From contig OY282444.1 of NCBI GenBank assembly GCA_958296125.1, forward strand, positions 4,821,266 through 4,885,265: a DNA stretch of 64,000 bases. Direction: 5' to 3'. Below the pieces are notes generated by a model, which was not told where the DNA came from, made no database searches, and worked only from the letters and a program-made list of their open reading frames with translations. The translations under genes and the position numbers were made by a program. This DNA is from an uncultured Poribacteria bacterium (lineage in GTDB: Bacteria; Poribacteria; WGA-4E; PCPOR2b). Of this stretch, positions 1 to 64,000 are shown piece after piece; positions within the stretch are counted from its first letter, which is position 1, and each line of letters begins with the position of its first letter.

Positions 1-491
1 CGCGAAATGGTGTGAACGAAATCAACCTGATTCACGATCTTGGTAATATATGCTTTGGAAAATCGCTGAGGTTTGTGGCCAAAGGGCACATTGAAACCTC
101 CCTTGCTGTTAAACCGAATTACGCCATTGAAGCAAGATCGGTTAAGAAAAAGAAAATCTAAGGGGTGGTGATACCTATTGAACCGCGCCCGCACCTCATA
201 ATAGTAATCTTGACCACGTTGAGACAGGATTGCGCCTTCACGTTCAAGAAAACTTCTAACTTTCAAACCGTCAAGTTTTCCGTTAGCAATCGCCTCATAG
301 AAGTTAATTAAGTGCGGGTTACTATCTGCAAACAGTGCATTGCGCGGCATAATATTGAAACCGACGACCCCCGATCCCATAAAAGGTTCGATCCATGTCC
401 CATCGAAAGACCAGTCTACGGTTCGCTGAATCAAAGGTATAAGCTTGCTCTTTATCCCCTGACACTTAATCGGTGGAACCCTAACTTTCAT
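1..491 (-). CDS. DNA adenine methylase, Dam/D12 class (partial, runs off window start)
   Basis: Reading the minus strand from an ATG at 491 gives an open frame of 163 codons that continues past position 1. The protein carries the AdoMet motif [13 protein letters not shown] near residue 35, then [14 protein letters not shown], and further on [16 protein letters not shown] and GGFNVPFG. This order is that of D12-class N6-adenine methyltransferases such as Dam and DpnM, which methylate adenine in short palindromes. The catalytic DPPY motif would lie in the missing part. AGGAG lies about 8 nt before the ATG. It could be an orphan methylase or part of a restriction system lying outside the window; nothing seen here decides which. 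Confidence 0.88.
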
Positions 492-620
492 GAAAGACTC
501 CTATTGTTAATCCGAATCGGTGTCAGAAAACTTGTTAATGTTTCCAGTATTTGCGGTATTCCCGATGCCACTTTTATCGCTCGCGATTCTCCCCTTCTCT
601 GCCACGAAAATAAGAATAAG

Positions 621-1964
621 TCAAGGTTTTACTCGTTCCAAGGCATCTATCAGGCTTTTTTCAATCAGGTCGCACAGTTCATCTATATCCGACTTCTCCG
701 CAATCAACGCCGGTGCGACCGCAAACCAAGTCGGATCGACACGGATAACCAGACCGTTTTTGAGCGCAGTCCGTTTCAAGGCACTCCCCAATTCAGGATA
801 AGGCTGCATGGTATGGGTATCCTTCACCAACTCCACGCCGCGCAATACACCTCGTCCACGGACTTCACGGACAACGCCGTACTGCTTCAATCCCTCAAGT
901 CTTGCTGCGAGATAATCTCCCAGTTCACGCGCTTTGTGGTCAAGTTGTTTTTCCACAATCTCATCGATGACAGCGATGCCCACAGCACACGCCAGCGGAT
1001 TGCCCGCGAATGTATGACCATGTGCAAAATTCACGTCGTCCGCTGCGGGCCCATAGAAGGCCTCTCCCATACCCTCCCGGGCTATCATGGCACCCAAGGG
1101 GATCGCTCCGCTCGACAGTCCTTTGCCGCCGCAGATAATATCCGGCATCACTCCGAAGGTCTGCGCCGCGAACATAGCTCCTGTCCGAGCAAATCCGGTG
1201 ATGATTTCGTCGTAGATTAGGATAATATTATAACGATCGCAGATTTCGCGGATTAGCTGGAAATACGCTACAGTTGGCGTGATGATGCCTCCTGTATTGC
1301 CGATTGGCTCGATAATAATGCCAGCGACGGTATCCGGATCTTCGTTGATGATTACGTCCTCGAACATCTGTGCACAAAAACGGTTGCACTCCTCCCAAGA
1401 AGAGAAGCGGTCCCGGTAATAGGTTGGCGGAAACACCTTGAGAAAGCCCCCCATCTGCGGCTCAAACGCGGTTTTGCGCTTGCCGGTGCCGCTAGCGGAC
1501 ATGGCACCGAAGGTCGCCCCGTGATACCCAAAATACCGGCTGATGAACTTGTATTTTCCCGGCTGTCCGCTCTGCTTGAAATACTGACGGGTGAACTTCA
1601 TGGCGGACTCGATCGACTCCGAACCCCCACTGTAAGGTTTGATATAGTTCAAATTACCAGGGGTGACCTCGCCCAACTTCTCAATGAAATCCAGCGTGAT
1701 GTCCGCAATCCCGTGCATCGAAGGCACAAAACTCAACGTTTCCATCTGCCGCTGCATCGCCGCCATCAGTCGCGGGTGTTTGTGACCAAGTGTGGCGACA
1801 AATATCCCGCCAATCCCGTCGAAATAACGCTTCCCTTCCACGTCCCAATAGTAAAGCCCTTCCGCCCGCTGCACAATGAGCGGATTTTTGAAAAATTCCG
1901 CTGTCTGCTGGTAATCCAGAAAGGTGCGCTTGAGCACTTTCCTTTGACGTTCGTTAAGATTCAC
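621..1964 (-). CDS. Class III (omega-type) PLP aminotransferase
   Basis: A 447-residue fold-type I aminotransferase of the class III family (ornithine, acetylornithine and beta-alanine/GABA transaminases). Visible landmarks are the phosphate-binding SGGSES near 112-117, FGYHGAT near 145, the cofactor Asp in YDEIITGF (D252) and the Schiff-base lysine K281 in GGKGLSSG. It transfers an amino group between an amine or amino acid and a 2-oxo acid in the cytoplasm; the substrate cannot be read from the sequence. Its start overlaps the end of the deformylase-like gene by 4 nt (ATGA), so the two are very probably translationally coupled in one operon. The length is normal for the family. Confidence 0.93.
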   Translation of the reverse strand: MNLNERQRKVLKRTFLDYQQTAEFFKNPLIVQRAEGLYYWDVEGKRYFDGIGGIFVATLGHKHPRLMAAMQRQMETLSFVPSMHGIADITLDFIEKLGEVTPGNLNYIKPYSGGSESIESAMKFTRQYFKQSGQPGKYKFISRYFGYHGATFGAMSASGTGKRKTAFEPQMGGFLKVFPPTYYRDRFSSWEECNRFCAQMFEDVIINEDPDTVAGIIIEPIGNTGGIITPTVAYFQLIREICDRYNIILIYDEIITGFARTGAMFAAQTFGVMPDIICGGKGLSSGAIPLGAMIAREGMGEAFYGPAADDVNFAHGHTFAGNPLACAVGIAVIDEIVEKQLDHKARELGDYLAARLEGLKQYGVVREVRGRGVLRGVELVKDTHTMQPYPELGSALKRTALKNGLVIRVDPTWFAVAPALIAEKSDIDELCDLIEKSLIDALERVKP

Positions 1965-2479
1965 TCGGTTTTCCTTTCTCCGTTCAAGAACTGTCGTTGG
2001 CTTCTGAGCGCGAAGGATTTGTCGTCGATTGCCCGCTGCACCGCCAGTATACCATCGAGATGATCGACCTCATGCTGTAAGAGTTCCGAGAGGTCTCCCT
2101 CAAGCGTCATACTTTGTTCATTCCAATTCTCATCTCGATATGTGATCCGACACTTCTGATGGCGATGCACCTTGACGAGGAGATCGGGAAAACTCATACA
2201 GTCATCCCAAAGCTCCATCATCTCCGTGCTTTTGAGATCTAGGGCCGGGTTGATAAAGACCACCGGTTTGTCAACGCGCATGTATACCACTCGTTTCATT
2301 GCACCGATCTGCGGTGCAGCGATGGCGCGTCCGGCGTTGTATTTTTCTCTGAAAGCCATCAGTGTATCGTAGAGATCTTGGATGATAGGTTTGATTTGCC
2401 CTAGCTGCGTCTCTTGCACAGGTTCACATATCTCAAAAAGTTTGGGGTTTCCCAGCAGCAAAATTTCCCTGACTGCCAT
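1961..2479 (-). CDS. Peptide deformylase-like metallo-hydrolase
   Basis: A 172-residue member of the peptide deformylase family. Motif 1 is GRAIAAPQIG (50-59). Motif 2 is DDCMS (92-96) in place of the usual EGCLS but keeps the metal-binding Cys94. Motif 3 is HEVDH (136-140), with two His ligands and the catalytic Glu137. Housekeeping deformylases remove the N-formyl group from nascent proteins. The altered motif 2 and the tight coupling to an aminotransferase leave open a secondary, non-ribosomal amidase role. The start is supported by GCGAGG upstream. No methionyl-tRNA formyltransferase gene is nearby. Confidence 0.82.
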   Translation of the reverse strand: MAVREILLLGNPKLFEICEPVQETQLGQIKPIIQDLYDTLMAFREKYNAGRAIAAPQIGAMKRVVYMRVDKPVVFINPALDLKSTEMMELWDDCMSFPDLLVKVHRHQKCRITYRDENWNEQSMTLEGDLSELLQHEVDHLDGILAVQRAIDDKSFALRSQRQFLNGERKTE

Positions 2480-2497
2480 TTCATACCTCGCTTCGGG

Positions 2498-2790
2498 TTA
2501 GGAGTGATCTAACTCCCAGATCGGGACGTAAAAAGGGAATATCGTTTGTAGAATTCCACCCGTTATACCGCTAAATCCGACCAGCTTTGCGGTAGGATGC
2601 ACACCAAAAATCAGCTGCGTCAGTTGCCGACGGGTTAATACCACAGGCTCCGCTGATCGCTCAGTTGAGAGGTCAACCGCCCCATCACGGAACTTGAGGG
2701 GCACAGCTTCGTCCGTTTCACGACAGACAAGGCAATCCTCTTCCTCCATGATGCGAATACAATCCCGAAGGCAAAGGGTGGCATAGCCGC
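2498..2790 (-). pseudogene. Remnant of a GNAT acetyltransferase C-terminal SCP2-like domain
   Basis: An open frame directly after the trpB stop encodes about 95 residues, 83 if it starts at the ATG at 2749. The segment TRRQLTQLIFG followed by IFPFYVPIWELDHS resembles the C-terminal SCP2-like lobe of Eis-type GNAT acetyltransferases, which typically ends with an LFP..P.IW..D pattern. The acetyl-CoA-binding GNAT lobe is absent, so this looks like the tail of a gene whose front was lost when it was joined next to trpB. A small functional protein starting at 2749 cannot be excluded. The family assignment rests on short motif recall only. Confidence 0.45.
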
Positions 2791-3986
2791 TACAGTTCTA
2801 CGCCGAGTACTTTGGCAATGGTGTACACATCTTTATCCCCACGCCCTGAGAGGCAGAGGACAATGATTTGGTCTCGATTGAGTGTCGGTGCGAGTTTGCG
2901 GATGTATGCCATCGCGTGGGCGGCTTCCAGCGCGGGGATGATTCCTTCCGTTTCTGATAATAGCTTGAACCCTTCGACCGATTCCTCATCAGTAACCGAA
3001 ACATATTCGGCGCGACCTGTTGCCTTGTAGAAGCTATGTTCAGGCCCAACACCGGGATAATCCAAACCCGCTGAGATGGAGTGTGCAGGCGTGATTTGCC
3101 CGTCGTCTTCCTGTAGCAGGTAGCACTTCGCACCGTGAAACACACCAATGCTGCCCGCGCTAATGGTAGCCGCGTGTTTGCCGCTGAGTATACTTTCGCC
3201 TGCCGCTTCGACACCGACTAGCTTCACAGGGCTATCCGAGTAAAACGGGTAAAACATGCCTATCGAATTGCTGCCACCGCCGACGCAGGCAACTACATAA
3301 TCTGGTAACCGTCCCGCTTGCTCAAGGGTCTGCGATCTGGCTTCCTGACCGATGACAGCTTGAAAATCTCGAACAATCATCGGATACGGGTGGGGCCCAA
3401 CGACAGATCCGATCAGATAGTAGGTCGTCCGAACATTCGTCACCCAATCGCGGAACGCGGCGTTGATTGCATCCTTGAGCGTGCACGAGCCAGAGTCCAC
3501 CGGCGTTACCTTTGTGCCCAACAATCGCATACGAAAAACGTTCAGGGCTTGTCTCACTATATCTTCTTCGCCCATATAAACTTCGCACTCCATATCGAAC
3601 TTTGCTGCTACGGTTGCCGTTGCGACACCGTGTTGTCCGGCCCCTGTCTCAGCGATAATCCGATTTTTGCCCATCCGTCGAGCGAGCAAGATCTGTCCGA
3701 TGGTGTTGTTGATTTTGTGTGCACCTGTGTGGTTGAGGTCTTCTCGCTTGAGGTAGATTTTTGCTCCGCCAAGTGCTTGGGTCAGCCGCTCGGCGTAGTA
3801 CAGCGGGTTGGGACGCCCGACATATTCACGGAGGTAGTATTGAAATTCCGCTTGGAAATCGGAATCCTCTTTTAAGGACAGATAGGCATCTTCTAGCTCT
3901 AATAGCGGGGACATTAACGTCTCCGGGGCATATCTGCCGCCGAATTCTCCGAAATGCCCTGTTGCGTCAGGTAGATTCTGATTCAA
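2790..3986 (-). CDS. trpB: Tryptophan synthase beta chain
   Basis: The beta subunit condenses indole with L-serine to form tryptophan, using PLP. The TTG start at 3986 follows GGAAGGGG and gives 398 residues, matching the normal TrpB length; a longer frame reaches 4094 but adds a non-homologous leader. Visible are [15 protein letters not shown] at the N-terminus, the PLP lysine K91 in [10 protein letters not shown], the catalytic Glu in ETGAGQHG (about 113), the phosphate-binding GGGSN (236-240) and CLSGRGDKD at the C-terminus. No trpA or other trp gene lies nearby, so the gene is separated from its usual operon. Sequence details such as HTGAHK fit the TrpB1 class that works with TrpA. Confidence 0.96.
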
Positions 3987-4146
3987 TTTGTAACCCCTTC
4001 CGTTTTTAATATATTTAGCACTTATGCACTCCAGACTGTAGTTGTGCTGGGCATATAATACGTAATGCGTAGTATTAACGATCTGCTTACACATTACTCG
4101 TTACGTATGATTTTTTTACACTGAATTGCCAAACTGCAAGGCATCA

Positions 4147-4204
4147 AACGTTCAACTGCGTAGGTCCCAATGTTGCTGTAATTCGATTTTAACCTAAGTT
4201 GCCA
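4147..4204. repeat. Degenerate repeat-element ends upstream of trpB
   Basis: Positions 4147-4170, read on the minus strand, match the terminal 24 bp of the inverted-repeat element at 26981-27056 at 21 of 24 positions. Positions 4190-4204 (TAACCTAAGTTGCCA) match the end of the second repeat family seen at 16351, 46391 and 50928. Both lie in the gap between trpB and the VWA membrane gene and look like decayed element ends. Confidence 0.5.
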
Positions 4205-4278
4205 CTATCTTAGACAAAACGAGGATGTCGAGATATGAATCTTGAATGGCTTGGAATAGTAACAACTTGCGTATTTTA

Positions 4279-6612
4279 TTATGCCAACCCGCGCCGTTTG
4301 CGTAAAAACCACTCTAGCCCGAAAAGTAGGATGACGCTTCCGAAAATGAGCGGCATATCCCAAATCTCTTCGTCAACGAGGCGCGATGTTGCACTTTCAA
4401 CCAAGGGGATATGGTTCACCATCTGGGATGCATCTTCGAGGGTATAATACTTGCCACCGCTGGTGTTAGCGAGCGTTTGCAGCAACTGCGCGTTAAGTTC
4501 TGCGTTTGTGAATTCAGCGTAGGATTCGGCAACTTCAAAGAGACCGCTCTGCTCACCCAGACTTGTACTGCCCAACGTGCCAACCAAAGTGACTCGATAC
4601 TCGCCATACCGAGGCGGGATAAATCGCGCTGTATATAATCCTTCCTGTCCAAGTACCTGCTCAAGCGGGAGTTCTCGTTTCCTGCCATTTTCGTCTGTAA
4701 TGATAGCACGGATTTTCGCCTGATTGGTCAATTCAAATTGGTGATTGTAAGCGGTCGCATTGATAATCACAGCTTCCTTTAGGGCATAAGAGGTTTTTGG
4801 GATATCAAGTTTGAGTTGATCTTTCTGGACGGTTGTCAGCCACTTCGCTGTCTGACGCCAGAAGCGTTCATGGCTGTCATCTTCATGTGGCCTTTGCATC
4901 TGCCAGTGCCACGAACTGGGATGTGTGAAGACCATGACACGACCGGCATTGTAGTTGTGGGTTGCGATGAGGATGCGATTGCCAAATTCATTGCGGTCCG
5001 TAGGATGCACAGCAAGGACTGTCGCGCCTGCTTTCGCACGCCGCACCCGGCTATAGCCAACTACGGTCAGTTGTTCCCAACGCATCATGTTCTCGCGTGG
5101 CTCGTCCGCCAAAGCCATTAGCGGATCCGCCTTTCCTTCGGCGGTCAACTGTAAGGCATTTTTCGGAACTGAGGGCTTCCGAGCTCGGCGTGGAGGAGTT
5201 GCAAACCGGCGTATCGGCGGGGACGGGACTGGTGGCGTTCCTAACTCCAGTTCGACCGGAAGAACCTGTGCAATCGGTGTATTGATGTAGGAATCTTCTA
5301 TATTGTGGTTGCCCAACGAATTTGATCCGCCAAGCATCAAAAAACCGCCGCCGCGGGTGCGGATGAATTCAACCGTGTTTTCGAGTTGTTGTCTTGAAAA
5401 TTTTGAGGACGCTATATTTCCAAAGATAATTGCATCATAATCAAAGAGCACCTCTTTTGAGGTTGGATAGAGGTCAAATTGATATTCGGTGGTCCCTTTC
5501 GCTCCTCCGATACTCGTATTAGAGGTGAAGTATCGAAGTGTCAATTCGATATTCGGATCGTTCTCCAAGGCACCCCTAATGCCTCCAATTTCCTTACGTG
5601 GCAACCCATCAACATACAAAATCTTAACTCGCTTGCTGGGTATGACCTTTAACAGAAACTTCTTGGTATTGTTTTGCGGAACAGCCTCGTCGGTTTCGGC
5701 TGGAATTTCTACCACATACTTCTGTGTCCCCGGATTCCGGGGAATAAACTTGATTCGCACCCGGCGGGTTGGGCGCTCTTTGTTGAGATTGACGTTGAAC
5801 GTCTTGACGACACGGTTTTCATCCTTGAGTCTCAACGTCACCTCCCGTGGGGTGTAGCCCTTGCGACGGATGGTCGCCCAGATTTCAACCGGGAAATCCT
5901 CTTCTGCTGTCCGTGGGGCATCAATTTTTACCACCTCGATATCTTTAATCCCTTCCGGTGAACCGATCCCGACCGTATGCACTGGAATCTTGCGATCGCG
6001 CATCCGAAACGCAAGTTTGGCGATGTCCTTGCCACTCTTATCTGCGCCATCAGAAAATATCACGATGCCCGACAGCGGCACGCCATGCAAATTATCTAAT
6101 GTCTCATTCAGCGTAGCGGGGATATCCGTGGTTTCACCGTTTGCTTCGGTCAACGCAACGGGAGTCATCCGTTTGGGAGTGCCAGCAAAAGAGAACAGCC
6201 GTGTCTTGAACTTCTCGTTGAGCGAATTGAGTATCCCACCCTCAGGAGCAAAAAGCAGGTTGTTTACGCTGCTCAGACGGGATTCCTGATTCACGGAATC
6301 AGTGACCTGCATACTTTTCGATTCATCCACTAGTACCGCGAGGTAGGAATCGTCCGGGCTTGTTTGATAAATGGTCACAAACGGCTTGAGCAGACAGAAC
6401 GCCAACCCACAGAGCGCGAGGGCTCGGAGGAAGATAAGAAAGCCGCGGAATCTCCGATGCGTCTGTCCCTGCGTCGTTCGATACGCCCAAATCGCTGCTG
6501 CGATTAACCCAACGAAGATAAGAAATAGAATGAGGCCCGGCAAACGAATCCCGAAATAGAAATCGCCCTGACGGAAGATGTCAATTGGATATTTTAGTAG
6601 TTGTTCAAACAT
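4279..6612 (-). CDS. Large membrane protein with VWA and glutamine-amidotransferase-like domains
   Basis: A 777-residue envelope protein. Two N-terminal membrane segments (about 25-45 and 58-78) precede a von Willebrand A domain with an intact MIDAS DxSxS motif (D96, S98, S100) and VIFSDGAD later in the fold. The middle shows Ig-like sequence, then a class I glutamine-amidotransferase-like section (YDAIIFGNIASSKF, RGGGFLMLGGSNSLG) without an obvious catalytic Cys. A last membrane helix (LIFGSVILLFGLEWFL) lies at the C-terminus. Such proteins are usually encoded with MoxR and DUF58 genes in planctomycete-like genomes and are thought to act in envelope stress or protein-complex assembly. Here the MoxR gene is about 54 kb away. 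GAGGAG precedes the start. Confidence 0.8.
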   Translation of the reverse strand: MFEQLLKYPIDIFRQGDFYFGIRLPGLILFLIFVGLIAAAIWAYRTTQGQTHRRFRGFLIFLRALALCGLAFCLLKPFVTIYQTSPDDSYLAVLVDESKSMQVTDSVNQESRLSSVNNLLFAPEGGILNSLNEKFKTRLFSFAGTPKRMTPVALTEANGETTDIPATLNETLDNLHGVPLSGIVIFSDGADKSGKDIAKLAFRMRDRKIPVHTVGIGSPEGIKDIEVVKIDAPRTAEEDFPVEIWATIRRKGYTPREVTLRLKDENRVVKTFNVNLNKERPTRRVRIKFIPRNPGTQKYVVEIPAETDEAVPQNNTKKFLLKVIPSKRVKILYVDGLPRKEIGGIRGALENDPNIELTLRYFTSNTSIGGAKGTTEYQFDLYPTSKEVLFDYDAIIFGNIASSKFSRQQLENTVEFIRTRGGGFLMLGGSNSLGNHNIEDSYINTPIAQVLPVELELGTPPVPSPPIRRFATPPRRARKPSVPKNALQLTAEGKADPLMALADEPRENMMRWEQLTVVGYSRVRRAKAGATVLAVHPTDRNEFGNRILIATHNYNAGRVMVFTHPSSWHWQMQRPHEDDSHERFWRQTAKWLTTVQKDQLKLDIPKTSYALKEAVIINATAYNHQFELTNQAKIRAIITDENGRKRELPLEQVLGQEGLYTARFIPPRYGEYRVTLVGTLGSTSLGEQSGLFEVAESYAEFTNAELNAQLLQTLANTSGGKYYTLEDASQMVNHIPLVESATSRLVDEEIWDMPLIFGSVILLFGLEWFLRKRRGLA

Positions 6613-6613
6613 C

Positions 6614-6814
6614 TTAAACTCCTCGCCGCATTACCGGTTTACAGTGGACGGGTATATGTTCTTCGCCAAATACGACGGTGCGGAATTGTGTGGTCGCTCC
6701 ATTTGCCACCAATTTCTCACAAAGTTTGTAGCCCACCATTCCGTTGCCGATAATGACTAAGTTTCGACCTTGATAAGAAAAATAGAGTGCAAAAAAGAGC
6801 AGGAGAACCCGCAA
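6614..6814 (-). pseudogene. N-terminal remnant of a NirB-like FAD oxidoreductase
   Basis: A 66-codon frame in which residues 17-60 read LVIIGNGMVGYKLCEKLVAN followed by VVFGEEHIPVHCKPV. That is the first beta-alpha-beta FAD-binding unit of the assimilatory nitrite reductase large subunit NirB and related pyridine nucleotide-disulphide oxidoreductases. The remaining several hundred residues are missing; the frame stops 2 nt before the VWA gene start. The first 16 codons come from repeat sequence also found upstream of Res (9879-9951), so the fragment is cut on both sides. It is not expected to be functional. Confidence 0.72.
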
Positions 6815-6833
6815 TCAATTGCGCGACTACGAA
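6812..6833. repeat. 22-bp direct repeat, copy 1 (3' side of Res)
   Basis: This 22-bp stretch recurs at 9930-9951 with one mismatch (AATTGCGCGACTACGAA is the shared core). A second shared block, CTTGATAAGA, lies at 6769-6778 and 9879-9888. The two pairs bracket the Res gene, and the Res stop codon lies inside copy 1. Confidence 0.75.
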
Positions 6834-9832
6834 CCGCTACTCTCTCCTAAAAACGCCAATTCGTGCTGCAGCCGTTGCGGGTCTTTGCAAACGTAGAAAT
6901 CCCACCTTCCAAGATCACCCCAATTATTGACTGCGGAGACCCACCGTTCGGCACCGGCATACTTGGCCAACTCTTGGTCGTCTTCATAACCTTTAATTTC
7001 CAGAATCAGGTGAGCACCGTTCTTGAATCGGACGATAAAATCTGGTTCGTAGCTGTGAGGAACGCCGGTATACTCATACGGAATGCCGAACCCCAAATGA
7101 TCGTTCCGAACATAGTATGCTACAGCTTCGGATTGCTCCAGCCAAAAGCAGGCGGACCGTTCCCACCTTTGGGTGTCCAGCACCACTTGATTAATGTGGC
7201 TCCGTTGTGTCCCGTGACAGGGGCGCGTGGTCATAAAGTCCACCTCCGACGATGTGCCGATCGGCTTATAGCGATTCAAGATAGGCAGTAGCGGAGATTC
7301 ACCTTCTGTTTCAGTGGGCTGAATTGCTGCCACAATCCGCTCAACGATACGGTCCATGTATTTCTGTTGTCCGAGCTCACACGGATGGCAGCCGCTAAAA
7401 TCCACCTTCTTTTCGACGTAAGTATCAATGAGGCGAAACACTTGGGGAAATAGTCGGTGTCGGGATTGCAGCCGAAGGTTGGAATTGCTATTTGGATTAG
7501 GGGTGTTCTTACTATCTCCGACCAATGCCGTAACAATCCGACGGGCGATCTCGAACTTGATATATTGAATGTGTGTTGTCTTGTAATATTCTTCGCGATT
7601 CTGTTCGGTGAAGTCTCCGGGCCCTAAAAGAGCCGGCACACCGATTTCGTAGCCCGCTGCCGGTTTGACAAAAACGGCGGTCGGTGTCTGTTCCGGTTCA
7701 AGTCTGAGCTGTATCATCTCTTTGATGTCCGCATGAATTTCATCCTTTTTCAGGGCGAAGGCGTATCCTTCAACGACGGGAAATCTTATCTCAAGATCCG
7801 CTCGCTCCGGCATCGCCCGGACGTGGTTTTTGGGCTTGTCTCCACTCTCGCGCTGGTTGCTGGGCCGTCCTTTGAAGGGGATTACAGAGAATGGGATGCC
7901 ATACACATCGACATATTCCTCGGTTAACAACCCTGTTGCCGGGTCTGGCGTGTAATTCATGCGGCGCAATCCACGCCCAACCACTTGCTCACAGAGCAAC
8001 TGGCTGCTGAAGGCGCGTAACCCCAGAATATGGGTGACGTTGTTCGCGTCCCACCCTTCGTTCAGCATCGCCACAGACACGACACATCGGATCTGTTCGC
8101 CAGGCTGCCCCGGCTTTCCGATTGTTGCGACCACTTGACGCAAGTCCTCTGCTGCCTGTGTCTTGTTCTTTTGAGGATTTTCGCTTTCCGCCTCAGCTAG
8201 CATTTTGCTATCAATTCTCAGGGTTCGTGAAATGTCTTCGTTGTTCGATAGCATTTCGGAAAATACCTGCCCTTGTCCGTAGACCGTTTGGGTCTGTTTT
8301 TTCTTTTTTCCTTTTCCACTGTTGCGGGCAACCCCAAGGGATGCCCCTACATCAGCCTCAACGACCTCCTCGCCGGAGATTTTTTCAAAGAAGTGCGCCG
8401 CGATATCGGTGTTGTCACAGACAATGATCATCACAGGGGGCGTTTTCTCTTGGGCATCCGATGCCTGTTGGATGTATTCAAAGCGTTCTTTCCACTGGCT
8501 AGCGAGGGTGTTAAGTGCGGCTTCCGCCTCACGATAGACCGCCTCTGGTTTCGGCTTGCGCGCCCTACCCGGCAATCGATCTGCTGGCGGGATCGCCGCC
8601 TGAATCGCGTCCCAGAGTCGGAAAAATTTCGGTTCGGGTCTGCCCGTTGTATCGCTCACCGGCAGTCGAGGAATCTTTGTGATGCCGCTCTCGATCGCGT
8701 CCACCAACCCGAAATCGCTGACGAGCCACGGGAAGGGAGCCCCCTCCGGGTGACCGCTGCCTTGAATGTAAAACGGTGTGGCAGAGAGATCGACGCAAAA
8801 ACGGATACCGCATGCTTGGTTGATTGTGTCCAAGCCGCTGATCCAAACGGTGGCATCTTGACGCTCCTTTTTGGTGTCGGCAGATAGCTTCTCATCCGTG
8901 GGTGCGGGACGGTAGGCGTGATGTCCCTCATCGTTTAGCACCATGATTGGGGCGCGTTCATGCAGTTCACCCAACACACGCGTAGCAAAGGTGTCCGGTG
9001 TTTCTTTGCCTTTGTTCACCACCACGTAGCTTTGGCCGCCTTCGCTGTGCTCGGACTCCGGCGCGAATTGATGCCAGTTGGTTACAAGCACTTTCCCTTT
9101 GTTGAGCAACGGGCGGAGTTTTGTCGGGATGAGCTCAAACGCATCGTAATAGTTGTCCGGGGCTTCGGGTCTCAAGACCTGAAGCCGCTCTTTGACTGTT
9201 AGGTTTGGGCAGATGACCAGTGCCGCCGCGGGGAAACGCTCATCGGAAGGCACCTTCCCACGATTGCAGAACGCCCACGCAATCAGCATCGCCATCACCA
9301 CCGTCTTACCGCTGCCGGTCGCCATCTTGCAACCGTAGCGGATTAGGTCCGGGATGTCAGGGGTGCTAGGAGAGTCAACCAATTTAGCGAGATCTGCCTT
9401 CGTAAATCGTTGAGTAAAGCTAATTTTCTTGCCTCCCCGAAGAACCTCAGCGATGTATATGATTGTTTCAACCGCTTCGCACTGGCAGAAAAATAGGCGG
9501 CGTTCCTTATCTTTTCGTGTCCAGTAGCGCAGCAGTTCCCGTGTTACATTGGTTGCGTTTCGGTAATTCGCCGCTCGCCATCTCCTGACATCATCGCGCA
9601 GCGCGTTCACCAGCGGCAGGTCATCCCGTTCTTCTTCCTGAAAGAGTTGAAATTGTCCGCTGCCTGTGCGTTGCGTTTTGTACCAGTACCCAGCGTCGCG
9701 CCTGCCCGGTTGCTTGACCGCTTCCCCGGTTTCGGTATCGTAAACCCAATGTGCGTCCGGTTCTTTGTAGGGGTTGCACAGGATGGGACGTTCAACGGGT
9801 TGGATTGGGATTTCGAGTTGCTCTTGATTCAT
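6827..9832 (-). CDS. Type III restriction endonuclease Res subunit
   Basis: A 1001-residue DEAD/H helicase-nuclease, cytoplasmic, partner of the Mod protein encoded upstream. Walker A is ATGSGKT (171-177) and motif II is DEGHH (301-305), a DEAH variant typical of type III Res proteins. Helicase motif VI-like sequence (QVVGRGLRRMNY) follows after residue 600. Near the C-terminus D931 in EPDFIV and E945-K947 in LILEIKG form a PD-(D/E)XK nuclease core. Type III enzymes translocate along DNA and cut near paired unmodified sites. AAGGA precedes the ATG. The whole gene is flanked by direct repeats (6812-6833 and 9930-9951), which suggests acquisition or replacement as a unit. Confidence 0.92.
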   Translation of the reverse strand: MNQEQLEIPIQPVERPILCNPYKEPDAHWVYDTETGEAVKQPGRRDAGYWYKTQRTGSGQFQLFQEEERDDLPLVNALRDDVRRWRAANYRNATNVTRELLRYWTRKDKERRLFFCQCEAVETIIYIAEVLRGGKKISFTQRFTKADLAKLVDSPSTPDIPDLIRYGCKMATGSGKTVVMAMLIAWAFCNRGKVPSDERFPAAALVICPNLTVKERLQVLRPEAPDNYYDAFELIPTKLRPLLNKGKVLVTNWHQFAPESEHSEGGQSYVVVNKGKETPDTFATRVLGELHERAPIMVLNDEGHHAYRPAPTDEKLSADTKKERQDATVWISGLDTINQACGIRFCVDLSATPFYIQGSGHPEGAPFPWLVSDFGLVDAIESGITKIPRLPVSDTTGRPEPKFFRLWDAIQAAIPPADRLPGRARKPKPEAVYREAEAALNTLASQWKERFEYIQQASDAQEKTPPVMIIVCDNTDIAAHFFEKISGEEVVEADVGASLGVARNSGKGKKKKQTQTVYGQGQVFSEMLSNNEDISRTLRIDSKMLAEAESENPQKNKTQAAEDLRQVVATIGKPGQPGEQIRCVVSVAMLNEGWDANNVTHILGLRAFSSQLLCEQVVGRGLRRMNYTPDPATGLLTEEYVDVYGIPFSVIPFKGRPSNQRESGDKPKNHVRAMPERADLEIRFPVVEGYAFALKKDEIHADIKEMIQLRLEPEQTPTAVFVKPAAGYEIGVPALLGPGDFTEQNREEYYKTTHIQYIKFEIARRIVTALVGDSKNTPNPNSNSNLRLQSRHRLFPQVFRLIDTYVEKKVDFSGCHPCELGQQKYMDRIVERIVAAIQPTETEGESPLLPILNRYKPIGTSSEVDFMTTRPCHGTQRSHINQVVLDTQRWERSACFWLEQSEAVAYYVRNDHLGFGIPYEYTGVPHSYEPDFIVRFKNGAHLILEIKGYEDDQELAKYAGAERWVSAVNNWGDLGRWDFYVCKDPQRLQHELAFLGESSGS

Positions 9833-9929
9833 GCAGGTTCCTTATTCATCAGTTAATTGTATATTCTAACTCACGTTTCTTGATAAGACAAATAAAACGC
9901 AAAGTCGCGAGGACGCAAAAAAGGACGCT

Positions 9930-9951
9930 CAATGAATTGCGCGACTACGAA
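9930..9951. repeat. 22-bp direct repeat, copy 2 (5' side of Res)
   Basis: Partner of the repeat at 6812-6833, with 21 of 22 bases shared, lying about 100 nt upstream of the Res start. The associated block CTTGATAAGA is at 9879-9888. The gap 9833-10015 holds nothing else I can recognise. Confidence 0.75.
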
Positions 9952-10015
9952 GAGTGTCCCAATATGTGAACTGTAGCAGCGGCAAAGGCTCAAATAAGCC
10001 GGGGATAACACTGCG

Positions 10016-10504
10016 CTATTCACGGGCTGCTTGTGGGGGAGGCGGAGGCGGTTCATCAAAGGGAAGATTCTGCTCCTCTGCCTCAATGCGACGGTTATTC
10101 CACGCTGCCCACAACTCGTAATTCTTAGCCATGCCCTCGGTTCTGCCCTCGGTTCTGCCTTCAGCTATTCCCTCAGCTATCCCCTCGGCTATGCCTTCAG
10201 TTCTCGCCGCAATTTTGGCTTGCTCAATCGCCTCTTCCAGCCTTCGCTGATACAAACGCCAGAGTATCATGATAAGAAACCCTCCTATTTCAAAGATAAG
10301 TGTCAAGACAATCGCCACGGGAATAAAGTTTGAGATATGCCCAACAATGGCGATTAATGTCTCAACAGGATTTTCTCGCCCCACGGCGAGCTCATGTTGC
10401 ATTACAACGATAGCATAACTGACTACCAGGATAATAAAGAAGATGAAGTCTACCAGTATCAAGTCCTTGGCGAAGCTAAATACTGAAATTCTTTTATTTT
10501 TCAC
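10016..10504 (-). CDS. Small membrane protein with EG tetrapeptide repeats
   Basis: A 162-residue protein starting with GTG, with AGGAGG 8 nt upstream. Two hydrophobic segments (about residues 14-33 and 56-76) suggest a membrane hairpin. They are followed by a charged helix and six tandem four-residue units of the form EGIA/EGRT/EGMA (about 97-122), then a Pro-rich tail. Similar xEGx repeats occur in poorly characterised bacterial proteins and probably form an extended helix. The gene lies between mod and res on the same strand, which is unusual for a type III system. I recognise no functional domain. It could be a membrane anchor or regulator of the system, or an unrelated insertion. Confidence 0.7.
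   Translation of the reverse strand: MKNKRISVFSFAKDLILVDFIFFIILVVSYAIVVMQHELAVGRENPVETLIAIVGHISNFIPVAIVLTLIFEIGGFLIMILWRLYQRRLEEAIEQAKIAARTEGIAEGIAEGIAEGRTEGRTEGMAKNYELWAAWNNRRIEAEEQNLPFDEPPPPPPQAARE
10131..10204. repeat. 12-bp tandem repeat inside the EG-repeat gene
   Basis: About six imperfect 12-bp units (of the type CTCGGTTCTGCC / CTCAGCTATTCC) lie in tandem and encode the EGxx repeats. As the unit is a multiple of three, gain or loss keeps the frame and changes only the repeat number. Confidence 0.8.
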
Positions 10505-10693
10505 TCAACTCCTCCTACTGCATTGTAGTGCCCCGCTGCTCCGAAGGTTTAAAGTCCGTTATTGATATTTCTAGGACGTTATAAGTGTGAATATTGTTTG
10601 AAAAATTGTCGTCGTTGGAAAATGTCTGAATCGCGGATGATTGGGTTATTTCTCGATTTTGCTAATAGCCTATCTTTTCGCCGTATAGAAAAA

Positions 10694-13600
10694 TCAATAT
10701 CCCCGTTCGCCTAAATCATGCACCCGCATCACCTCATTCCCCCGTGGGTCAATAACCTTGACTGCGACGCGGTGGTGTTCCCCCGCAGGGAACGGCAGCG
10801 ATTCTGTCCCGCTGAACTTTTCAAAACGCTCTGTGTCAATAACGCCTTTGAGTGCCCTCGCTATCTTGGTCCACGCCTTTTTGTCGGGAAAGAAGGCTTG
10901 GGTGATGCAGAAGGTTCGACCGTCGTAGTCGGTGTCAAGGAACCACGCCGCCACCTTGTCACCGCCTGCGGAGCTCACCGTGTTCTCTACGGGGTTGTAG
11001 ATGTCCACCCCCTCCATTTTGACGATATACTCCCCGTTCTCTGTCATTTCGATTTCGGTGCGGGGTGCCCCAAACACAGTGAACAGTTGACTGGAGGGTG
11101 TCTTCTTGAGCAGGTCGCCCATTGTTACATCGGGGTTAATGTGCGCCATGTGGGCACGAATCCTCCGATGCGGGTCGGCTTGGATAGCCGCTTGCGCTTC
11201 GCCCTCGAAACTGAAGCCAGCAAAAACCAGTTCATCGTAACCGCGCTGATAGGCAATCCGCACACAATCTTCCACCTGTATCACAGTCACGGGCCCGTGC
11301 TGCGGCCCAAACATCACCGCCACATTTCGCTTCCCATCGTTACCTTCCCAACTCCCTTCGGCGTGAAGAATACCATCCTCAAGCGGATCGAGCTCAGCGA
11401 ATTTCATTGTCCGGTTATCGGGGAAACGCACACCGTCATTTCGCAGCAGACGAATCATCTGATCGAGATACGCTTCGGCGTTGGTGGGTTCACCCTCAAC
11501 GCTGTCAGACTCGAATGTGTCCAGACTTTCTTCCTGTTCGCCGCCGATGGGTGACTCAGTATCAAGCGATGCTTCGGCGGGTTGCACCGCCTCCACTGTG
11601 AAGGGACCGCTTACCCGCAGCTTCTTTCTATCCACCTCTGGCTGATCGACCAATTCCTCGCCTTCGGAAGATGCGGCAATGCAGCCGTTCACCTCGTCCA
11701 TCTTTGCCCGGAACGCCTCGCGATAGTCAATTAAGGCATCACGCAACGCTTGGGGCCAATCGGGGTCAGTGTCATAGGGCACTTCCCACTCCTGCCATGC
11801 CTTTTTCGGAAGTTCCCAGCGTCGTCGGTCCGCATCCGTGACCGCCTTTTTCCCTTCGCGCCGCTCTTTCTCAGCAAGTTTGGAAAGCAGTTTCGTCCAA
11901 ATCTCTGGTGTCACTTCCCCCAAGGCGCGGTTGAGGGCCTCTAATTTTTCTGCGAGAATTGGCTCATGTTTTGCGAAGATGGGATCCAGGGCGGTGTTTT
12001 GGGCGATGCTTCTGAGGGTGATGTGTGGAACTATTTTGTTGACAAAGCCGCCTGCAATCTCTTTCGATTCATCCTTGAGTTTGTAGTAGTCGAAGGTCCC
12101 CGTCAAAAGGCGTTGACGCGCTAAGGCAACCGCGACCCGGCTGGTATCAATGGTTATCCAGCGTCTGCCCCAATTCTCGGCAACGTAGGCGGTGGTGCCA
12201 CTACCGCAGTTATGGACCGCACATACCTCAGTCAAGTAGGAATGATCTGTTTCAATCTCAAGGTCGTACACTTCTTCATCAGCGTCGGCGCGTTGGATAT
12301 TGATAATTTCTACCGGTTTGCGATGAACGCCAAAGTAAACGATGTCGCCAACTCGCAAACTATCCGATCTCCGCCATTGTTGCAACGGGGTTTCGGAAGG
12401 GTGGACAGTTTGAACTGTCCGATAAATCTGTTTGAGCACGCCATCAAGCTGCCGGGAAATCTCAAGATTCGTGAAACGCAGGACAGTTAATCCTAGCTGA
12501 TGTAGGTAATCGGTACGTATCGAGTCATAGGATTTGGCTTCGGGCGTGAAGTGTGTGTCTCCGTCCACTTCAATAATTAGGCCCACATCATGCGCGTAGA
12601 AGTCCGTGATATATGGACCAATCGGATGTTGCTTCCTGAATTTGATGCCGAGTTGCTTGCCACGGAGAAGGGACCATAAAACCTTCTCGCTTGAAGTCAT
12701 TTCTCGGCGCAGTTCACGCGCTCGGCCAAAGTGGCTAGCAGGGACTTCGCTCCATACACGCTCTTTTCCGTATGAGAGTATGCGCTGCTTACACCGAATG
12801 TAGTGATCTGCTGTTACCCAAAGTGTTGTCGGGGATTGCGCGTGCTCAATGCCAATGAGTTGCCCGCGATATGGCTTGCGAATTACGCGGCGGATGCGGC
12901 GGGGGTTGCCGGTGTGGGAAAGGACCCAGTCGCCGGGGCGGAGGTTTTCGATGGATGTTAGGTTGACCCCTTGTGCGCTAAAAATCTTCGTGCCTTTGCG
13001 AACACAGGTGGGATCGAGGACAAGATCGCCGGGGTCAGTGGTCATGAGGAGACAGCGTTCAATAATTTTTGTTGCGGTTTGTACGACGTAAAGCTTTTCA
13101 TGAACCAAAGCACCGCCACCAGTATCAATCCAGACGTTTTTGACATCGGCAACAGGATAATCATCAAGATACCTCTTATAACATAGATTTTTTCCTTCTA
13201 ATATCAACCGATCATTTTGCGCTAAACGTTTCAGTCCTTGTTGAATTACCGACCAATGTCGCCTTCTTGGTGGATGGTATTCGTTACCACGCCACACGAA
13301 ATATTTAGAGGTTTCTCCTGAAGTTTCTCCTTGAGAATTCAGAGCTGTTACTCTAAATCTGTTTCCTTTGGGAATTGTTTCCTCTCCGGCAAGTTGTGAT
13401 TTGCTTAGCCTAATAATCTCTCCATTTTCTTTCTCAAGAAGGTTATATCTATCAGCAAGTCCTTCAATTTGTCTTGGCACAAAAATCTGTCTATATTTTA
13501 CTGCTTGGGCATCTTTTGAATACCACAACAAAATATCATAGATAGAGTCTAACGTCATACTTCCTTTACCAGCAGTTTTTTTAAAGACAATTTGACTAAC

Positions 13601-14464
13601 AAAATTCTCACTCCCAAATACCTCATCCATGATACACCGCACCCGATGCACATTTTCATCACTAATTTGCACAAAGATGCTCCCGCTGTCAGTCAATAGC
13701 TCTTTGGCAACAATCAGGCGGTCCCGCAGGTAGGCGAGGTAGGAGTGGACACCGAGGGTCCATGTATCGCGGTAGGCTTTAATCTGCTCCGGTTCGCGAG
13801 TTAGGTCACCTGCCTTGTCTTTCACATCGCGTTGAAAGACAGTGGGTTGGAAGTTTGAGGCGAACTTGATGCCGTAGGGTGGATCGATGTAAATCATCTG
13901 GACTTTGCCCGCGAGGTCTTCGCGTTGCGCCAAGGAACTCATCACGGTCAGGCTATCCCCCAAAATGAGGCGGTTTGCCCAGTTTACATCGTGCTGGTAA
14001 AATTGCACCGCCTCCCGGTATCCTTGCTGCGGATCGGCAAAGAGTTCGCGTTGGACGTTTTCCCGCTCGGCTACCTTCACAATGGCTTTCGCACTCACGC
14101 GCTCGTGGATATGCAGCGCGACCGGATCAACGGCGAACGATTTCGCTTCCTGTTTGCCCGCCCATTCGAGCCATGGGCTGTGGGTTTTCAGTGCTGCTGC
14201 GAGGATTTGCACCTCATCGGGAGAGAGCGGTCCCTGTTGTGCCTTTTCGAGCAGTTCAGGGAGTTGGTCGGCATCGCTGCTTTCGTCGAATCGCAGGCTC
14301 GGCGGCAGGTGGGGGTTGTAGGCGTATACCTGCTTCGGTTTTTCCTGAACTTGCCCGTGGGAGGCGATGCCCGCGGGCGGGTTGTTCGTTCGGGTGGCGG
14401 TGTCGTGTCGGTAGGCTTGGATTTCTGTTTCCTGCTTTTTAGCGGGGCGTTTGTGTCGTGCCAT
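10694..14464 (-). CDS. Type III Mod DNA methyltransferase containing an intein
   Basis: 1256 residues as translated, 990 after removal of the 266-residue intein. I take the ATG at 14464 with AAAGGA upstream as the start; a TTG seven codons earlier is less likely. The methylase belongs to the beta class: catalytic motif IV DPPY (194-197) comes before the AdoMet motif I, DPT + CGSGTT, which is split by the intein (DPT at 484-486, C at 753). The protein modifies adenine or cytosine at the recognition site of the restriction system and pairs with Res. A long C-terminal region after about residue 800 probably holds target-recognition and Res-contact functions. Without splicing, motif I is broken and methylation should fail. 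Confidence 0.92.
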   Translation of the reverse strand: MARHKRPAKKQETEIQAYRHDTATRTNNPPAGIASHGQVQEKPKQVYAYNPHLPPSLRFDESSDADQLPELLEKAQQGPLSPDEVQILAAALKTHSPWLEWAGKQEAKSFAVDPVALHIHERVSAKAIVKVAERENVQRELFADPQQGYREAVQFYQHDVNWANRLILGDSLTVMSSLAQREDLAGKVQMIYIDPPYGIKFASNFQPTVFQRDVKDKAGDLTREPEQIKAYRDTWTLGVHSYLAYLRDRLIVAKELLTDSGSIFVQISDENVHRVRCIMDEVFGSENFVSQIVFKKTAGKGSMTLDSIYDILLWYSKDAQAVKYRQIFVPRQIEGLADRYNLLEKENGEIIRLSKSQLAGEETIPKGNRFRVTALNSQGETSGETSKYFVWRGNEYHPPRRRHWSVIQQGLKRLAQNDRLILEGKNLCYKRYLDDYPVADVKNVWIDTGGGALVHEKLYVVQTATKIIERCLLMTTDPGDLVLDPTCVRKGTKIFSAQGVNLTSIENLRPGDWVLSHTGNPRRIRRVIRKPYRGQLIGIEHAQSPTTLWVTADHYIRCKQRILSYGKERVWSEVPASHFGRARELRREMTSSEKVLWSLLRGKQLGIKFRKQHPIGPYITDFYAHDVGLIIEVDGDTHFTPEAKSYDSIRTDYLHQLGLTVLRFTNLEISRQLDGVLKQIYRTVQTVHPSETPLQQWRRSDSLRVGDIVYFGVHRKPVEIINIQRADADEEVYDLEIETDHSYLTEVCAVHNCGSGTTAYVAENWGRRWITIDTSRVAVALARQRLLTGTFDYYKLKDESKEIAGGFVNKIVPHITLRSIAQNTALDPIFAKHEPILAEKLEALNRALGEVTPEIWTKLLSKLAEKERREGKKAVTDADRRRWELPKKAWQEWEVPYDTDPDWPQALRDALIDYREAFRAKMDEVNGCIAASSEGEELVDQPEVDRKKLRVSGPFTVEAVQPAEASLDTESPIGGEQEESLDTFESDSVEGEPTNAEAYLDQMIRLLRNDGVRFPDNRTMKFAELDPLEDGILHAEGSWEGNDGKRNVAVMFGPQHGPVTVIQVEDCVRIAYQRGYDELVFAGFSFEGEAQAAIQADPHRRIRAHMAHINPDVTMGDLLKKTPSSQLFTVFGAPRTEIEMTENGEYIVKMEGVDIYNPVENTVSSAGGDKVAAWFLDTDYDGRTFCITQAFFPDKKAWTKIARALKGVIDTERFEKFSGTESLPFPAGEHHRVAVKVIDPRGNEVMRVHDLGERGY
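12209..13006 (-). mobile_element. Intein with DUF559/Vsr-like endonuclease, inserted in Mod motif I
   Basis: A 266-residue in-frame insertion (Mod residues 487-752). It begins with Cys487 (CVRKGTKIF), has the block B-type TADH (551-554), and ends EVCAVHN followed by Cys753, the canonical His-Asn / +1 Cys splice junction. Removal restores the contiguous motif DPTCGSGTT. Between the Hint halves lies a roughly 100-residue domain (about 583-680) with LRREMTSSEKVLWSLLRGKQ, GPYITDFY and IIEVDGDTHF. This is the layout of the DUF559 family, a PD-(D/E)XK fold related to Vsr nucleases. It would serve as a homing endonuclease targeting motif I of intein-less methylase genes. No LAGLIDADG or HNH motif is seen. 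Confidence 0.93.
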
Positions 14465-14529
14465 ATTTGTTTTTCCTTTATTCAAATTCCTGGGGTTAAA
14501 GATTTGTTACTTTTCAATACCGAGCAAGA

Positions 14530-15000
14530 TTAGAACGTCCAACGTTCTCTTTCCATGAACCCTTGGAGATTTGTGCAGTCAACCCCAAAATAGTCACAAA
14601 CGTTCGGGATTTTCGGGGCGTTTGGTCTTTGCTTTTCTTCTGTGACTACACAACCATTTATGACTTTTGCTTTTGCAATAATAAACGGATCCGCACACGG
14701 ATTGCCCTTTAAGATATTTTTCTGATGCACTAACCCTAAGAAATGTGGAACGGAAAAGATCTCGCTGACGAACCGCGTTTCTGCTGGAATAGGGAGCAAA
14801 AAAATACCTTTTTGCCTTTTTATCCAATCAAGCAAGTGGGCATGATCTACTTGGAATTCTAGTTCTCTGCGTACCTCTCTCACAGAAGCTATCTCTCCAA
14901 TGGCTACTGCCCGATTAAATTTTTTCCAAAAAGTTGGAAATTGTTTAGGGTAGTAGTTACCAAGCACCCTAAAACTATTGGTGTCAAATACGTAAGCCAT
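14530..15000 (-). CDS. PIN-like DUF4411 family protein
   Basis: A 156-residue small protein with a PIN-type acidic pattern: Asp6 in VFDTNSF, Glu46 in REVRRELE, Asp104 in CADPFIIAKA and EE at 121-122 after VVT. It matches my recollection of DUF4411 proteins, which usually sit beside an XRE/ImmA gene. Here it overlaps that gene by 17 nt. PIN domains are metal-dependent RNases, and in toxin-antitoxin modules they cut tRNA, rRNA or mRNA. Whether this one is an active toxin is inferred from context. The start is supported by GAGGAAG upstream. Confidence 0.8.
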   Translation of the reverse strand: MAYVFDTNSFRVLGNYYPKQFPTFWKKFNRAVAIGEIASVREVRRELEFQVDHAHLLDWIKRQKGIFLLPIPAETRFVSEIFSVPHFLGLVHQKNILKGNPCADPFIIAKAKVINGCVVTEEKQRPNAPKIPNVCDYFGVDCTNLQGFMERERWTF

Positions 15001-16162
15001 TAGCGGGTTTCTTCCTCAATAGGCAATCTTCCAGACCATGCAAGTTTTTGACCTTGACGTTCAGATGTTCCGCGAGTTCTTCCATTGAACATCGTCCCTG
15101 ATAATATTTGCTGAACGCAAGTTCCATGAATTTATAGCCTAGGTACACTGCATGGGTGTTGTAGTAATTTCCTCCGCCTGGGCCTGGGGATTTGCTTCCT
15201 GCTTCTTGTTCTAGGCGGGCTTCATACTCCTCAGTCCATTGGGTGGTCTTCTGCCTAGAGTCTGCCTGTGTGAGGATACCTTGATTAACTAGTCTCAGCA
15301 GAATGACCGGACGACTTACTCTATAGTAACTTGCTAACTCCTCTATCACGGTATCATTGTAAACTGAATAACTGAGGCGAGTTTCCAAGTGGCTAGACGG
15401 CACCAGAAAATTAGCAGCAAATTGATTGCAAAAGACCTCGATTTGATCACCTACAGGATTGATACCCCGTGTAATGCCATTCTTGCCGAGCAAGAGGTGA
15501 CCCAACTCATGAAAGAGTGAGAAAATCTGTCTGACAGGCGGTCTACTATTGTTGAGGTAGATAACAGGAAACTGCTCATCGACAAGGCAAAAACCATCAA
15601 CGGAATCGTCTCGAAACGCATCCTTAAAAATAAAGATGCCTCTTTCCTCAACGCTTTCTCGCCAATTTTCGAGTGCTTCTCCCGCACTGCGCCAACTCGC
15701 TTGCGTTTCAACGCTGATGTCCAGGTACGCTCGAGCTTGTTGGGCTAACTCTGTCGGTGAGCTATCAAGTTGGGCCTGAAGGTCACGAAAGATCTTGGTG
15801 TCTGCAGGATTCACGCCCATGTTTAGTTCCATCAATGAGAGCTGCCTAGCGTATGCCTGACGCAACAAGATACGGATACCTGGGTCTAGTTGTTCAATTT
15901 CAGAACTTCGCAGCGCAGATTTATCCGCAAAATTGGGTTCTTGGGGAGGTTCCGGAAAGAAGAACAGGGCGACGGGACGTTTGTACTTATCAGCCAGCGT
16001 CTCCAGTTGAACGTAAGTCAACGTCTGTTCTCCAGATTCCCAATGAGAGATGGTTTCGACATCTTTATTTAAGTCTGTCGCGACCTCTTCTAGGGTGTAT
16101 CCTGAGCGTTCTCTTGCCCATTTGACTATGGTGGGATTAATCCCTTGAACGTATTCAGCCAT
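14984..16162 (-). CDS. XRE-family regulator fused to an ImmA/IrrE metallopeptidase
   Basis: A 392-residue protein. Residues 1-60 form a Cro/CI-type helix-turn-helix (TLEEVATDLNKDVETISHWE). A metallopeptidase domain with HELGH (218-222) follows, typical of the ImmA/IrrE (DUF955) family, and an extra C-terminal region of about 140 residues completes the protein. Proteins of this family bind operator DNA and cleave a repressor or antitoxin in response to stress or phage. The 3' end overlaps the PIN-like gene by 17 nt, so the pair is probably co-translated as a two-gene toxin-antitoxin-like module inserted next to the type III R-M genes. The ribosome site is weak. Confidence 0.88.
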   Translation of the reverse strand: MAEYVQGINPTIVKWARERSGYTLEEVATDLNKDVETISHWESGEQTLTYVQLETLADKYKRPVALFFFPEPPQEPNFADKSALRSSEIEQLDPGIRILLRQAYARQLSLMELNMGVNPADTKIFRDLQAQLDSSPTELAQQARAYLDISVETQASWRSAGEALENWRESVEERGIFIFKDAFRDDSVDGFCLVDEQFPVIYLNNSRPPVRQIFSLFHELGHLLLGKNGITRGINPVGDQIEVFCNQFAANFLVPSSHLETRLSYSVYNDTVIEELASYYRVSRPVILLRLVNQGILTQADSRQKTTQWTEEYEARLEQEAGSKSPGPGGGNYYNTHAVYLGYKFMELAFSKYYQGRCSMEELAEHLNVKVKNLHGLEDCLLRKKPANGLRI

Positions 16163-16491
16163 GAGATTATCTCAGATATTAGAATCAAGCATATTGGTTG
16201 GTGATGAGCATAAGATGCTGGTATTAAAGTTACACTTGCTATACATCTGTCGCTCGCTAGGGTTTGGGGGTCGGGCTAGGAAGCCCGACCTACGCGAATT
16301 GGCACTCCGCTGACGTGAAAGCGGTGTGACCGCAGTGGATTTTCAATAAGTAGCAACTTGGGTTATAAAATTTCTGCTGGTACAAAGGGCCAAATAATGA
16401 TATAATTACATCTGCCTATCACCTTGGGAAAAGAGTGAGCGCAGACAAGAAAATCTGATCATTTCCAAAAACCAGTTTCGCTCTTTGCCCC
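16163..16491. other. 329-bp gene-free gap holding a repeat element
   Basis: No credible gene in this gap. Positions 16230-16365 form a repeat element described separately. The remainder (16370-16491) shows no feature I can name; a short minus-strand frame there only overlaps the ATPase gene end and has no ribosome site. Confidence 0.6.
16230..16365 (-). repeat. MITE-like element, copy C (TAACCCAAGTTGC family)
   Basis: Read on the minus strand it begins TAACCCAAGTTGCTA (16365-16351). It contains a perfect 8-bp hairpin (GTCGGGCT / AGCCCGAC, 16270-16289), then CCCAAACCCTAGCGAGCGAC, and ends TAGCAAGTGTAA, an imperfect inverted copy of the start. The CCCAAA..CTAGCGAG block recurs at 46530-46552 and the hairpin at 43075-43098. 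No coding capacity. Confidence 0.6.
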
Positions 16492-17775
16492 CTAATCGCC
16501 CACCTCATCGCCGAAGAAATCTTGAGGCCAATTCGTGATGTTGCCGTGCTCGTCCATGTTAAGCCGTTCAATTTCGGATGTGCTATCATTGACTTGACAG
16601 AAATAGAGTGCTGTATCAGTCGCGGAAATCTCTTCCTCGGCGATGCGTCGTTGGAGGCGTTGAAGCAGATGTTCGCTGTGAGTCTCAAGGATAATCTGGA
16701 TATTCCGATTTTTCACTACGTCAATGAGAACATCCGCCAGATCCGCTTGCGCTTTCGGATGCAGATAGGCTGCGGGTTGTTCGAGGATGAGGATTGAACC
16801 TTCAGGGACGTAATAGCAGAGCGCAAGCGTCGGCAGGATTTGGAAGACCCCCAAACCGATATCTGTGAGTCGGACTTCGGGCCCGTCCTTGTACTTTTTG
16901 AGGCGAAATTCGTAATCCTTTTCCCCATCAGGAACGGCGCGAAGGTGGTAGGAGTCGATTAGATCTAGACGCTGTAACCATTTCAGTATTTGCTCGTCGA
17001 TCGAGAGGAGCTGAATCCGCCCGGACAGCAGTGCGGAAATTGCTTTTTCCCCATACTGTCCGACACCTTTCGGGTGCTCACCGCCGTATATGTAATGGTG
17101 TCGGGGTGGTTCCCGAAGTGGACTGAGGTAATGAATTCGGGAAAGTAGGCTCTTAAAAGCTCGCTCAAGCGGCAGAAAAGGGGTATCTGGCACCTTCGCC
17201 GATCCATCACGAATCCCGTAGCATCGGAATGGAAATGAAGAGAGCACGCCTTGGGCTCTATAGTTGGGGGAGCATACCAGTTTGTACTGACTGTCAGAAT
17301 CCCGTACAATCCCAAAAAATTCGTATTCATCGGAAATATAGCTGAAACCATCGACAGCAACCGAATCTGTTCCTGCGCCAACGATGGTGGTTGAAAAGGA
17401 GAGCGCGCCAATTTCAAGGTGATTGGAACTCCGAGGGGTTCGGGGTAGCACCTGTCCGGGGGGACTCCCCCCTCCAATAATCAGTTTCTCAGGCAACTGC
17501 CAAGATACAGAGATGTCGAGACTTAAACTCGATTGGTGCCGGTGGATGACCTCATTAAAGCTGCATAAGTTGACCACCGACTCCTCATCGCCGAAGTCAA
17601 TCACCCCATTCCAATCCGGTGGACGCTCCGCGGTCTGCTTGAGCATGAGTAGCGTCTGAAAAATACTGGTTTTGCCGGAGCTATTCGCGCCGAAGAACCC
17701 GGTCAATGGGGCTAGTTGTAACTGACCCGTATTTTTCCACGACTTGAAGTTCTGCGCGCTGAGTTCGGTAATCAT
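16492..17775 (-). CDS. AAA/ABC-type ATPase with DUF3696 C-terminus
   Basis: A 427-residue ATPase of the SMC/RecF/OLD-like group. Walker A is GANSSGKTS (29-37) after an N-terminal ELSAQNFKSWK strand. The Walker B-like segment reads ILILEQPAAYLHPKAQ with Gln-Pro where Glu-Pro is usual, followed by ILETHSEHLLQRLQRRI. The C-terminal DEHGNITNWPQDFFGDE is typical of DUF3696 proteins. Such ATPases are frequent in defence islands, often with a nuclease partner; none is visible here. GCGAGGTG precedes the start. Co-direction with the R-M and PIN/ImmA genes suggests a shared island, but a 329-bp repeat-filled gap separates it from the ImmA gene. Confidence 0.83.
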   Translation of the reverse strand: MITELSAQNFKSWKNTGQLQLAPLTGFFGANSSGKTSIFQTLLMLKQTAERPPDWNGVIDFGDEESVVNLCSFNEVIHRHQSSLSLDISVSWQLPEKLIIGGGSPPGQVLPRTPRSSNHLEIGALSFSTTIVGAGTDSVAVDGFSYISDEYEFFGIVRDSDSQYKLVCSPNYRAQGVLSSFPFRCYGIRDGSAKVPDTPFLPLERAFKSLLSRIHYLSPLREPPRHHYIYGGEHPKGVGQYGEKAISALLSGRIQLLSIDEQILKWLQRLDLIDSYHLRAVPDGEKDYEFRLKKYKDGPEVRLTDIGLGVFQILPTLALCYYVPEGSILILEQPAAYLHPKAQADLADVLIDVVKNRNIQIILETHSEHLLQRLQRRIAEEEISATDTALYFCQVNDSTSEIERLNMDEHGNITNWPQDFFGDEVGD

Positions 17776-17897
17776 AGCTTACACCTCGCTTTCTGTCATT
17801 TTTACACATTACGTATGATGTTTCCACCCCCATCGTCCCGTCAGGTTCATGGAACGGAGGTTACAGGATACGGCGTATGCCTACTACTAGACCGGGG

Positions 17898-18890
17898 TTA
17901 GTTTAATTCAACACGCCGGCCTGTGTGTGCTGATTCATGCAGCCCATCAATCACGTGCATGTTCCCTAACGCATCCGCTGTTGACAGAAGTGGCGGCTTC
18001 CCGGTGGAGATGGCTTCGCACAGGCTCAAGAGCTCAGCCGCATACGGATTCACCCCTTCGACCGTCACCGTTTCGGCTTGACTGTTTCGTATCAACGTGA
18101 AACGACACTCACCTTCACTGTTGCCCCATGCCTTAGGCGCGATAATTGTCCCTTCTGTGCCAGCCACCTCATAGGACTCGCGCCATGTCCAACCGAAACT
18201 GCAATCAAACTGTCCGGTAACCCCATCGCCGAAATCAAGGGTCCCAATCAGGGTGTCCCAGACATCGCTGATCGGTTCAAACTTGCCGGTCGCCCAGACA
18301 GATTGCGGTTCCGCCCCAACCATATAGCGGATGACATTGATACAGTAGCAGCCCAAATCCATCACCGCTCCGCCGCCCTGATCCGCGCGCAGCCGCCAGT
18401 TTGTGCGATCGGTCAATCCAGTCGAAAACGTGGAGCCAGCAAAACGGACATCGCCGATTGCACCATCGAGGATATACTGCTTGACGGAAAGGGTCAGCGG
18501 ATGATGACGATACATAAACCCTTCCATCAACAGCACATCCGCTGACGAGGTAACTTGGATCATCTGTTCAAGCTGAGTTGAGTTGATAGCAATCGGCTTT
18601 TCGCAAAGGATTGCCTTCACGCCACCACGGACCCCTTCTAGGATATGTTTCAGGTGGAGTGTGGGCCAAGTTGCGACTATCAATACGTCTGGCTTCTGCT
18701 GCTCAAGCATCCGTCCCAAATCGTTGTAGGTGTTTTTAACATTGAACTGCTCTGCGAAATTTTTGACCGCCTCGAATTTGATATCGCAGGCACCGACGAA
18801 GTCGATCTCCGGGAGGTTTTGCGAAGCCCTTCCGTGCTGGTTGGAAATCCCGCCGCAACCGACTATGGCAACTTTATACTTTTCGCTCAT
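17898..18890 (-). CDS. Gfo/Idh/MocA family oxidoreductase
   Basis: A 330-residue NAD(P)-dependent dehydrogenase. The Rossmann motif is GCGGIS (11-16), and CEKPIA (96-101) contains the family's EKP signature, with a conserved Lys for substrate binding. C-terminal residues such as GGGAVMDLGCYCINVIRYM fit the alpha/beta substrate domain. Members oxidise or reduce sugars, inositols and related polyols; the substrate here is unknown. AAGGAG precedes the ATG. It lies 33 nt downstream of the stop of a second family member on the same strand, so the two probably form one transcript. Confidence 0.93.
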   Translation of the reverse strand: MSEKYKVAIVGCGGISNQHGRASQNLPEIDFVGACDIKFEAVKNFAEQFNVKNTYNDLGRMLEQQKPDVLIVATWPTLHLKHILEGVRGGVKAILCEKPIAINSTQLEQMIQVTSSADVLLMEGFMYRHHPLTLSVKQYILDGAIGDVRFAGSTFSTGLTDRTNWRLRADQGGGAVMDLGCYCINVIRYMVGAEPQSVWATGKFEPISDVWDTLIGTLDFGDGVTGQFDCSFGWTWRESYEVAGTEGTIIAPKAWGNSEGECRFTLIRNSQAETVTVEGVNPYAAELLSLCEAISTGKPPLLSTADALGNMHVIDGLHESAHTGRRVELN

Positions 18891-18923
18891 GGTTTCTCCT
18901 TATCAACCTAGGGGTGACCCACT

Positions 18924-19901
18924 TCATCCTATACTGGATACTGACACCGGTGCTCCTGTCTCGCCTGACTGAATCGCCGCCAGTGAAATTGCTAGACTCT
19001 TAACGGCATCGCTGTAAGGGCTGAGAATCTTAGACGCATCTCCCTTTCGGATGGCATCGACAAATACTTCATCAATGCCTGGCCCCGATGCGGTTTTGGC
19101 GACAACTTCGCCATGTTCTCTCATATCCAAACCACCAACAGTCCAGTGAATCAGCTGATCCTCATACAAAATATCCAGCACGTTTGCGTTGGACCAATCC
19201 CCCGGATCGTAAGACCAAGAGGTGGTCAACGATCCAATCGCACCGTCGGCAAACTTCATCGTCGCGCAGTTGTTGTCGGGGCAGTCAATAGCTTTCAGAA
19301 CACGGTTCGCACTGAGTGCGTAGACCTCTTCCACCTCGCCGACGAGATAACGCATCATGTCAATGGTGTGGGTTGCCTGCTCCAACAACTGTCCGCCGGA
19401 TTTGCTCATCTGGCGCAGCCAAGCATTGGGATCGCCGCGCCCACTGCCAGACCAGTATTTGCCGACGACCATGTTAACCGCTTTCTCACCGAGCACCTGA
19501 CGAGCGAGTTGCGTTGACCCCAGATAGCGCAGTTGGTAGCCGACGCAGGTGATGATACCGGCGGCAGCCACCGCTTCCTCAATCTGCCGCGCGATCTCCA
19601 TATTGATCGCCACCGGCTTTTCAACAAGAAACGGCAATCGACGCTCGATTACGTCCAACTCCGGTGCCCCGTGTGCAAACACCGGGAGACTCAGGTAAAT
19701 GCCATCAAGGTCGTCGCGTTCGAGCATCAGGTTATGATTGGTGTAAGGTTGGGCGTTGTAACTCTTAGCGGCGTTTTGAGCGCGTTCCTCCTGAACATCG
19801 CAGGTCCCAACGATACGGACCCCCTCCAGATCCGACAGTCGTCGCATGTGTCCATTGGCGTTACCGCCGCAGCCGATAAAACCGATTCTGACTTCTTGCA
19901 T
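18924..19901 (-). CDS. Gfo/Idh/MocA family oxidoreductase
   Basis: A 325-residue paralogue of the downstream gene. It has GCGGNA (10-15) in the nucleotide site and VEKPVAIN (93-100) as the family signature. GGQLLEQATHTIDMMRYL matches the conserved substrate-side helix with His. It presumably acts on a sugar or polyol with NAD(P). GAGGAAGG sits just upstream of the start. As first gene of the pair it probably carries the promoter. The low resemblance between the two paralogues argues for different steps or substrates rather than a recent duplication. Confidence 0.93.
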   Translation of the reverse strand: MQEVRIGFIGCGGNANGHMRRLSDLEGVRIVGTCDVQEERAQNAAKSYNAQPYTNHNLMLERDDLDGIYLSLPVFAHGAPELDVIERRLPFLVEKPVAINMEIARQIEEAVAAAGIITCVGYQLRYLGSTQLARQVLGEKAVNMVVGKYWSGSGRGDPNAWLRQMSKSGGQLLEQATHTIDMMRYLVGEVEEVYALSANRVLKAIDCPDNNCATMKFADGAIGSLTTSWSYDPGDWSNANVLDILYEDQLIHWTVGGLDMREHGEVVAKTASGPGIDEVFVDAIRKGDASKILSPYSDAVKSLAISLAAIQSGETGAPVSVSSIG

Positions 19902-20224
19902 TGCCTTCCTCTTCTGATCCGTGATTGAATTTTCTTCTCAAATTGTAGCAAATCGGAGCATATCCGTCAATGTCTTTATGGTAAGCGCGCGTTGTAATTC
20001 TCCTGTCGGTTGTGCAATCGTTATAAGGTGGCGAAAAATAGGAATCAGGTGGGAGCAGGCGGTTAGATTAGATTTTAATCATTTATAATTAGACATTTCA
20101 CCGAGATTCCCGTCATAGGAATAAACCAATTGTAAATTTCCATTTGTGTCAAAAGCGGATTGACAGGAAACGACTTGAGGGGTTATATTGGGTTTTTAGC
20201 CTTGGGAAAAGAGGAAGCAAGCGG
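19902..20224. other. 323-bp divergent intergenic gap
   Basis: This gap separates the minus-strand oxidoreductase pair from a plus-strand short gene and must hold the promoters of both. It is AT-rich around 20070-20110. I see no clear paired -35/-10 element or repeat. Confidence 0.5.
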
Positions 20225-20668
20225 GTGAGACAAAAGAAAAAAGTGGGTAGAAAACCCGAAATTCAATCTATATCAATTGGCGGATTGTCTCGATTGTTCG
20301 GCTGGATTGGTCTGCTGTTGTGTTTTATAGCGGGGGTAGATGCTTTCGCAGATGACTATTTCGACAGGATAACGGTTACTTCCAATGGGCGTGTGACGCG
20401 GTTTGATAGCGATCGCATTACGGTCCATACGGATACCCCCCCATTGAAAACAGGGCGTTACGAAGAAGCATTAAACCAATCGCTATGGGGGAAGGGTACC
20501 CAAGGGAAGCTGCAATTTCAATTGACACCGGACGCTGCCGCGGCAGATATCCGTATAAAGTGGGTATACCAGCAGGACCGGCAACGAAACGACGAATACA
20601 TTGGAGAAGCGATGCTTATCCGAGGCGCGGAGGGATTCCATGAGGGGCTAATTTACATTTGCGATTAG
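20225..20668 (+). CDS. Secreted protein resembling a matrixin N-terminal segment, probably truncated
   Basis: I place the start at the GTG at 20225, preceded by GAGGAAG, giving 147 residues; a TTG at 20144 is poorer. A basic N-terminus and hydrophobic LFGWIGLLLCFIAGVDAFA form a signal peptide. The mature part contains RYEEALNQSLWGKGT followed by LQFQL and AADIRIKWV, the pattern that precedes the catalytic zinc site in matrixin-like (M10) metalloproteases. No HExxH follows: the frame stops 21 nt inside the end of the convergent gene. It looks like the front of a protease gene cut off at the convergent junction. The family match is a motif impression only. Confidence 0.5.
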   Translation: MRQKKKVGRKPEIQSISIGGLSRLFGWIGLLLCFIAGVDAFADDYFDRITVTSNGRVTRFDSDRITVHTDTPPLKTGRYEEALNQSLWGKGTQGKLQFQLTPDAAAADIRIKWVYQQDRQRNDEYIGEAMLIRGAEGFHEGLIYICD

Positions 20669-22672
20669 CAGCGGTTCCATCCCCAGTTCTACGACTTGAT
20701 TGATAAATTCTGCGGCCTCCGCCCTTTTGTGAAACCCTCCAATTGTTACACGATACCACAGTCCCGATCGGATCATCACCTTAGTGAGGCGAGTTTTCGC
20801 GCCCAATTCCAACGCGTCCAATGATTCAATAAGCGACTCGGCATTCCGGCGATTTTGAAATGAGCCGACCAATAGGGTATACTGTGGCGGTGCGGTAGAA
20901 GCCTCGGCTGCTTCCTGTTTTTCTTCACTTGGTGTCGCTACAACGTCCTCTTGTCTATCGTCTAAATCTTCTTTATCAATCCTGAGGGCTGAAAACGACG
21001 CTTCACCGGTGCTGCGGTTGCCGGCAATATCATGCACCGTCAGCACACAGCGGTAGTCAGCGTTTTGACTGACAGCCGATTGCTTCCAGTTGTGCCAAAC
21101 AACGGTGTCAGACGGTTCGCCTTCTTCGTCAATGCGATGAACCTGTTTCTGATCCGCATCGAAAAATTGCAGCTCCCATCGGGTGATCGGATTCAGATCT
21201 GAGGTTTGAAGATGCACCTTTGGCATTTGGAGAACCGTCTCCCCACCGGAGGCTGTGGCATCGAGAGCTCCAAAGATAGGCGGCTCTGCAGATATATCAA
21301 GCGAGGCGGGTATTGTATCAACAATAATGGTCTTCTCACTCTGCAACTGACGGTCGCCGTCCTCATCAACGGTGAACCACTGTGCGATGTACGTTCCATC
21401 GCTCGCCTGGTTGCCTGTGTCATCTTCCCCGTCCCAGACTATCTTTGTCAATGGCAAACCGGTGCCGGAGTAGCGTTGGAGAATCTGGTCCGATTTGCCC
21501 TGATCTGTCTGCTTCTGAATCTCCAGTTCCCACGCCTCGTTTTCGGCAATCTCAAAATCCAAGACGGTCTGATCCTTCACGCCATCGCCGTTGGGTGAGA
21601 TTGCTTTCTCTGAAACGTGCAGTATAGAGGAGATCGGCTTGGGCATGACAATCGGGGCCGGCTGCATTGGTGCAGGTGTTGGTGCTTCAGCGATTGGGGG
21701 TTGCGACTCCGCCGGGGGGGCGGTGTTGCGTTCTCCCCAACGCAAGGTGGCAGAGATCCAGTGCCTCGCTCCATCCAACTCGTTGCCCCTTACATAAGCG
21801 TAATCAAGTTGTCCGGATGGGCCCTGAATACTTAAACCTGTTGACCATTCACCCTGCGTAAATCGATTGTTAACCGCTGTGTATCCGAGCCGCAACCCCA
21901 ACCCTTTCTTGAACAACCAGCGTTCGACACCTAGGTGTGTGCGCAGACGCTCTACAAAGACCATCCGCGTGTCATTGTGCAGGACATAATCCCCAGATAA
22001 AATTGTATTCTGATCGAAAAAGTGAGCGACTCCAAATCGTATTACAATAGGCATCCTCGCGGTGAATTGACTGTTCTCCCAGATGCGTCCAGCGAGGTCT
22101 TCGAGTGCCAAGCCGAGCGCGATCTTCTCCCCAGCACGTCCCAGTTTCTGAACGAAGCGAAGGCCGAGGTCAAAGCTCCAACCATGCCGCCGGTTAATGG
22201 TGCCGCTGTGTCGGTAGTGACGAAGGTTGGTGCCGGCGGCGATGCCTTTCCCCAAGGAAGCCCCATATCCCACAAGTAGCATTCGGTTCCGCTCGGCATC
22301 ATTCCCCCAACCATCAAACCAAGAGGAGACTGAAAGATTCCCTACATTCGCTGAAGCGATTCCCAGCTGCTGCGGATTTAACGCCAGCGAGAACGCTCCT
22401 TCCCGATCGTTAGCTGCTTCGGGGAAAGGGAGTCCAACGAGTGAAAGTTCTGTTACATCCAACGACCCAAGCGATGAGGGATTCCAGAATTGGCTGTCAC
22501 TTGACGCGGGGCCTGCCGTGAACGCCCCCCCCATCCCTAGGGCGCGTGCGCTTGTCCCAACGAAGACTTGTCGGTTTGTGATGCCCGATTCTGCTACGGC
22601 GAGTGATAAACTGAAAACGATGAGAGTGAATGTGCTCAACACCGTGCTTATGAAATTTCTCTGGATTTTCAT
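20648..22672 (-). CDS. Outer-membrane PorV/UPF0164-like barrel with FlgD-like Ig and SPOR domains
   Basis: A 674-residue exported protein with a signal peptide (LIVFSLSLAVAES). The segment VFVGTSARALGMGGAFTAG with QFWNPSSLG is the hallmark of PorV/PorQ/UPF0164 barrels. After about 310 residues of barrel comes a Pro-rich linker, then SPNGDGVKDQTVLDFEI, a FlgD-type Ig-like domain, and a second Ig-like part. A SPOR domain (YTLLVGSFQNRRNAESLI to the end) binds denuded peptidoglycan glycan strands. This points to an outer-membrane protein anchored to the cell wall, possibly at division sites. The start at 22672 fits the signal peptide; an ATG at 22687 also exists. Confidence 0.8.
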   Translation of the reverse strand: MKIQRNFISTVLSTFTLIVFSLSLAVAESGITNRQVFVGTSARALGMGGAFTAGPASSDSQFWNPSSLGSLDVTELSLVGLPFPEAANDREGAFSLALNPQQLGIASANVGNLSVSSWFDGWGNDAERNRMLLVGYGASLGKGIAAGTNLRHYRHSGTINRRHGWSFDLGLRFVQKLGRAGEKIALGLALEDLAGRIWENSQFTARMPIVIRFGVAHFFDQNTILSGDYVLHNDTRMVFVERLRTHLGVERWLFKKGLGLRLGYTAVNNRFTQGEWSTGLSIQGPSGQLDYAYVRGNELDGARHWISATLRWGERNTAPPAESQPPIAEAPTPAPMQPAPIVMPKPISSILHVSEKAISPNGDGVKDQTVLDFEIAENEAWELEIQKQTDQGKSDQILQRYSGTGLPLTKIVWDGEDDTGNQASDGTYIAQWFTVDEDGDRQLQSEKTIIVDTIPASLDISAEPPIFGALDATASGGETVLQMPKVHLQTSDLNPITRWELQFFDADQKQVHRIDEEGEPSDTVVWHNWKQSAVSQNADYRCVLTVHDIAGNRSTGEASFSALRIDKEDLDDRQEDVVATPSEEKQEAAEASTAPPQYTLLVGSFQNRRNAESLIESLDALELGAKTRLTKVMIRSGLWYRVTIGGFHKRAEAAEFINQVVELGMEPLLIANVN

Positions 22673-22687
22673 GCCATGGCACCCCAT

Positions 22688-22999
22688 TTGTTTAACGTTC
22701 TGATAACCGATTGCCTGTCAACTGCATTTTTATTTATCGACTGTAATTACAATTTCATAAAACGCCCATTTCTCAACAATCGATACAGAAAACAGTATGT
22801 CGGCAGACATCAAATTCCAAACTGATGAGTGGTTTGCTTCCATGTTGCATCGTTACTATTGGATAGAATGGGTTCCGTTCCCGCCATAAAAAAGCGAGGG
22901 GCTGCCGAGTGTATAATACTTAGCAACTCCCTCGCTTTTGAGGTAGGTTTCATCAATTGTGGCGATTTAAACCATATCCGTTCAATCCACTGGTAACTG
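22688..22999. other. 312-bp intergenic gap with terminator
   Basis: It separates the barrel gene start from the symporter stop. It holds the terminator at 22885-22939; no open frame or further repeat is recognised. Confidence 0.6.
22885..22939 (-). terminator. Rho-independent terminator of the AGCS symporter gene
   Basis: On the minus strand AAAAGCGAGGG and CCCTCGCTTTTTT form a perfect 11-bp stem (arms 22929-22939 and 22890-22900) with a 28-nt loop and a run of six T. It lies about 60 nt past the stop at 23000. The loop is longer than usual, so efficiency is uncertain. Confidence 0.65.
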
Positions 23000-24538
23000 C
23001 TACGATTTGATTATATCCTTGTATTGGTCAAAATATGTTCGTGTCGCCTGCATGACTTTTGGTGCCAGCCGAAGTGTAGAGATCATCGTTGGGATTGCCA
23101 TGAGCGCGAAAGCCCCGTCAATGAGGCTGATTGCGGTGTCCAAAGAGATCACAGCAGCCACCACTAGCATTGCCACATAGAAGTAGTTGTAGATATGCTG
23201 GCGTTCGGCACCAATCAAGAATCCCATACATTTCGCGCCGTAGTATGAGTAGGCAAACATGGTGCTAGTGCTGAAACAGACAGCGCAAAGGGTGAGCAGA
23301 TACGGTCCGATGCCGGGCATGGCTTTGCCGAAAGCCATTGCTGTAAGGGTGATGCCGATTACAGTGCTATCAGCTTCGCTGTTGAGTTCGGTGCTCTGCC
23401 AGACTCCTGTTGTGAGAATAATAAGTGCTGTGATGGTGCAGATTACAAGCGTGTCGATCGCGGGCCCAAGCATGGCGATAAGCCCTTCTCGGACCGGCTC
23501 GGTGGTCTTGGCGGCACCGTGAGCCAACGCTGCTGTGCCGATGCCTGCTTCGTTGGAATACGCCGCCCGGCGTATACCGGTCATAATAACGGCACCAATC
23601 GCACTAGGATAGAACCGAATAGGACCAATGCCACGTATACCGATCGTAATAACGGCACCAATCGCTCCACCGGCGACAGCCTTGCCGGAAAAAGCATCTG
23701 TGATAATCAACCAGAGGCATTTCGGTATATTGGCGTAATTAACCCCAAGAATCCACACGGCGGCTGCCATATAGAGCAGCAACATCCCCGGCACCAGCTT
23801 TGAGGCGACCGTGCCAATCCGTAGGATGCCGCCAAATATGATTAGTGCGACCGATCCGGCGATGATGATGCCAGCTACCAAATTAAAGGTGAAGTGCGAC
23901 TCGCCGCCCCAACCGTTTGGGACAAAGATAACATCGCGGAGAATCTGAACCAGTTGATTCACTTGGAACGCGGGCAAGGCACCTATCAGGGCGACGACAC
24001 AGAAGAAAACCCCTAGCGGTCTCCATTTTTTTCCGAGGCCCTCTACGATTGTATACATGGGGCCGCCCTGCGTCGTGCCCCGACTGTCTGTCCCTCGATA
24101 CATGATGGCGAGGGTACAGGTAAAGAACTTCGTTGCCATCCCCACAACGGCACTGAGCCACATCCAGAAGATGGCACCCGGTCCACCCGTCGTTACAGCG
24201 ACCGCCACACCGGCTATATTCCCTACCCCAATGGTTGCCGCCAAGGCGCTGGATAACGCCGCAAAGTGCGAGATATCCCCAGGGTCACTGGGGTCGTCGA
24301 ATTTGCCACGTAATATATCAATGGCATGCCTGATAAATCGAAAAGGTAAAAACCGGGAATAGCAGAGAAAAAAGGCACCGCCTCCCAAGAGCAAGACTAG
24401 TAACCAGGGGCCCCAAGCAACATCAGCAAAGCCAATTATGATTCCCTCTAAGTCTAAGAGCGAGACTAGTAATATGATTTTCTCTACTAGTAATATGATT
24501 TTCTCTACTAGTAATATGATTTCCTCTATCTGTTGCAT
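23000..24538 (-). CDS. Sodium:alanine/glycine symporter family (AGCS) transporter
   Basis: A 512-residue inner-membrane amino-acid carrier of the AGCS family, importing alanine or glycine with Na+. Typical motifs are GVGNIAGVAVAVTTGGPGAIFWMW, TQGGPMY, AAYSNEAGIGTAALAHGAAKT and SYYGAKCMGFLIG, with about ten membrane helices. GAAAGGA lies ahead of the ATG at 24538. There are two oddities. The N-terminus is built of three 7-residue repeats (EEIILLV, then EKIILLV twice). A 63-bp in-frame duplication (units at 23571 and 23634) inserts 21 residues ahead of the conserved SNEAG motif, within a region normally strictly conserved. Function may be impaired or altered. No regulatory element is visible beyond the terminator. 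Confidence 0.92.
   Translation of the reverse strand: MQQIEEIILLVEKIILLVEKIILLVSLLDLEGIIIGFADVAWGPWLLVLLLGGGAFFLCYSRFLPFRFIRHAIDILRGKFDDPSDPGDISHFAALSSALAATIGVGNIAGVAVAVTTGGPGAIFWMWLSAVVGMATKFFTCTLAIMYRGTDSRGTTQGGPMYTIVEGLGKKWRPLGVFFCVVALIGALPAFQVNQLVQILRDVIFVPNGWGGESHFTFNLVAGIIIAGSVALIIFGGILRIGTVASKLVPGMLLLYMAAAVWILGVNYANIPKCLWLIITDAFSGKAVAGGAIGAVITIGIRGIGPIRFYPSAIGAVIMTGIRRAAYSNEAGIGTAALAHGAAKTTEPVREGLIAMLGPAIDTLVICTITALIILTTGVWQSTELNSEADSTVIGITLTAMAFGKAMPGIGPYLLTLCAVCFSTSTMFAYSYYGAKCMGFLIGAERQHIYNYFYVAMLVVAAVISLDTAISLIDGAFALMAIPTMISTLRLAPKVMQATRTYFDQYKDIIKS
23571..23665. repeat. 63-bp in-frame duplication in the symporter gene
   Basis: Positions 23571-23602 and 23634-23665 share nearly all of 32 bases (TATACCG then TAATAACGGCACCAATCGC). 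Their 63-bp offset adds 21 codons and repeats the residues AIGAVI-TGIR before the SNEAG motif. Confidence 0.8.
24464..24526. repeat. Three 21-bp tandem repeats at the symporter N-terminus
   Basis: The unit ACTAGTAATATGATTTTCTC(T) occurs three times in a row and encodes EKIILLV on the minus strand. Unit length is a multiple of three, so copy-number change keeps the frame. It extends a hydrophobic N-terminal helix. Confidence 0.85.
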
Positions 24539-24647
24539 GTTATAAGTCCTTTCTTATGTTGGATTGCGTTTCTTACTTTTACATTACAGTTGAGTTTAAT
24601 TTTTAACATCTATTTTCCACTGTGTTTCCCGCTTCTCAAGATAAGGA

Positions 24648-24676
24648 TTGACACGCTATTCCATCTATGCTACGAT
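24648..24676 (+). promoter_or_regulatory. Sigma70-like promoter facing antisense to the rhodanese gene
   Basis: A perfect TTGACA at 24648-24653, a 17-bp spacer and TACGAT at 24671-24676. It points rightward into the 3' end of the minus-strand rhodanese gene, so a transcript would be antisense to it. Sequence match only; no transcript evidence. Confidence 0.4.
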
Positions 24677-24698
24677 ACAAGATATGCGGGCAGGTACG

Positions 24699-25085
24699 CT
24701 ACTGTTTATCAGCCTCATCTTCTGTTTCAGTCGGTAGACCCGCCGCTTTCCAGCCTCGGAATCCACCTGTCAATACAGAAGCGTTCTTGTATCCCATAAT
24801 CTGCAAAGTATGTGCGGACAGTGAGCCGCGGGTGTTGCCGCCACAATGCGCGACAATGTGCGTATCCTGATCGGGGACGAGTTCATCGATTGCTAGCTCA
24901 ATGGCTGCACGAGGCAGCGAGATCGCACCGGGCAGGTGTTCGGTGTCGTAAAGTTCACTATCGCGCACATCTAAGATGACGACAGGCTCGTTGTTATTGA
25001 TAGCGGTTTTCAGTGTTTCTGCAGAGGTATGTCCGATCTGTGCTTGGACTTCGGCGACCAGTTGTTCTAAGGTTTTTCCACGCAT
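24699..25085 (-). CDS. Rhodanese-like domain protein
   Basis: A 128-residue single-domain rhodanese. VILDVRDSELYDTEHLPGAI is the substrate-side CH2A-type motif. The active-site loop is CGGNTRG with the persulphide-forming Cys81. HTLQIMGYKNASVLTGGFRGW is the C-terminal signature. Such proteins carry sulphane sulphur for thiosulphate or cyanide detoxification, tRNA thiolation or cofactor assembly; the acceptor is unknown. A promoter with TTGACC and TAAAAT lies upstream on the minus strand (25199-25227). No neighbouring sulphur gene is seen. Confidence 0.9.
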   Translation of the reverse strand: MRGKTLEQLVAEVQAQIGHTSAETLKTAINNNEPVVILDVRDSELYDTEHLPGAISLPRAAIELAIDELVPDQDTHIVAHCGGNTRGSLSAHTLQIMGYKNASVLTGGFRGWKAAGLPTETEDEADKQ

Positions 25086-25198
25086 ATTTTCATCTCCTTA
25101 TGTCAAATGTGTTGTGTGAGTCTAAGACGCATCAAGCGAGCAACGTGAGGGAAACAGGCTCAATAATTCCACTTCATCTTTCAATGATAAATGATGGC

Positions 25199-25227
25199 AT
25201 TTTAGCACAGCTCTCAAATATGGTCAA
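25199..25227 (-). promoter_or_regulatory. Sigma70-like promoter of the rhodanese gene
   Basis: Reading leftward: TTGACC (25227-25222), 17-bp spacer, TAAAAT (25204-25199), about 114 nt before the ATG at 25085. Spacing and both boxes fit the sigma70 consensus well. Confidence 0.5.
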
Positions 25228-25342
25228 GCAAGCCTCAAAATTTTTAACTTCTTTGATTGAGTAAATTGTAGGGTTCGTTTCGCGGAGGATTCCTGCCGCG
25301 TGTGACACTGCGTCAATGGTATTACCATCAATGGAGGTATAT

Positions 25343-25798
25343 ATGATAGAGTCACTTCAACAATCCGTTCAATCGGTGATCGATGAGGGGCGAATTGGCA
25401 GCCCTGTGTTTTTGCGCTGCATCGTGCAAGCCCCAATCGAAGCAGCGAATATCGTGGGTGGCATCGCCGCCTTGACTGAGATCGCCAATAACTGGATGCC
25501 CGCTCCGCCAGAGCAGATCTACGCCCTAGACAGCGCAGATGCAACACAGATTACCGCTATGGTACAGTATGCCGGCGGACAAGCAGCACTGCTAAGTGTC
25601 AATTGCATTCCGGCGGATGGGGAGATAGCCGTCGATTTAAGGTTGGTTGGAAACAACGGAATCATCTATCACGAAACGCCCACAGGTCTGTATCGTCTGA
25701 TGAATCCGCCGCTCAGCTTAGGCGGCGGGGAAGCTTTGATAGATGCGATTCGTCAGGGACTAGAAACAAAACAGCCGATCAAAGTGATGGAGGGTTAA
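25343..25798 (+). CDS. Stand-alone Gfo/Idh/MocA C-terminal-like domain protein
   Basis: A 151-residue protein starting at an ATG with ATGGAGG upstream. The segment SVIDEGRIGSPVFLRCIV and the later beta-rich part (AALLSVNCIP, VDLRLVGNNGIIYHETP) resemble the second, substrate-binding domain of Gfo/Idh/MocA oxidoreductases; no nucleotide-binding Rossmann half is present. The stop lies 1 nt before the ATG of a Gfo/Idh/MocA gene whose ribosome site sits inside this gene, so the two are translationally coupled. It may be a partner subunit or a leftover of a once complete gene. The start-region frame gives no homology to a missing N-terminal half. Confidence 0.6.
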   Translation: MIESLQQSVQSVIDEGRIGSPVFLRCIVQAPIEAANIVGGIAALTEIANNWMPAPPEQIYALDSADATQITAMVQYAGGQAALLSVNCIPADGEIAVDLRLVGNNGIIYHETPTGLYRLMNPPLSLGGGEALIDAIRQGLETKQPIKVMEG

Positions 25799-25799
25799 A

Positions 25800-26945
25800 A
25801 TGACAAATGGAAAATATGGCGTGTTGGTGATCGGTGGACGACGGACGCATCAGGAGAGCTATGCCCGCTGCTTTGCCGAAGATGAGCGGTGCGAGCTCAT
25901 TGCAGCTTCTGATGAACTGGATGCGCCCCCTGAATATGTCAAATTGAATCGACAGCTTGCCGAAGACTTGCAGATTCCTTATATTCCAGATCTGAACGAA
26001 GCTCTAGCACGTGATGATGTCGATATCGTCAGCTCGTGTGTCCAAAACGAGCGGCGAGGGCGTGTGAACGTGAAATGTGCAGAGGCGGGGAAACACCTCT
26101 ATCTGGATAAACCGCTCGCGATGAGTGCCGAGGATGCACAGGTGATTGCGGCGGCGGTGGAGAAAGCCGGTGTTTGTAACCAGATGTTTAGCAACATGCA
26201 CACGCCTTGGGCGCAAGCTGCCAAAAAAGCACTGAACAACGGTGAGATCGGAGAACTTCGGGCTATCCACTGCGACGTGCTGTTTGCTAAGGGGCAGGTT
26301 GGCACAGCACCGGTGGGTCACAAAAGGGTAGAAAAGCCGAACGTTGAGAGATATACCTTTATCGAGGCGAAACGGGAGATGTTTGATGTTGGTGTCTACC
26401 CTGTGTCAATGGTGAACTGGCTGACGCAGAAACGGGTCAAAACGGTTTTCGGCACCACTGCCAACTACTTTTTTAAAGAGCACATCGCATGCGGTATTGA
26501 GGACTTCGGTGCACTGATGATGACGTTGGAGGATGGCGTTGTGGCGACAATCATTGGGGGACGCGCGGGGTGGATGAGCCATCCCAAAGGCGGGGTTCAG
26601 CGACTACATCTGATCGGTACGCGTGGCACACTCGCGTTTGATGGATCGCAACCGCGTCTAGAAGTGTTTGCTGACGAAGCACCTTTCCAACAACCGCCAG
26701 CACATCCCCTAGATCCGATGGGGATGTGGTCGAGCACACAAACCGAATCCGGTATTGTCCCTAAACGTCAGTGGGTCTCCGTGAGTGAAGCGAGCGAACA
26801 GCAGGCACCTGATATGAGGGCGTTTGTAGATTGCATCGAGGCGGGGAGATCGAGTGAGATGAACGCCGCATTAGCTGCACAATCGGTCGCCGTCATTCGT
26901 GCCGGATATGAGTCCGCAGCGAGTGGTAAAATCGTCGCGATCTGA
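25800..26945 (+). CDS. Gfo/Idh/MocA family oxidoreductase with atypical nucleotide motif
   Basis: 381 residues. Overall layout matches the family: a Rossmann half, DIVSSCVQNERRGR, then LYLDKPLAMS where DKP (103-105) replaces the common EKP, and a C-terminal substrate domain. The glycine-rich loop reads VIGGRRTHQE instead of GxGxxG, so NAD(P) binding may be weak or different. FDVGVYPVSMVNWLT marks the substrate-side helix. It is coupled to the preceding small gene and followed by a 76-bp inverted-repeat element. The reaction is unknown. GGAGG precedes the ATG. Confidence 0.85.
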   Translation: MTNGKYGVLVIGGRRTHQESYARCFAEDERCELIAASDELDAPPEYVKLNRQLAEDLQIPYIPDLNEALARDDVDIVSSCVQNERRGRVNVKCAEAGKHLYLDKPLAMSAEDAQVIAAAVEKAGVCNQMFSNMHTPWAQAAKKALNNGEIGELRAIHCDVLFAKGQVGTAPVGHKRVEKPNVERYTFIEAKREMFDVGVYPVSMVNWLTQKRVKTVFGTTANYFFKEHIACGIEDFGALMMTLEDGVVATIIGGRAGWMSHPKGGVQRLHLIGTRGTLAFDGSQPRLEVFADEAPFQQPPAHPLDPMGMWSSTQTESGIVPKRQWVSVSEASEQQAPDMRAFVDCIEAGRSSEMNAALAAQSVAVIRAGYESAASGKIVAI

Positions 26946-26980
26946 TTTCACACACCGTCTTTTATGTTTTACGCGTTAGG

Positions 26981-27056
26981 TTAGGACTTACGCAGTTGAA
27001 CGCTCAAAGCCAACTCCTCTGATAAGAGAAAGCCCCCTGAAGTGCGTAAGTCCTAA
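26981..27056. repeat. 76-bp inverted-repeat (MITE-like) element
   Basis: Perfect 14-bp terminal inverted repeats, TTAGGACTTACGCA at 26981-26994 and its complement at 27043-27056, bound a 48-bp AT-balanced core without coding capacity. A related end lies at 4147-4170. It sits between two plus-strand genes and may fold into a long hairpin in RNA. Confidence 0.75.
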
Positions 27057-27081
27057 TGTTTCACTTGAATGGAGTATTGCT

Positions 27082-29136
27082 ATGCAAACTGTTAGTGCCT
27101 ACGTTAATGGTTATTACGACGTTTCAGACCAGATGGTCGATAATCTGCGTCGCCGGGCGGAAGTGCATTTTCGTCGGCAGGCAGCAGAGAAAGCGGAACT
27201 GACATCAATTGCGGCTTTTGAAGAACACCGCAAACGGGTGCGTGATCACTTTATGCGAGCCATCGGCGGCTTACCCGAAGAACGCACACCGTTAAACGTC
27301 CAATGTACGGGCAGCCTCGATCGCGGTGGGTTCACAATCGAGAAGTTAATCTATGAGAGCCTGCCGGAATTTTACGTTACGGCTGCGCTGTACGTCCCGA
27401 AAGGTATCGTGTCACCCCGACCCGCCGTTGTTTTCGTGCATGGACATAGTGATCTTGGGAAGGCTTATCCAGTTTATCAGGCGGTATGTGTTGATCTCGC
27501 TGCCAACGGTTTTGTTGTGCTTGCGGTCGATCCACCGGGGCAAGGTGAGCGATTTCAATATTTCGATCCAGAGAAGGGAGAGCGGATTGTCGGTGGTTGC
27601 ACAACAGAGCACACCTACGCGGGACTACAGTTTACGCTGGGCGGTGCTAGCATCGGGCGGCATTTCATCTGGGATGTCATGCGAGGTGTTGATTACTTGG
27701 AGACACGTCCGGAGGTTGACCCGACGTGCATCGGCTTAACCGGCAATTCGGGCGGAGGTACACAGGCCTGTCTGCTGATGATGAGCGAACCACGTTTTTC
27801 AGCATCCGTACCGTGTACTTTCGTGATGACGCTGGAATCATACATGAAAACGGGACAGGCGCAGGATAGCGAACAGATTGTGCCAGGGTGTTTCGCCAAC
27901 GGACCCGACCACGACGATTATATCACCGCCATGGCACCGAAGCCGGTGCTCGTCGGCGCGGCAGCTTACGACTATTTTCCAATTGAAGGTGCAATCGAAG
28001 CGGTGGACAGAGCGAGGCGGATCTATGCCCTGTATGGCACTGAAGATAGGGTTGATATCGCAATCGCTCCGACGCGGCACGCCTATTCTCCGCATCTGCG
28101 TGAAGCGTGTGTCAACTGGTACAAGCGGCATTTTCGCGGTGAGTCCCCCGACTTTGTAACCGGTGAACCGGAAACTTTGCCCGATGAAGCACTCTGGGCA
28201 ACACCGAACGGTCAGGTGCTTGATCTGTATCCGAATAGCAAAACGGTGTTCGACCTTAACCGGGAACGGTTGGAAGTATCGCATGGCTCCCAATTTGCGA
28301 TTAACCCCGACACAAGTCAAGAAAGATGCGATATCAATCAGATACGGGAGACGATTACAGAGGTTCTTGGAATTCCAGAGCGGCGCAGTCAAGAGATCTA
28401 TCCTCGAATTGTTGCTGAAAACGTCGTTGATGGTTACCGGACGGAGGAGATCTTTTTCTTCAGTGAACCCAATATCATCGTTACCGGGGTCTTCATTCAT
28501 CCACTCGAAGGCACTGCAACTGAGCAGACCGACCTGATTCTGTTTGAGAACGGTACAAACGACACCCTAGACAAACGGGAATGGCTTGAAGCGCGACTCG
28601 CCTTGGGGCGGCAGTTGTTTGTCTTTGACCCGCGTGGCATCGGCGGTGTGCAGGTGCGCTCATTCAATCGGGGTGCCCAACCGCATGGGGGTGAATATAA
28701 ACTCGCCTCAGATGCAATGATGCTTGGCATCTCGACGATGGGGTTACGCGTCTTTGATGTCCTGTGTACATACGACTATCTCCGCACCCGGTCGGAAGTC
28801 GATCAGATTGGGCTATACGGGAGCGGCAAAAGTGCGTTTTACGCCTACTTCGCCGGGGCATTAGAGGACGGATTTGCATCGCTCGAATTTGAAGACCTGC
28901 TCTACTCGTATCGCAACCTGACGGACACGCGCTACTACGACCAAGAACGCTACAACCTCGAAGTCATGGCGTGGGGTATCCTGCAACACTTCGATCTGGT
29001 GGATATGACACCGTGCTTCGGCGAACGACCCCTCCGATGGATTTCACCTAGAAATGCCAAAGGGGAGATCTTAACGGATGAGGCGTTTGATCGGGAATTT
29101 CTTGCCATTGCGAGGAGACGGGGATATCTGGGTTAA
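27082..29136 (+). CDS. Two-domain alpha/beta-hydrolase (acetyl-xylan-esterase/DLH-like)
   Basis: 684 residues without a signal peptide. The N-terminal domain has the oxyanion-region VFVHGHSDLG (about 117-126), FVVLAVDPPGQGER, and the nucleophile elbow TGNSGGG with Ser223. A probable catalytic His lies in PTRHAYSP (about 330). This is the pattern of acetyl-xylan-esterase-like and dienelactone-hydrolase-like families. The C-terminal half (after about 440) repeats the fold: DLILFENGTND, LFVFDPRGIGG and, at the elbow position, IGLYGSGKSAF. The second domain therefore lacks a standard GxSxG and may be structural. GGAG precedes the ATG. The substrate is probably an ester of a sugar or lactone. Confidence 0.83.
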   Translation: MQTVSAYVNGYYDVSDQMVDNLRRRAEVHFRRQAAEKAELTSIAAFEEHRKRVRDHFMRAIGGLPEERTPLNVQCTGSLDRGGFTIEKLIYESLPEFYVTAALYVPKGIVSPRPAVVFVHGHSDLGKAYPVYQAVCVDLAANGFVVLAVDPPGQGERFQYFDPEKGERIVGGCTTEHTYAGLQFTLGGASIGRHFIWDVMRGVDYLETRPEVDPTCIGLTGNSGGGTQACLLMMSEPRFSASVPCTFVMTLESYMKTGQAQDSEQIVPGCFANGPDHDDYITAMAPKPVLVGAAAYDYFPIEGAIEAVDRARRIYALYGTEDRVDIAIAPTRHAYSPHLREACVNWYKRHFRGESPDFVTGEPETLPDEALWATPNGQVLDLYPNSKTVFDLNRERLEVSHGSQFAINPDTSQERCDINQIRETITEVLGIPERRSQEIYPRIVAENVVDGYRTEEIFFFSEPNIIVTGVFIHPLEGTATEQTDLILFENGTNDTLDKREWLEARLALGRQLFVFDPRGIGGVQVRSFNRGAQPHGGEYKLASDAMMLGISTMGLRVFDVLCTYDYLRTRSEVDQIGLYGSGKSAFYAYFAGALEDGFASLEFEDLLYSYRNLTDTRYYDQERYNLEVMAWGILQHFDLVDMTPCFGERPLRWISPRNAKGEILTDEAFDREFLAIARRRGYLG

Positions 29137-29158
29137 GCGACGAAGGCGTAACTATTTG

Positions 29159-29205
29159 AGCGAGAAAGGCGTATACTGAGCACAGGCTCGCTTTTTCTCT
29201 TTTCC
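29159..29205 (+). terminator. Possible terminator after the hydrolase gene
   Basis: AGCGAG (29159-29164) pairs with CTCGCT (29187-29192), followed by TTTTCTCTTTT. The stem is only 6 bp with a 22-nt loop, so it is a weak candidate. It starts about 20 nt past the hydrolase stop. Confidence 0.4.
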
Positions 29206-29347
29206 TCTTGATGCTCGTTTAGGTGAATGCTACACTTCCTTATTCGCTATGTTTTATCAACAAAAAAAGGAGCGCAGTTTCCTCCCCACCCCCGATCGAT
29301 CGGGACTAAGAAACCTAAAGGGCGAGGGCTCCACTGCGAAGATTTTG

Positions 29348-31552
29348 ATGAATCGGACGTTTATCCTGCTTTTAATGATCTCTTTCCTGCTGTGGGGATG
29401 CCAATCCCGGGATCAGGATACACAGCCAACCTCAAAGCCGAAATCCCAACCGATTGTTCCCGCCGTTCCCACCCGTCCCGAAGATTGGCCGATGTTCATG
29501 TATGATTTGCACTTCTCTGGCAGAAGTCCTGATCAGACACTCAAACCCCCGCTCAAGCTGCTTTGGAAATACAAAACCGGCGGACCAATTCAAGCGAGCC
29601 CTGTCGTCGCCAACGGCATGGTGTTCGTTGCATCCACGGACCGCACGCTCTACGCCCTTGACGCAAAAATGTGGGGACTCAAATGGAGTTTCAAAGCCGG
29701 TGGGGTGATCCGATACGCGCCGGCGGTCTGGAATAACCGTGTCTATTTTAGCTCACGAGACAACCATATTTACGCCCTCAATGCCGAAACCGGTGAGTGG
29801 CTTTGGGAATTTCGATCGGACACATGGATGGATTCTCCACCAATCCTGTCGAAGGGGAGACTATATATTGGGGCATATACTCAGAAGATCCACGTTATTG
29901 ATGCGACAACCGGCGAATTGGAATCACAACCAAAGGGACGAGTGTATATCAATGGGGTTGAATACGGGTGCTCACAAGGACAGTTGCAGCCAATCACACC
30001 ACAACATGCCATCAAATCTTGGCGAGGGCATGTCGAATCTTGGCGAAGTCACGTGCCCCTTACCTACAGTTCTCCTGCAATCGCCAACGGTGTGGTATAC
30101 ATAGGTGCACGGGACAATAAAATTCATGCCTTAGACATTGAATCTCGGGAGGAAGTCTGGTCTTATCGGACAAAAGGCTTTATAGATGCTGCCCCCGCCA
30201 TTTCCGACGGAGTGCTGTATGTGACATCGCATGATGGGTATGTGTACGCCTTTACCAATCAGGAGAGTGAGCCATCCCAAGCTCCACCGGAGAAACGTCC
30301 AATCGGCACCGTGGTGCGTGATCAAGCCCCCGTTTATACAGAGAGAGATGCGGAATCCCCTGTCAAACTGACGCTCAACGACGGGGTGGCACTCCCGATT
30401 CTGAATCAGACGAAGGGATGGTATCAGATTGAACTTCCAAACGGCGAGATGGGTTGGATGGATGGAGGCGGGATAGGTGTGTTTGTAGAAATGGATGACA
30501 TCCGTCTCAATACGGCAATCTGCAAGCACAGACGGACATTGGCACTGATTGGAGGCGCGGAATACCCGCATTGGTCCCCCAACGGAAAAAGGATTGCGTT
30601 TTTGAAGCGGACCAACCTGTCTGGGCAGTATTGGCGAGCGAGTGAACTCTGGATTTCGGATGCTTGGGTCAATAAATTTCGGAGACTGCATCGGGGAATT
30701 TTTTACAATCCCCATCTTTCGTGGTCCCTCGATAGCAACTTTATCGCCTTTGAGGCGTACGACGAATCGAATGAGAGTTATGTATGGGCAATCGATTGGC
30801 AGACCTTGCGTCTGATTAAGTTGATACGAGGGGACGCGCCCGCATGGTCGCCGACCGCTAATCAAATCGCATTTAGACGTTGGGAAGAAGGGACGGACAT
30901 CATTTATCGGATTAATATCGACAAAACAGGGCTTACGGCGATGGCACGTGTTCCCATTGACGGACGAATTGTACCTTTCAGCTATCTGGATCCACCGTCG
31001 TGGTCGCCTGATGGCAAGCGTATCGCGATTGGACTGGATCACCAGCATTATCAATCAGGGCATTCTCGGATTCGGATTCATAATACAGACGGAACCAAGT
31101 TCAAGGAGATTCCCACTCAATCTCAGCGCGTCGCACAGATTACATGGTCAGCGGATGGCTCGCAACTGGCTTATGTCCTTCGAGGTAATCCCATACCGGA
31201 TCCGACGCTTGATAAACAACTTCATATTGTCGATGTTTCCGCGACTGAGGCTGTAGATGCCGCAGACCGGACGCAAATTCTGAAACATACTTCCCCAACA
31301 TGGTCGCCGCAAGGTGATCGGCTCGCATACATGGAGCGGGAGGATTGTATGGGGCTGCGCTGGAAGGTGTGGGTCCTGGACCAGAAAACGAATCGCGTCC
31401 TACCGGTTGCGCGGACGACACTCAATTTGACTGCTATTACTTGGTTGCCGGAGGGGAAACAACTGTGCTTATGGCATACGTCAGAATACCTGCGCGGCGG
31501 GGAGTACAAACCTGCCAAGACAAGAGGCTGGATTGTGGAAATTAACCAATGA
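29348..31552 (+). CDS. Lipoprotein with PQQ-type propeller, SH3-like domain and TolB-type propeller
   Basis: 734 residues from the ATG at 29348, which gives a lipoprotein signal (FILLLMISFLLWGC) with Cys as the lipidated residue; a longer frame begins at 29249. Residues about 50-330 contain repeated YALDAKMWGLKWSF / YALNAETGEWLWEF / HALDIESREEVWSYR units typical of PQQ-like beta-propellers (BamB-like). A bacterial SH3-like domain (GTVVRDQAPVYTERDAESP to GWYQIELPNGEMGWM) follows at about 345-410. The rest has TolB/PD40 units (HWSPNGKRIAFLKR, WSPDGKRIAIG, WSPQGDRLAYME). It is probably anchored to a membrane facing the periplasm, with a binding or scaffold role. No catalytic site is apparent. 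Confidence 0.8.
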   Translation: MNRTFILLLMISFLLWGCQSRDQDTQPTSKPKSQPIVPAVPTRPEDWPMFMYDLHFSGRSPDQTLKPPLKLLWKYKTGGPIQASPVVANGMVFVASTDRTLYALDAKMWGLKWSFKAGGVIRYAPAVWNNRVYFSSRDNHIYALNAETGEWLWEFRSDTWMDSPPILSKGRLYIGAYTQKIHVIDATTGELESQPKGRVYINGVEYGCSQGQLQPITPQHAIKSWRGHVESWRSHVPLTYSSPAIANGVVYIGARDNKIHALDIESREEVWSYRTKGFIDAAPAISDGVLYVTSHDGYVYAFTNQESEPSQAPPEKRPIGTVVRDQAPVYTERDAESPVKLTLNDGVALPILNQTKGWYQIELPNGEMGWMDGGGIGVFVEMDDIRLNTAICKHRRTLALIGGAEYPHWSPNGKRIAFLKRTNLSGQYWRASELWISDAWVNKFRRLHRGIFYNPHLSWSLDSNFIAFEAYDESNESYVWAIDWQTLRLIKLIRGDAPAWSPTANQIAFRRWEEGTDIIYRINIDKTGLTAMARVPIDGRIVPFSYLDPPSWSPDGKRIAIGLDHQHYQSGHSRIRIHNTDGTKFKEIPTQSQRVAQITWSADGSQLAYVLRGNPIPDPTLDKQLHIVDVSATEAVDAADRTQILKHTSPTWSPQGDRLAYMEREDCMGLRWKVWVLDQKTNRVLPVARTTLNLTAITWLPEGKQLCLWHTSEYLRGGEYKPAKTRGWIVEINQ

Positions 31553-31614
31553 GCAAATTGTGGGGGAATTTTTGTCTAAGTACACAATAGTCCCAGCGGT
31601 AGAAAGGATTTGTA

Positions 31615-32682
31615 ATGAAGCAACTCATCTTCAATGACATCTATAGTTGGTCGATTTTTAGCGAAATGCGTCAGATCGACTTCAACGGATATTTATGGGT
31701 TCGTCCTGAAGGTAACATTCTCATCGATCCTGTGCCGATGATTGATTCGGATTTGAACCAATTTGACAAACTTGGTGGGGCTGCGCTGATTGTGCTCACC
31801 AATCGGGATCATGAACGGGAGGCGGAGGCCTTTCGCAAACGCACAGGGGCACATATTGTGGTCCACGAGGCGGATGCTGCTGCGTTAGAAGCTGCACCTG
31901 ACCGTCAAATCACCGATGGTGAAGAGATTGTGCCGGGGTTGCGGGCAATCCATCTGCGTTACGGAAAGAGCCCGGGAGAGATTGCGCTCTACTTCCCTGA
32001 AAAGCGTGCGGTGCTGTCAGGAGATCTCGTCGTTGGGGAGCCGATTGGCTCGTTGACGCTGCTGGCGGATGAAAAATTGGAGAATCCGCCGAAAGCAGCG
32101 TTAGAACTGCGAAAAATCCTCGCTTTATCCTTCGACGCGATTCTAGTCGGAGATGGCCACTCGATTCTCCAAGATGCGCGTCAGCTGTTGACTGAATGCC
32201 TCCAACGACGCACAGACATTTACGTTAATCGAATCAACATCGATGAGATTGATTGGGTCAAACGGGATGCCCCTGAACCCTACGATTTTGAGGACAAGGA
32301 CATTGATCCGCTCATCGGGGCGCAACTGTTGGGCTATCGACTCATCCGCTTACAGCCCAACAACTCCAGTTTCCCAATGCACTTTCATCACTTTAGCGAG
32401 GAGATGTTCTATGTCATGGAAGGGGCGTGCACGCTCAAAACCCCACGTGGCGATCTGACGATTACAACGGGCGATTTTATTGCCTTTCCACCGGGGGAGA
32501 CAAGTGCTCACAAATTAGTCAATACAGAGGAGGCACCGTGCACGGTGCTTGCCGTGGGGATGGCCCAACCTCACGGTGTCAGTGAATATCCTGATTCCAA
32601 CAAAGTTTTTCCCTACGTTTCTCGGCGGCTTTTCCGCAAAGACGATAATGTGAACTACTGGGACAATGAGGTAGAAGAATAA
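31615..32682 (+). CDS. Metallo-beta-lactamase-fold / cupin fusion protein
   Basis: 355 residues. Residues 1-200 follow an MBL-type hydrolase fold (NILIDPVPM, LTNRDHEREAEAF, AVLSGDLVVGEP, VGDGHSI). The first zinc motif HxHxDH is reduced to NRDHER, so metal binding is probably altered. Residues about 235-330 are a cupin_2 domain with MHFHHFSEEMFYVMEG and GDFIAFPPGE, keeping the His/Glu metal ligands. A fusion of the two suggests a sensor or isomerase/oxygenase coupled to hydrolysis; no substrate can be named. AAAGGA precedes the ATG. Confidence 0.85.
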   Translation: MKQLIFNDIYSWSIFSEMRQIDFNGYLWVRPEGNILIDPVPMIDSDLNQFDKLGGAALIVLTNRDHEREAEAFRKRTGAHIVVHEADAAALEAAPDRQITDGEEIVPGLRAIHLRYGKSPGEIALYFPEKRAVLSGDLVVGEPIGSLTLLADEKLENPPKAALELRKILALSFDAILVGDGHSILQDARQLLTECLQRRTDIYVNRINIDEIDWVKRDAPEPYDFEDKDIDPLIGAQLLGYRLIRLQPNNSSFPMHFHHFSEEMFYVMEGACTLKTPRGDLTITTGDFIAFPPGETSAHKLVNTEEAPCTVLAVGMAQPHGVSEYPDSNKVFPYVSRRLFRKDDNVNYWDNEVEE

Positions 32683-33069
32683 GCAGCTACTCAAAAGCTT
32701 GGGAGGGCGGCAACGCGTCCTGTTGGAACTCTACGAGAAGTTCTTCGCCACCGCAAGCGCGTGAACACGGCGTGCGGGTGATGGAAGTGTGTGAAGCCTA
32801 CACTTCAAAAACGGTATCTTGGACGGGTGAGATTGTGGAGAGGCTTGTCCGTTCCGTGACCAGGGGGAGATAGCCCCGAACTACAGAAGTTTTGTAGTTT
32901 TGCAAACCGCGCATCAACAGATTCTCACACACTTATCTGGAAATGTGCAGGTTAAATCTATCGGTAAAAGCTCGAGTATTCTGGAGCGTGACGCAAAAAT
33001 CAATAGACAACAAATTTTTGTCGACACTTGCCATTTGTGAATTAACGCGTTATAACAGGAGATAAACCG
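32683..33069. other. 387-bp gap with a transposase remnant
   Basis: No intact gene. A TnpB-like remnant lies at 32751-32873. ACTACA / TGTAGT near 32880-32900 forms a minor hairpin. The ribosome site AGGAG of the next gene is at the right end. Confidence 0.6.
32751..32873 (+). pseudogene. C-terminal remnant of a TnpB/OrfB (IS605/IS607-type) protein
   Basis: A frame of 41 codons reads AREHGVRVMEVCEAYTSKTV then SWTGEIVERL before a stop. The EAYTSKT.S..GE string is the conserved RuvC-III-proximal segment of TnpB-type transposon nucleases, where the zinc-ribbon cysteines often follow. Everything upstream is lost or frameshifted, and the downstream catalytic Asp region (DRDxNGARGI) is absent. It is a dead fragment, left by an IS200/IS605 or IS607-type insertion. 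Confidence 0.7.
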
Positions 33070-34182
33070 ATGTCAGCACCCAACCTTGATGTGTTTATCG
33101 GCATCCCCAAGGAAGAAATTGATACTCCAGCCCTGCTGATTGATGTGGATATTATGGAAGCCAATATCCAAAAGATGGCAGACTTTTTCAAAACGGTCAA
33201 TGCAGACCTCCGTCCGCATGTCAAAACGCATAAGACCCCGATTATCGCCCATAAACAGATGGAGGCGGGTGCGATTGGTATGACCTGTGCCAAACTCGGT
33301 GAGGCAGAAGCGATGATCCACGCGGGCATCCGCGACGTGCTCATCGCCAATCAGATTGTCGGGAAACAAAAGATCGCGCGCCTGATTAACCTTGCCAAAC
33401 ACTCGGAGATTATGGTTGCCGTTGATGACGCGCATAACGTCGATCAGCTCTCTGCGGCTGCGGAAGCGAAGGGCACAACGCTGCGCGTCCTTATCGAGGT
33501 TAACTCCGGCATGAACCGATGTGGGACCGAGCCGGGGCAACCGACGCTGGATCTCGCGCGTCACCTCCTGCAATCGAAGGCACTCAAATTTGAAGGACTG
33601 ATGGGTTATGAGGGGCATACCGTCATCACGCCGACTTTCGCTAAACGCAAACGCTTGACGGGCGAATCCGTTGACATGCTGATTGGGACCAAACACTTTC
33701 TTGAACAGAACGGGGTCCCTGTCAAGATTGTGAGCGGCGGTGGCACTGGCACCTATGCAATCACCGGGGCTTACCCGGAGATGACGGAAATTCAGGCGGG
33801 GTCTTATGTTTTTATCGATTCAAGCTATCGGAAGGTCGAAGGCATCGGCGCAGCGTTTGGATGTGCCCTTACCATGTTGACGACGGTCGTGAGTCGTCCG
33901 CATCCGACACGCGTCATCGTTGATGCAGGGGCAAAGGTGTTGACAAGCGACTCTGGCACCCCGCAACCGGTGGGGATTGAAGGCTTAGAAATGCAAGGGT
34001 TATCAGAAGAGCACGGGAATCTGACGGCGGCCCCAAGCGTTGCGCTCAAGCCCGGCGATAAGATTGAACTCTTACCGACGCACTGCTGCACAACGGTGAA
34101 TCTCCATGACCGGTATTATGCGGTTCGCAACGGGATTGTCGAGGACGTTTGGGAGATTGCTGCAAGGGGGAAATCACAGTAG
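33070..34182 (+). CDS. DSD1-family PLP enzyme (D-threonine aldolase / D-serine dehydratase-like)
   Basis: 370 residues with an alanine-racemase-type N-terminal barrel. The PLP lysine is K52 in RPHVKTHK. GMTCAKLGEAEAM and VLIEVNSGMNRCG are family positions, and VSGGGTGTY is the phosphate-binding loop. The C-terminal LLPTHCCTTVNLHDRYYAVR carries the His-Cys pair that binds a divalent metal in DSD1 enzymes. Members cleave D-threonine-like beta-hydroxy amino acids or dehydrate D-serine. GGAG precedes the ATG. A role in scavenging D-amino acids or modified substrates is inferred. Confidence 0.9.
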   Translation: MSAPNLDVFIGIPKEEIDTPALLIDVDIMEANIQKMADFFKTVNADLRPHVKTHKTPIIAHKQMEAGAIGMTCAKLGEAEAMIHAGIRDVLIANQIVGKQKIARLINLAKHSEIMVAVDDAHNVDQLSAAAEAKGTTLRVLIEVNSGMNRCGTEPGQPTLDLARHLLQSKALKFEGLMGYEGHTVITPTFAKRKRLTGESVDMLIGTKHFLEQNGVPVKIVSGGGTGTYAITGAYPEMTEIQAGSYVFIDSSYRKVEGIGAAFGCALTMLTTVVSRPHPTRVIVDAGAKVLTSDSGTPQPVGIEGLEMQGLSEEHGNLTAAPSVALKPGDKIELLPTHCCTTVNLHDRYYAVRNGIVEDVWEIAARGKSQ

Positions 34183-34201
34183 CCCGATTCAGGACTCCGC
34201 A

Positions 34202-35014
34202 TCACATCTTGGGAATATCTGGTGGTGCTGGATCCGGCTTGAAGAGCCCCGACGTTATCCCGATCACGCGACGACGTGACAAGAGCCGAGATAGGTTTGC
34301 TAGCAGGTAGTTGACAGCTCTGCCCGGAATCACATGGTTACGCCCCTTCAAAAAGGCTTTCAAGCCCGCTTCAACCACTGTTTCGGGGCTTTCCGCTTTG
34401 GTCATCCTTGTTACGTCAGCGTTGGCAACGTCGGCGAAATTCGTGGAGGTGTTACCGGGACAGAGCGCGAGCACCGTTAAGCCATGTTCGCGATACTCAC
34501 CCCAAAGTGATTCTGAGAAACTGAGGACAAATGCCTTCGTAGCACTGTAGGTAGCGAGGTAAGGAATGGGTTGGAACGCCGCTGTTGACGCGACATTGAT
34601 AACGCCGCCGTTCCCTCTCTTCAACATTGAAGGCAGAAAGAGATGCGTTAAACTCACCAAGGCGTTGATATTGAGATTCAGCATATCTTGGTAGTTCTGA
34701 TAGTCGTGCCCTAGGAAATGTCCACATTTTCCAAAACCGGCGTTATTTATCAGGACATCGACTGAGAGCGATGCAGATTGAACCTGCGCCCACAATCGCT
34801 GAGGCATATCCGGACGGCTGAGATCCCCAGGAAACACATTGACTTGGATTGCGTGTTTTTCTGATAACGCCCCGGCGATTTGACGGAGTTTATCTTCCGA
34901 ACGCGCCGTCAAGATTAAGTTGGCACCTCGCTTTGCAAGGGCACAGGCAAACGCTTCACCGATGCCAGACGAGGCACCGGTGACCAAGATAGTTGCTCCT
35001 TTGAAAGATTCCAT
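34202..35014 (-). CDS. SDR-family NAD(P)-dependent oxidoreductase
   Basis: 270 residues of a classical short-chain dehydrogenase. Cofactor motif TGASSGIG (12-19), NNAG near residue 89, VINVASTAAF with the catalytic Ser, and YSATK with the Tyr-Lys pair. CPGNTSTNF follows. Arg residues after the second strand (TARSEDK) suggest NADP(H) preference. The hydrophobic C-terminal part (VNYLLANLSRLLSRR) may contact membranes or lipids, as in DltE-like and steroid-type members. The substrate is unknown. AGGAAATAGGG precedes the start; it is convergent with the DSD1 gene. Confidence 0.93.
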   Translation of the reverse strand: MESFKGATILVTGASSGIGEAFACALAKRGANLILTARSEDKLRQIAGALSEKHAIQVNVFPGDLSRPDMPQRLWAQVQSASLSVDVLINNAGFGKCGHFLGHDYQNYQDMLNLNINALVSLTHLFLPSMLKRGNGGVINVASTAAFQPIPYLATYSATKAFVLSFSESLWGEYREHGLTVLALCPGNTSTNFADVANADVTRMTKAESPETVVEAGLKAFLKGRNHVIPGRAVNYLLANLSRLLSRRRVIGITSGLFKPDPAPPDIPKM

Positions 35015-35038
35015 CCCTATTTCCTCGAACTACACTAA

Positions 35039-36052
35039 TTATTTTTGTTGAGCAAGTGCTGTTGCGCGAAGCACCGGGCTGCTCAAGACCTCTGGATTGA
35101 CCACCGATTCAGGCATCTGTCCTGTTAATACCCTTGCGACCTCTGCCGCCGCTGTCACTTCAAGGTCGTAGATCGACTCCTCAGAGGTAAACGCGGCATG
35201 CGGTGTCAAGATCGCGTTCTCCAACCCAAGCAGCGGTTCATCAGACTGTGGCGGCTCTTCCTCCAAAACATCCAGCCCTGCCCCCGATATTTCTCCTGTC
35301 GTCAGCGCGGTGTGGAGTGCGTCGGTTTCGATAATCCCTCCCCGCGCGGTATTGAGGATATAAGCTGTCGGCTTCATCTGACGAAACGCTCCCTCATTGA
35401 ACATCTCCTGCGTTTCAGGGGTCAGGGGTGCATGGATGGTGATAAAATCAGACTCCGCCAGCAGTTCAGAGAAATCCACCAACGTTACCCCATGTGCCTC
35501 CGCCATTTGCTCAGTGGCTCGCGGTGAGTAAACCAAGATTTCCAGTCCGAACGCTTTTGCTTTCGGCACGATTGCTTTCCCAATTTTGCCAAATCCAAGG
35601 ATACCTAACTTTTGTCCACGAATCCGACGTATGGGAGGGCCCACGTCTCGCGTCCAATCGCCATTTTTAATCGTTCGATCGAGCAAGTTAATTTTCCGAG
35701 CACATGCCAGCAGCAGTGCCATTGTGTGATCAGAGACTTCATCAATGCAGTAGGCCGGGACATTCGTTACAACCATTCCGAGGGCGGTCGCGGTCTCCAC
35801 ATCAATGTTGTCCAGCCCGATTCCACACCGACCGATAACTTTGCATTGTTGGGCGGCCTCGACGACCGCCGTGGTGACATGGAGCCAGCAGGTCAGGATA
35901 CCATCGACTTGAGGTGCCAGATCGATAAATTCCGCCTCGGTCCCACTCTCCGCGACGATTAATTCTGCATCTATCTCTTTTAAAACCTGTCGTTCTGGAT
36001 CGACAGAGGGCCACGCATAGTCTGTCATCAACACTTTATATCTGTAAGGCAT
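35039..36052 (-). CDS. D-isomer-specific 2-hydroxyacid dehydrogenase (SerA/CtBP-like)
   Basis: 337 residues from the ATG at 36052 (AAAGGA upstream); the frame could extend to 36100 but the leader looks non-homologous. NAD loop is GFGKIG; the catalytic Arg lies in NTARGGIIE, the Glu in LEEEPPQ and the His in TPHAAFTSEES. RCGIGLDNIDVETA is the family substrate-loop region. It reduces a 2-oxo acid to a D-2-hydroxy acid or the reverse, such as phosphoglycerate, glycerate or glyoxylate relatives. No ACT domain is present, so it is not a full-length SerA. It precedes the minus-strand SDR gene and may be co-transcribed with it. Confidence 0.93.
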   Translation of the reverse strand: MPYRYKVLMTDYAWPSVDPERQVLKEIDAELIVAESGTEAEFIDLAPQVDGILTCWLHVTTAVVEAAQQCKVIGRCGIGLDNIDVETATALGMVVTNVPAYCIDEVSDHTMALLLACARKINLLDRTIKNGDWTRDVGPPIRRIRGQKLGILGFGKIGKAIVPKAKAFGLEILVYSPRATEQMAEAHGVTLVDFSELLAESDFITIHAPLTPETQEMFNEGAFRQMKPTAYILNTARGGIIETDALHTALTTGEISGAGLDVLEEEPPQSDEPLLGLENAILTPHAAFTSEESIYDLEVTAAAEVARVLTGQMPESVVNPEVLSSPVLRATALAQQK

Positions 36053-36119
36053 AACAGCGGATCCTTTCTTGAATCCAATTCCTCTCTTCTTTTGAAACAA
36101 ATCCTTCGCACTGCTATCT

Positions 36120-36160
36120 AATCCGAGTTGCGACCTACCCTATAGGTGACAACTTGGATT
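36120..36160. repeat. Palindromic repeat relic
   Basis: AATCCGAGTTGCGACC (36120-36135) and GGTGACAACTTGGATT (36145-36160) are imperfect inverted copies separated by 9 bp. The arms resemble the ends of the TAACCCAAGTTGC repeat family, so this is probably a shortened member. Confidence 0.5.
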
Positions 36161-36229
36161 CTATTATACTATAACATAGGTGAGATCGGAAAACAATCGT
36201 GAGGATACATATTTCTATTTTCTATTCCC

Positions 36230-36258
36230 TTGAAAAGATTTTGGTTTTGTGGTATTAT
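36230..36258 (+). promoter_or_regulatory. Sigma70-like promoter of the unknown/ThuA pair
   Basis: TTGAAA at 36230-36235, a 17-bp spacer and TATTAT at 36253-36258, about 48 nt before the ATG at 36306. Spacing is optimal and both boxes fit well. Confidence 0.6.
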
Positions 36259-36305
36259 GCTGAAAATTGCAAATATCAATCAATAACTTATCTTGGAGGT
36301 TTATC

Positions 36306-37091
36306 ATGGGAAATTCGGCGGTTTTACCTGATAATTTCGGGGATTACCTCGCTGTCCAAAACGCGCCACAGCGATTCAAAGAGGCATCAGAAGTAGCGGA
36401 GAAAGTCACCGCGGCAGGCATTCAACTGTATCCCAATCTAGATCACGCTGCAATCTTTTGTGACCCACCGCATATCGTTGCGGGGCCATTGAAGGGACTC
36501 GGCTATATCTCCGGTTGGGATGCCTGTTGTTATCCCTCGCCGGTAGATGGGTGTGACTATATCAATGTTTCAGCAAGGTTGCCAAAGGACAGTCTAGAGC
36601 GAAGCAACGGTTGGTTCGATCATGTTGCGGTTGTCCATCCTGTTGACGACCTAGCCTTGGATCACATGCTGGCTCAGGGTTACGGCAATCCGTTTATTCA
36701 TCACTTGACATGGGGAATTGTCCCACCGGAACGTGCCGGTGAGAGCGACTTTGATTACGCGGACAGAGTTGTGCGTTTTATGGTCAGGGCCCGAACAGTA
36801 ATTGCAAATGCCCTAGGCGACACCCCCGGAACACTGATCATTGCGTTGCCACAGGAGGTCATAGATCACCCCGATTTTGCTGATGCCCTCCCGACATGGA
36901 TTGATGGATTGGAGGCGAATCAGTATCAGGTCGAATCGATGCAGGGCGGTGGATTCCTCATCCAGTTTTTCGTATTGACAGGTGGAAGAATTGAAGTCGC
37001 GCTGCGATCTGGGACAGCACAGACATTTAATCCCAAAAGTGTCCACAAAATTTCCAAAGATGAAATCAGCGCAATTCAAGATGATAAATAA
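36306..37091 (+). CDS. Conserved-looking protein of unknown function, upstream of ThuA
   Basis: 261 residues from the ATG at 36306, which has TTGGAGGT 5 nt upstream. I do not recognise a family. The protein looks soluble: no signal peptide and no membrane helix. Notable strings are AIFCDPPHIVAGPLKGLGYI, WDACCYPSPVDGC, WFDHVAVVHPV and FIHHLTWGIVPPE; scattered His, Asp and Cys residues could hold a metal but no motif is decisive. FDHVAV and HHLTWGI faintly recall vicinal-oxygen-chelate folds. It shares a promoter and only a 19-nt spacer with the ThuA gene, so the two likely act together. Confidence 0.7.
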   Translation: MGNSAVLPDNFGDYLAVQNAPQRFKEASEVAEKVTAAGIQLYPNLDHAAIFCDPPHIVAGPLKGLGYISGWDACCYPSPVDGCDYINVSARLPKDSLERSNGWFDHVAVVHPVDDLALDHMLAQGYGNPFIHHLTWGIVPPERAGESDFDYADRVVRFMVRARTVIANALGDTPGTLIIALPQEVIDHPDFADALPTWIDGLEANQYQVESMQGGGFLIQFFVLTGGRIEVALRSGTAQTFNPKSVHKISKDEISAIQDDK

Positions 37092-37110
37092 ACGATAAAG
37101 GAACGGTTAT

Positions 37111-37836
37111 ATGAATAAAGCAATTCGAGTAACTGTTTGGAATGAATATCGTCACGAAAAGACCAATGAGCAAATCGCACAGATCTATCCCGATGGCATG
37201 CACAACGCGATTGGAAACTACCTGAAGACACAACCGGGGTTTGAAGTACGCACCGCGACGTTGGATGAGCCGGAACACGGGCTGACGGAGGATGCTCTCG
37301 CCAATACGGAGGTCCTGATCTGGTGGGGGCACGGGGCACATGGTGAGGTCACAGACGAAGTCGTTGACAGAATTCACAGTCGTATTCTTGATGGCATGGG
37401 CTTAATCTGCTTACACTCGTCGCACTACTCCAAGATCTTCACCAAGTTGATGGGGACAACGTGCAGCCTCAAATGGCGGGAAGCGGGCGAGAAAGAGCGG
37501 CTCTGGGTCATAGAACATGGACACCCAATCGTCGAAGGCATCAGCGAATATTTTGAAATTGAACATGCCGAAATGTACGGTGAGCCTTTCGATATTCCTG
37601 AGCCGGACACGCTGATTTTCATCAGTTGGTTCCCCGGCGGTGAGGTCTTCCGTAGCGGCTGTTGCTACTTCCGGGGTAAAGGAAAGATATTTTATTTTCG
37701 TCCTGGGCACGAAACCTACCCAATCTACCACAATCCGGACGTCCTACGCGTTATCGCTAATGCGGCGGGTTGGGCTGCACCCCTTGATGGACCACAACCT
37801 GTTTTTGGTCATTCACAACCAATAGAAAATCTGTAG
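37111..37836 (+). CDS. ThuA domain-containing protein
   Basis: 241 residues of the ThuA (trehalose-utilisation) family, a glutamine-amidotransferase-like fold without a proven amidotransferase activity. Family signs are [11 protein letters not shown] at the N-terminus, [26 protein letters not shown] at the elbow position, and [17 protein letters not shown] near the C-terminus. ThuA proteins are linked to sugar oxidation and keto-sugar metabolism, often beside Gfo/Idh/MocA genes as seen elsewhere in this window. AAAGGAAC precedes the ATG. It probably forms an operon with the preceding unknown gene. Confidence 0.9.
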
Positions 37837-37840
37837 TGGA

Positions 37841-38857
37841 TTACGATGGAGGAGCGGTCCTAATGGTTGATCCCTCCGGTAAGACCTGCACATCATAAAT
37901 CTCTTCACAACCGGTCTCATATCTGAGGTGTTCTACGATACGTCCCTCAGATAGAGACACCGCCACAATACCGCTGAAAACCGCCTGTTCGGAGATTGGT
38001 AGGGCTGCAAAGGTCGAACTTGTCTTTCGCAGCTTTGATAATCCCACAAACAGATAGTCACCACAACGTGCCATGCCACGCACGAAGCCGGGCAGCTGCG
38101 TAACCACTTCGTATCTGCCCGCTTGGGGCTCGGCACATACTAACTCTCCGGTCGCCGAGAGCAGCAAATAAAGTTTCCCATCATACACTCGCGGGGAGTG
38201 TGGCATCGGTAACCCTCCGAGCACAATCTCGCCGCTGGGGACATTCATCAAAATCCCGCCCGACGCTTTGGTATCGCGCCATCCCTCAAAGGTGTCCACC
38301 TCCCCAAACGCTGTCACATACTCAGGTTGACCGTCCACTATCGCCATGCTGTTCAAATGGCAGCGGTCTTCTGGTGCCAAGTTGCTAACGAATGGAGGAC
38401 ACCATTGGGGCTCGAAGGTTGAGTTTTCCTCTGCCAGAGCCATAGATGAAAAGAGGGTGCTGATTGCCCACAGGCCGTCCTTTCCCCAAGCGAGATCATG
38501 CGTATCAACCTCTCCGCTAAAATAGGTACTCTCCGGCACATACCTACCTTCTACCGCTCCGATCAAGGATTCGGAATCGACATGCCGGGGCTCAATGGAT
38601 TCCTCAACCGAAGTGTTGGCAAGCACCACGACCTCATCCCGCGTAGCGACTGCAATCCGCTGATCGGAAACCGCCAATCCCATTGGTCTGGGGAAGTCCA
38701 AGGCACGCTGATCAATCTTTTCCGGGCTTGTGGCGCGGATAAAGATAACCTTCCCCGCTTGGTAGGTGCTGAACACCAGAGTGCACCCCAAGTGCCAGAG
38801 CAGTTGGGGTAGGGTTGGGGAATGGGTGTAATGAAATGGGGTTGGCAATGCTTGCAT
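37841..38857 (-). CDS. TIGR03032/DUF4915-like beta-propeller protein
   Basis: 338 residues resembling the TIGR03032 family: LVFSTYQAGKVIFI, FPRPMGLAV, RIAVATRDEVVVL, CHLNSMAIVDGQPEYVTAFG, GGILMNVPSGEIV and MPHSPRVYDGKLYLL. The repeats suggest a beta-propeller. Family members are often encoded beside 2OG-dioxygenases or sulphotransferase-like genes, but their activity is not established. There is no signal peptide. It is convergent with ThuA, with a gap of only 4 nt. Confidence 0.8.
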   Translation of the reverse strand: MQALPTPFHYTHSPTLPQLLWHLGCTLVFSTYQAGKVIFIRATSPEKIDQRALDFPRPMGLAVSDQRIAVATRDEVVVLANTSVEESIEPRHVDSESLIGAVEGRYVPESTYFSGEVDTHDLAWGKDGLWAISTLFSSMALAEENSTFEPQWCPPFVSNLAPEDRCHLNSMAIVDGQPEYVTAFGEVDTFEGWRDTKASGGILMNVPSGEIVLGGLPMPHSPRVYDGKLYLLLSATGELVCAEPQAGRYEVVTQLPGFVRGMARCGDYLFVGLSKLRKTSSTFAALPISEQAVFSGIVAVSLSEGRIVEHLRYETGCEEIYDVQVLPEGSTIRTAPPS

Positions 38858-38926
38858 ATAGGATTTCCCCTCTGTCGTTCGACACCGCTAAGATTTTTTT
38901 GAATTGAAGGTGTAACCTGCTATTTT

Positions 38927-41161
38927 TCAAAAACGCCGCACCAGTTCCAGTCCCCAAAATCGGGGTTCATTGACATAGCTGGTCAGATTGTTGAAATCAA
39001 TGCCACCGGTGGGAGACGTGTTGTTGAGGATATTACGTCCCGTGATTGCTATCTCTACGTCGGCATGTGGCAATAGGCAGGCAAGCCGCAGACCACCCTC
39101 CAAGAGCCAATCATCGGCATATTCCACAGATTCGTAGAGAAAGAACCGCACGCGGCTGCGATACGCCCAGTCCGTGGATGCGACGAGGCTTACACCTGCC
39201 GGAAGCGTGAGAACGTAGCGCAGCGTCACATCTGCAATCCAGCCCGGAGCCTGCGGCAGACCGTTGCCGTTGATGGAAAAAGTTCCGTCGACAGAAGCGG
39301 GCGGATCCAGCATCGTACACGGTGCCCCGCAGCCCTGTATAGCTAGGCGCGGATCCTCAATGCGCGTTTGGTTGTAACTGAGGCCCGCTGAGACCTCCAG
39401 GGCCGTGATCGGTACAAGGGTCAACTCCGCCTCAACGCCCCGTCCGATAGTGCTTTCAGCGTTCACCAATCGGTTGAAATTGGCCCCTCCCCCCACCGCA
39501 GTGAGCTGCTGATCCTGCATAAAGTAATGGAACGCGGCCATATTCAGGTGCAGCCGTTGCCCCCACAAGCGTAATTTCGTGCCGCCTTCAAAGGAAAGAA
39601 TGGTCTCCGTATCAGCCACCGTGACCTCATTGCCAAACAGCAGGCGTCCCTGAATGCTGGGCGCGCGAAATCCGCGTGCCGCGCGCACGTAGGTCTGCAC
39701 ACTAGGTGTGACCCGATAGCGTAGGCTCAGATCGCCGCTCCACACCGTGTCCTGAGGATTCAGGGAGATCGGCCCGAGTGGTCCTGCCTCCGTAACAGCC
39801 GGTGCTTCATCCCGCCACGCTGTATAGTCCTTCGTATCATTAGACAATCGTAAGCCAGCACCCAATTCCAGATCTTTGTTCCATTGGAAAGTCAACGCCG
39901 CAAATGCTGCCCGTGCAATGGCTAGTTGCTCTTGACGCACTTTCCCATCTTGGGCACCTTCAGCCAAGGTATTGTAGTTGAAATCCTCCATCTCCACAAA
40001 CTCTCGGAAATAGTACAACCCGAACTGATAGGCAAAACGGTAGCGTCTGGTGCTCATCAAACGAACTTCTTGGCTAAACTGCTGCAACGTGGGAATGCCA
40101 GACGCGGTTTCAGAGGGAAAAGGAATTTCGCCGGGCCCGCTCTGCGGGGTGAAGACAGCACCGTATCCACCGTCAATGTCTCCACGCGAAAAGGTGGTGA
40201 GTCGCTCCACCCCCGTCAGCGAAACCAGTTGGAAGTCCCCTATGTCGTAGCGCACCTCAGCTGCCAAGCCACGCGTATTCAAGGTTTGCTCATTCCGCCC
40301 GTCATGCGCGATACGGTCGCGTGCAAAATCTGACACCAGATCTCCCTGACCCTTTAACAGCGTATTGGCGCGAAACAGACGTGCAGTGCCATCAAGGTCG
40401 CGGGCATGGAACTTGACCCATGCTTCCAGTGCCGCCGTGGGTGTCCACAAAAACTGTAAGCGTCCAGCCGTGTCCTGATACCCACCTAGGGCATCTTCTT
40501 CGTCTGTATGCTCGTTATTTATCCAATCGCCGCGCCGCTGGTCAAGCAGCGAAAGTCTCGCGGAAAGTACAGACGAAATGATCGGACCGGACACCGCACC
40601 CTCAAAATTAGTGGTGTTGAACCGCCCGTAACCCAACCGTCCATACCCTTCCAATGTCTGCGTAGGACGCGCCGATTCAAACTTAACCGTTCCCGCGGGT
40701 GTATTGCGTCCAAATAGTGTGCCTTGTGGGCCCCGCAGCACTTCAATCCGATCCAGATCAAAGGCAGGAAACCCTTTCAACAACGCATTTTCAAGCACAA
40801 TCCCGTCGTAGAGAACGGAAACCGGCTGCGAAGCATTGAGGTCAAAGTCGGTGTTTCCTAGACCGCGGATATAAAAGCGCGGAAAGACACGCCCAAACGA
40901 AGATTCCATCTGTAGACTGGGCGTGCGGTTCGATAAAAAACGGATATCCATACCAGATGAGCGCAAGGTGTCGGATTTTTCACCCCGCAGCGTCGAAACG
41001 GAGAGCGGCACGTCAAAAGAGCTCTGTTCGCGCTTGCGGGCAGTAACCATGACCTCTTCCAGCATAATAATATCTTCGTCTTCCTCATTGGCACCTATTG
41101 TGATAGGCAGGGCTAACATCACAGAGAAAGCCAAAACACATAACTGCACCCCAAAACGCAT
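38927..41161 (-). CDS. TonB-dependent outer-membrane receptor
   Basis: 744 residues from the ATG at 41161, which has GGAGGA 5 nt upstream and a signal peptide (MRFGVQLCVLAFSVMLALPI). The frame reaches 41299 but overlaps the ThDP gene. The plug shows VMVTARKREQSSFDVPLSV, PRFYIRGLGN and IEVLRGPQGTLFGRNTPAGT. The barrel ends with FWGLELVRRF, a typical C-terminal aromatic signal. FGRNTPAGT-type receptors are common in sphingomonad-like catabolic loci and take up large or scarce ligands (siderophores, sugars, vitamins). No ligand can be named. It lies 34 nt downstream of the ThDP enzyme and probably belongs to its transcript. Confidence 0.94.
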   Translation of the reverse strand: MRFGVQLCVLAFSVMLALPITIGANEEDEDIIMLEEVMVTARKREQSSFDVPLSVSTLRGEKSDTLRSSGMDIRFLSNRTPSLQMESSFGRVFPRFYIRGLGNTDFDLNASQPVSVLYDGIVLENALLKGFPAFDLDRIEVLRGPQGTLFGRNTPAGTVKFESARPTQTLEGYGRLGYGRFNTTNFEGAVSGPIISSVLSARLSLLDQRRGDWINNEHTDEEDALGGYQDTAGRLQFLWTPTAALEAWVKFHARDLDGTARLFRANTLLKGQGDLVSDFARDRIAHDGRNEQTLNTRGLAAEVRYDIGDFQLVSLTGVERLTTFSRGDIDGGYGAVFTPQSGPGEIPFPSETASGIPTLQQFSQEVRLMSTRRYRFAYQFGLYYFREFVEMEDFNYNTLAEGAQDGKVRQEQLAIARAAFAALTFQWNKDLELGAGLRLSNDTKDYTAWRDEAPAVTEAGPLGPISLNPQDTVWSGDLSLRYRVTPSVQTYVRAARGFRAPSIQGRLLFGNEVTVADTETILSFEGGTKLRLWGQRLHLNMAAFHYFMQDQQLTAVGGGANFNRLVNAESTIGRGVEAELTLVPITALEVSAGLSYNQTRIEDPRLAIQGCGAPCTMLDPPASVDGTFSINGNGLPQAPGWIADVTLRYVLTLPAGVSLVASTDWAYRSRVRFFLYESVEYADDWLLEGGLRLACLLPHADVEIAITGRNILNNTSPTGGIDFNNLTSYVNEPRFWGLELVRRF

Positions 41162-41195
41162 ATTTTTCCTCCGAAACAAAACACGGAAATTGGTC

Positions 41196-42929
41196 TTATA
41201 CCTGCCAACCCTGATGCCATTCGGACTCATGTCCGCTCCCTTCTCGCGATACGACGACATCAAGCAGGTACGGCCGATTTTCTTTGGTGATACAGTCAAT
41301 CCCCCGCTTCAGTGCCGCCTCCAGTTCTGATGGATCGAGGACCCGCTCGCCATCCACCCCTTGAGACCGAGCAAGCCCAGCATAATCAATCGACGGTCCG
41401 CCAAGGAAGAGTCCGGGGTATTTACCCTCCTGGACCATCTGGCTGTCCGGCATTTCCCGCGCCCAGTTTTGACGCACCACCTGATAGCTTTCGTTGTTGG
41501 AAACAATTGTCAGCACAGGGGTCTTATAGCGAGCCATAGACCAAAACCCAGCTGCGCTATAGGTAAGCGAGCCATCGCCAATGCTCAGAACGACGGGGCT
41601 TTCGTCTCCAATCCCAATTTTCGCGCCAATCGCACCACCGACCGCCCATCCAAGCGATCCGCCACCACCACCGAATCGCCACATCTGTTGATAGCCAAAC
41701 GGCAGCAGTGTTGTTCGGGCGGTTGGATTTTCTCCAATGATTATCGAGTTTTTCGGCAGGAGCGTCGCCATCTGTGCCTCCAGCAGGCTGGGGTGAATTA
41801 CGTCGTCGTTTGCATGTTCCCGCACCACCGCCTCCTCACGCTCAAGCAGGCGTTTTGCATAGGTTGAGACCTTGGCACGTTGGTTGCGCCACAGCTCAAT
41901 GGTATCAGCCCCGTACAGGTTAGATATTGTTTCACAAAGGGCGGGTAGGGTATCCTTTAGGTTACATTGGGCAGCCAGATCGAGCGGATAGTGTCGTCCC
42001 ATCAGCGTTGGGTTGGGACCAATCTGCATCACAGTCGGCTCCTCCGCAGCCCCATGGAGCCCCCGACAACCGACCATGAACAGGAGATCCGGTTGTAGAC
42101 CCGTTACTTCGGAGAACTCCGCTTCTATCGGATAGGTGCCACAATACAACGGATGGTGCGTCGGAAAATTCGCGCTGGTTTGTCGGCTGCTGAAAACCGG
42201 CGCACCGAGCAATTCCGCCAGCTGTACGGCTTCGTCTTGTGCGTTTTGGTTCCAAACATCATCGCCGAACATCAGGGCAGGACAGCTACATTTACCAAGT
42301 TTTCGAGCAATCGCTTCGATTGTTTGGGCCCGCGCCGCTCCCGGACCTTCAATCTGATACCCCGCGCCTTCTCCAATTTCTGCCTCGAGCCCTTCACGAT
42401 TGAGCAGATCTGCACTCACCGAGATAAAAACAGGACCCGTGGGTGGATTCGTCGCCTCCCGCATCGCCCTCGCTGTTGCTAACGTCAGTGCCTCCGGCTG
42501 ATAGCTCACTTGATAAGCACAACGTGCCTCCTTGGTCATGCCGCGCATCAACTCTGCTTGACTTAGTCCGGGAAAGGGTGTTAAGCCTCGGAAATCTTGA
42601 ACCTCCTTCGTCCAATCCCCAGCAATGACAACTACCGCCGAGCCTGCCATCTGGGCGTTGTAAAGTTGACCCGCCATCTGAAGCGATCCGCCGGTCACAT
42701 GGGCGATAGCTACGCCTACTTTGCCGCTAGTGCGGTAGTATCCATCCGCCATAGCGGAGACCAATCCCTCATGTTTCGCCATGGCAATCCGCAAATCTCC
42801 ATCCTCGGCGACCGCTGCAAATAGGCCTGTTTCTGCCGATCCGGGATTGGTAAAGAGATACTCGACCCCACATTCCTTGAGCATCTTTACCAGGATCATC
42901 CCGCCTGAACCGCTAATCGTTTTTCGCAT
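41196..42929 (-). CDS. Thiamine-diphosphate enzyme (acetolactate synthase / benzoylformate decarboxylase-like)
   Basis: 577 residues. The PYR domain has the cofactor-activating Glu54 in AKHEGLVSAMADGY. The PP domain has GDGSLTYSAAGFWSM followed by IVSNNESYQVV, the Mg2+/ThDP-binding GDG...NN motif. The middle domain (about 195-340) lacks an FAD signature I can recognise. Enzymes of this group decarboxylate 2-oxo acids or join two of them; the substrate is not determinable. GGAGG precedes the ATG. It forms a probable operon with the TonB receptor gene, an arrangement that suggests uptake and breakdown of one compound. Confidence 0.92.
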   Translation of the reverse strand: MRKTISGSGGMILVKMLKECGVEYLFTNPGSAETGLFAAVAEDGDLRIAMAKHEGLVSAMADGYYRTSGKVGVAIAHVTGGSLQMAGQLYNAQMAGSAVVVIAGDWTKEVQDFRGLTPFPGLSQAELMRGMTKEARCAYQVSYQPEALTLATARAMREATNPPTGPVFISVSADLLNREGLEAEIGEGAGYQIEGPGAARAQTIEAIARKLGKCSCPALMFGDDVWNQNAQDEAVQLAELLGAPVFSSRQTSANFPTHHPLYCGTYPIEAEFSEVTGLQPDLLFMVGCRGLHGAAEEPTVMQIGPNPTLMGRHYPLDLAAQCNLKDTLPALCETISNLYGADTIELWRNQRAKVSTYAKRLLEREEAVVREHANDDVIHPSLLEAQMATLLPKNSIIIGENPTARTTLLPFGYQQMWRFGGGGGSLGWAVGGAIGAKIGIGDESPVVLSIGDGSLTYSAAGFWSMARYKTPVLTIVSNNESYQVVRQNWAREMPDSQMVQEGKYPGLFLGGPSIDYAGLARSQGVDGERVLDPSELEAALKRGIDCITKENRPYLLDVVVSREGSGHESEWHQGWQV

Positions 42930-43383
42930 TGAATCCTCCGGTGTGTCTGAGAATAGATTGATTCATGTTAAGAAATTGTGCAACAAAAACCGAGTTTGTG
43001 TCAAGAATTCGGTTTCTCTTCGCATTTTGCCCTTTCTTCTTCAATGAGCCCCGCACCCGTAGAGCCCCGCACCTGTAGGTCGGGCTTCCTAGCCCGACAG
43101 CCCCAACGGGCTAATACCCCCATGATGACATGAGCCAATAGGTTTATGATTCGGCTTTGCCTTCAGGTATCATAGCAGAATCCGTCCGATTCTGCAACGA
43201 AAAAGCCGCGCTTTTCATAGGGGGATGTCGGGTATAAAAAAGGTCGATCAAATTTTACCCTTTTCGCTGCGGTAATCGGTTATAATGAAAGGCATCCTAA
43301 TTAACCCAACACCCACCCCTTTTTGAGATTGGGCAAATTTTCCAATTTGGTGAGGAACGCATCAGATCTGAACGAGGAGGAAT
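42930..43383. other. 454-bp divergent gap with repeats
   Basis: No credible gene. It must hold promoters for the ThDP gene (leftward) and the HpcH/HpaI gene (rightward). It contains a 16-bp tandem repeat pair (43046-43077) and a hairpin (43075-43098). TATAAT at 43281-43286 has no matching -35 box. Confidence 0.6.
43046..43098. repeat. Tandem 16-mers plus hairpin repeat
   Basis: GAGCCCCGCACC(C/T)GTA occurs twice in tandem at 43046-43061 and 43062-43077. It runs into the 24-bp hairpin sequence 43075-43098 (GTCGGGCT TCCT AGCCCGAC core), identical to 16270-16293 on the other strand. Confidence 0.75.
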
Positions 43384-44166
43384 ATGAGAAACAGCAAAGC
43401 CCTGAAGAAAATTCGTCAAAACCGATGCGCCCGAGTGTGTGGCTTGGGGCATTACCTGCCATTTTTTGTGCGTTACGCCGCGCATTTTGGCTACGATGCT
43501 ATCTGGTTGGACCTAGAACACCGCGCGATGACCGATCGTGAGGTGCAGAGCCTGTTGGGACTGTGCCACCACAACGATATAGACTGTATGGTGCGACCCC
43601 CTACCCAAGAGCGGACGCGCCTCTATCGCTACCTTGAAGATGGTGCGACCGGTTTGATGATGCCCCTGGTCTCAGATGCGGCGGCCGCCCGGCACATTGT
43701 GAACGCTGTGAAATTTCCGCCTATGGGCAATCGTGGGTTGGACGGTGCTGGTCTGGATGGCGATTTCGGGCTTGGGGTCTGGCACCCGGACAGCGGCTAT
43801 ACCGATGATGCCAATCGAGAGACTTTCATCGCGGTTCAAATTGAGACACCGGGGGCACTTGAGAATGTCGAAGAAATTGCGGCTGTGCCGGGAGTGGACG
43901 CGCTGTTCGTCGGCCCCGGAGATCTCGGTCTACGCCTGATCCAGGATAAAAGTGCAGCACAGACTAGCCTTGACCAAGCCATCGCCCAAGTTGCTGATAC
44001 AGCAAAAAGACACGGTATCGCTTGGGGGATTCCCGCCGGTACGCCTGAACTAATCAAACAGTACCGCGCAATGGGAGCACAAATGCTAGCTTACGGTGGA
44101 GACTTCGCATTGACAGCTGTGCTGGAGTGCAGCAGCCAAGATTTTGACAAAGCACTAGGGGAATAA
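43384..44166 (+). CDS. HpcH/HpaI-family aldolase
   Basis: 260 residues of the class II pyruvate aldolase family. Visible are YDAIWLDLEHRAM, GLMMPLVSDAAAARHIV with the substrate-region Arg, FIAVQIETPGALENVEEIAAV with metal-binding Glu, and VDALFVGPGDLGL with the metal Asp. Members cleave 4-hydroxy-2-oxo acids to pyruvate and an aldehyde. AGGAGG precedes the ATG. It opens the plus-strand catabolic run and has a distant paralogue at 50127. The two share function class but differ in the N-terminus. Confidence 0.92.
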   Translation: MRNSKALKKIRQNRCARVCGLGHYLPFFVRYAAHFGYDAIWLDLEHRAMTDREVQSLLGLCHHNDIDCMVRPPTQERTRLYRYLEDGATGLMMPLVSDAAAARHIVNAVKFPPMGNRGLDGAGLDGDFGLGVWHPDSGYTDDANRETFIAVQIETPGALENVEEIAAVPGVDALFVGPGDLGLRLIQDKSAAQTSLDQAIAQVADTAKRHGIAWGIPAGTPELIKQYRAMGAQMLAYGGDFALTAVLECSSQDFDKALGE

Positions 44167-44453
44167 TATTGGTTGGCTCATGTTAATAACCTTTGGTGTG
44201 AGCTTTTGCCATATTTCCGCACCGCTTGAATTTTTATTTTTCCTCTCAGGCAAATGTGCTATAATGGAATATATCTTCTAAAATCCGGTCACTCATTAGC
44301 GGCTCTGTGGCCGAAGCAAAACAAACTTCATAGATAAACTTTACAGGGTTCCGGCGTGGATGGATGAGGAGTCAGGTTAGAGGTATGCAACGGGCAGATG
44401 AGCAAAGTGAAGGGTCCAAAATTTAAATAAGGTCAGTTACTTGGAGATAAAAG

Positions 44454-46388
44454 ATGAAAACAGATATACTGTCGGCAAATGCGGTTACTATGCCCGGAAT
44501 AGTCAGTGTGCAGGCAACAAAACTCTCGGCCCCACCGGCGTGGGCACTTAAGGAGCGCAACCTGATAAGCCTTATGGAAGAGGCAGCACCGATGATGGTC
44601 ATGAAGTACACCGAACCGGGAGGTGCCTTATACTTTGCGGACGACTTGGATGACCTCTACGAACGGTTTTATAATTGGGGGCTTTTCTACGCCATGGGGG
44701 CGGATGAGCGTCTACTCGAAATGGCACTACTGTGTTGGAACGCATCGACCCGTATCACTAACGACGAAATCGTGCATCGGGAGCATCCGCGCTTCTCGCA
44801 GCAGGTCCATAGGGAATACTACAATTTAGCGCAGCCCGGTGCGGCGGAGTGGCATCATTTGGGCGAAGGTAACATGGCTTTCTACGACTTTGGTGTTGCC
44901 AGCCCCACCATTTCGGAGAATGTGCGACGTGCGAAACAGTTCGCTGCGATGTACATCGGCGAAGACCCACAAGCCCCTAACTACAATTCCAAATATAAAA
45001 TCTTTCGTTCTCCTATCCAAACCAGCCGAGGTCCCTGTTTCCAAGCCGATCTCCAACACTTAAAAGATTGGCTTGCAGGAAGAATGGGAGAGGATCCCAG
45101 CAAGGCGATGGGTATGCGGTCAACGCTTTATCCAGTCGTCAAGGAGTTGGAGGCAAATTGGTATGAGCAGCCACAACGGAGAGGCGAAATCTGGAAACTG
45201 TTTGAGCAGATCACTCTTAACGGCGACGTAGCACATAGCTTGGGATCCACGGCATTGGTGACCAATGCTTACCTGTATACTGGGGACGACAAGTACAAAC
45301 GGTGGGTCCTCGAATACACGGAAGCGTGGATGGATCGGATCAAAGCTAACAATGGGATTATCCCGGACAATGTCGGACCCACAGGAAAGATTGGTGAGCA
45401 TCGTCAGGGTCAGTGGTGGGGTGGTCTTTACGGATGGAACAGTTATTGGGCGGGCGATATCATGTTTAACTCACTCATCATCGGTGCCGAATGCGCGCTC
45501 TTGCTCACCGGGGACTTCAGCTATCTCGAACTCCTCCGTTCACAGGTCAAACTTCTGCTAGATAACGCGGTTACACGCGATGACGGTCAACTCCTTGTCC
45601 CGACTCGATACGGTCCCAACGGTTGGGAAGCGTATAAGCCGATGCGGATGAAAGATTTGGCGCATTTGTATCACGCCTCAATGGACCCTCAGGATTACGA
45701 GTTGATTACGAGGGTGCGAGCAGGGGACGTCGCGCGCGATTGGAACCACGTTATGTGTGAGGCAGAAAAGAATAACGGGAACACAGAGTATGGACGATTC
45801 CAATACTACGATGGGAAGAATCCCGATTGGCCCCAAAAAATACTGGATGCCGAATATGAAGGGGCTTTGGCAATGTTTGAGGCGATGCGTAACGATACCC
45901 GCGATGTCCCGACAATAATCGCAGATAATCAGCAACCTCCGCACTTTGTTCTTACTAAGGGATTGACACAGGTGATGTTGGGTGCCCCGCAGGCTGTTTA
46001 CACCGGTGGACTTCTGCGAGCGACCGTGCGTTACTTCGATCCGGACCGCGCTCGGCCCGGCCTCCCGGAGGATGTTGCCGCCCTTGTCGACAAGTTGGGC
46101 TCGGACGTGGTGGGGATTCAACTTGTGAACCTCAGTAGAACCCAAACCCGAAATGTTATCATCCAAGCGGGGGCTTTCGGGGAGCACCAATTTACCAAAG
46201 CACAGTTTCAGGAAGTGGACTCAGAGGGCTCATCGGAGCGGATTGTTCCGATTGATTCAAAGTTTTTTGCCGTTGAACTTCTGCCTTCGAGAACGATTCG
46301 GCTGGAGGTTGGTATGCGCCGCTTTGTTAACTCCCCGAGCTACGCCTTTCCTTGGCATGGGGACAAGATACCGGTGCCGTTTCAATAA
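44454..46388 (+). CDS. 644-residue protein of unknown function, probable alpha/alpha-toroid
   Basis: I do not recognise a family. The N-terminal two thirds are rich in helices with recurring WVLEYTEAWMDRIKANNG and FSYLELLRSQVKLLLDN motifs, which resemble six-hairpin (alpha/alpha)6 folds of glycosidases, lyases and epimerases. The stretch GQWWGGLYGWNSYWAGDIMF is strikingly aromatic and could line an active site. The last roughly 120 residues look beta-rich. There is no signal peptide, so it is probably cytoplasmic. GGAG precedes the ATG. Location among catabolic genes suggests a role in carbohydrate or glycoside breakdown, but that is inference. Confidence 0.75.
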   Translation: MKTDILSANAVTMPGIVSVQATKLSAPPAWALKERNLISLMEEAAPMMVMKYTEPGGALYFADDLDDLYERFYNWGLFYAMGADERLLEMALLCWNASTRITNDEIVHREHPRFSQQVHREYYNLAQPGAAEWHHLGEGNMAFYDFGVASPTISENVRRAKQFAAMYIGEDPQAPNYNSKYKIFRSPIQTSRGPCFQADLQHLKDWLAGRMGEDPSKAMGMRSTLYPVVKELEANWYEQPQRRGEIWKLFEQITLNGDVAHSLGSTALVTNAYLYTGDDKYKRWVLEYTEAWMDRIKANNGIIPDNVGPTGKIGEHRQGQWWGGLYGWNSYWAGDIMFNSLIIGAECALLLTGDFSYLELLRSQVKLLLDNAVTRDDGQLLVPTRYGPNGWEAYKPMRMKDLAHLYHASMDPQDYELITRVRAGDVARDWNHVMCEAEKNNGNTEYGRFQYYDGKNPDWPQKILDAEYEGALAMFEAMRNDTRDVPTIIADNQQPPHFVLTKGLTQVMLGAPQAVYTGGLLRATVRYFDPDRARPGLPEDVAALVDKLGSDVVGIQLVNLSRTQTRNVIIQAGAFGEHQFTKAQFQEVDSEGSSERIVPIDSKFFAVELLPSRTIRLEVGMRRFVNSPSYAFPWHGDKIPVPFQ

Positions 46389-46390
46389 GA

Positions 46391-46570
46391 TAACCCAAGT
46401 TGCTAGTCGTAGGCATATTGCTTTGAATCCCTGGCCTGCCTGCCCCGTTCGCGGGGCCCTCCCGCGAACGGGACAGGTCGGCACGGACCCAATCTTATCG
46501 GGGCTCCGTATGCCGTAACCGCTTGCCTAACCCAAAGCCTAGCGAGGCGACAGGTGGCAACCTGTGTTAA
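46391..46570. repeat. MITE-like element, copy A
   Basis: It begins TAACCCAAGTTGCTA and ends TGGCAACCTGTGTTA, imperfect inverted termini. Inside is a perfect 12-bp hairpin (arms 46444-46455 and 46461-46472, loop GCCCT). The block CCCAAAGCCTAGCGAG (46530-46545) recurs in copy C. Positions 46391-46514 match copy B (50928-51046) closely. It fills the gap between the 644-aa gene and the PhyH gene. Confidence 0.7.
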
Positions 46571-46615
46571 AATAGCACCCCTTTTGCTACGACAGATGGA
46601 TTCAGGAGGAAGATT

Positions 46616-47386
46616 GTGATAACAGAGGAACAGATTGCGTACTTCCAAACATTTGGTTTTTTAGTCCTGAGACAGGCGTTTCAGCCCGATGAAATGAACG
46701 CAATTTGTCAAAAATTCGATGAACTGCTTGACAAAGACCGGGGTGGACAACCGTTTCCGGAGGAAAGCCGTCAATCGCTCTACGGTATTGCCGAAAGTAC
46801 CCCCTTATTGACCGATCTGGTGGAAGATGATCGCATATACCAGACAGTTGAATCCCTACTAGGAGAAGGATTCACTTGGCTCTGTTCCGAGGGAAACCTC
46901 TATGTAGGCGATACTGAGTGGCATCCGGATGGCACACGACTAGAGTATCGACCGATGAAGGTATCGTTGTATCTCGATCCGCTGACAAAAGAGACAGGGT
47001 GTCTGCGCGTAATCCCCGGTTCCCATCGCTTACCCCTGCACGAAACGCTCAAACCCTGCTCGCAGTTCGGTCTCCCCGGTGCTGATATACCCTGTTTTCC
47101 GCTTGAATCGCAGCCCGGAGATGTTTTCTTCTCGGATATGAACACATGGCATGCGTCCTTCGGCGGCAAGGCAGGTCGCCGGCATCTGGCGGTCAATTTC
47201 GTGCCTAACCCCACCACCGCAGCGGATATAACCCTGTTGAAAGAAAATCATCAAGGTGTCTTGAATTTGATTCAGCGATTGCAATACAGCCGACCGGGAC
47301 GGGTGTTTTCTGACGCTTTTCTCTACAGTGACCGTCCGCGTATCCGGCGACTAACCGCCAAGTGGGTCGAGTTAGGGTTGGAGTAG
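46616..47386 (+). CDS. Phytanoyl-CoA dioxygenase (PhyH) family protein
   Basis: 256 residues starting with GTG, with AGGAGGAAG just upstream. Fe(II)/2-oxoglutarate dioxygenase signs are WHPDG (HxD iron ligands), KETGCLRVIPGSHRLPL, and a distal His in NTWHASFGGKAGRRHLAVNF with the 2OG-binding Arg. Such enzymes hydroxylate small molecules in the cytoplasm. PhyH-like genes are numerous in poribacterial genomes. Neighbours downstream are an enolase-superfamily and an amidohydrolase gene. A further PhyH gene lies at 53892 on the other strand. Confidence 0.92.
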   Translation: MITEEQIAYFQTFGFLVLRQAFQPDEMNAICQKFDELLDKDRGGQPFPEESRQSLYGIAESTPLLTDLVEDDRIYQTVESLLGEGFTWLCSEGNLYVGDTEWHPDGTRLEYRPMKVSLYLDPLTKETGCLRVIPGSHRLPLHETLKPCSQFGLPGADIPCFPLESQPGDVFFSDMNTWHASFGGKAGRRHLAVNFVPNPTTAADITLLKENHQGVLNLIQRLQYSRPGRVFSDAFLYSDRPRIRRLTAKWVELGLE

Positions 47387-47489
47387 CTGCCCAAAATGCC
47401 GCACAAACCACATTTCACCTATTGCCAAGTGCAAAGCTCATCGGCGTAATAGGGAGCCGTAATAGGGAACACTTCATGAGGAAAACACT

Positions 47490-48590
47490 ATGAAAATCAC
47501 AGATCTCAAAGTATTTGCTGTGGATCAGTTTGTATATGTCAAGATTATGACTGACGAAGGGATATACGGAATTGGAGAAGCCTCGTTAAGCGGCAGATCG
47601 TTGGCTGTCGTTGGGGCGTTGGAACATCATCTCAAACCGCTCCTGATGGGTCAAGACGCAACCCGAATCGAACATATATGGCAGGACATCTTTCGGGGAA
47701 CATTTTGGCGTGGCGGGCCCGTACTGCAATCTGCACTTGCAGGGATAGACATTGCCCTGTGGGATTTGGCAGGCAAGGCTCTCGGCGTACCAACCTATCG
47801 ACTACTTGGTGGGGCAACGCGGGACAAGGTGCTGGTCTATCGCCATGCCGGTATCGAAAGCTCAAAGCAGATGATAGATGAAGGTTGGAAGGTCCTACGC
47901 CTTTCACCGATTCGGTGCGATGGTGGCTTTAATCAAAAGGAAGCGACCCGGCGTGGAATTGAGTATATGCAAGCAGCACGGCAGACGGTCGGCGATGAAA
48001 TCGAAATCATCTTTGAGGTACATACGCGCTTGACACCACCTCACGCTGTTCAGTTGTGCAACGGAATTGAAGAATACCATCCCTTCTTTGTTGAAGATCC
48101 CATCCGTTCAGAAAATCCAGCTTCGTTTGCCATGCTCCGAGCGCATACAAATGTGCCAATCGGCACCGGCGAGCAGCTACCGACGAAATGGCTGTTTCGT
48201 GAACTGATCGAAGGGGAACTTATCGACTACATTCGAGTGGACATCTGCCACAGCGGTGGAATCACCGAAGGGAAGAAAATCGCAGCGATGGGAGAGGTAC
48301 ATTATCAGGAGCTTGCCTGCCACTACACAGGAAGTCCCGTTAGCACGGCGGCAATGCTCCATCTGAATATGTCGATTCCGAACTGCGCGGTGCAGGAGTA
48401 TGGACTGCACACTGATTGGATGAACGAGGTCATCCCAAACGATTTGCGGACAGAGGATGGCTACCTACTGCCGACGGATGCACCGGGCTTAGGGATTGAC
48501 TTGAGTGAGGAAGCTGCAGCAAAATATCCACATTCGTCAAAGGACCCTACCCATCTGCGGCGGGAGGATGGATCGGTACAGGATTGGTGA
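47490..48590 (+). CDS. Enolase-superfamily enzyme (mandelate racemase / sugar-acid dehydratase-like)
   Basis: 366 residues. The N-terminal capping domain is followed by a barrel with metal ligands apparently in IIFEVHTRL (Glu in place of the usual Asp), FFVEDPIR and IGTGEQLPTKW. The KxK base motif of mandelate racemases is replaced by VLRLSP, as in galactonate/mannonate dehydratase-type subgroups, where a His near the first ligand (EVH) and a His in the last strands do the chemistry. It therefore probably dehydrates an acid sugar. GAGG precedes the ATG. It sits between PhyH and amidohydrolase genes. Confidence 0.9.
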   Translation: MKITDLKVFAVDQFVYVKIMTDEGIYGIGEASLSGRSLAVVGALEHHLKPLLMGQDATRIEHIWQDIFRGTFWRGGPVLQSALAGIDIALWDLAGKALGVPTYRLLGGATRDKVLVYRHAGIESSKQMIDEGWKVLRLSPIRCDGGFNQKEATRRGIEYMQAARQTVGDEIEIIFEVHTRLTPPHAVQLCNGIEEYHPFFVEDPIRSENPASFAMLRAHTNVPIGTGEQLPTKWLFRELIEGELIDYIRVDICHSGGITEGKKIAAMGEVHYQELACHYTGSPVSTAAMLHLNMSIPNCAVQEYGLHTDWMNEVIPNDLRTEDGYLLPTDAPGLGIDLSEEAAAKYPHSSKDPTHLRREDGSVQDW

Positions 48591-48665
48591 TATACCTGTT
48601 ACTTGAGTCGGGACGTTTGGGGTTGCAGGACACGACAGTAAGTTTGCAAATGGTTGCGCCCAACT

Positions 48666-50075
48666 ATGAACAAAAGAACATGCGACATCCTTATTCATAA
48701 TGGCCAGATTCTCACCATGGACTCGGATCGCAGAATCTATAGTCCGGGCGCGGTGGCGATTACTGATTCGCGCATCGTGGAGGTTGGGTCAGATCCCGAT
48801 CTGCAACAAAGCTTTGATGCAAGAAAAATGATCAACGCTTCAGGGGCTATCGTACATCCCGGTTTCATTGATGCTCACAATCATATTGTACATACCACCT
48901 GTCGGGGCATTTTTGGCAACATCCACGATGCGGGCCCCTTGCCCATCAACTTTGCAGAGTGGAAAGCGAGCGTTACCGATGCGGATGAGGTCGCAGCAAC
49001 CGCCTTGGCGGAGATTGAGATGCTTCGTAACGGTTTCACGATGTTTATCGAGCCGGGATCATTGTTCTCGACTGAGGCGGGGACGGAAGCGGTTGAACGT
49101 GTGGGCTTGAGAGCCCTTTTCTCTCCGCTTTATCTTTGGGATCGACGCGAACCCTTTGACGCGATTCCCGCGCTTGAAAGTCCAAGCCTCATGGCGCGTG
49201 CACCCATTGACCACAACCGATGTTTAAGGCAATTGGATGCAGAGCTTTACCGAAACAGTGATCCCCAAGCGTTGGTTCGTGGGTACATCTTCGTCTATGG
49301 AGAGGGGACTGCCTCACCTGAACTGTTGAAGGCAGCACATGCTTGTGCGCGAGGAAACAACGTACCCCTACATCTACATGCCGGTTACGTTCCTCATGGT
49401 GCCGATTACTATCATGCCATGACCGGGACGCGCCAACTCCTACACTTGCAAGAGTTGGGCATCCTCGACGAACGTACCGTTATCGTGCATGCTAACGCGC
49501 TGGATGCGGAGGAGGAAACCGTAGTTCAGGAAACGGGCTGCCAGATTGTATGGTGTCCAACGGCGTTCTTCTCACTCGGACTTGCGTCCAGTACAAATTT
49601 TAAGATGTCGGAGCGATATCGCCAGGGCACCTGTGTTTCGCTTGGCACTGACGGAGCCTTCGACTGCACACCGGGTGAGACCATGCTCGCAGCGCACTAC
49701 GCCTCACAAGCCTACGCTGATCCCCTCTCACCGGGCGCGTTACTCGAAATGCAGACCCTCAACGCAGCAGCGGCAGCCGGACTAGACGCAGAGTTGGGCA
49801 GCTTGGAGTCCGGTAAACGTGCGGACATCGTTGTGAGATCCTCGCGATCCGCTGAAGCCTATCCTGGCAATAACCCCGTTCACGCGCTAGCGTTAAGGAT
49901 GAGAGCCGGCAGCGTAGATACAGTCATGGTCAACGGAGCGGTTGTTTTCAGCGGAGGACACTCGACGCGAGTAGATGAGCGTGAGGTTTACCAAACCGTT
50001 TCTGATTCCGTGACTGCGCGAGCAAACCGAATCGGCGTCGAATTGAGTTCTGAATGGCAAATCGCGAACGGATAG
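48666..50075 (+). CDS. Amidohydrolase (ATZ/TRZ / cytosine-deaminase-like)
   Basis: 469 residues from the ATG at 48666; the frame opens at a TTG at 48654. Metal motif HxH is in HPGFIDAHNHIVH, further His in PLHLHAGYVPHG and VIVHANALD, and the catalytic Asp in SLGTDGAFD. The C-terminal LGSLESGKRADIVV and a composite beta sandwich are typical of ATZ/TRZ deaminases and hydrolases (chlorohydrolase, guanine deaminase and relatives). It hydrolyses an amide, amidine or C-N bond of a small, probably cyclic substrate. It lies close behind the enolase-superfamily gene. Confidence 0.91.
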   Translation: MNKRTCDILIHNGQILTMDSDRRIYSPGAVAITDSRIVEVGSDPDLQQSFDARKMINASGAIVHPGFIDAHNHIVHTTCRGIFGNIHDAGPLPINFAEWKASVTDADEVAATALAEIEMLRNGFTMFIEPGSLFSTEAGTEAVERVGLRALFSPLYLWDRREPFDAIPALESPSLMARAPIDHNRCLRQLDAELYRNSDPQALVRGYIFVYGEGTASPELLKAAHACARGNNVPLHLHAGYVPHGADYYHAMTGTRQLLHLQELGILDERTVIVHANALDAEEETVVQETGCQIVWCPTAFFSLGLASSTNFKMSERYRQGTCVSLGTDGAFDCTPGETMLAAHYASQAYADPLSPGALLEMQTLNAAAAAGLDAELGSLESGKRADIVVRSSRSAEAYPGNNPVHALALRMRAGSVDTVMVNGAVVFSGGHSTRVDEREVYQTVSDSVTARANRIGVELSSEWQIANG

Positions 50076-50126
50076 CTGCTATCACCATCCTTGTCACCAT
50101 CCTTGACTCTCACAGAAAGTGGAAAA

Positions 50127-50918
50127 ATGCCAGCTGAAGGACCACTGATTGGCAATCCAGCCAAAAACATCCTCAAAAATGGGGGACCGGTGTTCGGGTT
50201 CAACGTGTTTGAGTCCCTGCGCCCTTCTGTTGTCAAGATAGCAGCACAAACTGGATATAACATGTTGCTCGTTGAGAATGAGCATGTCCTGCACAATGAC
50301 GAAACCCTAACGAACTTTTTAGTCATGGCAAGAAACAATGGGCTTTCACCTGCCGTAACCGTCTTGGGGCCGTCTCGTCCACTTGTGTCCCGGGTACTCG
50401 ATGCGGGTGCGCTGGGTATTTGCCTCTTCCATGCCGAAACGCCTGATCAGGTAGAAGCACTAGTGCGCTGGATGAAGTATGCCCCAGTAGGCGAACGCGG
50501 ACTCGCAATGGGAGCCAATGTCGATTATGTAGAGGCGGATGCTGCCCGCTACTGTAAGGAAGCCAACGAGGCAACGTTGCTGATACTGAAGATCGAATCT
50601 TGGCGAGGTGTCGAAAATGCTGAAGGGTTGTTGTCCAACGAATGGGTAGATGCTGTCGTATTCGGGCCCGGCGACTTGGCGGCGAAGATGGGATTCCACG
50701 GGGAATGGGAACATCCCCAAGTGGTTGCTGCGATGGAGCATGTCATTGAGATCGCGCTGTCTCGGAATTTACCTGTAGAGCCAGCGATTTATCCAAAAAA
50801 CCCTACGGAATATCAGCGTCATCGAGAGCGTGGCATTCAACTCTTTGGCAGCTTCAGAAGTCCCGAATACAATCTACTGCGAGAAGCAGCATCACAGGCG
50901 ATGTCAATATATCGCTAG
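50127..50918 (+). CDS. HpcH/HpaI-family aldolase, second paralogue
   Basis: 263 residues from the ATG at 50127. Strings ALGICLFHAETPDQVEALVR, TLLILKIESWRGVENAEGLL (metal Glu) and VDAVVFGPGDLAAKM (metal Asp) match the family. The early catalytic His-Glu region (LLVENEHVLHND) replaces the LDLEH of the other paralogue. A class II aldolase that releases pyruvate or glyoxylate-type products is expected. The ribosome site is weak (AGAAAGTGG). Only 51 nt separate it from the amidohydrolase gene. Confidence 0.9.
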   Translation: MPAEGPLIGNPAKNILKNGGPVFGFNVFESLRPSVVKIAAQTGYNMLLVENEHVLHNDETLTNFLVMARNNGLSPAVTVLGPSRPLVSRVLDAGALGICLFHAETPDQVEALVRWMKYAPVGERGLAMGANVDYVEADAARYCKEANEATLLILKIESWRGVENAEGLLSNEWVDAVVFGPGDLAAKMGFHGEWEHPQVVAAMEHVIEIALSRNLPVEPAIYPKNPTEYQRHRERGIQLFGSFRSPEYNLLREAASQAMSIYR

Positions 50919-50927
50919 GAAATATTA

Positions 50928-51046
50928 TAACCCAAGTTGCTAGTCGTAGGCACATTGCTTTGAATCCCTGGCCTGCCTGTCCCGTTCGCGGGGCCCTCGG
51001 CACGGGGTCTCGGAACGGCCCCGATCTTATCGGGGCTCCGTATGCC
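50928..51046. repeat. MITE-like element, copy B
   Basis: It begins TAACCCAAGTTGCTAGTCG and matches copy A (46391-46514) nearly base for base over its first 70 bp and last 30 bp. Its 12-bp hairpin is degraded, but it has a 7-bp hairpin CCCCGAT CTT ATCGGGG at 51019-51035. No clear right terminus is found. Copies A and B are direct repeats enclosing the block 46616-50918. Confidence 0.7.
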
Positions 51047-51178
51047 ATGACCTCCGTCTCATGAACCCATTAAGTTCATGAGTTCAAACGTTCATTAATT
51101 GCACAGATGAACCAACATAGCCCCAGTGGGGCGATATGTGTGTAGTATTTTCATTTTTTGGGGATTAGGAGAATAGAA

Positions 51179-52216
51179 ATGGATAGAAAAGTCACCCTTG
51201 GGATTACCAGAGATCTGTTCGATGCGGACGGAAAACTGGACATCCCCGGTCCGGGCCTGGAGTTACTCAACGAGATACCTGAGATAGAGTACCGGATGTT
51301 CGATCAGTTTTTGCCGGAAGTTACCGCTAAACAGGTGCAGGGCTGTGATATGGTGATTAGCGCGGCAGCTCGGTGGACCAAACACTCACTCGCTGGAAAC
51401 GACCAGCTAATCGCCCTTCTGTACACCGGAGTGGGCTACGATCACATCGATGTTAAGGCGTTGACCGACGCGGGCACTCTGTTCTGCTTTGCGCCCGGTG
51501 CTGTCCGCCGCCCCATGGCTTGCACCATCATAACCTTTATCTTGGCACTTGCGATGAAATTGATGGCAAAAGACAAAATCACCCGTCAAGGACGCTGGGC
51601 AGAGCAGAATGACTATCGCGGCGAAGGCTTGATGGGCAAAACCCTCGGCTCCATCGGAGTCGGTAACATCGGTCATGAATTGTTTGTATTGGCTAAACCG
51701 TTCGGTATGCGTCATTTGGGTTGCGATCCCTACATAAAGCAGGCGGATGTGGACGATGTCGGCGTACAACTGGTGGACATGGATACCCTGCTAGCGGAGT
51801 CGGACTTTGTGAGTATCAGCGTGCCACTGAACGAAGAGACATGCCATCTCGTTGGGGCGCAAGAGTTGCACAAGATGAAATCGACTGCCTATCTGATAAG
51901 CACCTCACGGGGCCCCGTGGTTGATGAAGCAGCACTGACCGAAGCATTACAGCAGGGATGGATTCAAGGGGCAGGACTTGATGTTTTTGAGCAGGAACCC
52001 GTCGATCCTAACAATCCGATACTCGGTATGGATAATGTGGTGGTATCCCCGCATTCGTTGTGTCATACCGATGAATACTACAAACTCGCTTGGAGCGGTA
52101 AGCTCCAGCAGGCGGCACAGATTCTTCGGGGTGAGATCCCCGAAGCTGTAGTTAATAAGGAAGTTCTTGAAACGTCGGCGTTTCAAACGAAATTCAAGAG
52201 GTTCCAAACGCCGTAG
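51179..52216 (+). CDS. D-isomer-specific 2-hydroxyacid dehydrogenase
   Basis: 345 residues from the ATG at 51179 with TTAGGAG upstream. NAD loop GVGNIG; catalytic Arg in STSRGPVVDE; Glu in VFEQEP; His in SPHSLCHTDEYY. Substrate-loop region LLYTGVGYDHID. The order matches glyoxylate/phosphoglycerate-type dehydrogenases. It would reduce a 2-oxo acid released by the aldolase/dehydratase steps encoded nearby, but that link is inference. It is not a close paralogue of the gene at 35039. Confidence 0.93.
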   Translation: MDRKVTLGITRDLFDADGKLDIPGPGLELLNEIPEIEYRMFDQFLPEVTAKQVQGCDMVISAAARWTKHSLAGNDQLIALLYTGVGYDHIDVKALTDAGTLFCFAPGAVRRPMACTIITFILALAMKLMAKDKITRQGRWAEQNDYRGEGLMGKTLGSIGVGNIGHELFVLAKPFGMRHLGCDPYIKQADVDDVGVQLVDMDTLLAESDFVSISVPLNEETCHLVGAQELHKMKSTAYLISTSRGPVVDEAALTEALQQGWIQGAGLDVFEQEPVDPNNPILGMDNVVVSPHSLCHTDEYYKLAWSGKLQQAAQILRGEIPEAVVNKEVLETSAFQTKFKRFQTP

Positions 52217-52350
52217 GGGGAGGCTGGCACTGCTGTCTAAACGCGTTTCGTTAGTTCACTAGTTTGTTAATGAACGAATGAACAACCTGTTTTCACGGTT
52301 CACGCTCGGTCTTTGACCGGAGAGCGTATCAACAGTATACGAGGTGATTC

Positions 52351-53580
52351 ATGCAATTTGATCTGTTAATCAAGGGTGGTGATGTTGTAGATCCAGGGGG
52401 TGGTTACAGTGGCAGGCTTGATGTTGCGATTAAGCGCAATCACATTGCAGCCGTTGACGCTAATATTCCAGCAGAGTCTGCCGCTCGCGTTATTGATGCT
52501 GGCGGTCAATTTGTGACACCGGGGTTGGTCGATCTCCATACCCATGTCTACCACGGTGTCGGTTATTTCGGCATCCACGCGGATACGGTGGCAGCGCGTA
52601 GCGGAGTGACCACTTGGCTTGATGTGGGATCTTCAGGTGCCTACAATTTCCCCGGTTTTCGAGAGTTCATCGTCAATCCCTCTCAAGCCCGAATTTATGC
52701 GTTGCTCAATATTTCATCCATTGGCCTGACAGCGGGGTCATGGGAACTCGCCAACTTGGACTACTGTAATATCGATCTCTGCTGCAAAATGATAAATCTG
52801 AACCGTGATATAACGTTGGGGGTCAAAGCCCGTATAGATCAAAATCAAACCCGCGGTACAGGCATCGTTCCACTGACCTACGCACGAGAGGCAGCAGACC
52901 GCTGCGGACTCCCGCTGATGGTTCATATTGGCAATGGACCACCAGAGATTGTTGATGTCCTGAAGTATATGAAGCCTAATGATATACTGACCCACTGCTT
53001 TACCGGTGGAAATATGCGAATCATCGACGACTCAGGCAAGCTCCGAGATGAGGCAAAACAGGTTTGGGACAGTGGTGTGGTGATGGACATCGGGCATGGA
53101 GCCGGTTCTTTCTCCTTTGAAACGGCGGAAGCACTGATGAGCGTGGGCTATAAGCCGGATGTCATTTCGTCCGATATTCACCAAGTCAGCATTCACGGAC
53201 CTATGTTTGACATGCCAACCTGCTTGAGCAAGTTCATGCTGTTGGGGATGAGTTTTGCGGATGTGATCCAAGCCTCAACCGAGTGCCCCGCTCAGGTGAT
53301 GGGGCTGCAAGACGAGATTGGGACGCTTAAACCGGGTGCCTTGGCAGATGTGGCACTATTTCGCATCGAATCAGGAGATTTTACCTTTTATGATGTCCGG
53401 ATGAATGAGCGGGCGGGTAAACAGTTAGTACGCAACACCTTGACCATTGTCGACGGGCGCGAGTTACCTGTCACAACCGAGCGACCGCCAGCACCGTGGT
53501 TTGAATTGAGCGAAGCCCACCGTACACTCATCGAACGCAATCACACGCCGCAAGCGTTCGATCCTAAATCAGGGGAGTGA
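52351..53580 (+). CDS. Amidohydrolase/deacetylase family metallohydrolase
   Basis: 409 residues of a dihydroorotase-like metallohydrolase. HxH in TPGLVDLHTHVYHG, a probable carboxylated Lys in ITLGVKARID, His in PLMVHIGNGPP, DILTHCFTG, and the Asp in ISSDIHQVS. IGTLKPGALADVALFRIE closes the barrel. The layout fits the EF_0837/AHA_3915-type family with deacetylase or isoaspartyl-dipeptidase-like activities. GAGGTG precedes the ATG. It is followed by a truncated SDR gene 10 nt on. Confidence 0.92.
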   Translation: MQFDLLIKGGDVVDPGGGYSGRLDVAIKRNHIAAVDANIPAESAARVIDAGGQFVTPGLVDLHTHVYHGVGYFGIHADTVAARSGVTTWLDVGSSGAYNFPGFREFIVNPSQARIYALLNISSIGLTAGSWELANLDYCNIDLCCKMINLNRDITLGVKARIDQNQTRGTGIVPLTYAREAADRCGLPLMVHIGNGPPEIVDVLKYMKPNDILTHCFTGGNMRIIDDSGKLRDEAKQVWDSGVVMDIGHGAGSFSFETAEALMSVGYKPDVISSDIHQVSIHGPMFDMPTCLSKFMLLGMSFADVIQASTECPAQVMGLQDEIGTLKPGALADVALFRIESGDFTFYDVRMNERAGKQLVRNTLTIVDGRELPVTTERPPAPWFELSEAHRTLIERNHTPQAFDPKSGE

Positions 53581-53590
53581 GGTATTCAAT

Positions 53591-54034
53591 ATGTCACCAA
53601 ATCTATACGGTATGAGCCGCTTTCAGAATAAAATTGCCTTGGTAACGGGTGGGGCTTCAGGTATCGGCAGAGCAACAGCAAACCGCTTGGCAGCTGAAGG
53701 CGCACAGGTCATCATCGCGGACAACAACCCAGACATGGCAAACAAGACTGTCGCAGAAATAGAACAGTCCGGCGGCGTTGCGGTTTATATGGAGGTCAAT
53801 TTGGCAGATGACACCGCCGTTGAAGCGGTTGGTCGTAACGTCGCCGAACAATTCCCTCTTCTCGGGGGCTTGTCTTCTTGTTCCCTATACCTCAAATGCC
53901 GAGATCCCTCAGGTTGTAATCCTTCACGATGTTTTCCCTCGCCGCTTCGTTCCATTGGTTTTCATCATCTTTTCCAACCATGGGCTGGTAAACGTAGCGA
54001 GGCTCATGGGGGAAGTGCTGCTGCCGAGCATTGA
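53591..54034 (+). pseudogene. Truncated SDR dehydrogenase
   Basis: The first 90 codons are clear SDR sequence: IALVTGGASGIGRATA (TGxxxGIG cofactor loop), ADNNPDMANKTV and VNLADDTAVEAVGRNVAEQF. After about 53863 the homology stops and the frame continues as antisense of the convergent PhyH gene up to 54034. The NNAG, Ser and YxxxK parts are all missing, so the enzyme cannot work. The break point sits about 30 nt before the PhyH stop, marking a deletion or rearrangement junction. GAGGT precedes the ATG. Confidence 0.85.
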
Positions 54035-55034
54035 TGCCCACGGCAATCAAGCGGGACCTTTCAAAGATATGTTCTTCGTCGTAGACCACCGGGGCCTCAC
54101 CATACGTTGTTTCAAGGTTGAGAACGGAGGAGCGGCGATGGAACCCGAAGTTGACGGTCACTCGCCAGTCTGGCGACGTGTTTGGGAAAGAGGCGTGCAG
54201 TGCTTGGCGGTTGGCCATGACAACATCGCCGGGATCGCACACCATCGGTACTGCCCCGGGCAGACGGTCAGAGTCGTTGTTGGCTTCCACCATCCCTTTG
54301 ATGTCGAGTTTGCCCCGCTTGTGTGATCCGGGAAGCACCCAAACCCCGTTGACCGCGGTACTTCCATACAGTTGAGCCATGAAATTGAACCCGTGAGTGC
54401 CTTGATTCCAATCCGGCTTATCCCACTGTTTGGTCCCGTCCTGATGCCACGCCACAGATGCCCCCAACCCCGGCGGCTTGACGATTATGGACTCGGTGAA
54501 CGGGGTGAAATCCGGACCGTTAATCTGTTCTGCGACGGATAGTAGCTGCGGGTGGCCATAGAGCCTTAGGCAGGAGTCCATGAGTTGAAGCGGCCCTGAG
54601 ACAGAGGTAATCACAAAGTCCGGGGCATCAGCGGGTGGGGTAGGTTCGTTCATCCTCGCTGGATGACGACCGTTGTTTCTTGATGTCCCACCCACAGGGT
54701 CGCTCAACGGCTTTGCAAAATTGAAGCTGGATCGCGTAAACTCTGACCCGAGTGCTGGTCTGCCCTGTGAATCGACCTGTGCATCCTTCGTGTGCGGTGC
54801 TCGATCGAGTACGCGCTCAAAATCCTCCTGTAGGTCTTTGAGTTCTTCTGTGCTCAGTGCCCCTTCAAACACATAAAACCCGCAACGCCAATAGGCATCT
54901 GCAATATCTTTGTGCAGTGTGCCATCGGAGTTAAATCGAATGGGACCCCGATTGCCCAGTCCATAAGCCCTCCGTTCACCCTCTTGAACGTAAGCGGCCA
55001 TTGTCATTGCATCTTCTGCTTTATTTGTACTCAT
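53892..55034 (-). CDS. Phytanoyl-CoA dioxygenase (PhyH) family protein
   Basis: 380 residues. Iron ligands HxD in VAWHQDGTKQW, and the distal His-Arg region in NRQALHASFPNTSPDWRVTVNFGFHRR. NGVWVLPGSHKRGKLD is the usual Gly-Ser-His part. It is an Fe(II)/2-oxoglutarate hydroxylase of a small molecule. It is larger than the other PhyH (256 aa) and transcribed against the catabolic run. GAGGAG precedes the ATG. Its 3' end borders the truncated SDR, so it probably arrived with, or was kept after, the rearrangement there. Confidence 0.92.
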   Translation of the reverse strand: MSTNKAEDAMTMAAYVQEGERRAYGLGNRGPIRFNSDGTLHKDIADAYWRCGFYVFEGALSTEELKDLQEDFERVLDRAPHTKDAQVDSQGRPALGSEFTRSSFNFAKPLSDPVGGTSRNNGRHPARMNEPTPPADAPDFVITSVSGPLQLMDSCLRLYGHPQLLSVAEQINGPDFTPFTESIIVKPPGLGASVAWHQDGTKQWDKPDWNQGTHGFNFMAQLYGSTAVNGVWVLPGSHKRGKLDIKGMVEANNDSDRLPGAVPMVCDPGDVVMANRQALHASFPNTSPDWRVTVNFGFHRRSSVLNLETTYGEAPVVYDEEHIFERSRLIAVGINARQQHFPHEPRYVYQPMVGKDDENQWNEAARENIVKDYNLRDLGI

Positions 55035-55356
55035 CTGACTTTCTCCTCTGCGTGATGTGGTGGAATGAGTTGGGGGATTTCAATCCGTTCCCTATTTTGT
55101 TGGACACAGATTAAAGAATTTTCAACTTGAAATGTTCGGTGGTAACAGGGAAAATCAACTCAAGTCATTATACAACGCTCTCCGATTTAGATCAAGCGTA
55201 AAATAGTCGATTGCCCGCTTACAACGGTGTGACCGTTCAAGGGCTGCTGACGGATATATTTGTATCAAATGTTGCAAAAAAGCCATATAAAAGCGACAAT
55301 TCTGTAATATCAAAAATGTATAATCAGACCAGCTTAACGGAAATTGTCAGTCAGTC
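55035..55356. other. 322-bp gap without recognised features
   Basis: AT-rich stretch between the PhyH start and the next minus-strand gene end. I see no gene, repeat or clear terminator here. Confidence 0.6.
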
Positions 55357-55827
55357 TCATCTGCAACCCGCTGCTACCAAATGAACTGGGACATCGCTCA
55401 GGACTTCGTTAAGTGCTTTTGCTAAATTATCGGGGTCATCTGTCCCTATTCGATATCGCTTTCCACTCTTCATCTGCAGCTCAATCGCTGAGAAACCAGA
55501 AACATTGAAAAGCCACCCCCGAGGCGTTAATCTTATCCCCCAACCGTAGTACCACGGATTCTTGACCACACAGTACGCCTCAATGTCTTTCAACAGGAAA
55601 ACCTTACGGACGACTCTCATCCCAAATTGAATTTTAATCATCTGGTCATCAACTGCCACCGTCAAACGAGTAAATATCCCAAGAACGATAAGGATAATGA
55701 TCAGACTGGCCAAGGCAAACGGGTTAAAATCCGTCGCAATATTTAAATAGCCCACAAACAACACCACCCCACTATACAAGATGAGGGGGAAATAACCAAT
55801 CTGAGTATGTCTGTACTGTTTCATCAT
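55357..55827 (-). CDS. Small membrane protein with bacterial PH-like domain
   Basis: 156 residues. Two adjacent hydrophobic helices (about 12-30 and 36-54: YFPLILYSGVVLFVG and FALASLIIILIVLGIF) form a hairpin. They are followed by a beta-rich part (VAVDDQMIKIQFG, VFLLKDIEAYCVVK, GIRLTPRGWLFNV, IELQMKSGKRYRIGTDDPDNL) typical of bacterial PH-type domains. AAGGAG precedes the ATG. Role unknown; such proteins often support membrane stress functions. Confidence in the PH assignment is moderate. Confidence 0.7.
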   Translation of the reverse strand: MMKQYRHTQIGYFPLILYSGVVLFVGYLNIATDFNPFALASLIIILIVLGIFTRLTVAVDDQMIKIQFGMRVVRKVFLLKDIEAYCVVKNPWYYGWGIRLTPRGWLFNVSGFSAIELQMKSGKRYRIGTDDPDNLAKALNEVLSDVPVHLVAAGCR

Positions 55828-55913
55828 TACTGATTCTATCTCCTTGTTACGACTATCGTATGAGTCCGCCTAACTATTCGGGAGGGGACTGGCTCCCTGG
55901 GGATTCACCCAAA

Positions 55914-56942
55914 TTATCGCCAATGGAGATCGAAATAATCGTAACTGGTCGAGGTAATCTGCCGCATTTTACCCGTTTCAACATCTAAGGTGAAGATTTC
56001 GCTGGTTCGTCGCCCGCCCGGATCGCGCCCGATAAATGCGACCTGACTCCCGTCCGGACACCACGTTGCATCCCGTCCTTTGTAAAGGCTCAGATTCAGA
56101 TAGCTCTTAAATCGTCCCTTCTCTACAGCGGCGACGCAGATTTCGCCCGACGCATAAAACAGGATCTGCTTACCATCCGGTGACCATTCCTCTATCTTTT
56201 GACACGGCGGCTCGTCGTGCTGGAGAAACCATGAGCCGGTCATACCGACGACATCCGGTTCTGCCAACGCCAGGAACCCATCTGTCTTAAACGCTATCCA
56301 TTTGCGATCCGGTGCCCACTCGGGCCATCTGATTCCTTCCGGCAACGCTTCAATCAGTCTGTTTTTCGGTTCTTTGACCTGATCACCTTTCGCATTCCAG
56401 TGAAGCCAGCCCTCCGCCCACCGGCGAGTTCTCCACCGCTTTGTCGATTTCCCATCAATCTTTACGACCCAGTTTTCGAGTCGATCCTTCGCACGATCAA
56501 TTTCAACCACAACGAGAACCGCGTGACTTAACGGAGACCACCAGAAATCGTGGATGCGATGCTGTTTCTTGACGAACAGCTCGTTCTCGGTGCCATCTCC
56601 CTGCATCATATAGAGCGATTCCGCTCCATCAACCCCGGATATGTAAGCAATTTTTCTTCTGTCCGGGGACCATCGGGGCCTGCGGGAAAGCCCGTCGTCC
56701 GTGAGTTGCCGGAAATCTGTTCCGTCCGGATTCATCGTGCAGACATTATACTGATAGAACTCCCACCATTTGGTTGTCCCCCGACCTTTCTCCAGCGTCC
56801 TCGTTGCTGCTCGGAAACCATTCCGATTTTCCAACGGTTTGCGGATGGCAAAAACTAATTTTCCCACCTCGTCCTGTCCTGACGCAGCACCACCTACCAT
56901 GACAACTAGTATAAACGCACCAATTACCCATTTTACACGCAT
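55914..56942 (-). CDS. Secreted TolB-like beta-propeller protein
   Basis: 342 residues with a signal peptide (WVIGAFILVVMVGGAASGQ). PD40-type repeats are visible: RRPRWSPDRRKIAYISGVDG, IRWPEWAPDRKWIAFKTDG, EWSPDGKQILFYASG and TWCPDGSQVAFIGRD. TolB-like propellers sit in the periplasm and bind proteins or peptides. The N-terminal TolB domain is absent. AAAGG precedes the ATG. No Tol/Pal gene is near, so it is not TolB itself. Confidence 0.85.
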   Translation of the reverse strand: MRVKWVIGAFILVVMVGGAASGQDEVGKLVFAIRKPLENRNGFRAATRTLEKGRGTTKWWEFYQYNVCTMNPDGTDFRQLTDDGLSRRPRWSPDRRKIAYISGVDGAESLYMMQGDGTENELFVKKQHRIHDFWWSPLSHAVLVVVEIDRAKDRLENWVVKIDGKSTKRWRTRRWAEGWLHWNAKGDQVKEPKNRLIEALPEGIRWPEWAPDRKWIAFKTDGFLALAEPDVVGMTGSWFLQHDEPPCQKIEEWSPDGKQILFYASGEICVAAVEKGRFKSYLNLSLYKGRDATWCPDGSQVAFIGRDPGGRRTSEIFTLDVETGKMRQITSTSYDYFDLHWR

Positions 56943-57218
56943 ACGATAACCTTTCTAAGAATAATGCGGCATCCGTGCCCCGATCAACCGCCGTTGTCTT
57001 CAATCCGTGCCCTAATAAAAAGGAAACTGAAAACATTAGACGCAGAGAGGGGAGTGAGGTCTAGAGGTTGTTTCAAGCCTTACTTCTATTTTGATCGGGT
57101 TAGCAGTTGAAACTAATCAGGATTGCAGGATTCTTAGAATTCCTTTCAGTTGCGTCCAGTTTCATCTGGGCGATTTTCAGCTTAGTTCCTTTGAGCACAG
57201 CGAGGGCGGCTTTTATGC

Positions 57219-57416
57219 CTAGCTTTGGGTCTTGATTGTCCAACCCGTGAAAGCCTTATCTACAATTTTTGACAAGGCGGCGGCTTGTACTTGTCTGAGG
57301 CTTTCTTTCGCTTTTTTTAGTTCTTCCATAAGGTGCTCGTCAGGGTTTTGCCTGCCTAGGACCGTATGTCGTAGGACTCCGTTTTCGTCTGCCGCTTCCT
57401 GTTTTCGTTTAGACAT
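57219..57416 (-). CDS. Small hypothetical protein
   Basis: 65 residues, mostly charged and helical (HLMEELKKAKESLRQVQ). It has a strong AGGAGG 7 nt before the ATG, which supports it as a real gene. I recognise no family. It may be a small coiled-coil regulator. Confidence 0.5.
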   Translation of the reverse strand: MSKRKQEAADENGVLRHTVLGRQNPDEHLMEELKKAKESLRQVQAAALSKIVDKAFTGWTIKTQS

Positions 57417-57426
57417 TTGTACTCCT

Positions 57427-57824
57427 CCTTTAGAATTTTCAACTTTTTTACAGGTTACTTTTTTTTCGTCGGGATAGTAAGGTTACAATAAACTTGCCAC
57501 TCTTTCCAGTCCCACCTTTTTCATTGGGTCAATATTAATATAGCAATTTCCATGCCATAAACTTTCAGGGCCCCCTTTTCGTCGGGACAGTAGTTGAACC
57601 CCCCTATTCTCTTGTGGGATTTGCCGAAATAGCGGACGATATCAATCTGACGCTGTAACTTGCCTGTGACGAACCGTTTGGCAATTTCTCATCTGTGCTC
57701 ATCATGATAGGCGGCGAGTTGTTCGCGTGTTTGTCGCACATTTCTGTTGACATTTGTATATACATGATGTATCTTAACGTGGATTCCAAAAGGAGGCATT
57801 TTGCAACGAAGGGAGCATCTTCAG
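57427..57824. other. About 400-bp gap without credible gene
   Basis: It contains a direct repeat of TTTTCGTCGGGA(T/C)AGTA at about 57474 and 57576. A minus-strand frame at 57604-57837 has no ribosome site and no homology I can see. Confidence 0.5.
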
Positions 57825-57926
57825 ATGTCCAACACAACCACGGCTAAGGGAACAGATGCCAAGGTGGAGTTCATTATACCCATTCTAAGGGTCAGGAATC
57901 TCTCCGCGAGCATTGATTACTATTGA
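57825..57926 (+). pseudogene. N-terminal remnant of a glyoxalase/VOC protein
   Basis: From ATG 57825 the frame reads 33 residues ending IIPILRVRNLSASIDYY, then TGA. PVLRVRDLxxSIDYY is the opening strand-helix of vicinal-oxygen-chelate (glyoxalase/bleomycin-resistance) proteins, normally followed by a further 100 residues. Nothing in the three frames after the stop continues it, so the gene was cut. Confidence 0.65.
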
Positions 57927-57994
57927 AAAGATGGAACTTTAACTAATCCAACAGAGAGCATAGATAAATTGTCATCGCACGAAAGGTGGAGGAC

Positions 57995-58029
57995 GTTTGT
58001 AACCAATGAGAGGTTACAAACCCTTTTTC
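57995..58029 (+). terminator. Hairpin with T-run ahead of the MoxR-type cluster
   Basis: GTTTGTAACC (57995-58004) and GGTTACAAAC (58012-58021) form a perfect 10-bp stem with a 7-nt loop, followed by CCTTTTT. It lies 20 nt before the ATG at 58049, so it could end transcripts from the left or act as an attenuator. Confidence 0.6.
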
Positions 58030-58048
58030 GATTAACAGGAGGGTTTTC

Positions 58049-59425
58049 ATGAACACTGACAATAAGGCAATCCGTAAATTCAGAATCAAAATGGCGGCAC
58101 TCCTGATCCTCAAGAAGACACTCGCTGTCGTAACCGTTTGGGGACTTCTCTGGGGGACGATCGTCATTGTCCTCCGTGCAGCGATTGGGATGCCCCGCTT
58201 GATCCTATTAGGTGGCGGCATCGGTCTAATACTGGCGATCGGCTGCGCGGTCGTGTTGGCATTGCGTCAAATCCCCACGCGAACTACCCTCCGAGCTAGC
58301 CTCGACAAATACAGTGGTGCTGGCGGCCTGATGATGGCAGCGGAAACGGTAGAACTAGGCAACTGGCGAAAACGGCTGCCATCGATTCATACACCCCGTC
58401 TGCGCTGGCGCGGCGGAGGCTCTTGGGCACGCTTCGCAGGCACTGTCCTATTCGTTTGCATCAGTTTTCTGATACCGCAGCGTTTTGTAGAAATCTCTAA
58501 AGCAAACCCCCTTGATATTAGCGAGGAGGTGAACCAATTGGCGGATGGGATCGATGTACTCGAGGAAGAGGAGATTATCGAGTTAGCCGAAGCTGAGACG
58601 CTCGAAGAAAAACTTGCTCAACTCCAAGCGGAAGCTTCGGGCGAGGATCCAGTCAAGACGTGGGAATCCCTCGACCATCTAGCGGATACCCTCTCCCAAG
58701 AGTCGGCGGATGCCGCGCAGGATGCCTTGAGCGAAACGGAGCGTCTTACTGAGGCAGAAACCTTGTCCGAGGGGTTGATACACGAGGGGTCGGAGATGGA
58801 TACTGCGCTTTTGGCGGAGTCAATGGCAACGCTATCCGGATTAGTTCAGGAGGCTGCTCAAGAGAATGCGTTGCTCGCAGCACAGCTTGCGAATCTGGAA
58901 GACGATGCAAATTCACTCACTCTTGAACAGCTCAAAGAAATTTCTGCAGCGTTGCGCTTTACCAAACGCGACATCAATGACCGATTGGCGAAACTTTATA
59001 CGGCCAATCTGATTGATTTGGAAACGCTCAAAGCGTCTGAGAAACTTGGGCAATGCAATAGTGATGGACTTGCTGCATTTCTCGACGAGAACGCAAATAG
59101 CATGTCAGTAGCCCAGGGTATTGAGGGGTGGTGTCGGGGCGGCATCAATCGGGGGCGCGGCGATGCACCCATGACTTGGAACGATGGCACCACAGAGGAG
59201 GGTGCGAAGTTCAAAGCGGAAGCCCTCCCGCTATCAGACATCGCCTCCCTTGAGGACAGTGAACTCATGGGGCTTAGCATCGGGGCACCATCGGTCGAGA
59301 CCTCCAATCTTCGGCCGGAATCGGGTGGACTCCGCGGCGCGACCGCTGGCGGCGGTTCATCTTTTACCCAAACCGTTCTACCGCGTCATAAAGGGGCGGT
59401 TAAACGGTATTTTGAAAGGCCTTGA
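58049..59425 (+). CDS. Acidic membrane protein of unknown function
   Basis: 458 residues. Two N-terminal membrane helices (about 22-44 and 50-70) and a third near 128-145. A long Glu/Ala/Leu-rich region (about 165-330) looks coiled-coil. The C-terminal VLPRHKGAVKRYFERP recalls the end of proteins encoded in planctomycete-type MoxR/VWA operons. It is probably an inner-membrane scaffold with a large soluble part. AGGAGG precedes the ATG. It is followed by GPP34 and MoxR genes, all on the plus strand. Family not recognised with certainty. Confidence 0.75.
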   Translation: MNTDNKAIRKFRIKMAALLILKKTLAVVTVWGLLWGTIVIVLRAAIGMPRLILLGGGIGLILAIGCAVVLALRQIPTRTTLRASLDKYSGAGGLMMAAETVELGNWRKRLPSIHTPRLRWRGGGSWARFAGTVLFVCISFLIPQRFVEISKANPLDISEEVNQLADGIDVLEEEEIIELAEAETLEEKLAQLQAEASGEDPVKTWESLDHLADTLSQESADAAQDALSETERLTEAETLSEGLIHEGSEMDTALLAESMATLSGLVQEAAQENALLAAQLANLEDDANSLTLEQLKEISAALRFTKRDINDRLAKLYTANLIDLETLKASEKLGQCNSDGLAAFLDENANSMSVAQGIEGWCRGGINRGRGDAPMTWNDGTTEEGAKFKAEALPLSDIASLEDSELMGLSIGAPSVETSNLRPESGGLRGATAGGGSSFTQTVLPRHKGAVKRYFERP

Positions 59426-59530
59426 CGCACACTGTAAAGGATTCATTGGAACGGTTCTTAGAGAAAAGTTATAAAGAAAACTCAATTCGCGCTTTGCATT
59501 GAAAACAGCGATTGCGAGGGCCCTGAAAAA

Positions 59531-60220
59531 ATGACCCTAGATTCAAAGCCTTTATTCTTGCACGAAGAGATTATGCTTTTGGCACTCCACAATGACAAAG
59601 GCACTATTGCGACGAACTATCCAGAGTACGCGGTTGCCGGCGCGGTTTTAGCGGAATTGCTGCTTGACCGCCGGATTTCAGTTGATGGCACACGGAAGCA
59701 ATTGGTTGGACTGCAAAACACAAATCCAACAGGTGAACCGATTATTGACGCGTGTTTGGCGAAAATGAGAACGGCAAGGAGACGTACATCCTTGAAGAAC
59801 TGGGTCTCTCGATTGGGGGACATAAAAAAACTTAAACACAGGGTTGCACAGCAGCTCTGCAAACGAGGGATTCTCCGGGCGAGCGAGGATGCGGTGCTAT
59901 TCATCTTCACGCGAAAGGTCTATCCAGAAATAAACGCTGCCCCGGAAAGAGAGATTGTGGAACGAATACGTGCGGCAATATTTACCGATGATGACTCGCT
60001 GGATCCACGGACGGTCATACTGATCTCATTGGCAAACGGTGCTGACCTATTGAGTAAAATGTTTGGACGCAAGCAGATCCGGGCTCGCAAGAGACGGATT
60101 AAACAAATAGTTGATGGCGAGATGACTGGTAAGGCAACTAAAGAAATCATTGAGGCCTGTCAGGTAGCGATGATAGTGGCAGCCACAATGCCTGCGATTG
60201 TTACTACTGTTACTAACTAG
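59531..60220 (+). CDS. GPP34 (GOLPH3-like) family protein
   Basis: 229 residues. LFLHEEIMLLALHNDKGTI at the N-terminus, YAVAGAVLAELLLDRRISV, then RGILRASEDAVLFIFTRKVYPEIN and VILISLANGADLLSKMF match the GPP34 layout. In eukaryotes GOLPH3 binds phosphatidylinositol 4-phosphate on the Golgi; bacterial members are poorly understood and may bind membranes. The ribosome site is weak. Its position between a membrane protein and MoxR is unusual and suggests an envelope role. Confidence 0.85.
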   Translation: MTLDSKPLFLHEEIMLLALHNDKGTIATNYPEYAVAGAVLAELLLDRRISVDGTRKQLVGLQNTNPTGEPIIDACLAKMRTARRRTSLKNWVSRLGDIKKLKHRVAQQLCKRGILRASEDAVLFIFTRKVYPEINAAPEREIVERIRAAIFTDDDSLDPRTVILISLANGADLLSKMFGRKQIRARKRRIKQIVDGEMTGKATKEIIEACQVAMIVAATMPAIVTTVTN

Positions 60221-60344
60221 CACGAGCACGGGGCATTAGGTGATGTCCTGCTGATGGCAAACTATGCAAAGCAGCCGAGTTTTTCCAAAAAACTGGGTTG
60301 CTCTGGGCAGCTTCACTACCGATCTATACCATATCTAAACAATC

Positions 60345-61394
60345 ATGCCAGATAACAAGCAATCTGAGAGCCTACTTCAGCCTGAAGAACTGAGCCCCGC
60401 CGTTGAACTCACAGCAAAGGTGCTGGCAGAACTGGATCGCGTCCTGCTAGGGCGTTCTGCGCTCCATCACATGGTGATCGTCGGCATCCTGAGTCAAGGA
60501 CACATCCTGCTTGAAGGGGTGCCGGGTGTCGGTAAAACCGCGCTCGTCAAAGCGTTGGGTCAGTTGCTCAGTCTCGACTTTAATCGGGTGCAGTTTACGC
60601 CTGACCTGATGCCGGGTGATATCGTCGGCACGCATATCTTGCAGCAAACCCCGGCGGGGAAACGTGAGATGAGCTTCCAAGCGGGCCCAGTATTCACAAA
60701 CATCCTACTCGCCGATGAGATAAACCGCGCTTCCCCGAAGACACAATCTGCCTTGCTTGAAGCGATGCAGGAGCGCTCCGTCACCCTACTCGGCAATACT
60801 CGCTCTCTCCCCAGTCCCTTTTTTGTCCTTGCTTCTCAAAACCCGATTGAGTTAGAGGGAACATACCCGCTTCCAGAGGCGCAGTTGGATCGATTCCTGT
60901 TCAAACTCATCGTTCCCCATGCCGATGTCGAGGTGCTCGACGACATCATCTCAACCCGCCGACGTGGCGAACCACCTGCCCCTACATGGTCAATGAGTGC
61001 TGAGCAGCTCCATCAGTTATTTGATGTGATGGATCGGATTTTTCTACCCAAGCCAGTCTCGCGTTACATCTCACGTTTGACAGCTTCCACCCATCCGAAT
61101 GCACCTGAAGCCACTGAAGAGGTAAAAAAATATGTTACATACGCTGCCTCACCGCGGGCGGCGATTGCAATGGCGGAAGCGTCACGGGCTTCTGCGTTGC
61201 TCGCGGGTCGCCCGACCGTTGGATTCGAGGATGTGAAAGTGGTCGCTGCAGCCGTGCTAAACCATCGCGTGATTCTGAATTATCAAGCCCGCTTTGACAG
61301 CGTGGATACCTTTGCGGTTGTGGATAGCCTCCTCACTGCTCTCGACGAAACTGACCTAAATCTGCCTGATGATCTAGAAATTCATTCAGCGTGA
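60345..61394 (+). CDS. MoxR-family AAA+ ATPase
   Basis: 349 residues. Walker A GVPGVGKTAL (58-67), Walker B ILLADEINRASPKTQSALLEAMQE, sensor 1 in FFVLASQNPIE, and sensor 2-like SPRAAIAMAEASRASAL. MoxR ATPases act as chaperones that activate VWA-type or DUF58 protein partners, often for envelope or metal-cofactor tasks. The usual DUF58 gene does not follow; a PIN remnant and a large membrane protein do. A VWA protein is encoded at 4279 far away. Confidence 0.94.
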   Translation: MPDNKQSESLLQPEELSPAVELTAKVLAELDRVLLGRSALHHMVIVGILSQGHILLEGVPGVGKTALVKALGQLLSLDFNRVQFTPDLMPGDIVGTHILQQTPAGKREMSFQAGPVFTNILLADEINRASPKTQSALLEAMQERSVTLLGNTRSLPSPFFVLASQNPIELEGTYPLPEAQLDRFLFKLIVPHADVEVLDDIISTRRRGEPPAPTWSMSAEQLHQLFDVMDRIFLPKPVSRYISRLTASTHPNAPEATEEVKKYVTYAASPRAAIAMAEASRASALLAGRPTVGFEDVKVVAAAVLNHRVILNYQARFDSVDTFAVVDSLLTALDETDLNLPDDLEIHSA

Positions 61395-61420
61395 GTTTAT
61401 CGTAATCTTCCGATCTAAGG

Positions 61421-61440
61421 CCCCATCCTTTAGGGTGGGG
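61421..61440. repeat. Hairpin after moxR, possible IS605-type end
   Basis: CCCCATCC TTTA GGGTGGGG makes an 8-bp stem with one G-T wobble and a TTTA loop. It lacks a T-run, so it is a poor terminator. Hairpins of this shape are found at IS200/IS605 ends. Confidence 0.45.
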
Positions 61441-61464
61441 ATACAGATTGGCAAACGGTAGTGA

Positions 61465-61644
61465 GTCAAAGAATGGAAGCAACTTATCGTTAATTATGGC
61501 GTGTCAGGTGTTCAGGTTTACGACGCTCGATTGGTTGCTGCAATGGTTTCGCATGACGTAACCCATATCTTGACCTTCAATACAGCAGATTTTGCGCGCT
61601 ACGTCCCCGCAAGCATTGTAGCTGTAGCCCCCTCAACGGTTTAG
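61465..61644 (+). pseudogene. C-terminal remnant of a VapC-like PIN domain
   Basis: Sixty codons with no start (two stop codons lie directly before) read VQVYDARLVAAMVSHDVTHI then LTFNTADFARY to a TAG. The DARLVAAM...TFNTADFAR pattern carries the third and fourth acidic residues of PIN-domain RNases. The N-terminal half with the first Asp is gone, and no antitoxin gene is seen. It is a dead toxin fragment. Confidence 0.75.
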
Positions 61645-61686
61645 CACTTGCGACAGTGAAACATTAGTTTCTATAACCAACTTAAC

Positions 61687-63765
61687 ATGAGACCATCAAT
61701 AATGAGATATTTTGCACTGCATGTCATCTCTTTTCTTGTCGCCATGTGGATATGCTGCACTGTATCTGATGTCCTCGCACAGACGGAGTTTGGCGACATA
61801 ACAATCACACCTGAACTCCACTCAAGCAGTATCACTTTCCACGGATATGCGGAATACAGGATTGCCATATCAAATCGCTCACCTGACAAGGTGCATCAAG
61901 TCACATTGATTTTGCCGAAAACGAGTTCTATTCCTTCTGGAAACCGAATCCGGGAAATAACTCGTTCGGTCATTGTTGGTCCGTCCGCCACAGTTCACGC
62001 TTCCTTGCTTCAGCCGCCGGTGCCGATGAACGGCGCTGCTTTGGGAGTGGTTATTGACGGTAAGATGCAAAAGGAAGGGGTTCCATTGTTCATCGTCCGG
62101 CACGGTCGGCACGTATTTAATTCTTCCCTATTACCCCAAATCCTGATTAGTCGAAGTGTGGATGCCACAGATTTATACCCCCCCGCCGATAGACTGCTTA
62201 ATTCTATTTTTTCAGGTGGTCGATCTTCCCCCTCCAGCGTTAAACCGGGGGCCACCCTCCCTGCTCCCTACCAAGTCGTCGATCTGGGGTTTCCTGTGTC
62301 AGCGTGGAGCACAAACTGGATCGGCTTCTCACGCTACGATGGCGTTGTCGTCACGGTCAACGATATCCGGCAGATGCCATCGGATGTTCAATCCGCGCTA
62401 TGGCGTTACGTGGAGTGCGGCGGTGCTCTGTTGGTGCTGGGAGGTCAGGAACTCCCCGAAAGCTGGATAGTTAAGGAATCGCTGAAATCTGAACTGCCCA
62501 ACGATGCTGCGAGGATTACGGTCTACGATGTTGGTTTCGGTCAATGTATCGTGAGCTCTGAGATGGATACAAAAAATCTAGATCTGAAGCAGCGGAAACA
62601 AATTGTAGAATCATGGCTGAAGACCGCGAGTCCTTGGCAACAGCAAGGATCGGTTGTGGAAGCCAACACCTTGTTTCCGGTGGTAGGTGGTATAGGAATT
62701 CCCGTGCGGGGATTGTTCTTTCTGATGCTCCTTTTTGCCACGGTAATCGGTCCGGTGAACCTCATTGTGCTATCGCGCAAGAAGCGGCGCATCTGGATGC
62801 TTTGGACAACTCCAGCCATTTCGGTGATCACCTGTCTCGCTGTTTTCGCCTACGCAACTTTTGCCGAAGGATGGAATCATCGGGTCCGTACAGAGGGACT
62901 GACAATTCTTGACGAAGGGGCTCGCCGTGCCACGACCATTGGCTGGACCGCTTTCTATTCGGCACTGACCCCAGGTGATGGATTGCACTTCGGCTATGAG
63001 ACGGAGTTGACCCCTCGAATCCATTCGACAACTACAAATACAGCTCGCGCGGTTGACTGGACATACGACCAGCACTTGGTAAGCGGCTGGATGACCGCGC
63101 GCGTTCCAACGCATTTTATGGTCCGCAAAAGCGAAACGCGGCGTGAACGCGTCACGGTCAGAAGGGGGACAAACGCTAATCTGAGGGTTGTCAATGGGCT
63201 GGGTGCCGACATAAACCAGTTCTGGTTGGCAGACAGAGATGGTACAATCTATTCCGCAACCGATATTCTCGCAGGAGCGGAAGTGGGACTGACACCACTC
63301 CAGGGAGGACGCTTGGGTGGGTCTGATGAGATGTTTCTGTTTGAACTGTGGGAGCCTCATATCAATGATGAGCTGGATAGGGGGAATATCGCACCAGTAT
63401 TAAGGCAGATGTTAGGAAGGTCTGGTCAATTACTCTCCGATGATGTCACTGTTTCTGTTCAACAGAGCGGGCGGCAGTGGGAAATAGCAGATCTGCTTTG
63501 GGGGCACTTATACAACATAAAAACGAACGGGCCTCGCGGACCGCTTAGAATTCACCGCAGAGTGGTGGCTAACTTACGTGCCATATTCGCCTCTGAAGAT
63601 TGGTTGAAAAATATTGAACGCCTCAAAATCACCCCTGAGAAATATCTCCGTCCCGGCTGTTATATCGCCGTCTTGGACACCTCACCATTTATTGAGGAAG
63701 GGCTACGGAAGGTGACGGAAAAGCAATACAGTTCTATCGTTTACGGCATCTTGGACGAAGAATAG
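61687..63765 (+). CDS. Large exported membrane protein of the MoxR cluster
   Basis: 692 residues. Signal peptide (YFALHVISFLVAMWICCTVS), then a beta-rich exported part. A glutamine-amidotransferase-like fold follows (YDGVVVTVNDIRQMP, YVECGGALLVLGGQEL, about 215-255) without a visible catalytic Cys. Two membrane helices come next (about 340-365 and 374-394: LFFLMLLFATVIGPVNLIVL and WTTPAISVITCLAVFAYA), then a long C-terminal region. Similar proteins lie beside MoxR and ABC transporter genes in planctomycete-like genomes. An internal ATG (codon 6) is an alternative start. Function unknown. Confidence 0.8.
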   Translation: MRPSIMRYFALHVISFLVAMWICCTVSDVLAQTEFGDITITPELHSSSITFHGYAEYRIAISNRSPDKVHQVTLILPKTSSIPSGNRIREITRSVIVGPSATVHASLLQPPVPMNGAALGVVIDGKMQKEGVPLFIVRHGRHVFNSSLLPQILISRSVDATDLYPPADRLLNSIFSGGRSSPSSVKPGATLPAPYQVVDLGFPVSAWSTNWIGFSRYDGVVVTVNDIRQMPSDVQSALWRYVECGGALLVLGGQELPESWIVKESLKSELPNDAARITVYDVGFGQCIVSSEMDTKNLDLKQRKQIVESWLKTASPWQQQGSVVEANTLFPVVGGIGIPVRGLFFLMLLFATVIGPVNLIVLSRKKRRIWMLWTTPAISVITCLAVFAYATFAEGWNHRVRTEGLTILDEGARRATTIGWTAFYSALTPGDGLHFGYETELTPRIHSTTTNTARAVDWTYDQHLVSGWMTARVPTHFMVRKSETRRERVTVRRGTNANLRVVNGLGADINQFWLADRDGTIYSATDILAGAEVGLTPLQGGRLGGSDEMFLFELWEPHINDELDRGNIAPVLRQMLGRSGQLLSDDVTVSVQQSGRQWEIADLLWGHLYNIKTNGPRGPLRIHRRVVANLRAIFASEDWLKNIERLKITPEKYLRPGCYIAVLDTSPFIEEGLRKVTEKQYSSIVYGILDEE

Positions 63766-63869
63766 TAGGATAATCCAGTCCAATCTTCTTCGTGTCTCAG
63801 CGGTTTGGGTTGAGCGGACGTAAATCCCAATGAATCGAGACGAACCCTAAAAGGTAAGCAACCGAACAC

Positions 63870-64000
63870 ATGCAAGTCAACATCACTCACCTCAGAAAAG
63901 ACTTCGGCGCAACGCGAGCGGTTGACGACATTTCTTTCAGCTTTTCATCGGGACAAATCATCGGCTTTGTCGGATCCAACGGCGCGGGCAAGACGACAAC
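63870..64000 (+). CDS. ABC transporter ATP-binding protein (partial, runs off window end)
   Basis: The first 43 codons read [20 protein letters not shown] then [17 protein letters not shown], which is the start and Walker A (GSNGAGKTT) of an ABC ATPase. The rest is outside the window. It presumably powers an exporter co-transcribed with the preceding membrane protein. AAGGT lies upstream of the ATG. Confidence 0.9.

Follow-up and report, generated by a model that had tools for sequence, protein, structure and literature searches.

The short, mostly intergenic repeats of this Poribacteria genome are very probably MITEs of the IS982 type: their 14-bp ends would be bound by a DDE transposase that moves the enclosed DNA and duplicates 5 bp of the target. 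We directly observed the ends with their target duplications, congeners in which the site is empty, and relatives whose full-length elements have the same ends and duplications. Judging from these sequences, we infer that an IS982 transposase moved the copies in trans and, since no such transposase was detected in the genome that carries them, that they are orphaned there, as MITEs without a parent.

A large family of terminal repeats

We analyzed a 64-kb stretch of DNA (the window; positions 4821266-4885265 of a single-contig genome of 5156246 bp, with a completeness of 98.85%), in which a sequence-only reading had noticed recurring ends in several intergenic gaps and had proposed a genome-wide count. 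The 15-bp end, TAACCCAAGTTGCTA, was found at 83 sites across the genome with at most one mismatch, compared with two for a reversed control, and at 173 sites, compared with 23, with at most two mismatches. Within the window itself there were seven matches with at most three mismatches, a number reached by none of 100 shuffles (mean 1.09, largest 5). The genome-wide reversed controls and the window shuffles together rule out a chance origin of the ends. Each of the places named in the sequence-only reading does carry the end: 4190 (two mismatches), 16351-16365 on the minus strand (none), 46391 (none), 50928 (none), and 36119 (three). The matches beyond these places are 46555, at the opposite terminus of the 46.4-kb copy, and a hit at 43982, which has three mismatches and probably reflects chance.

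Alignment of the ends was based on 112 of the 173 sites with at most two mismatches. Their conserved block is the 14-bp AACCCAAGTTGCTA, followed by G in most cases, a positive outcome of the alignment check that the sequence-only reading had proposed. The bases 5′ of the block read T (65%), A (67%), W, W, W, and T, where the last T belongs to the search pattern and its frequency of 96% is therefore inflated. Because the target duplication ends with this leading T of the 15-bp pattern, we placed the start of the element proper at AACCC...

The family is mostly intergenic, with 5 of 80 ends outside the window falling within ORFs of at least 120 aa; such ORFs make up 89% of the window. There were no Rfam matches at the gathering threshold within the 64 kb. 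One single end (G000:C1:894530) precedes an ATG by 18 bp, and the sequence downstream reads, by eye, like mutS. The family extends across the order: 49 of the 58 genomes searched (own included) had 14 or more sites, outnumbering the reversed control by a factor of 2.5 or more, and the other nine were near the control level.

Copies in the window

The 16.2-kb copy (16229-16364, minus strand, 136 bp) has a perfect end, AACCCAAGTTGCTA, at 16351-16364 (minus strand) and a decayed one, GTTACACTTGCTA, at 16229-16241. Its putative target duplications, read by eye, are TTAAA (16224-16228) and ATAAA (16365-16369), which agree at four of five positions. The fold of the whole copy has a z of -3.43, and a hairpin, GTAGGTCGGGCTTCCTAGCCCGAC, occupies 16270-16293 on the minus strand. 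The 46.4-kb copy (46392-46568, plus strand, 177 bp) starts 3 bases past the stop codon of the upstream ORF and has a subterminal module, GTCGTAGGCATA, and a strong central hairpin (z of -4.41 for the fold of 46420-46540). It is flanked by AAGAT (46387-46391) and AAAAT (46569-46573), again matching at four of five positions. The CCCAAA..CTAGCGAG block that these two copies were said to have in common, around unlike centers, is visible in their sequences.

The 50.9-kb copy (50929-51145, plus strand, with an approximate right boundary at about 51141-51149) has an intact left end preceded by ATTAT (50924-50928); its right side is eroded, with no recognizable end and no readable partner of the duplication. 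An 82-bp copy (4191-4272, plus strand) has AACCTAAGTTGCCA as its left end and AACAACTTGCGT as its right end, the last base of which is missing. Read by eye, and if one terminal base is indeed missing, its flanks are an exact ATTTT (4186-4190 and 4273-4277), compared with three of five matches by the ungapped script. The minimal copy (36120-36160, plus strand, 41 bp) consists of both ends and little else and folds as one hairpin (z of -7.66); it has no clear target duplication, its flanks agreeing at one of five positions.

Two other features of the window are worth recording. An ORF of 1263 aa resembling a DNA methyltransferase (10694-14485, minus strand) seems to contain an intein-like insertion of 266 residues (residues 494-759, between DPT and CGSGTT), which begins with C, ends with HN, and includes a stretch that we take, by eye, to resemble a DUF559-type endonuclease. 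At 24465-24527, a 21-bp unit, ACTAGTAATATGATTTTCTCT, is present in three head-to-tail copies.

Paired ends and target duplications

Each of the 112 ends was paired by a script with its best partner, using an ungapped comparison of the flanks. This resulted in 71 pairs, a few of them overlapping, and 32 single ends. Among the 40 pairs whose second end was good, the 5-bp flanks were identical in 13, versus 2.6% for random pairings, and agreed at four or five positions in 21, versus 18%. The remaining 31 of the 71 pairs had a weak second end and were at about the level of chance, with one exact duplication and four pairs agreeing at four or five positions. Because these 31 second ends were weak (one exact duplication) and a further 32 ends had no partner, we conclude that many of the copies have decayed, have one end only, or were mispaired.

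After removal of overlaps, 38 well-paired elements were left, which measure 41-352 bp and are bounded by AACCCAAGTTGCTA inverted repeats; 13 of them have exact duplications. All are shorter than a transposase needs and, as in MITEs generally, have no coding capacity; terminal inverted repeats are likewise present, with the second end weak or missing at many sites. The targets are 5-bp, AT-rich duplications of the approximate form T-AWWWT-A. We observed the same in G036, a relative from the same order with 320 sites, in which 29 distinct elements were examined and 25 were paired. Exact duplications were present in 8 of the 25 (versus 0.8%), and 14 agreed at four or five positions (versus 8.8%). 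The search for a target duplication that had been suggested from the sequence was thus positive in both genomes.

Full-length IS982 elements in related genomes

The sequence-only reading had also proposed a search for a transposase element of full length that shares these ends, and such an element does exist, in related genomes only. G004, a member of the window's genus, has 924 bp between two identical ends, with one ORF of 273 aa (L129). Its protein, the one full-length IS protein that was scanned with family models, matched NCBIfam NF033520 (IS982 family transposase) at 174.8 bits (cut-off 130) and Pfam DDE_Tnp_1_3 at 52.2 bits (cut-off 27). The window copies have the ends of this element and, unlike IS982 insertion sequences (NF033520), no transposase gene. 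The flanks of the G004 copy are unmatched (AAGAT/ATATA), and a sibling in G002 that is 85% identical has an exact AGCAT duplication. We examined 29 transposase loci, fragments included, and found convergent ends 0.7-1.2 kb apart at 11, spanning 923-928 bp in nine cases and 951 and 1034 bp in the others. Exact 5-bp duplications (AGCAT, ATTAT, ATCTT, ATATA, and ATACT) flanked 5 of 10 testable IS copies; besides the G004 copy, four other testable copies had no exact duplication.

Within the genus, five of six genomes matched the L129 protein at E 0.001, G001 at 31% identity only. Close relatives of the transposase (at least 83% identity), full-length or fragmentary, were present in G002, G003, and G004, and a 30-residue piece with 90% identity lies beside the same end in G005. 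In the window's own genome (G000, 98.85% complete), neither the protein nor the family model gave an IS982 match. In G003, seven IS982 fragments with 92%-94% identity sit at contig ends (L144, L148, L157-L161), which suggests a recent multicopy IS that broke the assembly. Across the order, 26 of 72 genomes matched the transposase at E 1e-20, several of them with fragments or stops, and genomes rich in sites may lack an intact transposase at this threshold (a 70-residue fragment in G036 and none in G022). By eye, no transposase-like ORF was apparent between two convergent ends 2.4 kb apart in the own genome (L049) or in a 2.3-kb pair of G036 (L133).

The more distant IS982-like genes of the genus (30%-31% identity) had no such end at L138, L151, and L153, and isolated ends with at most three mismatches, forming no convergent pair, at L139 (two) and L141 (one). 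A motif-free search for inverted repeats covered 19 of 53 IS982 loci, 15 of the 19 outside Poribacteria. Repeats were detected at 14 loci: 11 had AACYCAAGTTGC on at least one end, two had AACCCAACTTGC, and at one all three listed repeats were unrelated. The five loci with no inverted repeat include all four Poribacteria loci (L200, L203, L215, and L223). The ends of this IS982 subgroup recur in records from Pseudanabaena, Anaerolineales, and Desulfatirhabdium.

Empty sites and other occupants in congeners

Insertion polymorphism, as found in MITEs, was seen for three elements (46392, 50929, and 1528114). The site of the 46392 copy is empty in G005 and G004, where the target is uninterrupted and a ATARRATAGYAC-like stretch occurs once; G004 additionally lacks about 20 bases of the right flank. 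In G002 and G003 it is occupied by a different sequence with partial MITE ends (by eye), and G001, which has no right anchor, is uninformative. At the 50929 site, the G002 spacer (L281) measures 32 bp against 250 bp in the window, a difference of 218 bp. Differing centers follow a similar left module in G001 and G003, with diverged ends, and G004 and G005 have no anchors and are uninformative. The element at 1528114 is absent from all five congeners, in a spacer too diverged for a single target to be read. Homology between the 16.2-kb copy and G004 stops at 16224; beyond this point, the spacer could not be aligned with that of G004 or G001, and no clean empty site was found there.

Diverse centers behind one end

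When the subterminal sequences at the 112 ends were grouped by single linkage, 11 multi-member classes (17, 12, 8, 7, 4, 4, 3, 2, 2, 2, and 2 members, a few odd ones joined) and 49 singletons emerged. The first 24 bases inside the repeat were compared with those of 11 IS copies. Three ends, forming the class of three, matched the IS subterminal sequence at 20-24 of 24 positions, and the other 109 matched at 16 or fewer, the maximum of the shuffled controls being 16. Given that resemblance to the IS inside the repeat is confined to 3 of 112 ends, most centers appear not to have arisen from the sampled IS copies by simple internal deletion. Ten of the 38 elements had both ends classed, in nine different class pairings, where single assignments are soft because the threshold of 15 is the largest null value. 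The diversity of centers is real: several subterminal modules stand behind one end and are combined variously.

One site (46392) carries different centers in different species, reflecting either repeated insertion into a favored target or an exchange of centers between copies. The nine pairings among ten elements, and the different centers at one target (own genome, G002, and G003, with G004 and G005 empty), could also be taken to mean that the 14-bp ends are a general address for cassette-like DNA, in which centers are swapped and the ends and target stay. We consider this unlikely, and recurrent independent insertion into a favored target is simpler. In the IS982 mechanism that we propose, the DDE transposase would bind the AACCCAAGTTGCTA ends, move whatever DNA sits between two of them, and insert it into AT-rich targets (about T-AWWWT-A) with duplication of 5 bp. 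The varied centers may then come from the mobilization of any enclosed DNA, combined with repeated insertion into favored targets and recombination between copies, and some of these centers hold GTAG-type hairpins.

Alternative explanations

The sequence-only reading had described the family as MITE-like or REP-like. The first half of that description is borne out by the copies, ends, duplications, and IS; the second fits the hairpin only. A hairpin with a GTAG foot stands alone at 43075-43098 (plus strand, fold z of -3.84), as had been noted, with no MITE end (at most three mismatches in 14) within 250 bp, and is 100% identical to the one at 16270-16293. In this it resembles the GTAG-tagged REPs that are described, along with RAYTs, in PMC3733652. 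The family might then be one of REP/BIME type, in which a RAYT (Y1 transposase) moves GTAG palindromes to which the shared ends belong; the own genome has two Y1_Tnp hits, and the hairpin occurs both inside some copies and alone. However, in a part census of 27 GTAGGTCGGGCTTCCTAGCCCGAC hairpins, 22 had no MITE end within 250 bp and five had one, so the repeat unit is not itself a GTAG-tagged palindrome, and the MITE ends with their 5-bp duplications are separate from it. Neither Y1_Tnp locus has a MITE end with at most three mismatches. The RAYT-like gene at 4411522 (L264, G000:C1 about 4411000-4412400) is flanked on both sides by a different repeat, CTGTGGGAGGGAAATCCC...GGCAGGGATGCCTCTCCCACAG. 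Moreover, target duplications are not expected from Y1 transposition and are present here (13 of 40 exact). The GTAG hairpin is a separate palindrome, a module in a few copies and not the family itself. Lone hairpins and RAYT loci without MITE ends rule out a REP-only reading as the main explanation, and we regard a REP/BIME origin of the family as highly improbable.

It is very unlikely that a transposase of another family recognizes the same ends and is perhaps still active here. Such an enzyme could explain why an insertion of the own genome is absent from five of five congeners when no IS982 gene was detected, but the ends bracket an IS982 gene at 11 of 29 loci, the motif-free search returned AACYCAAGTTGC repeats at 11 of 19 IS982 loci, and it is simpler to suppose that the IS was lost once the last insertions had occurred. 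It is barely credible that the ends are a regulatory motif (a promoter -10 region, a leader, or a terminator) conserved by selection and not mobile. Such a motif would agree with the intergenic location, and TATAAT precedes 10 of the 112 ends, versus 5.6 expected from column frequencies; a -10-like hexamer is found at 35 ends, nine of which also have a -35-like one (an uncontrolled count). The TATAAT excess, however, is small and due to the AT-rich target; target duplications are present, the same ends bracket a transposase gene, and the empty sites refute regulation as the primary explanation. Integron attC-like cassettes, suggested by the TAAC...GTTA ends, were set aside, given the scattered positions of the copies and their target duplications.

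Relation to known elements

IS982-derived MITEs are already known from Cardinium, where MITECca01, with ISCca4 (IS982 family) as its parent, is about 240 bp long and has 169 copies (PMC9769881). The Poribacteria family resembles it in being short and noncoding, with IS982-type inverted repeats and many, mostly intergenic copies. MITECca01 is homogeneous, however, and has intact parents in the same genome, whereas the Poribacteria family has many unrelated centers behind one end, is spread over an order, and has no detected parent in the window's genome. TIMEs, which are Tn3-derived with mosaic cores, are similar in their common ends, varied cores, AT-rich targets, and 5-6-bp duplications, but have 38-bp Tn3-type ends and a Tn3 transposase in place of 14-bp ends and an IS982 transposase (PMC4133298). 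Among the papers listed in the literature searches, no title or abstract opening describes this Poribacteria MITE family, and the main text of a review (PMC10969869) mentions neither IS982 nor Poribacteria. What is notable here is the diversity of centers, the order-wide spread, and the lack of a detected parent.

Transposition thus offers a single explanation for a large class of intergenic repeats, present in most genomes that were searched in a Poribacteria order, and links these repeats to an IS982 subgroup whose ends recur in records from Pseudanabaena, Anaerolineales, and Desulfatirhabdium. The family is also a case in which MITEs seem to outlast their transposase, and in which the turnover of centers at one site could be traced across species.
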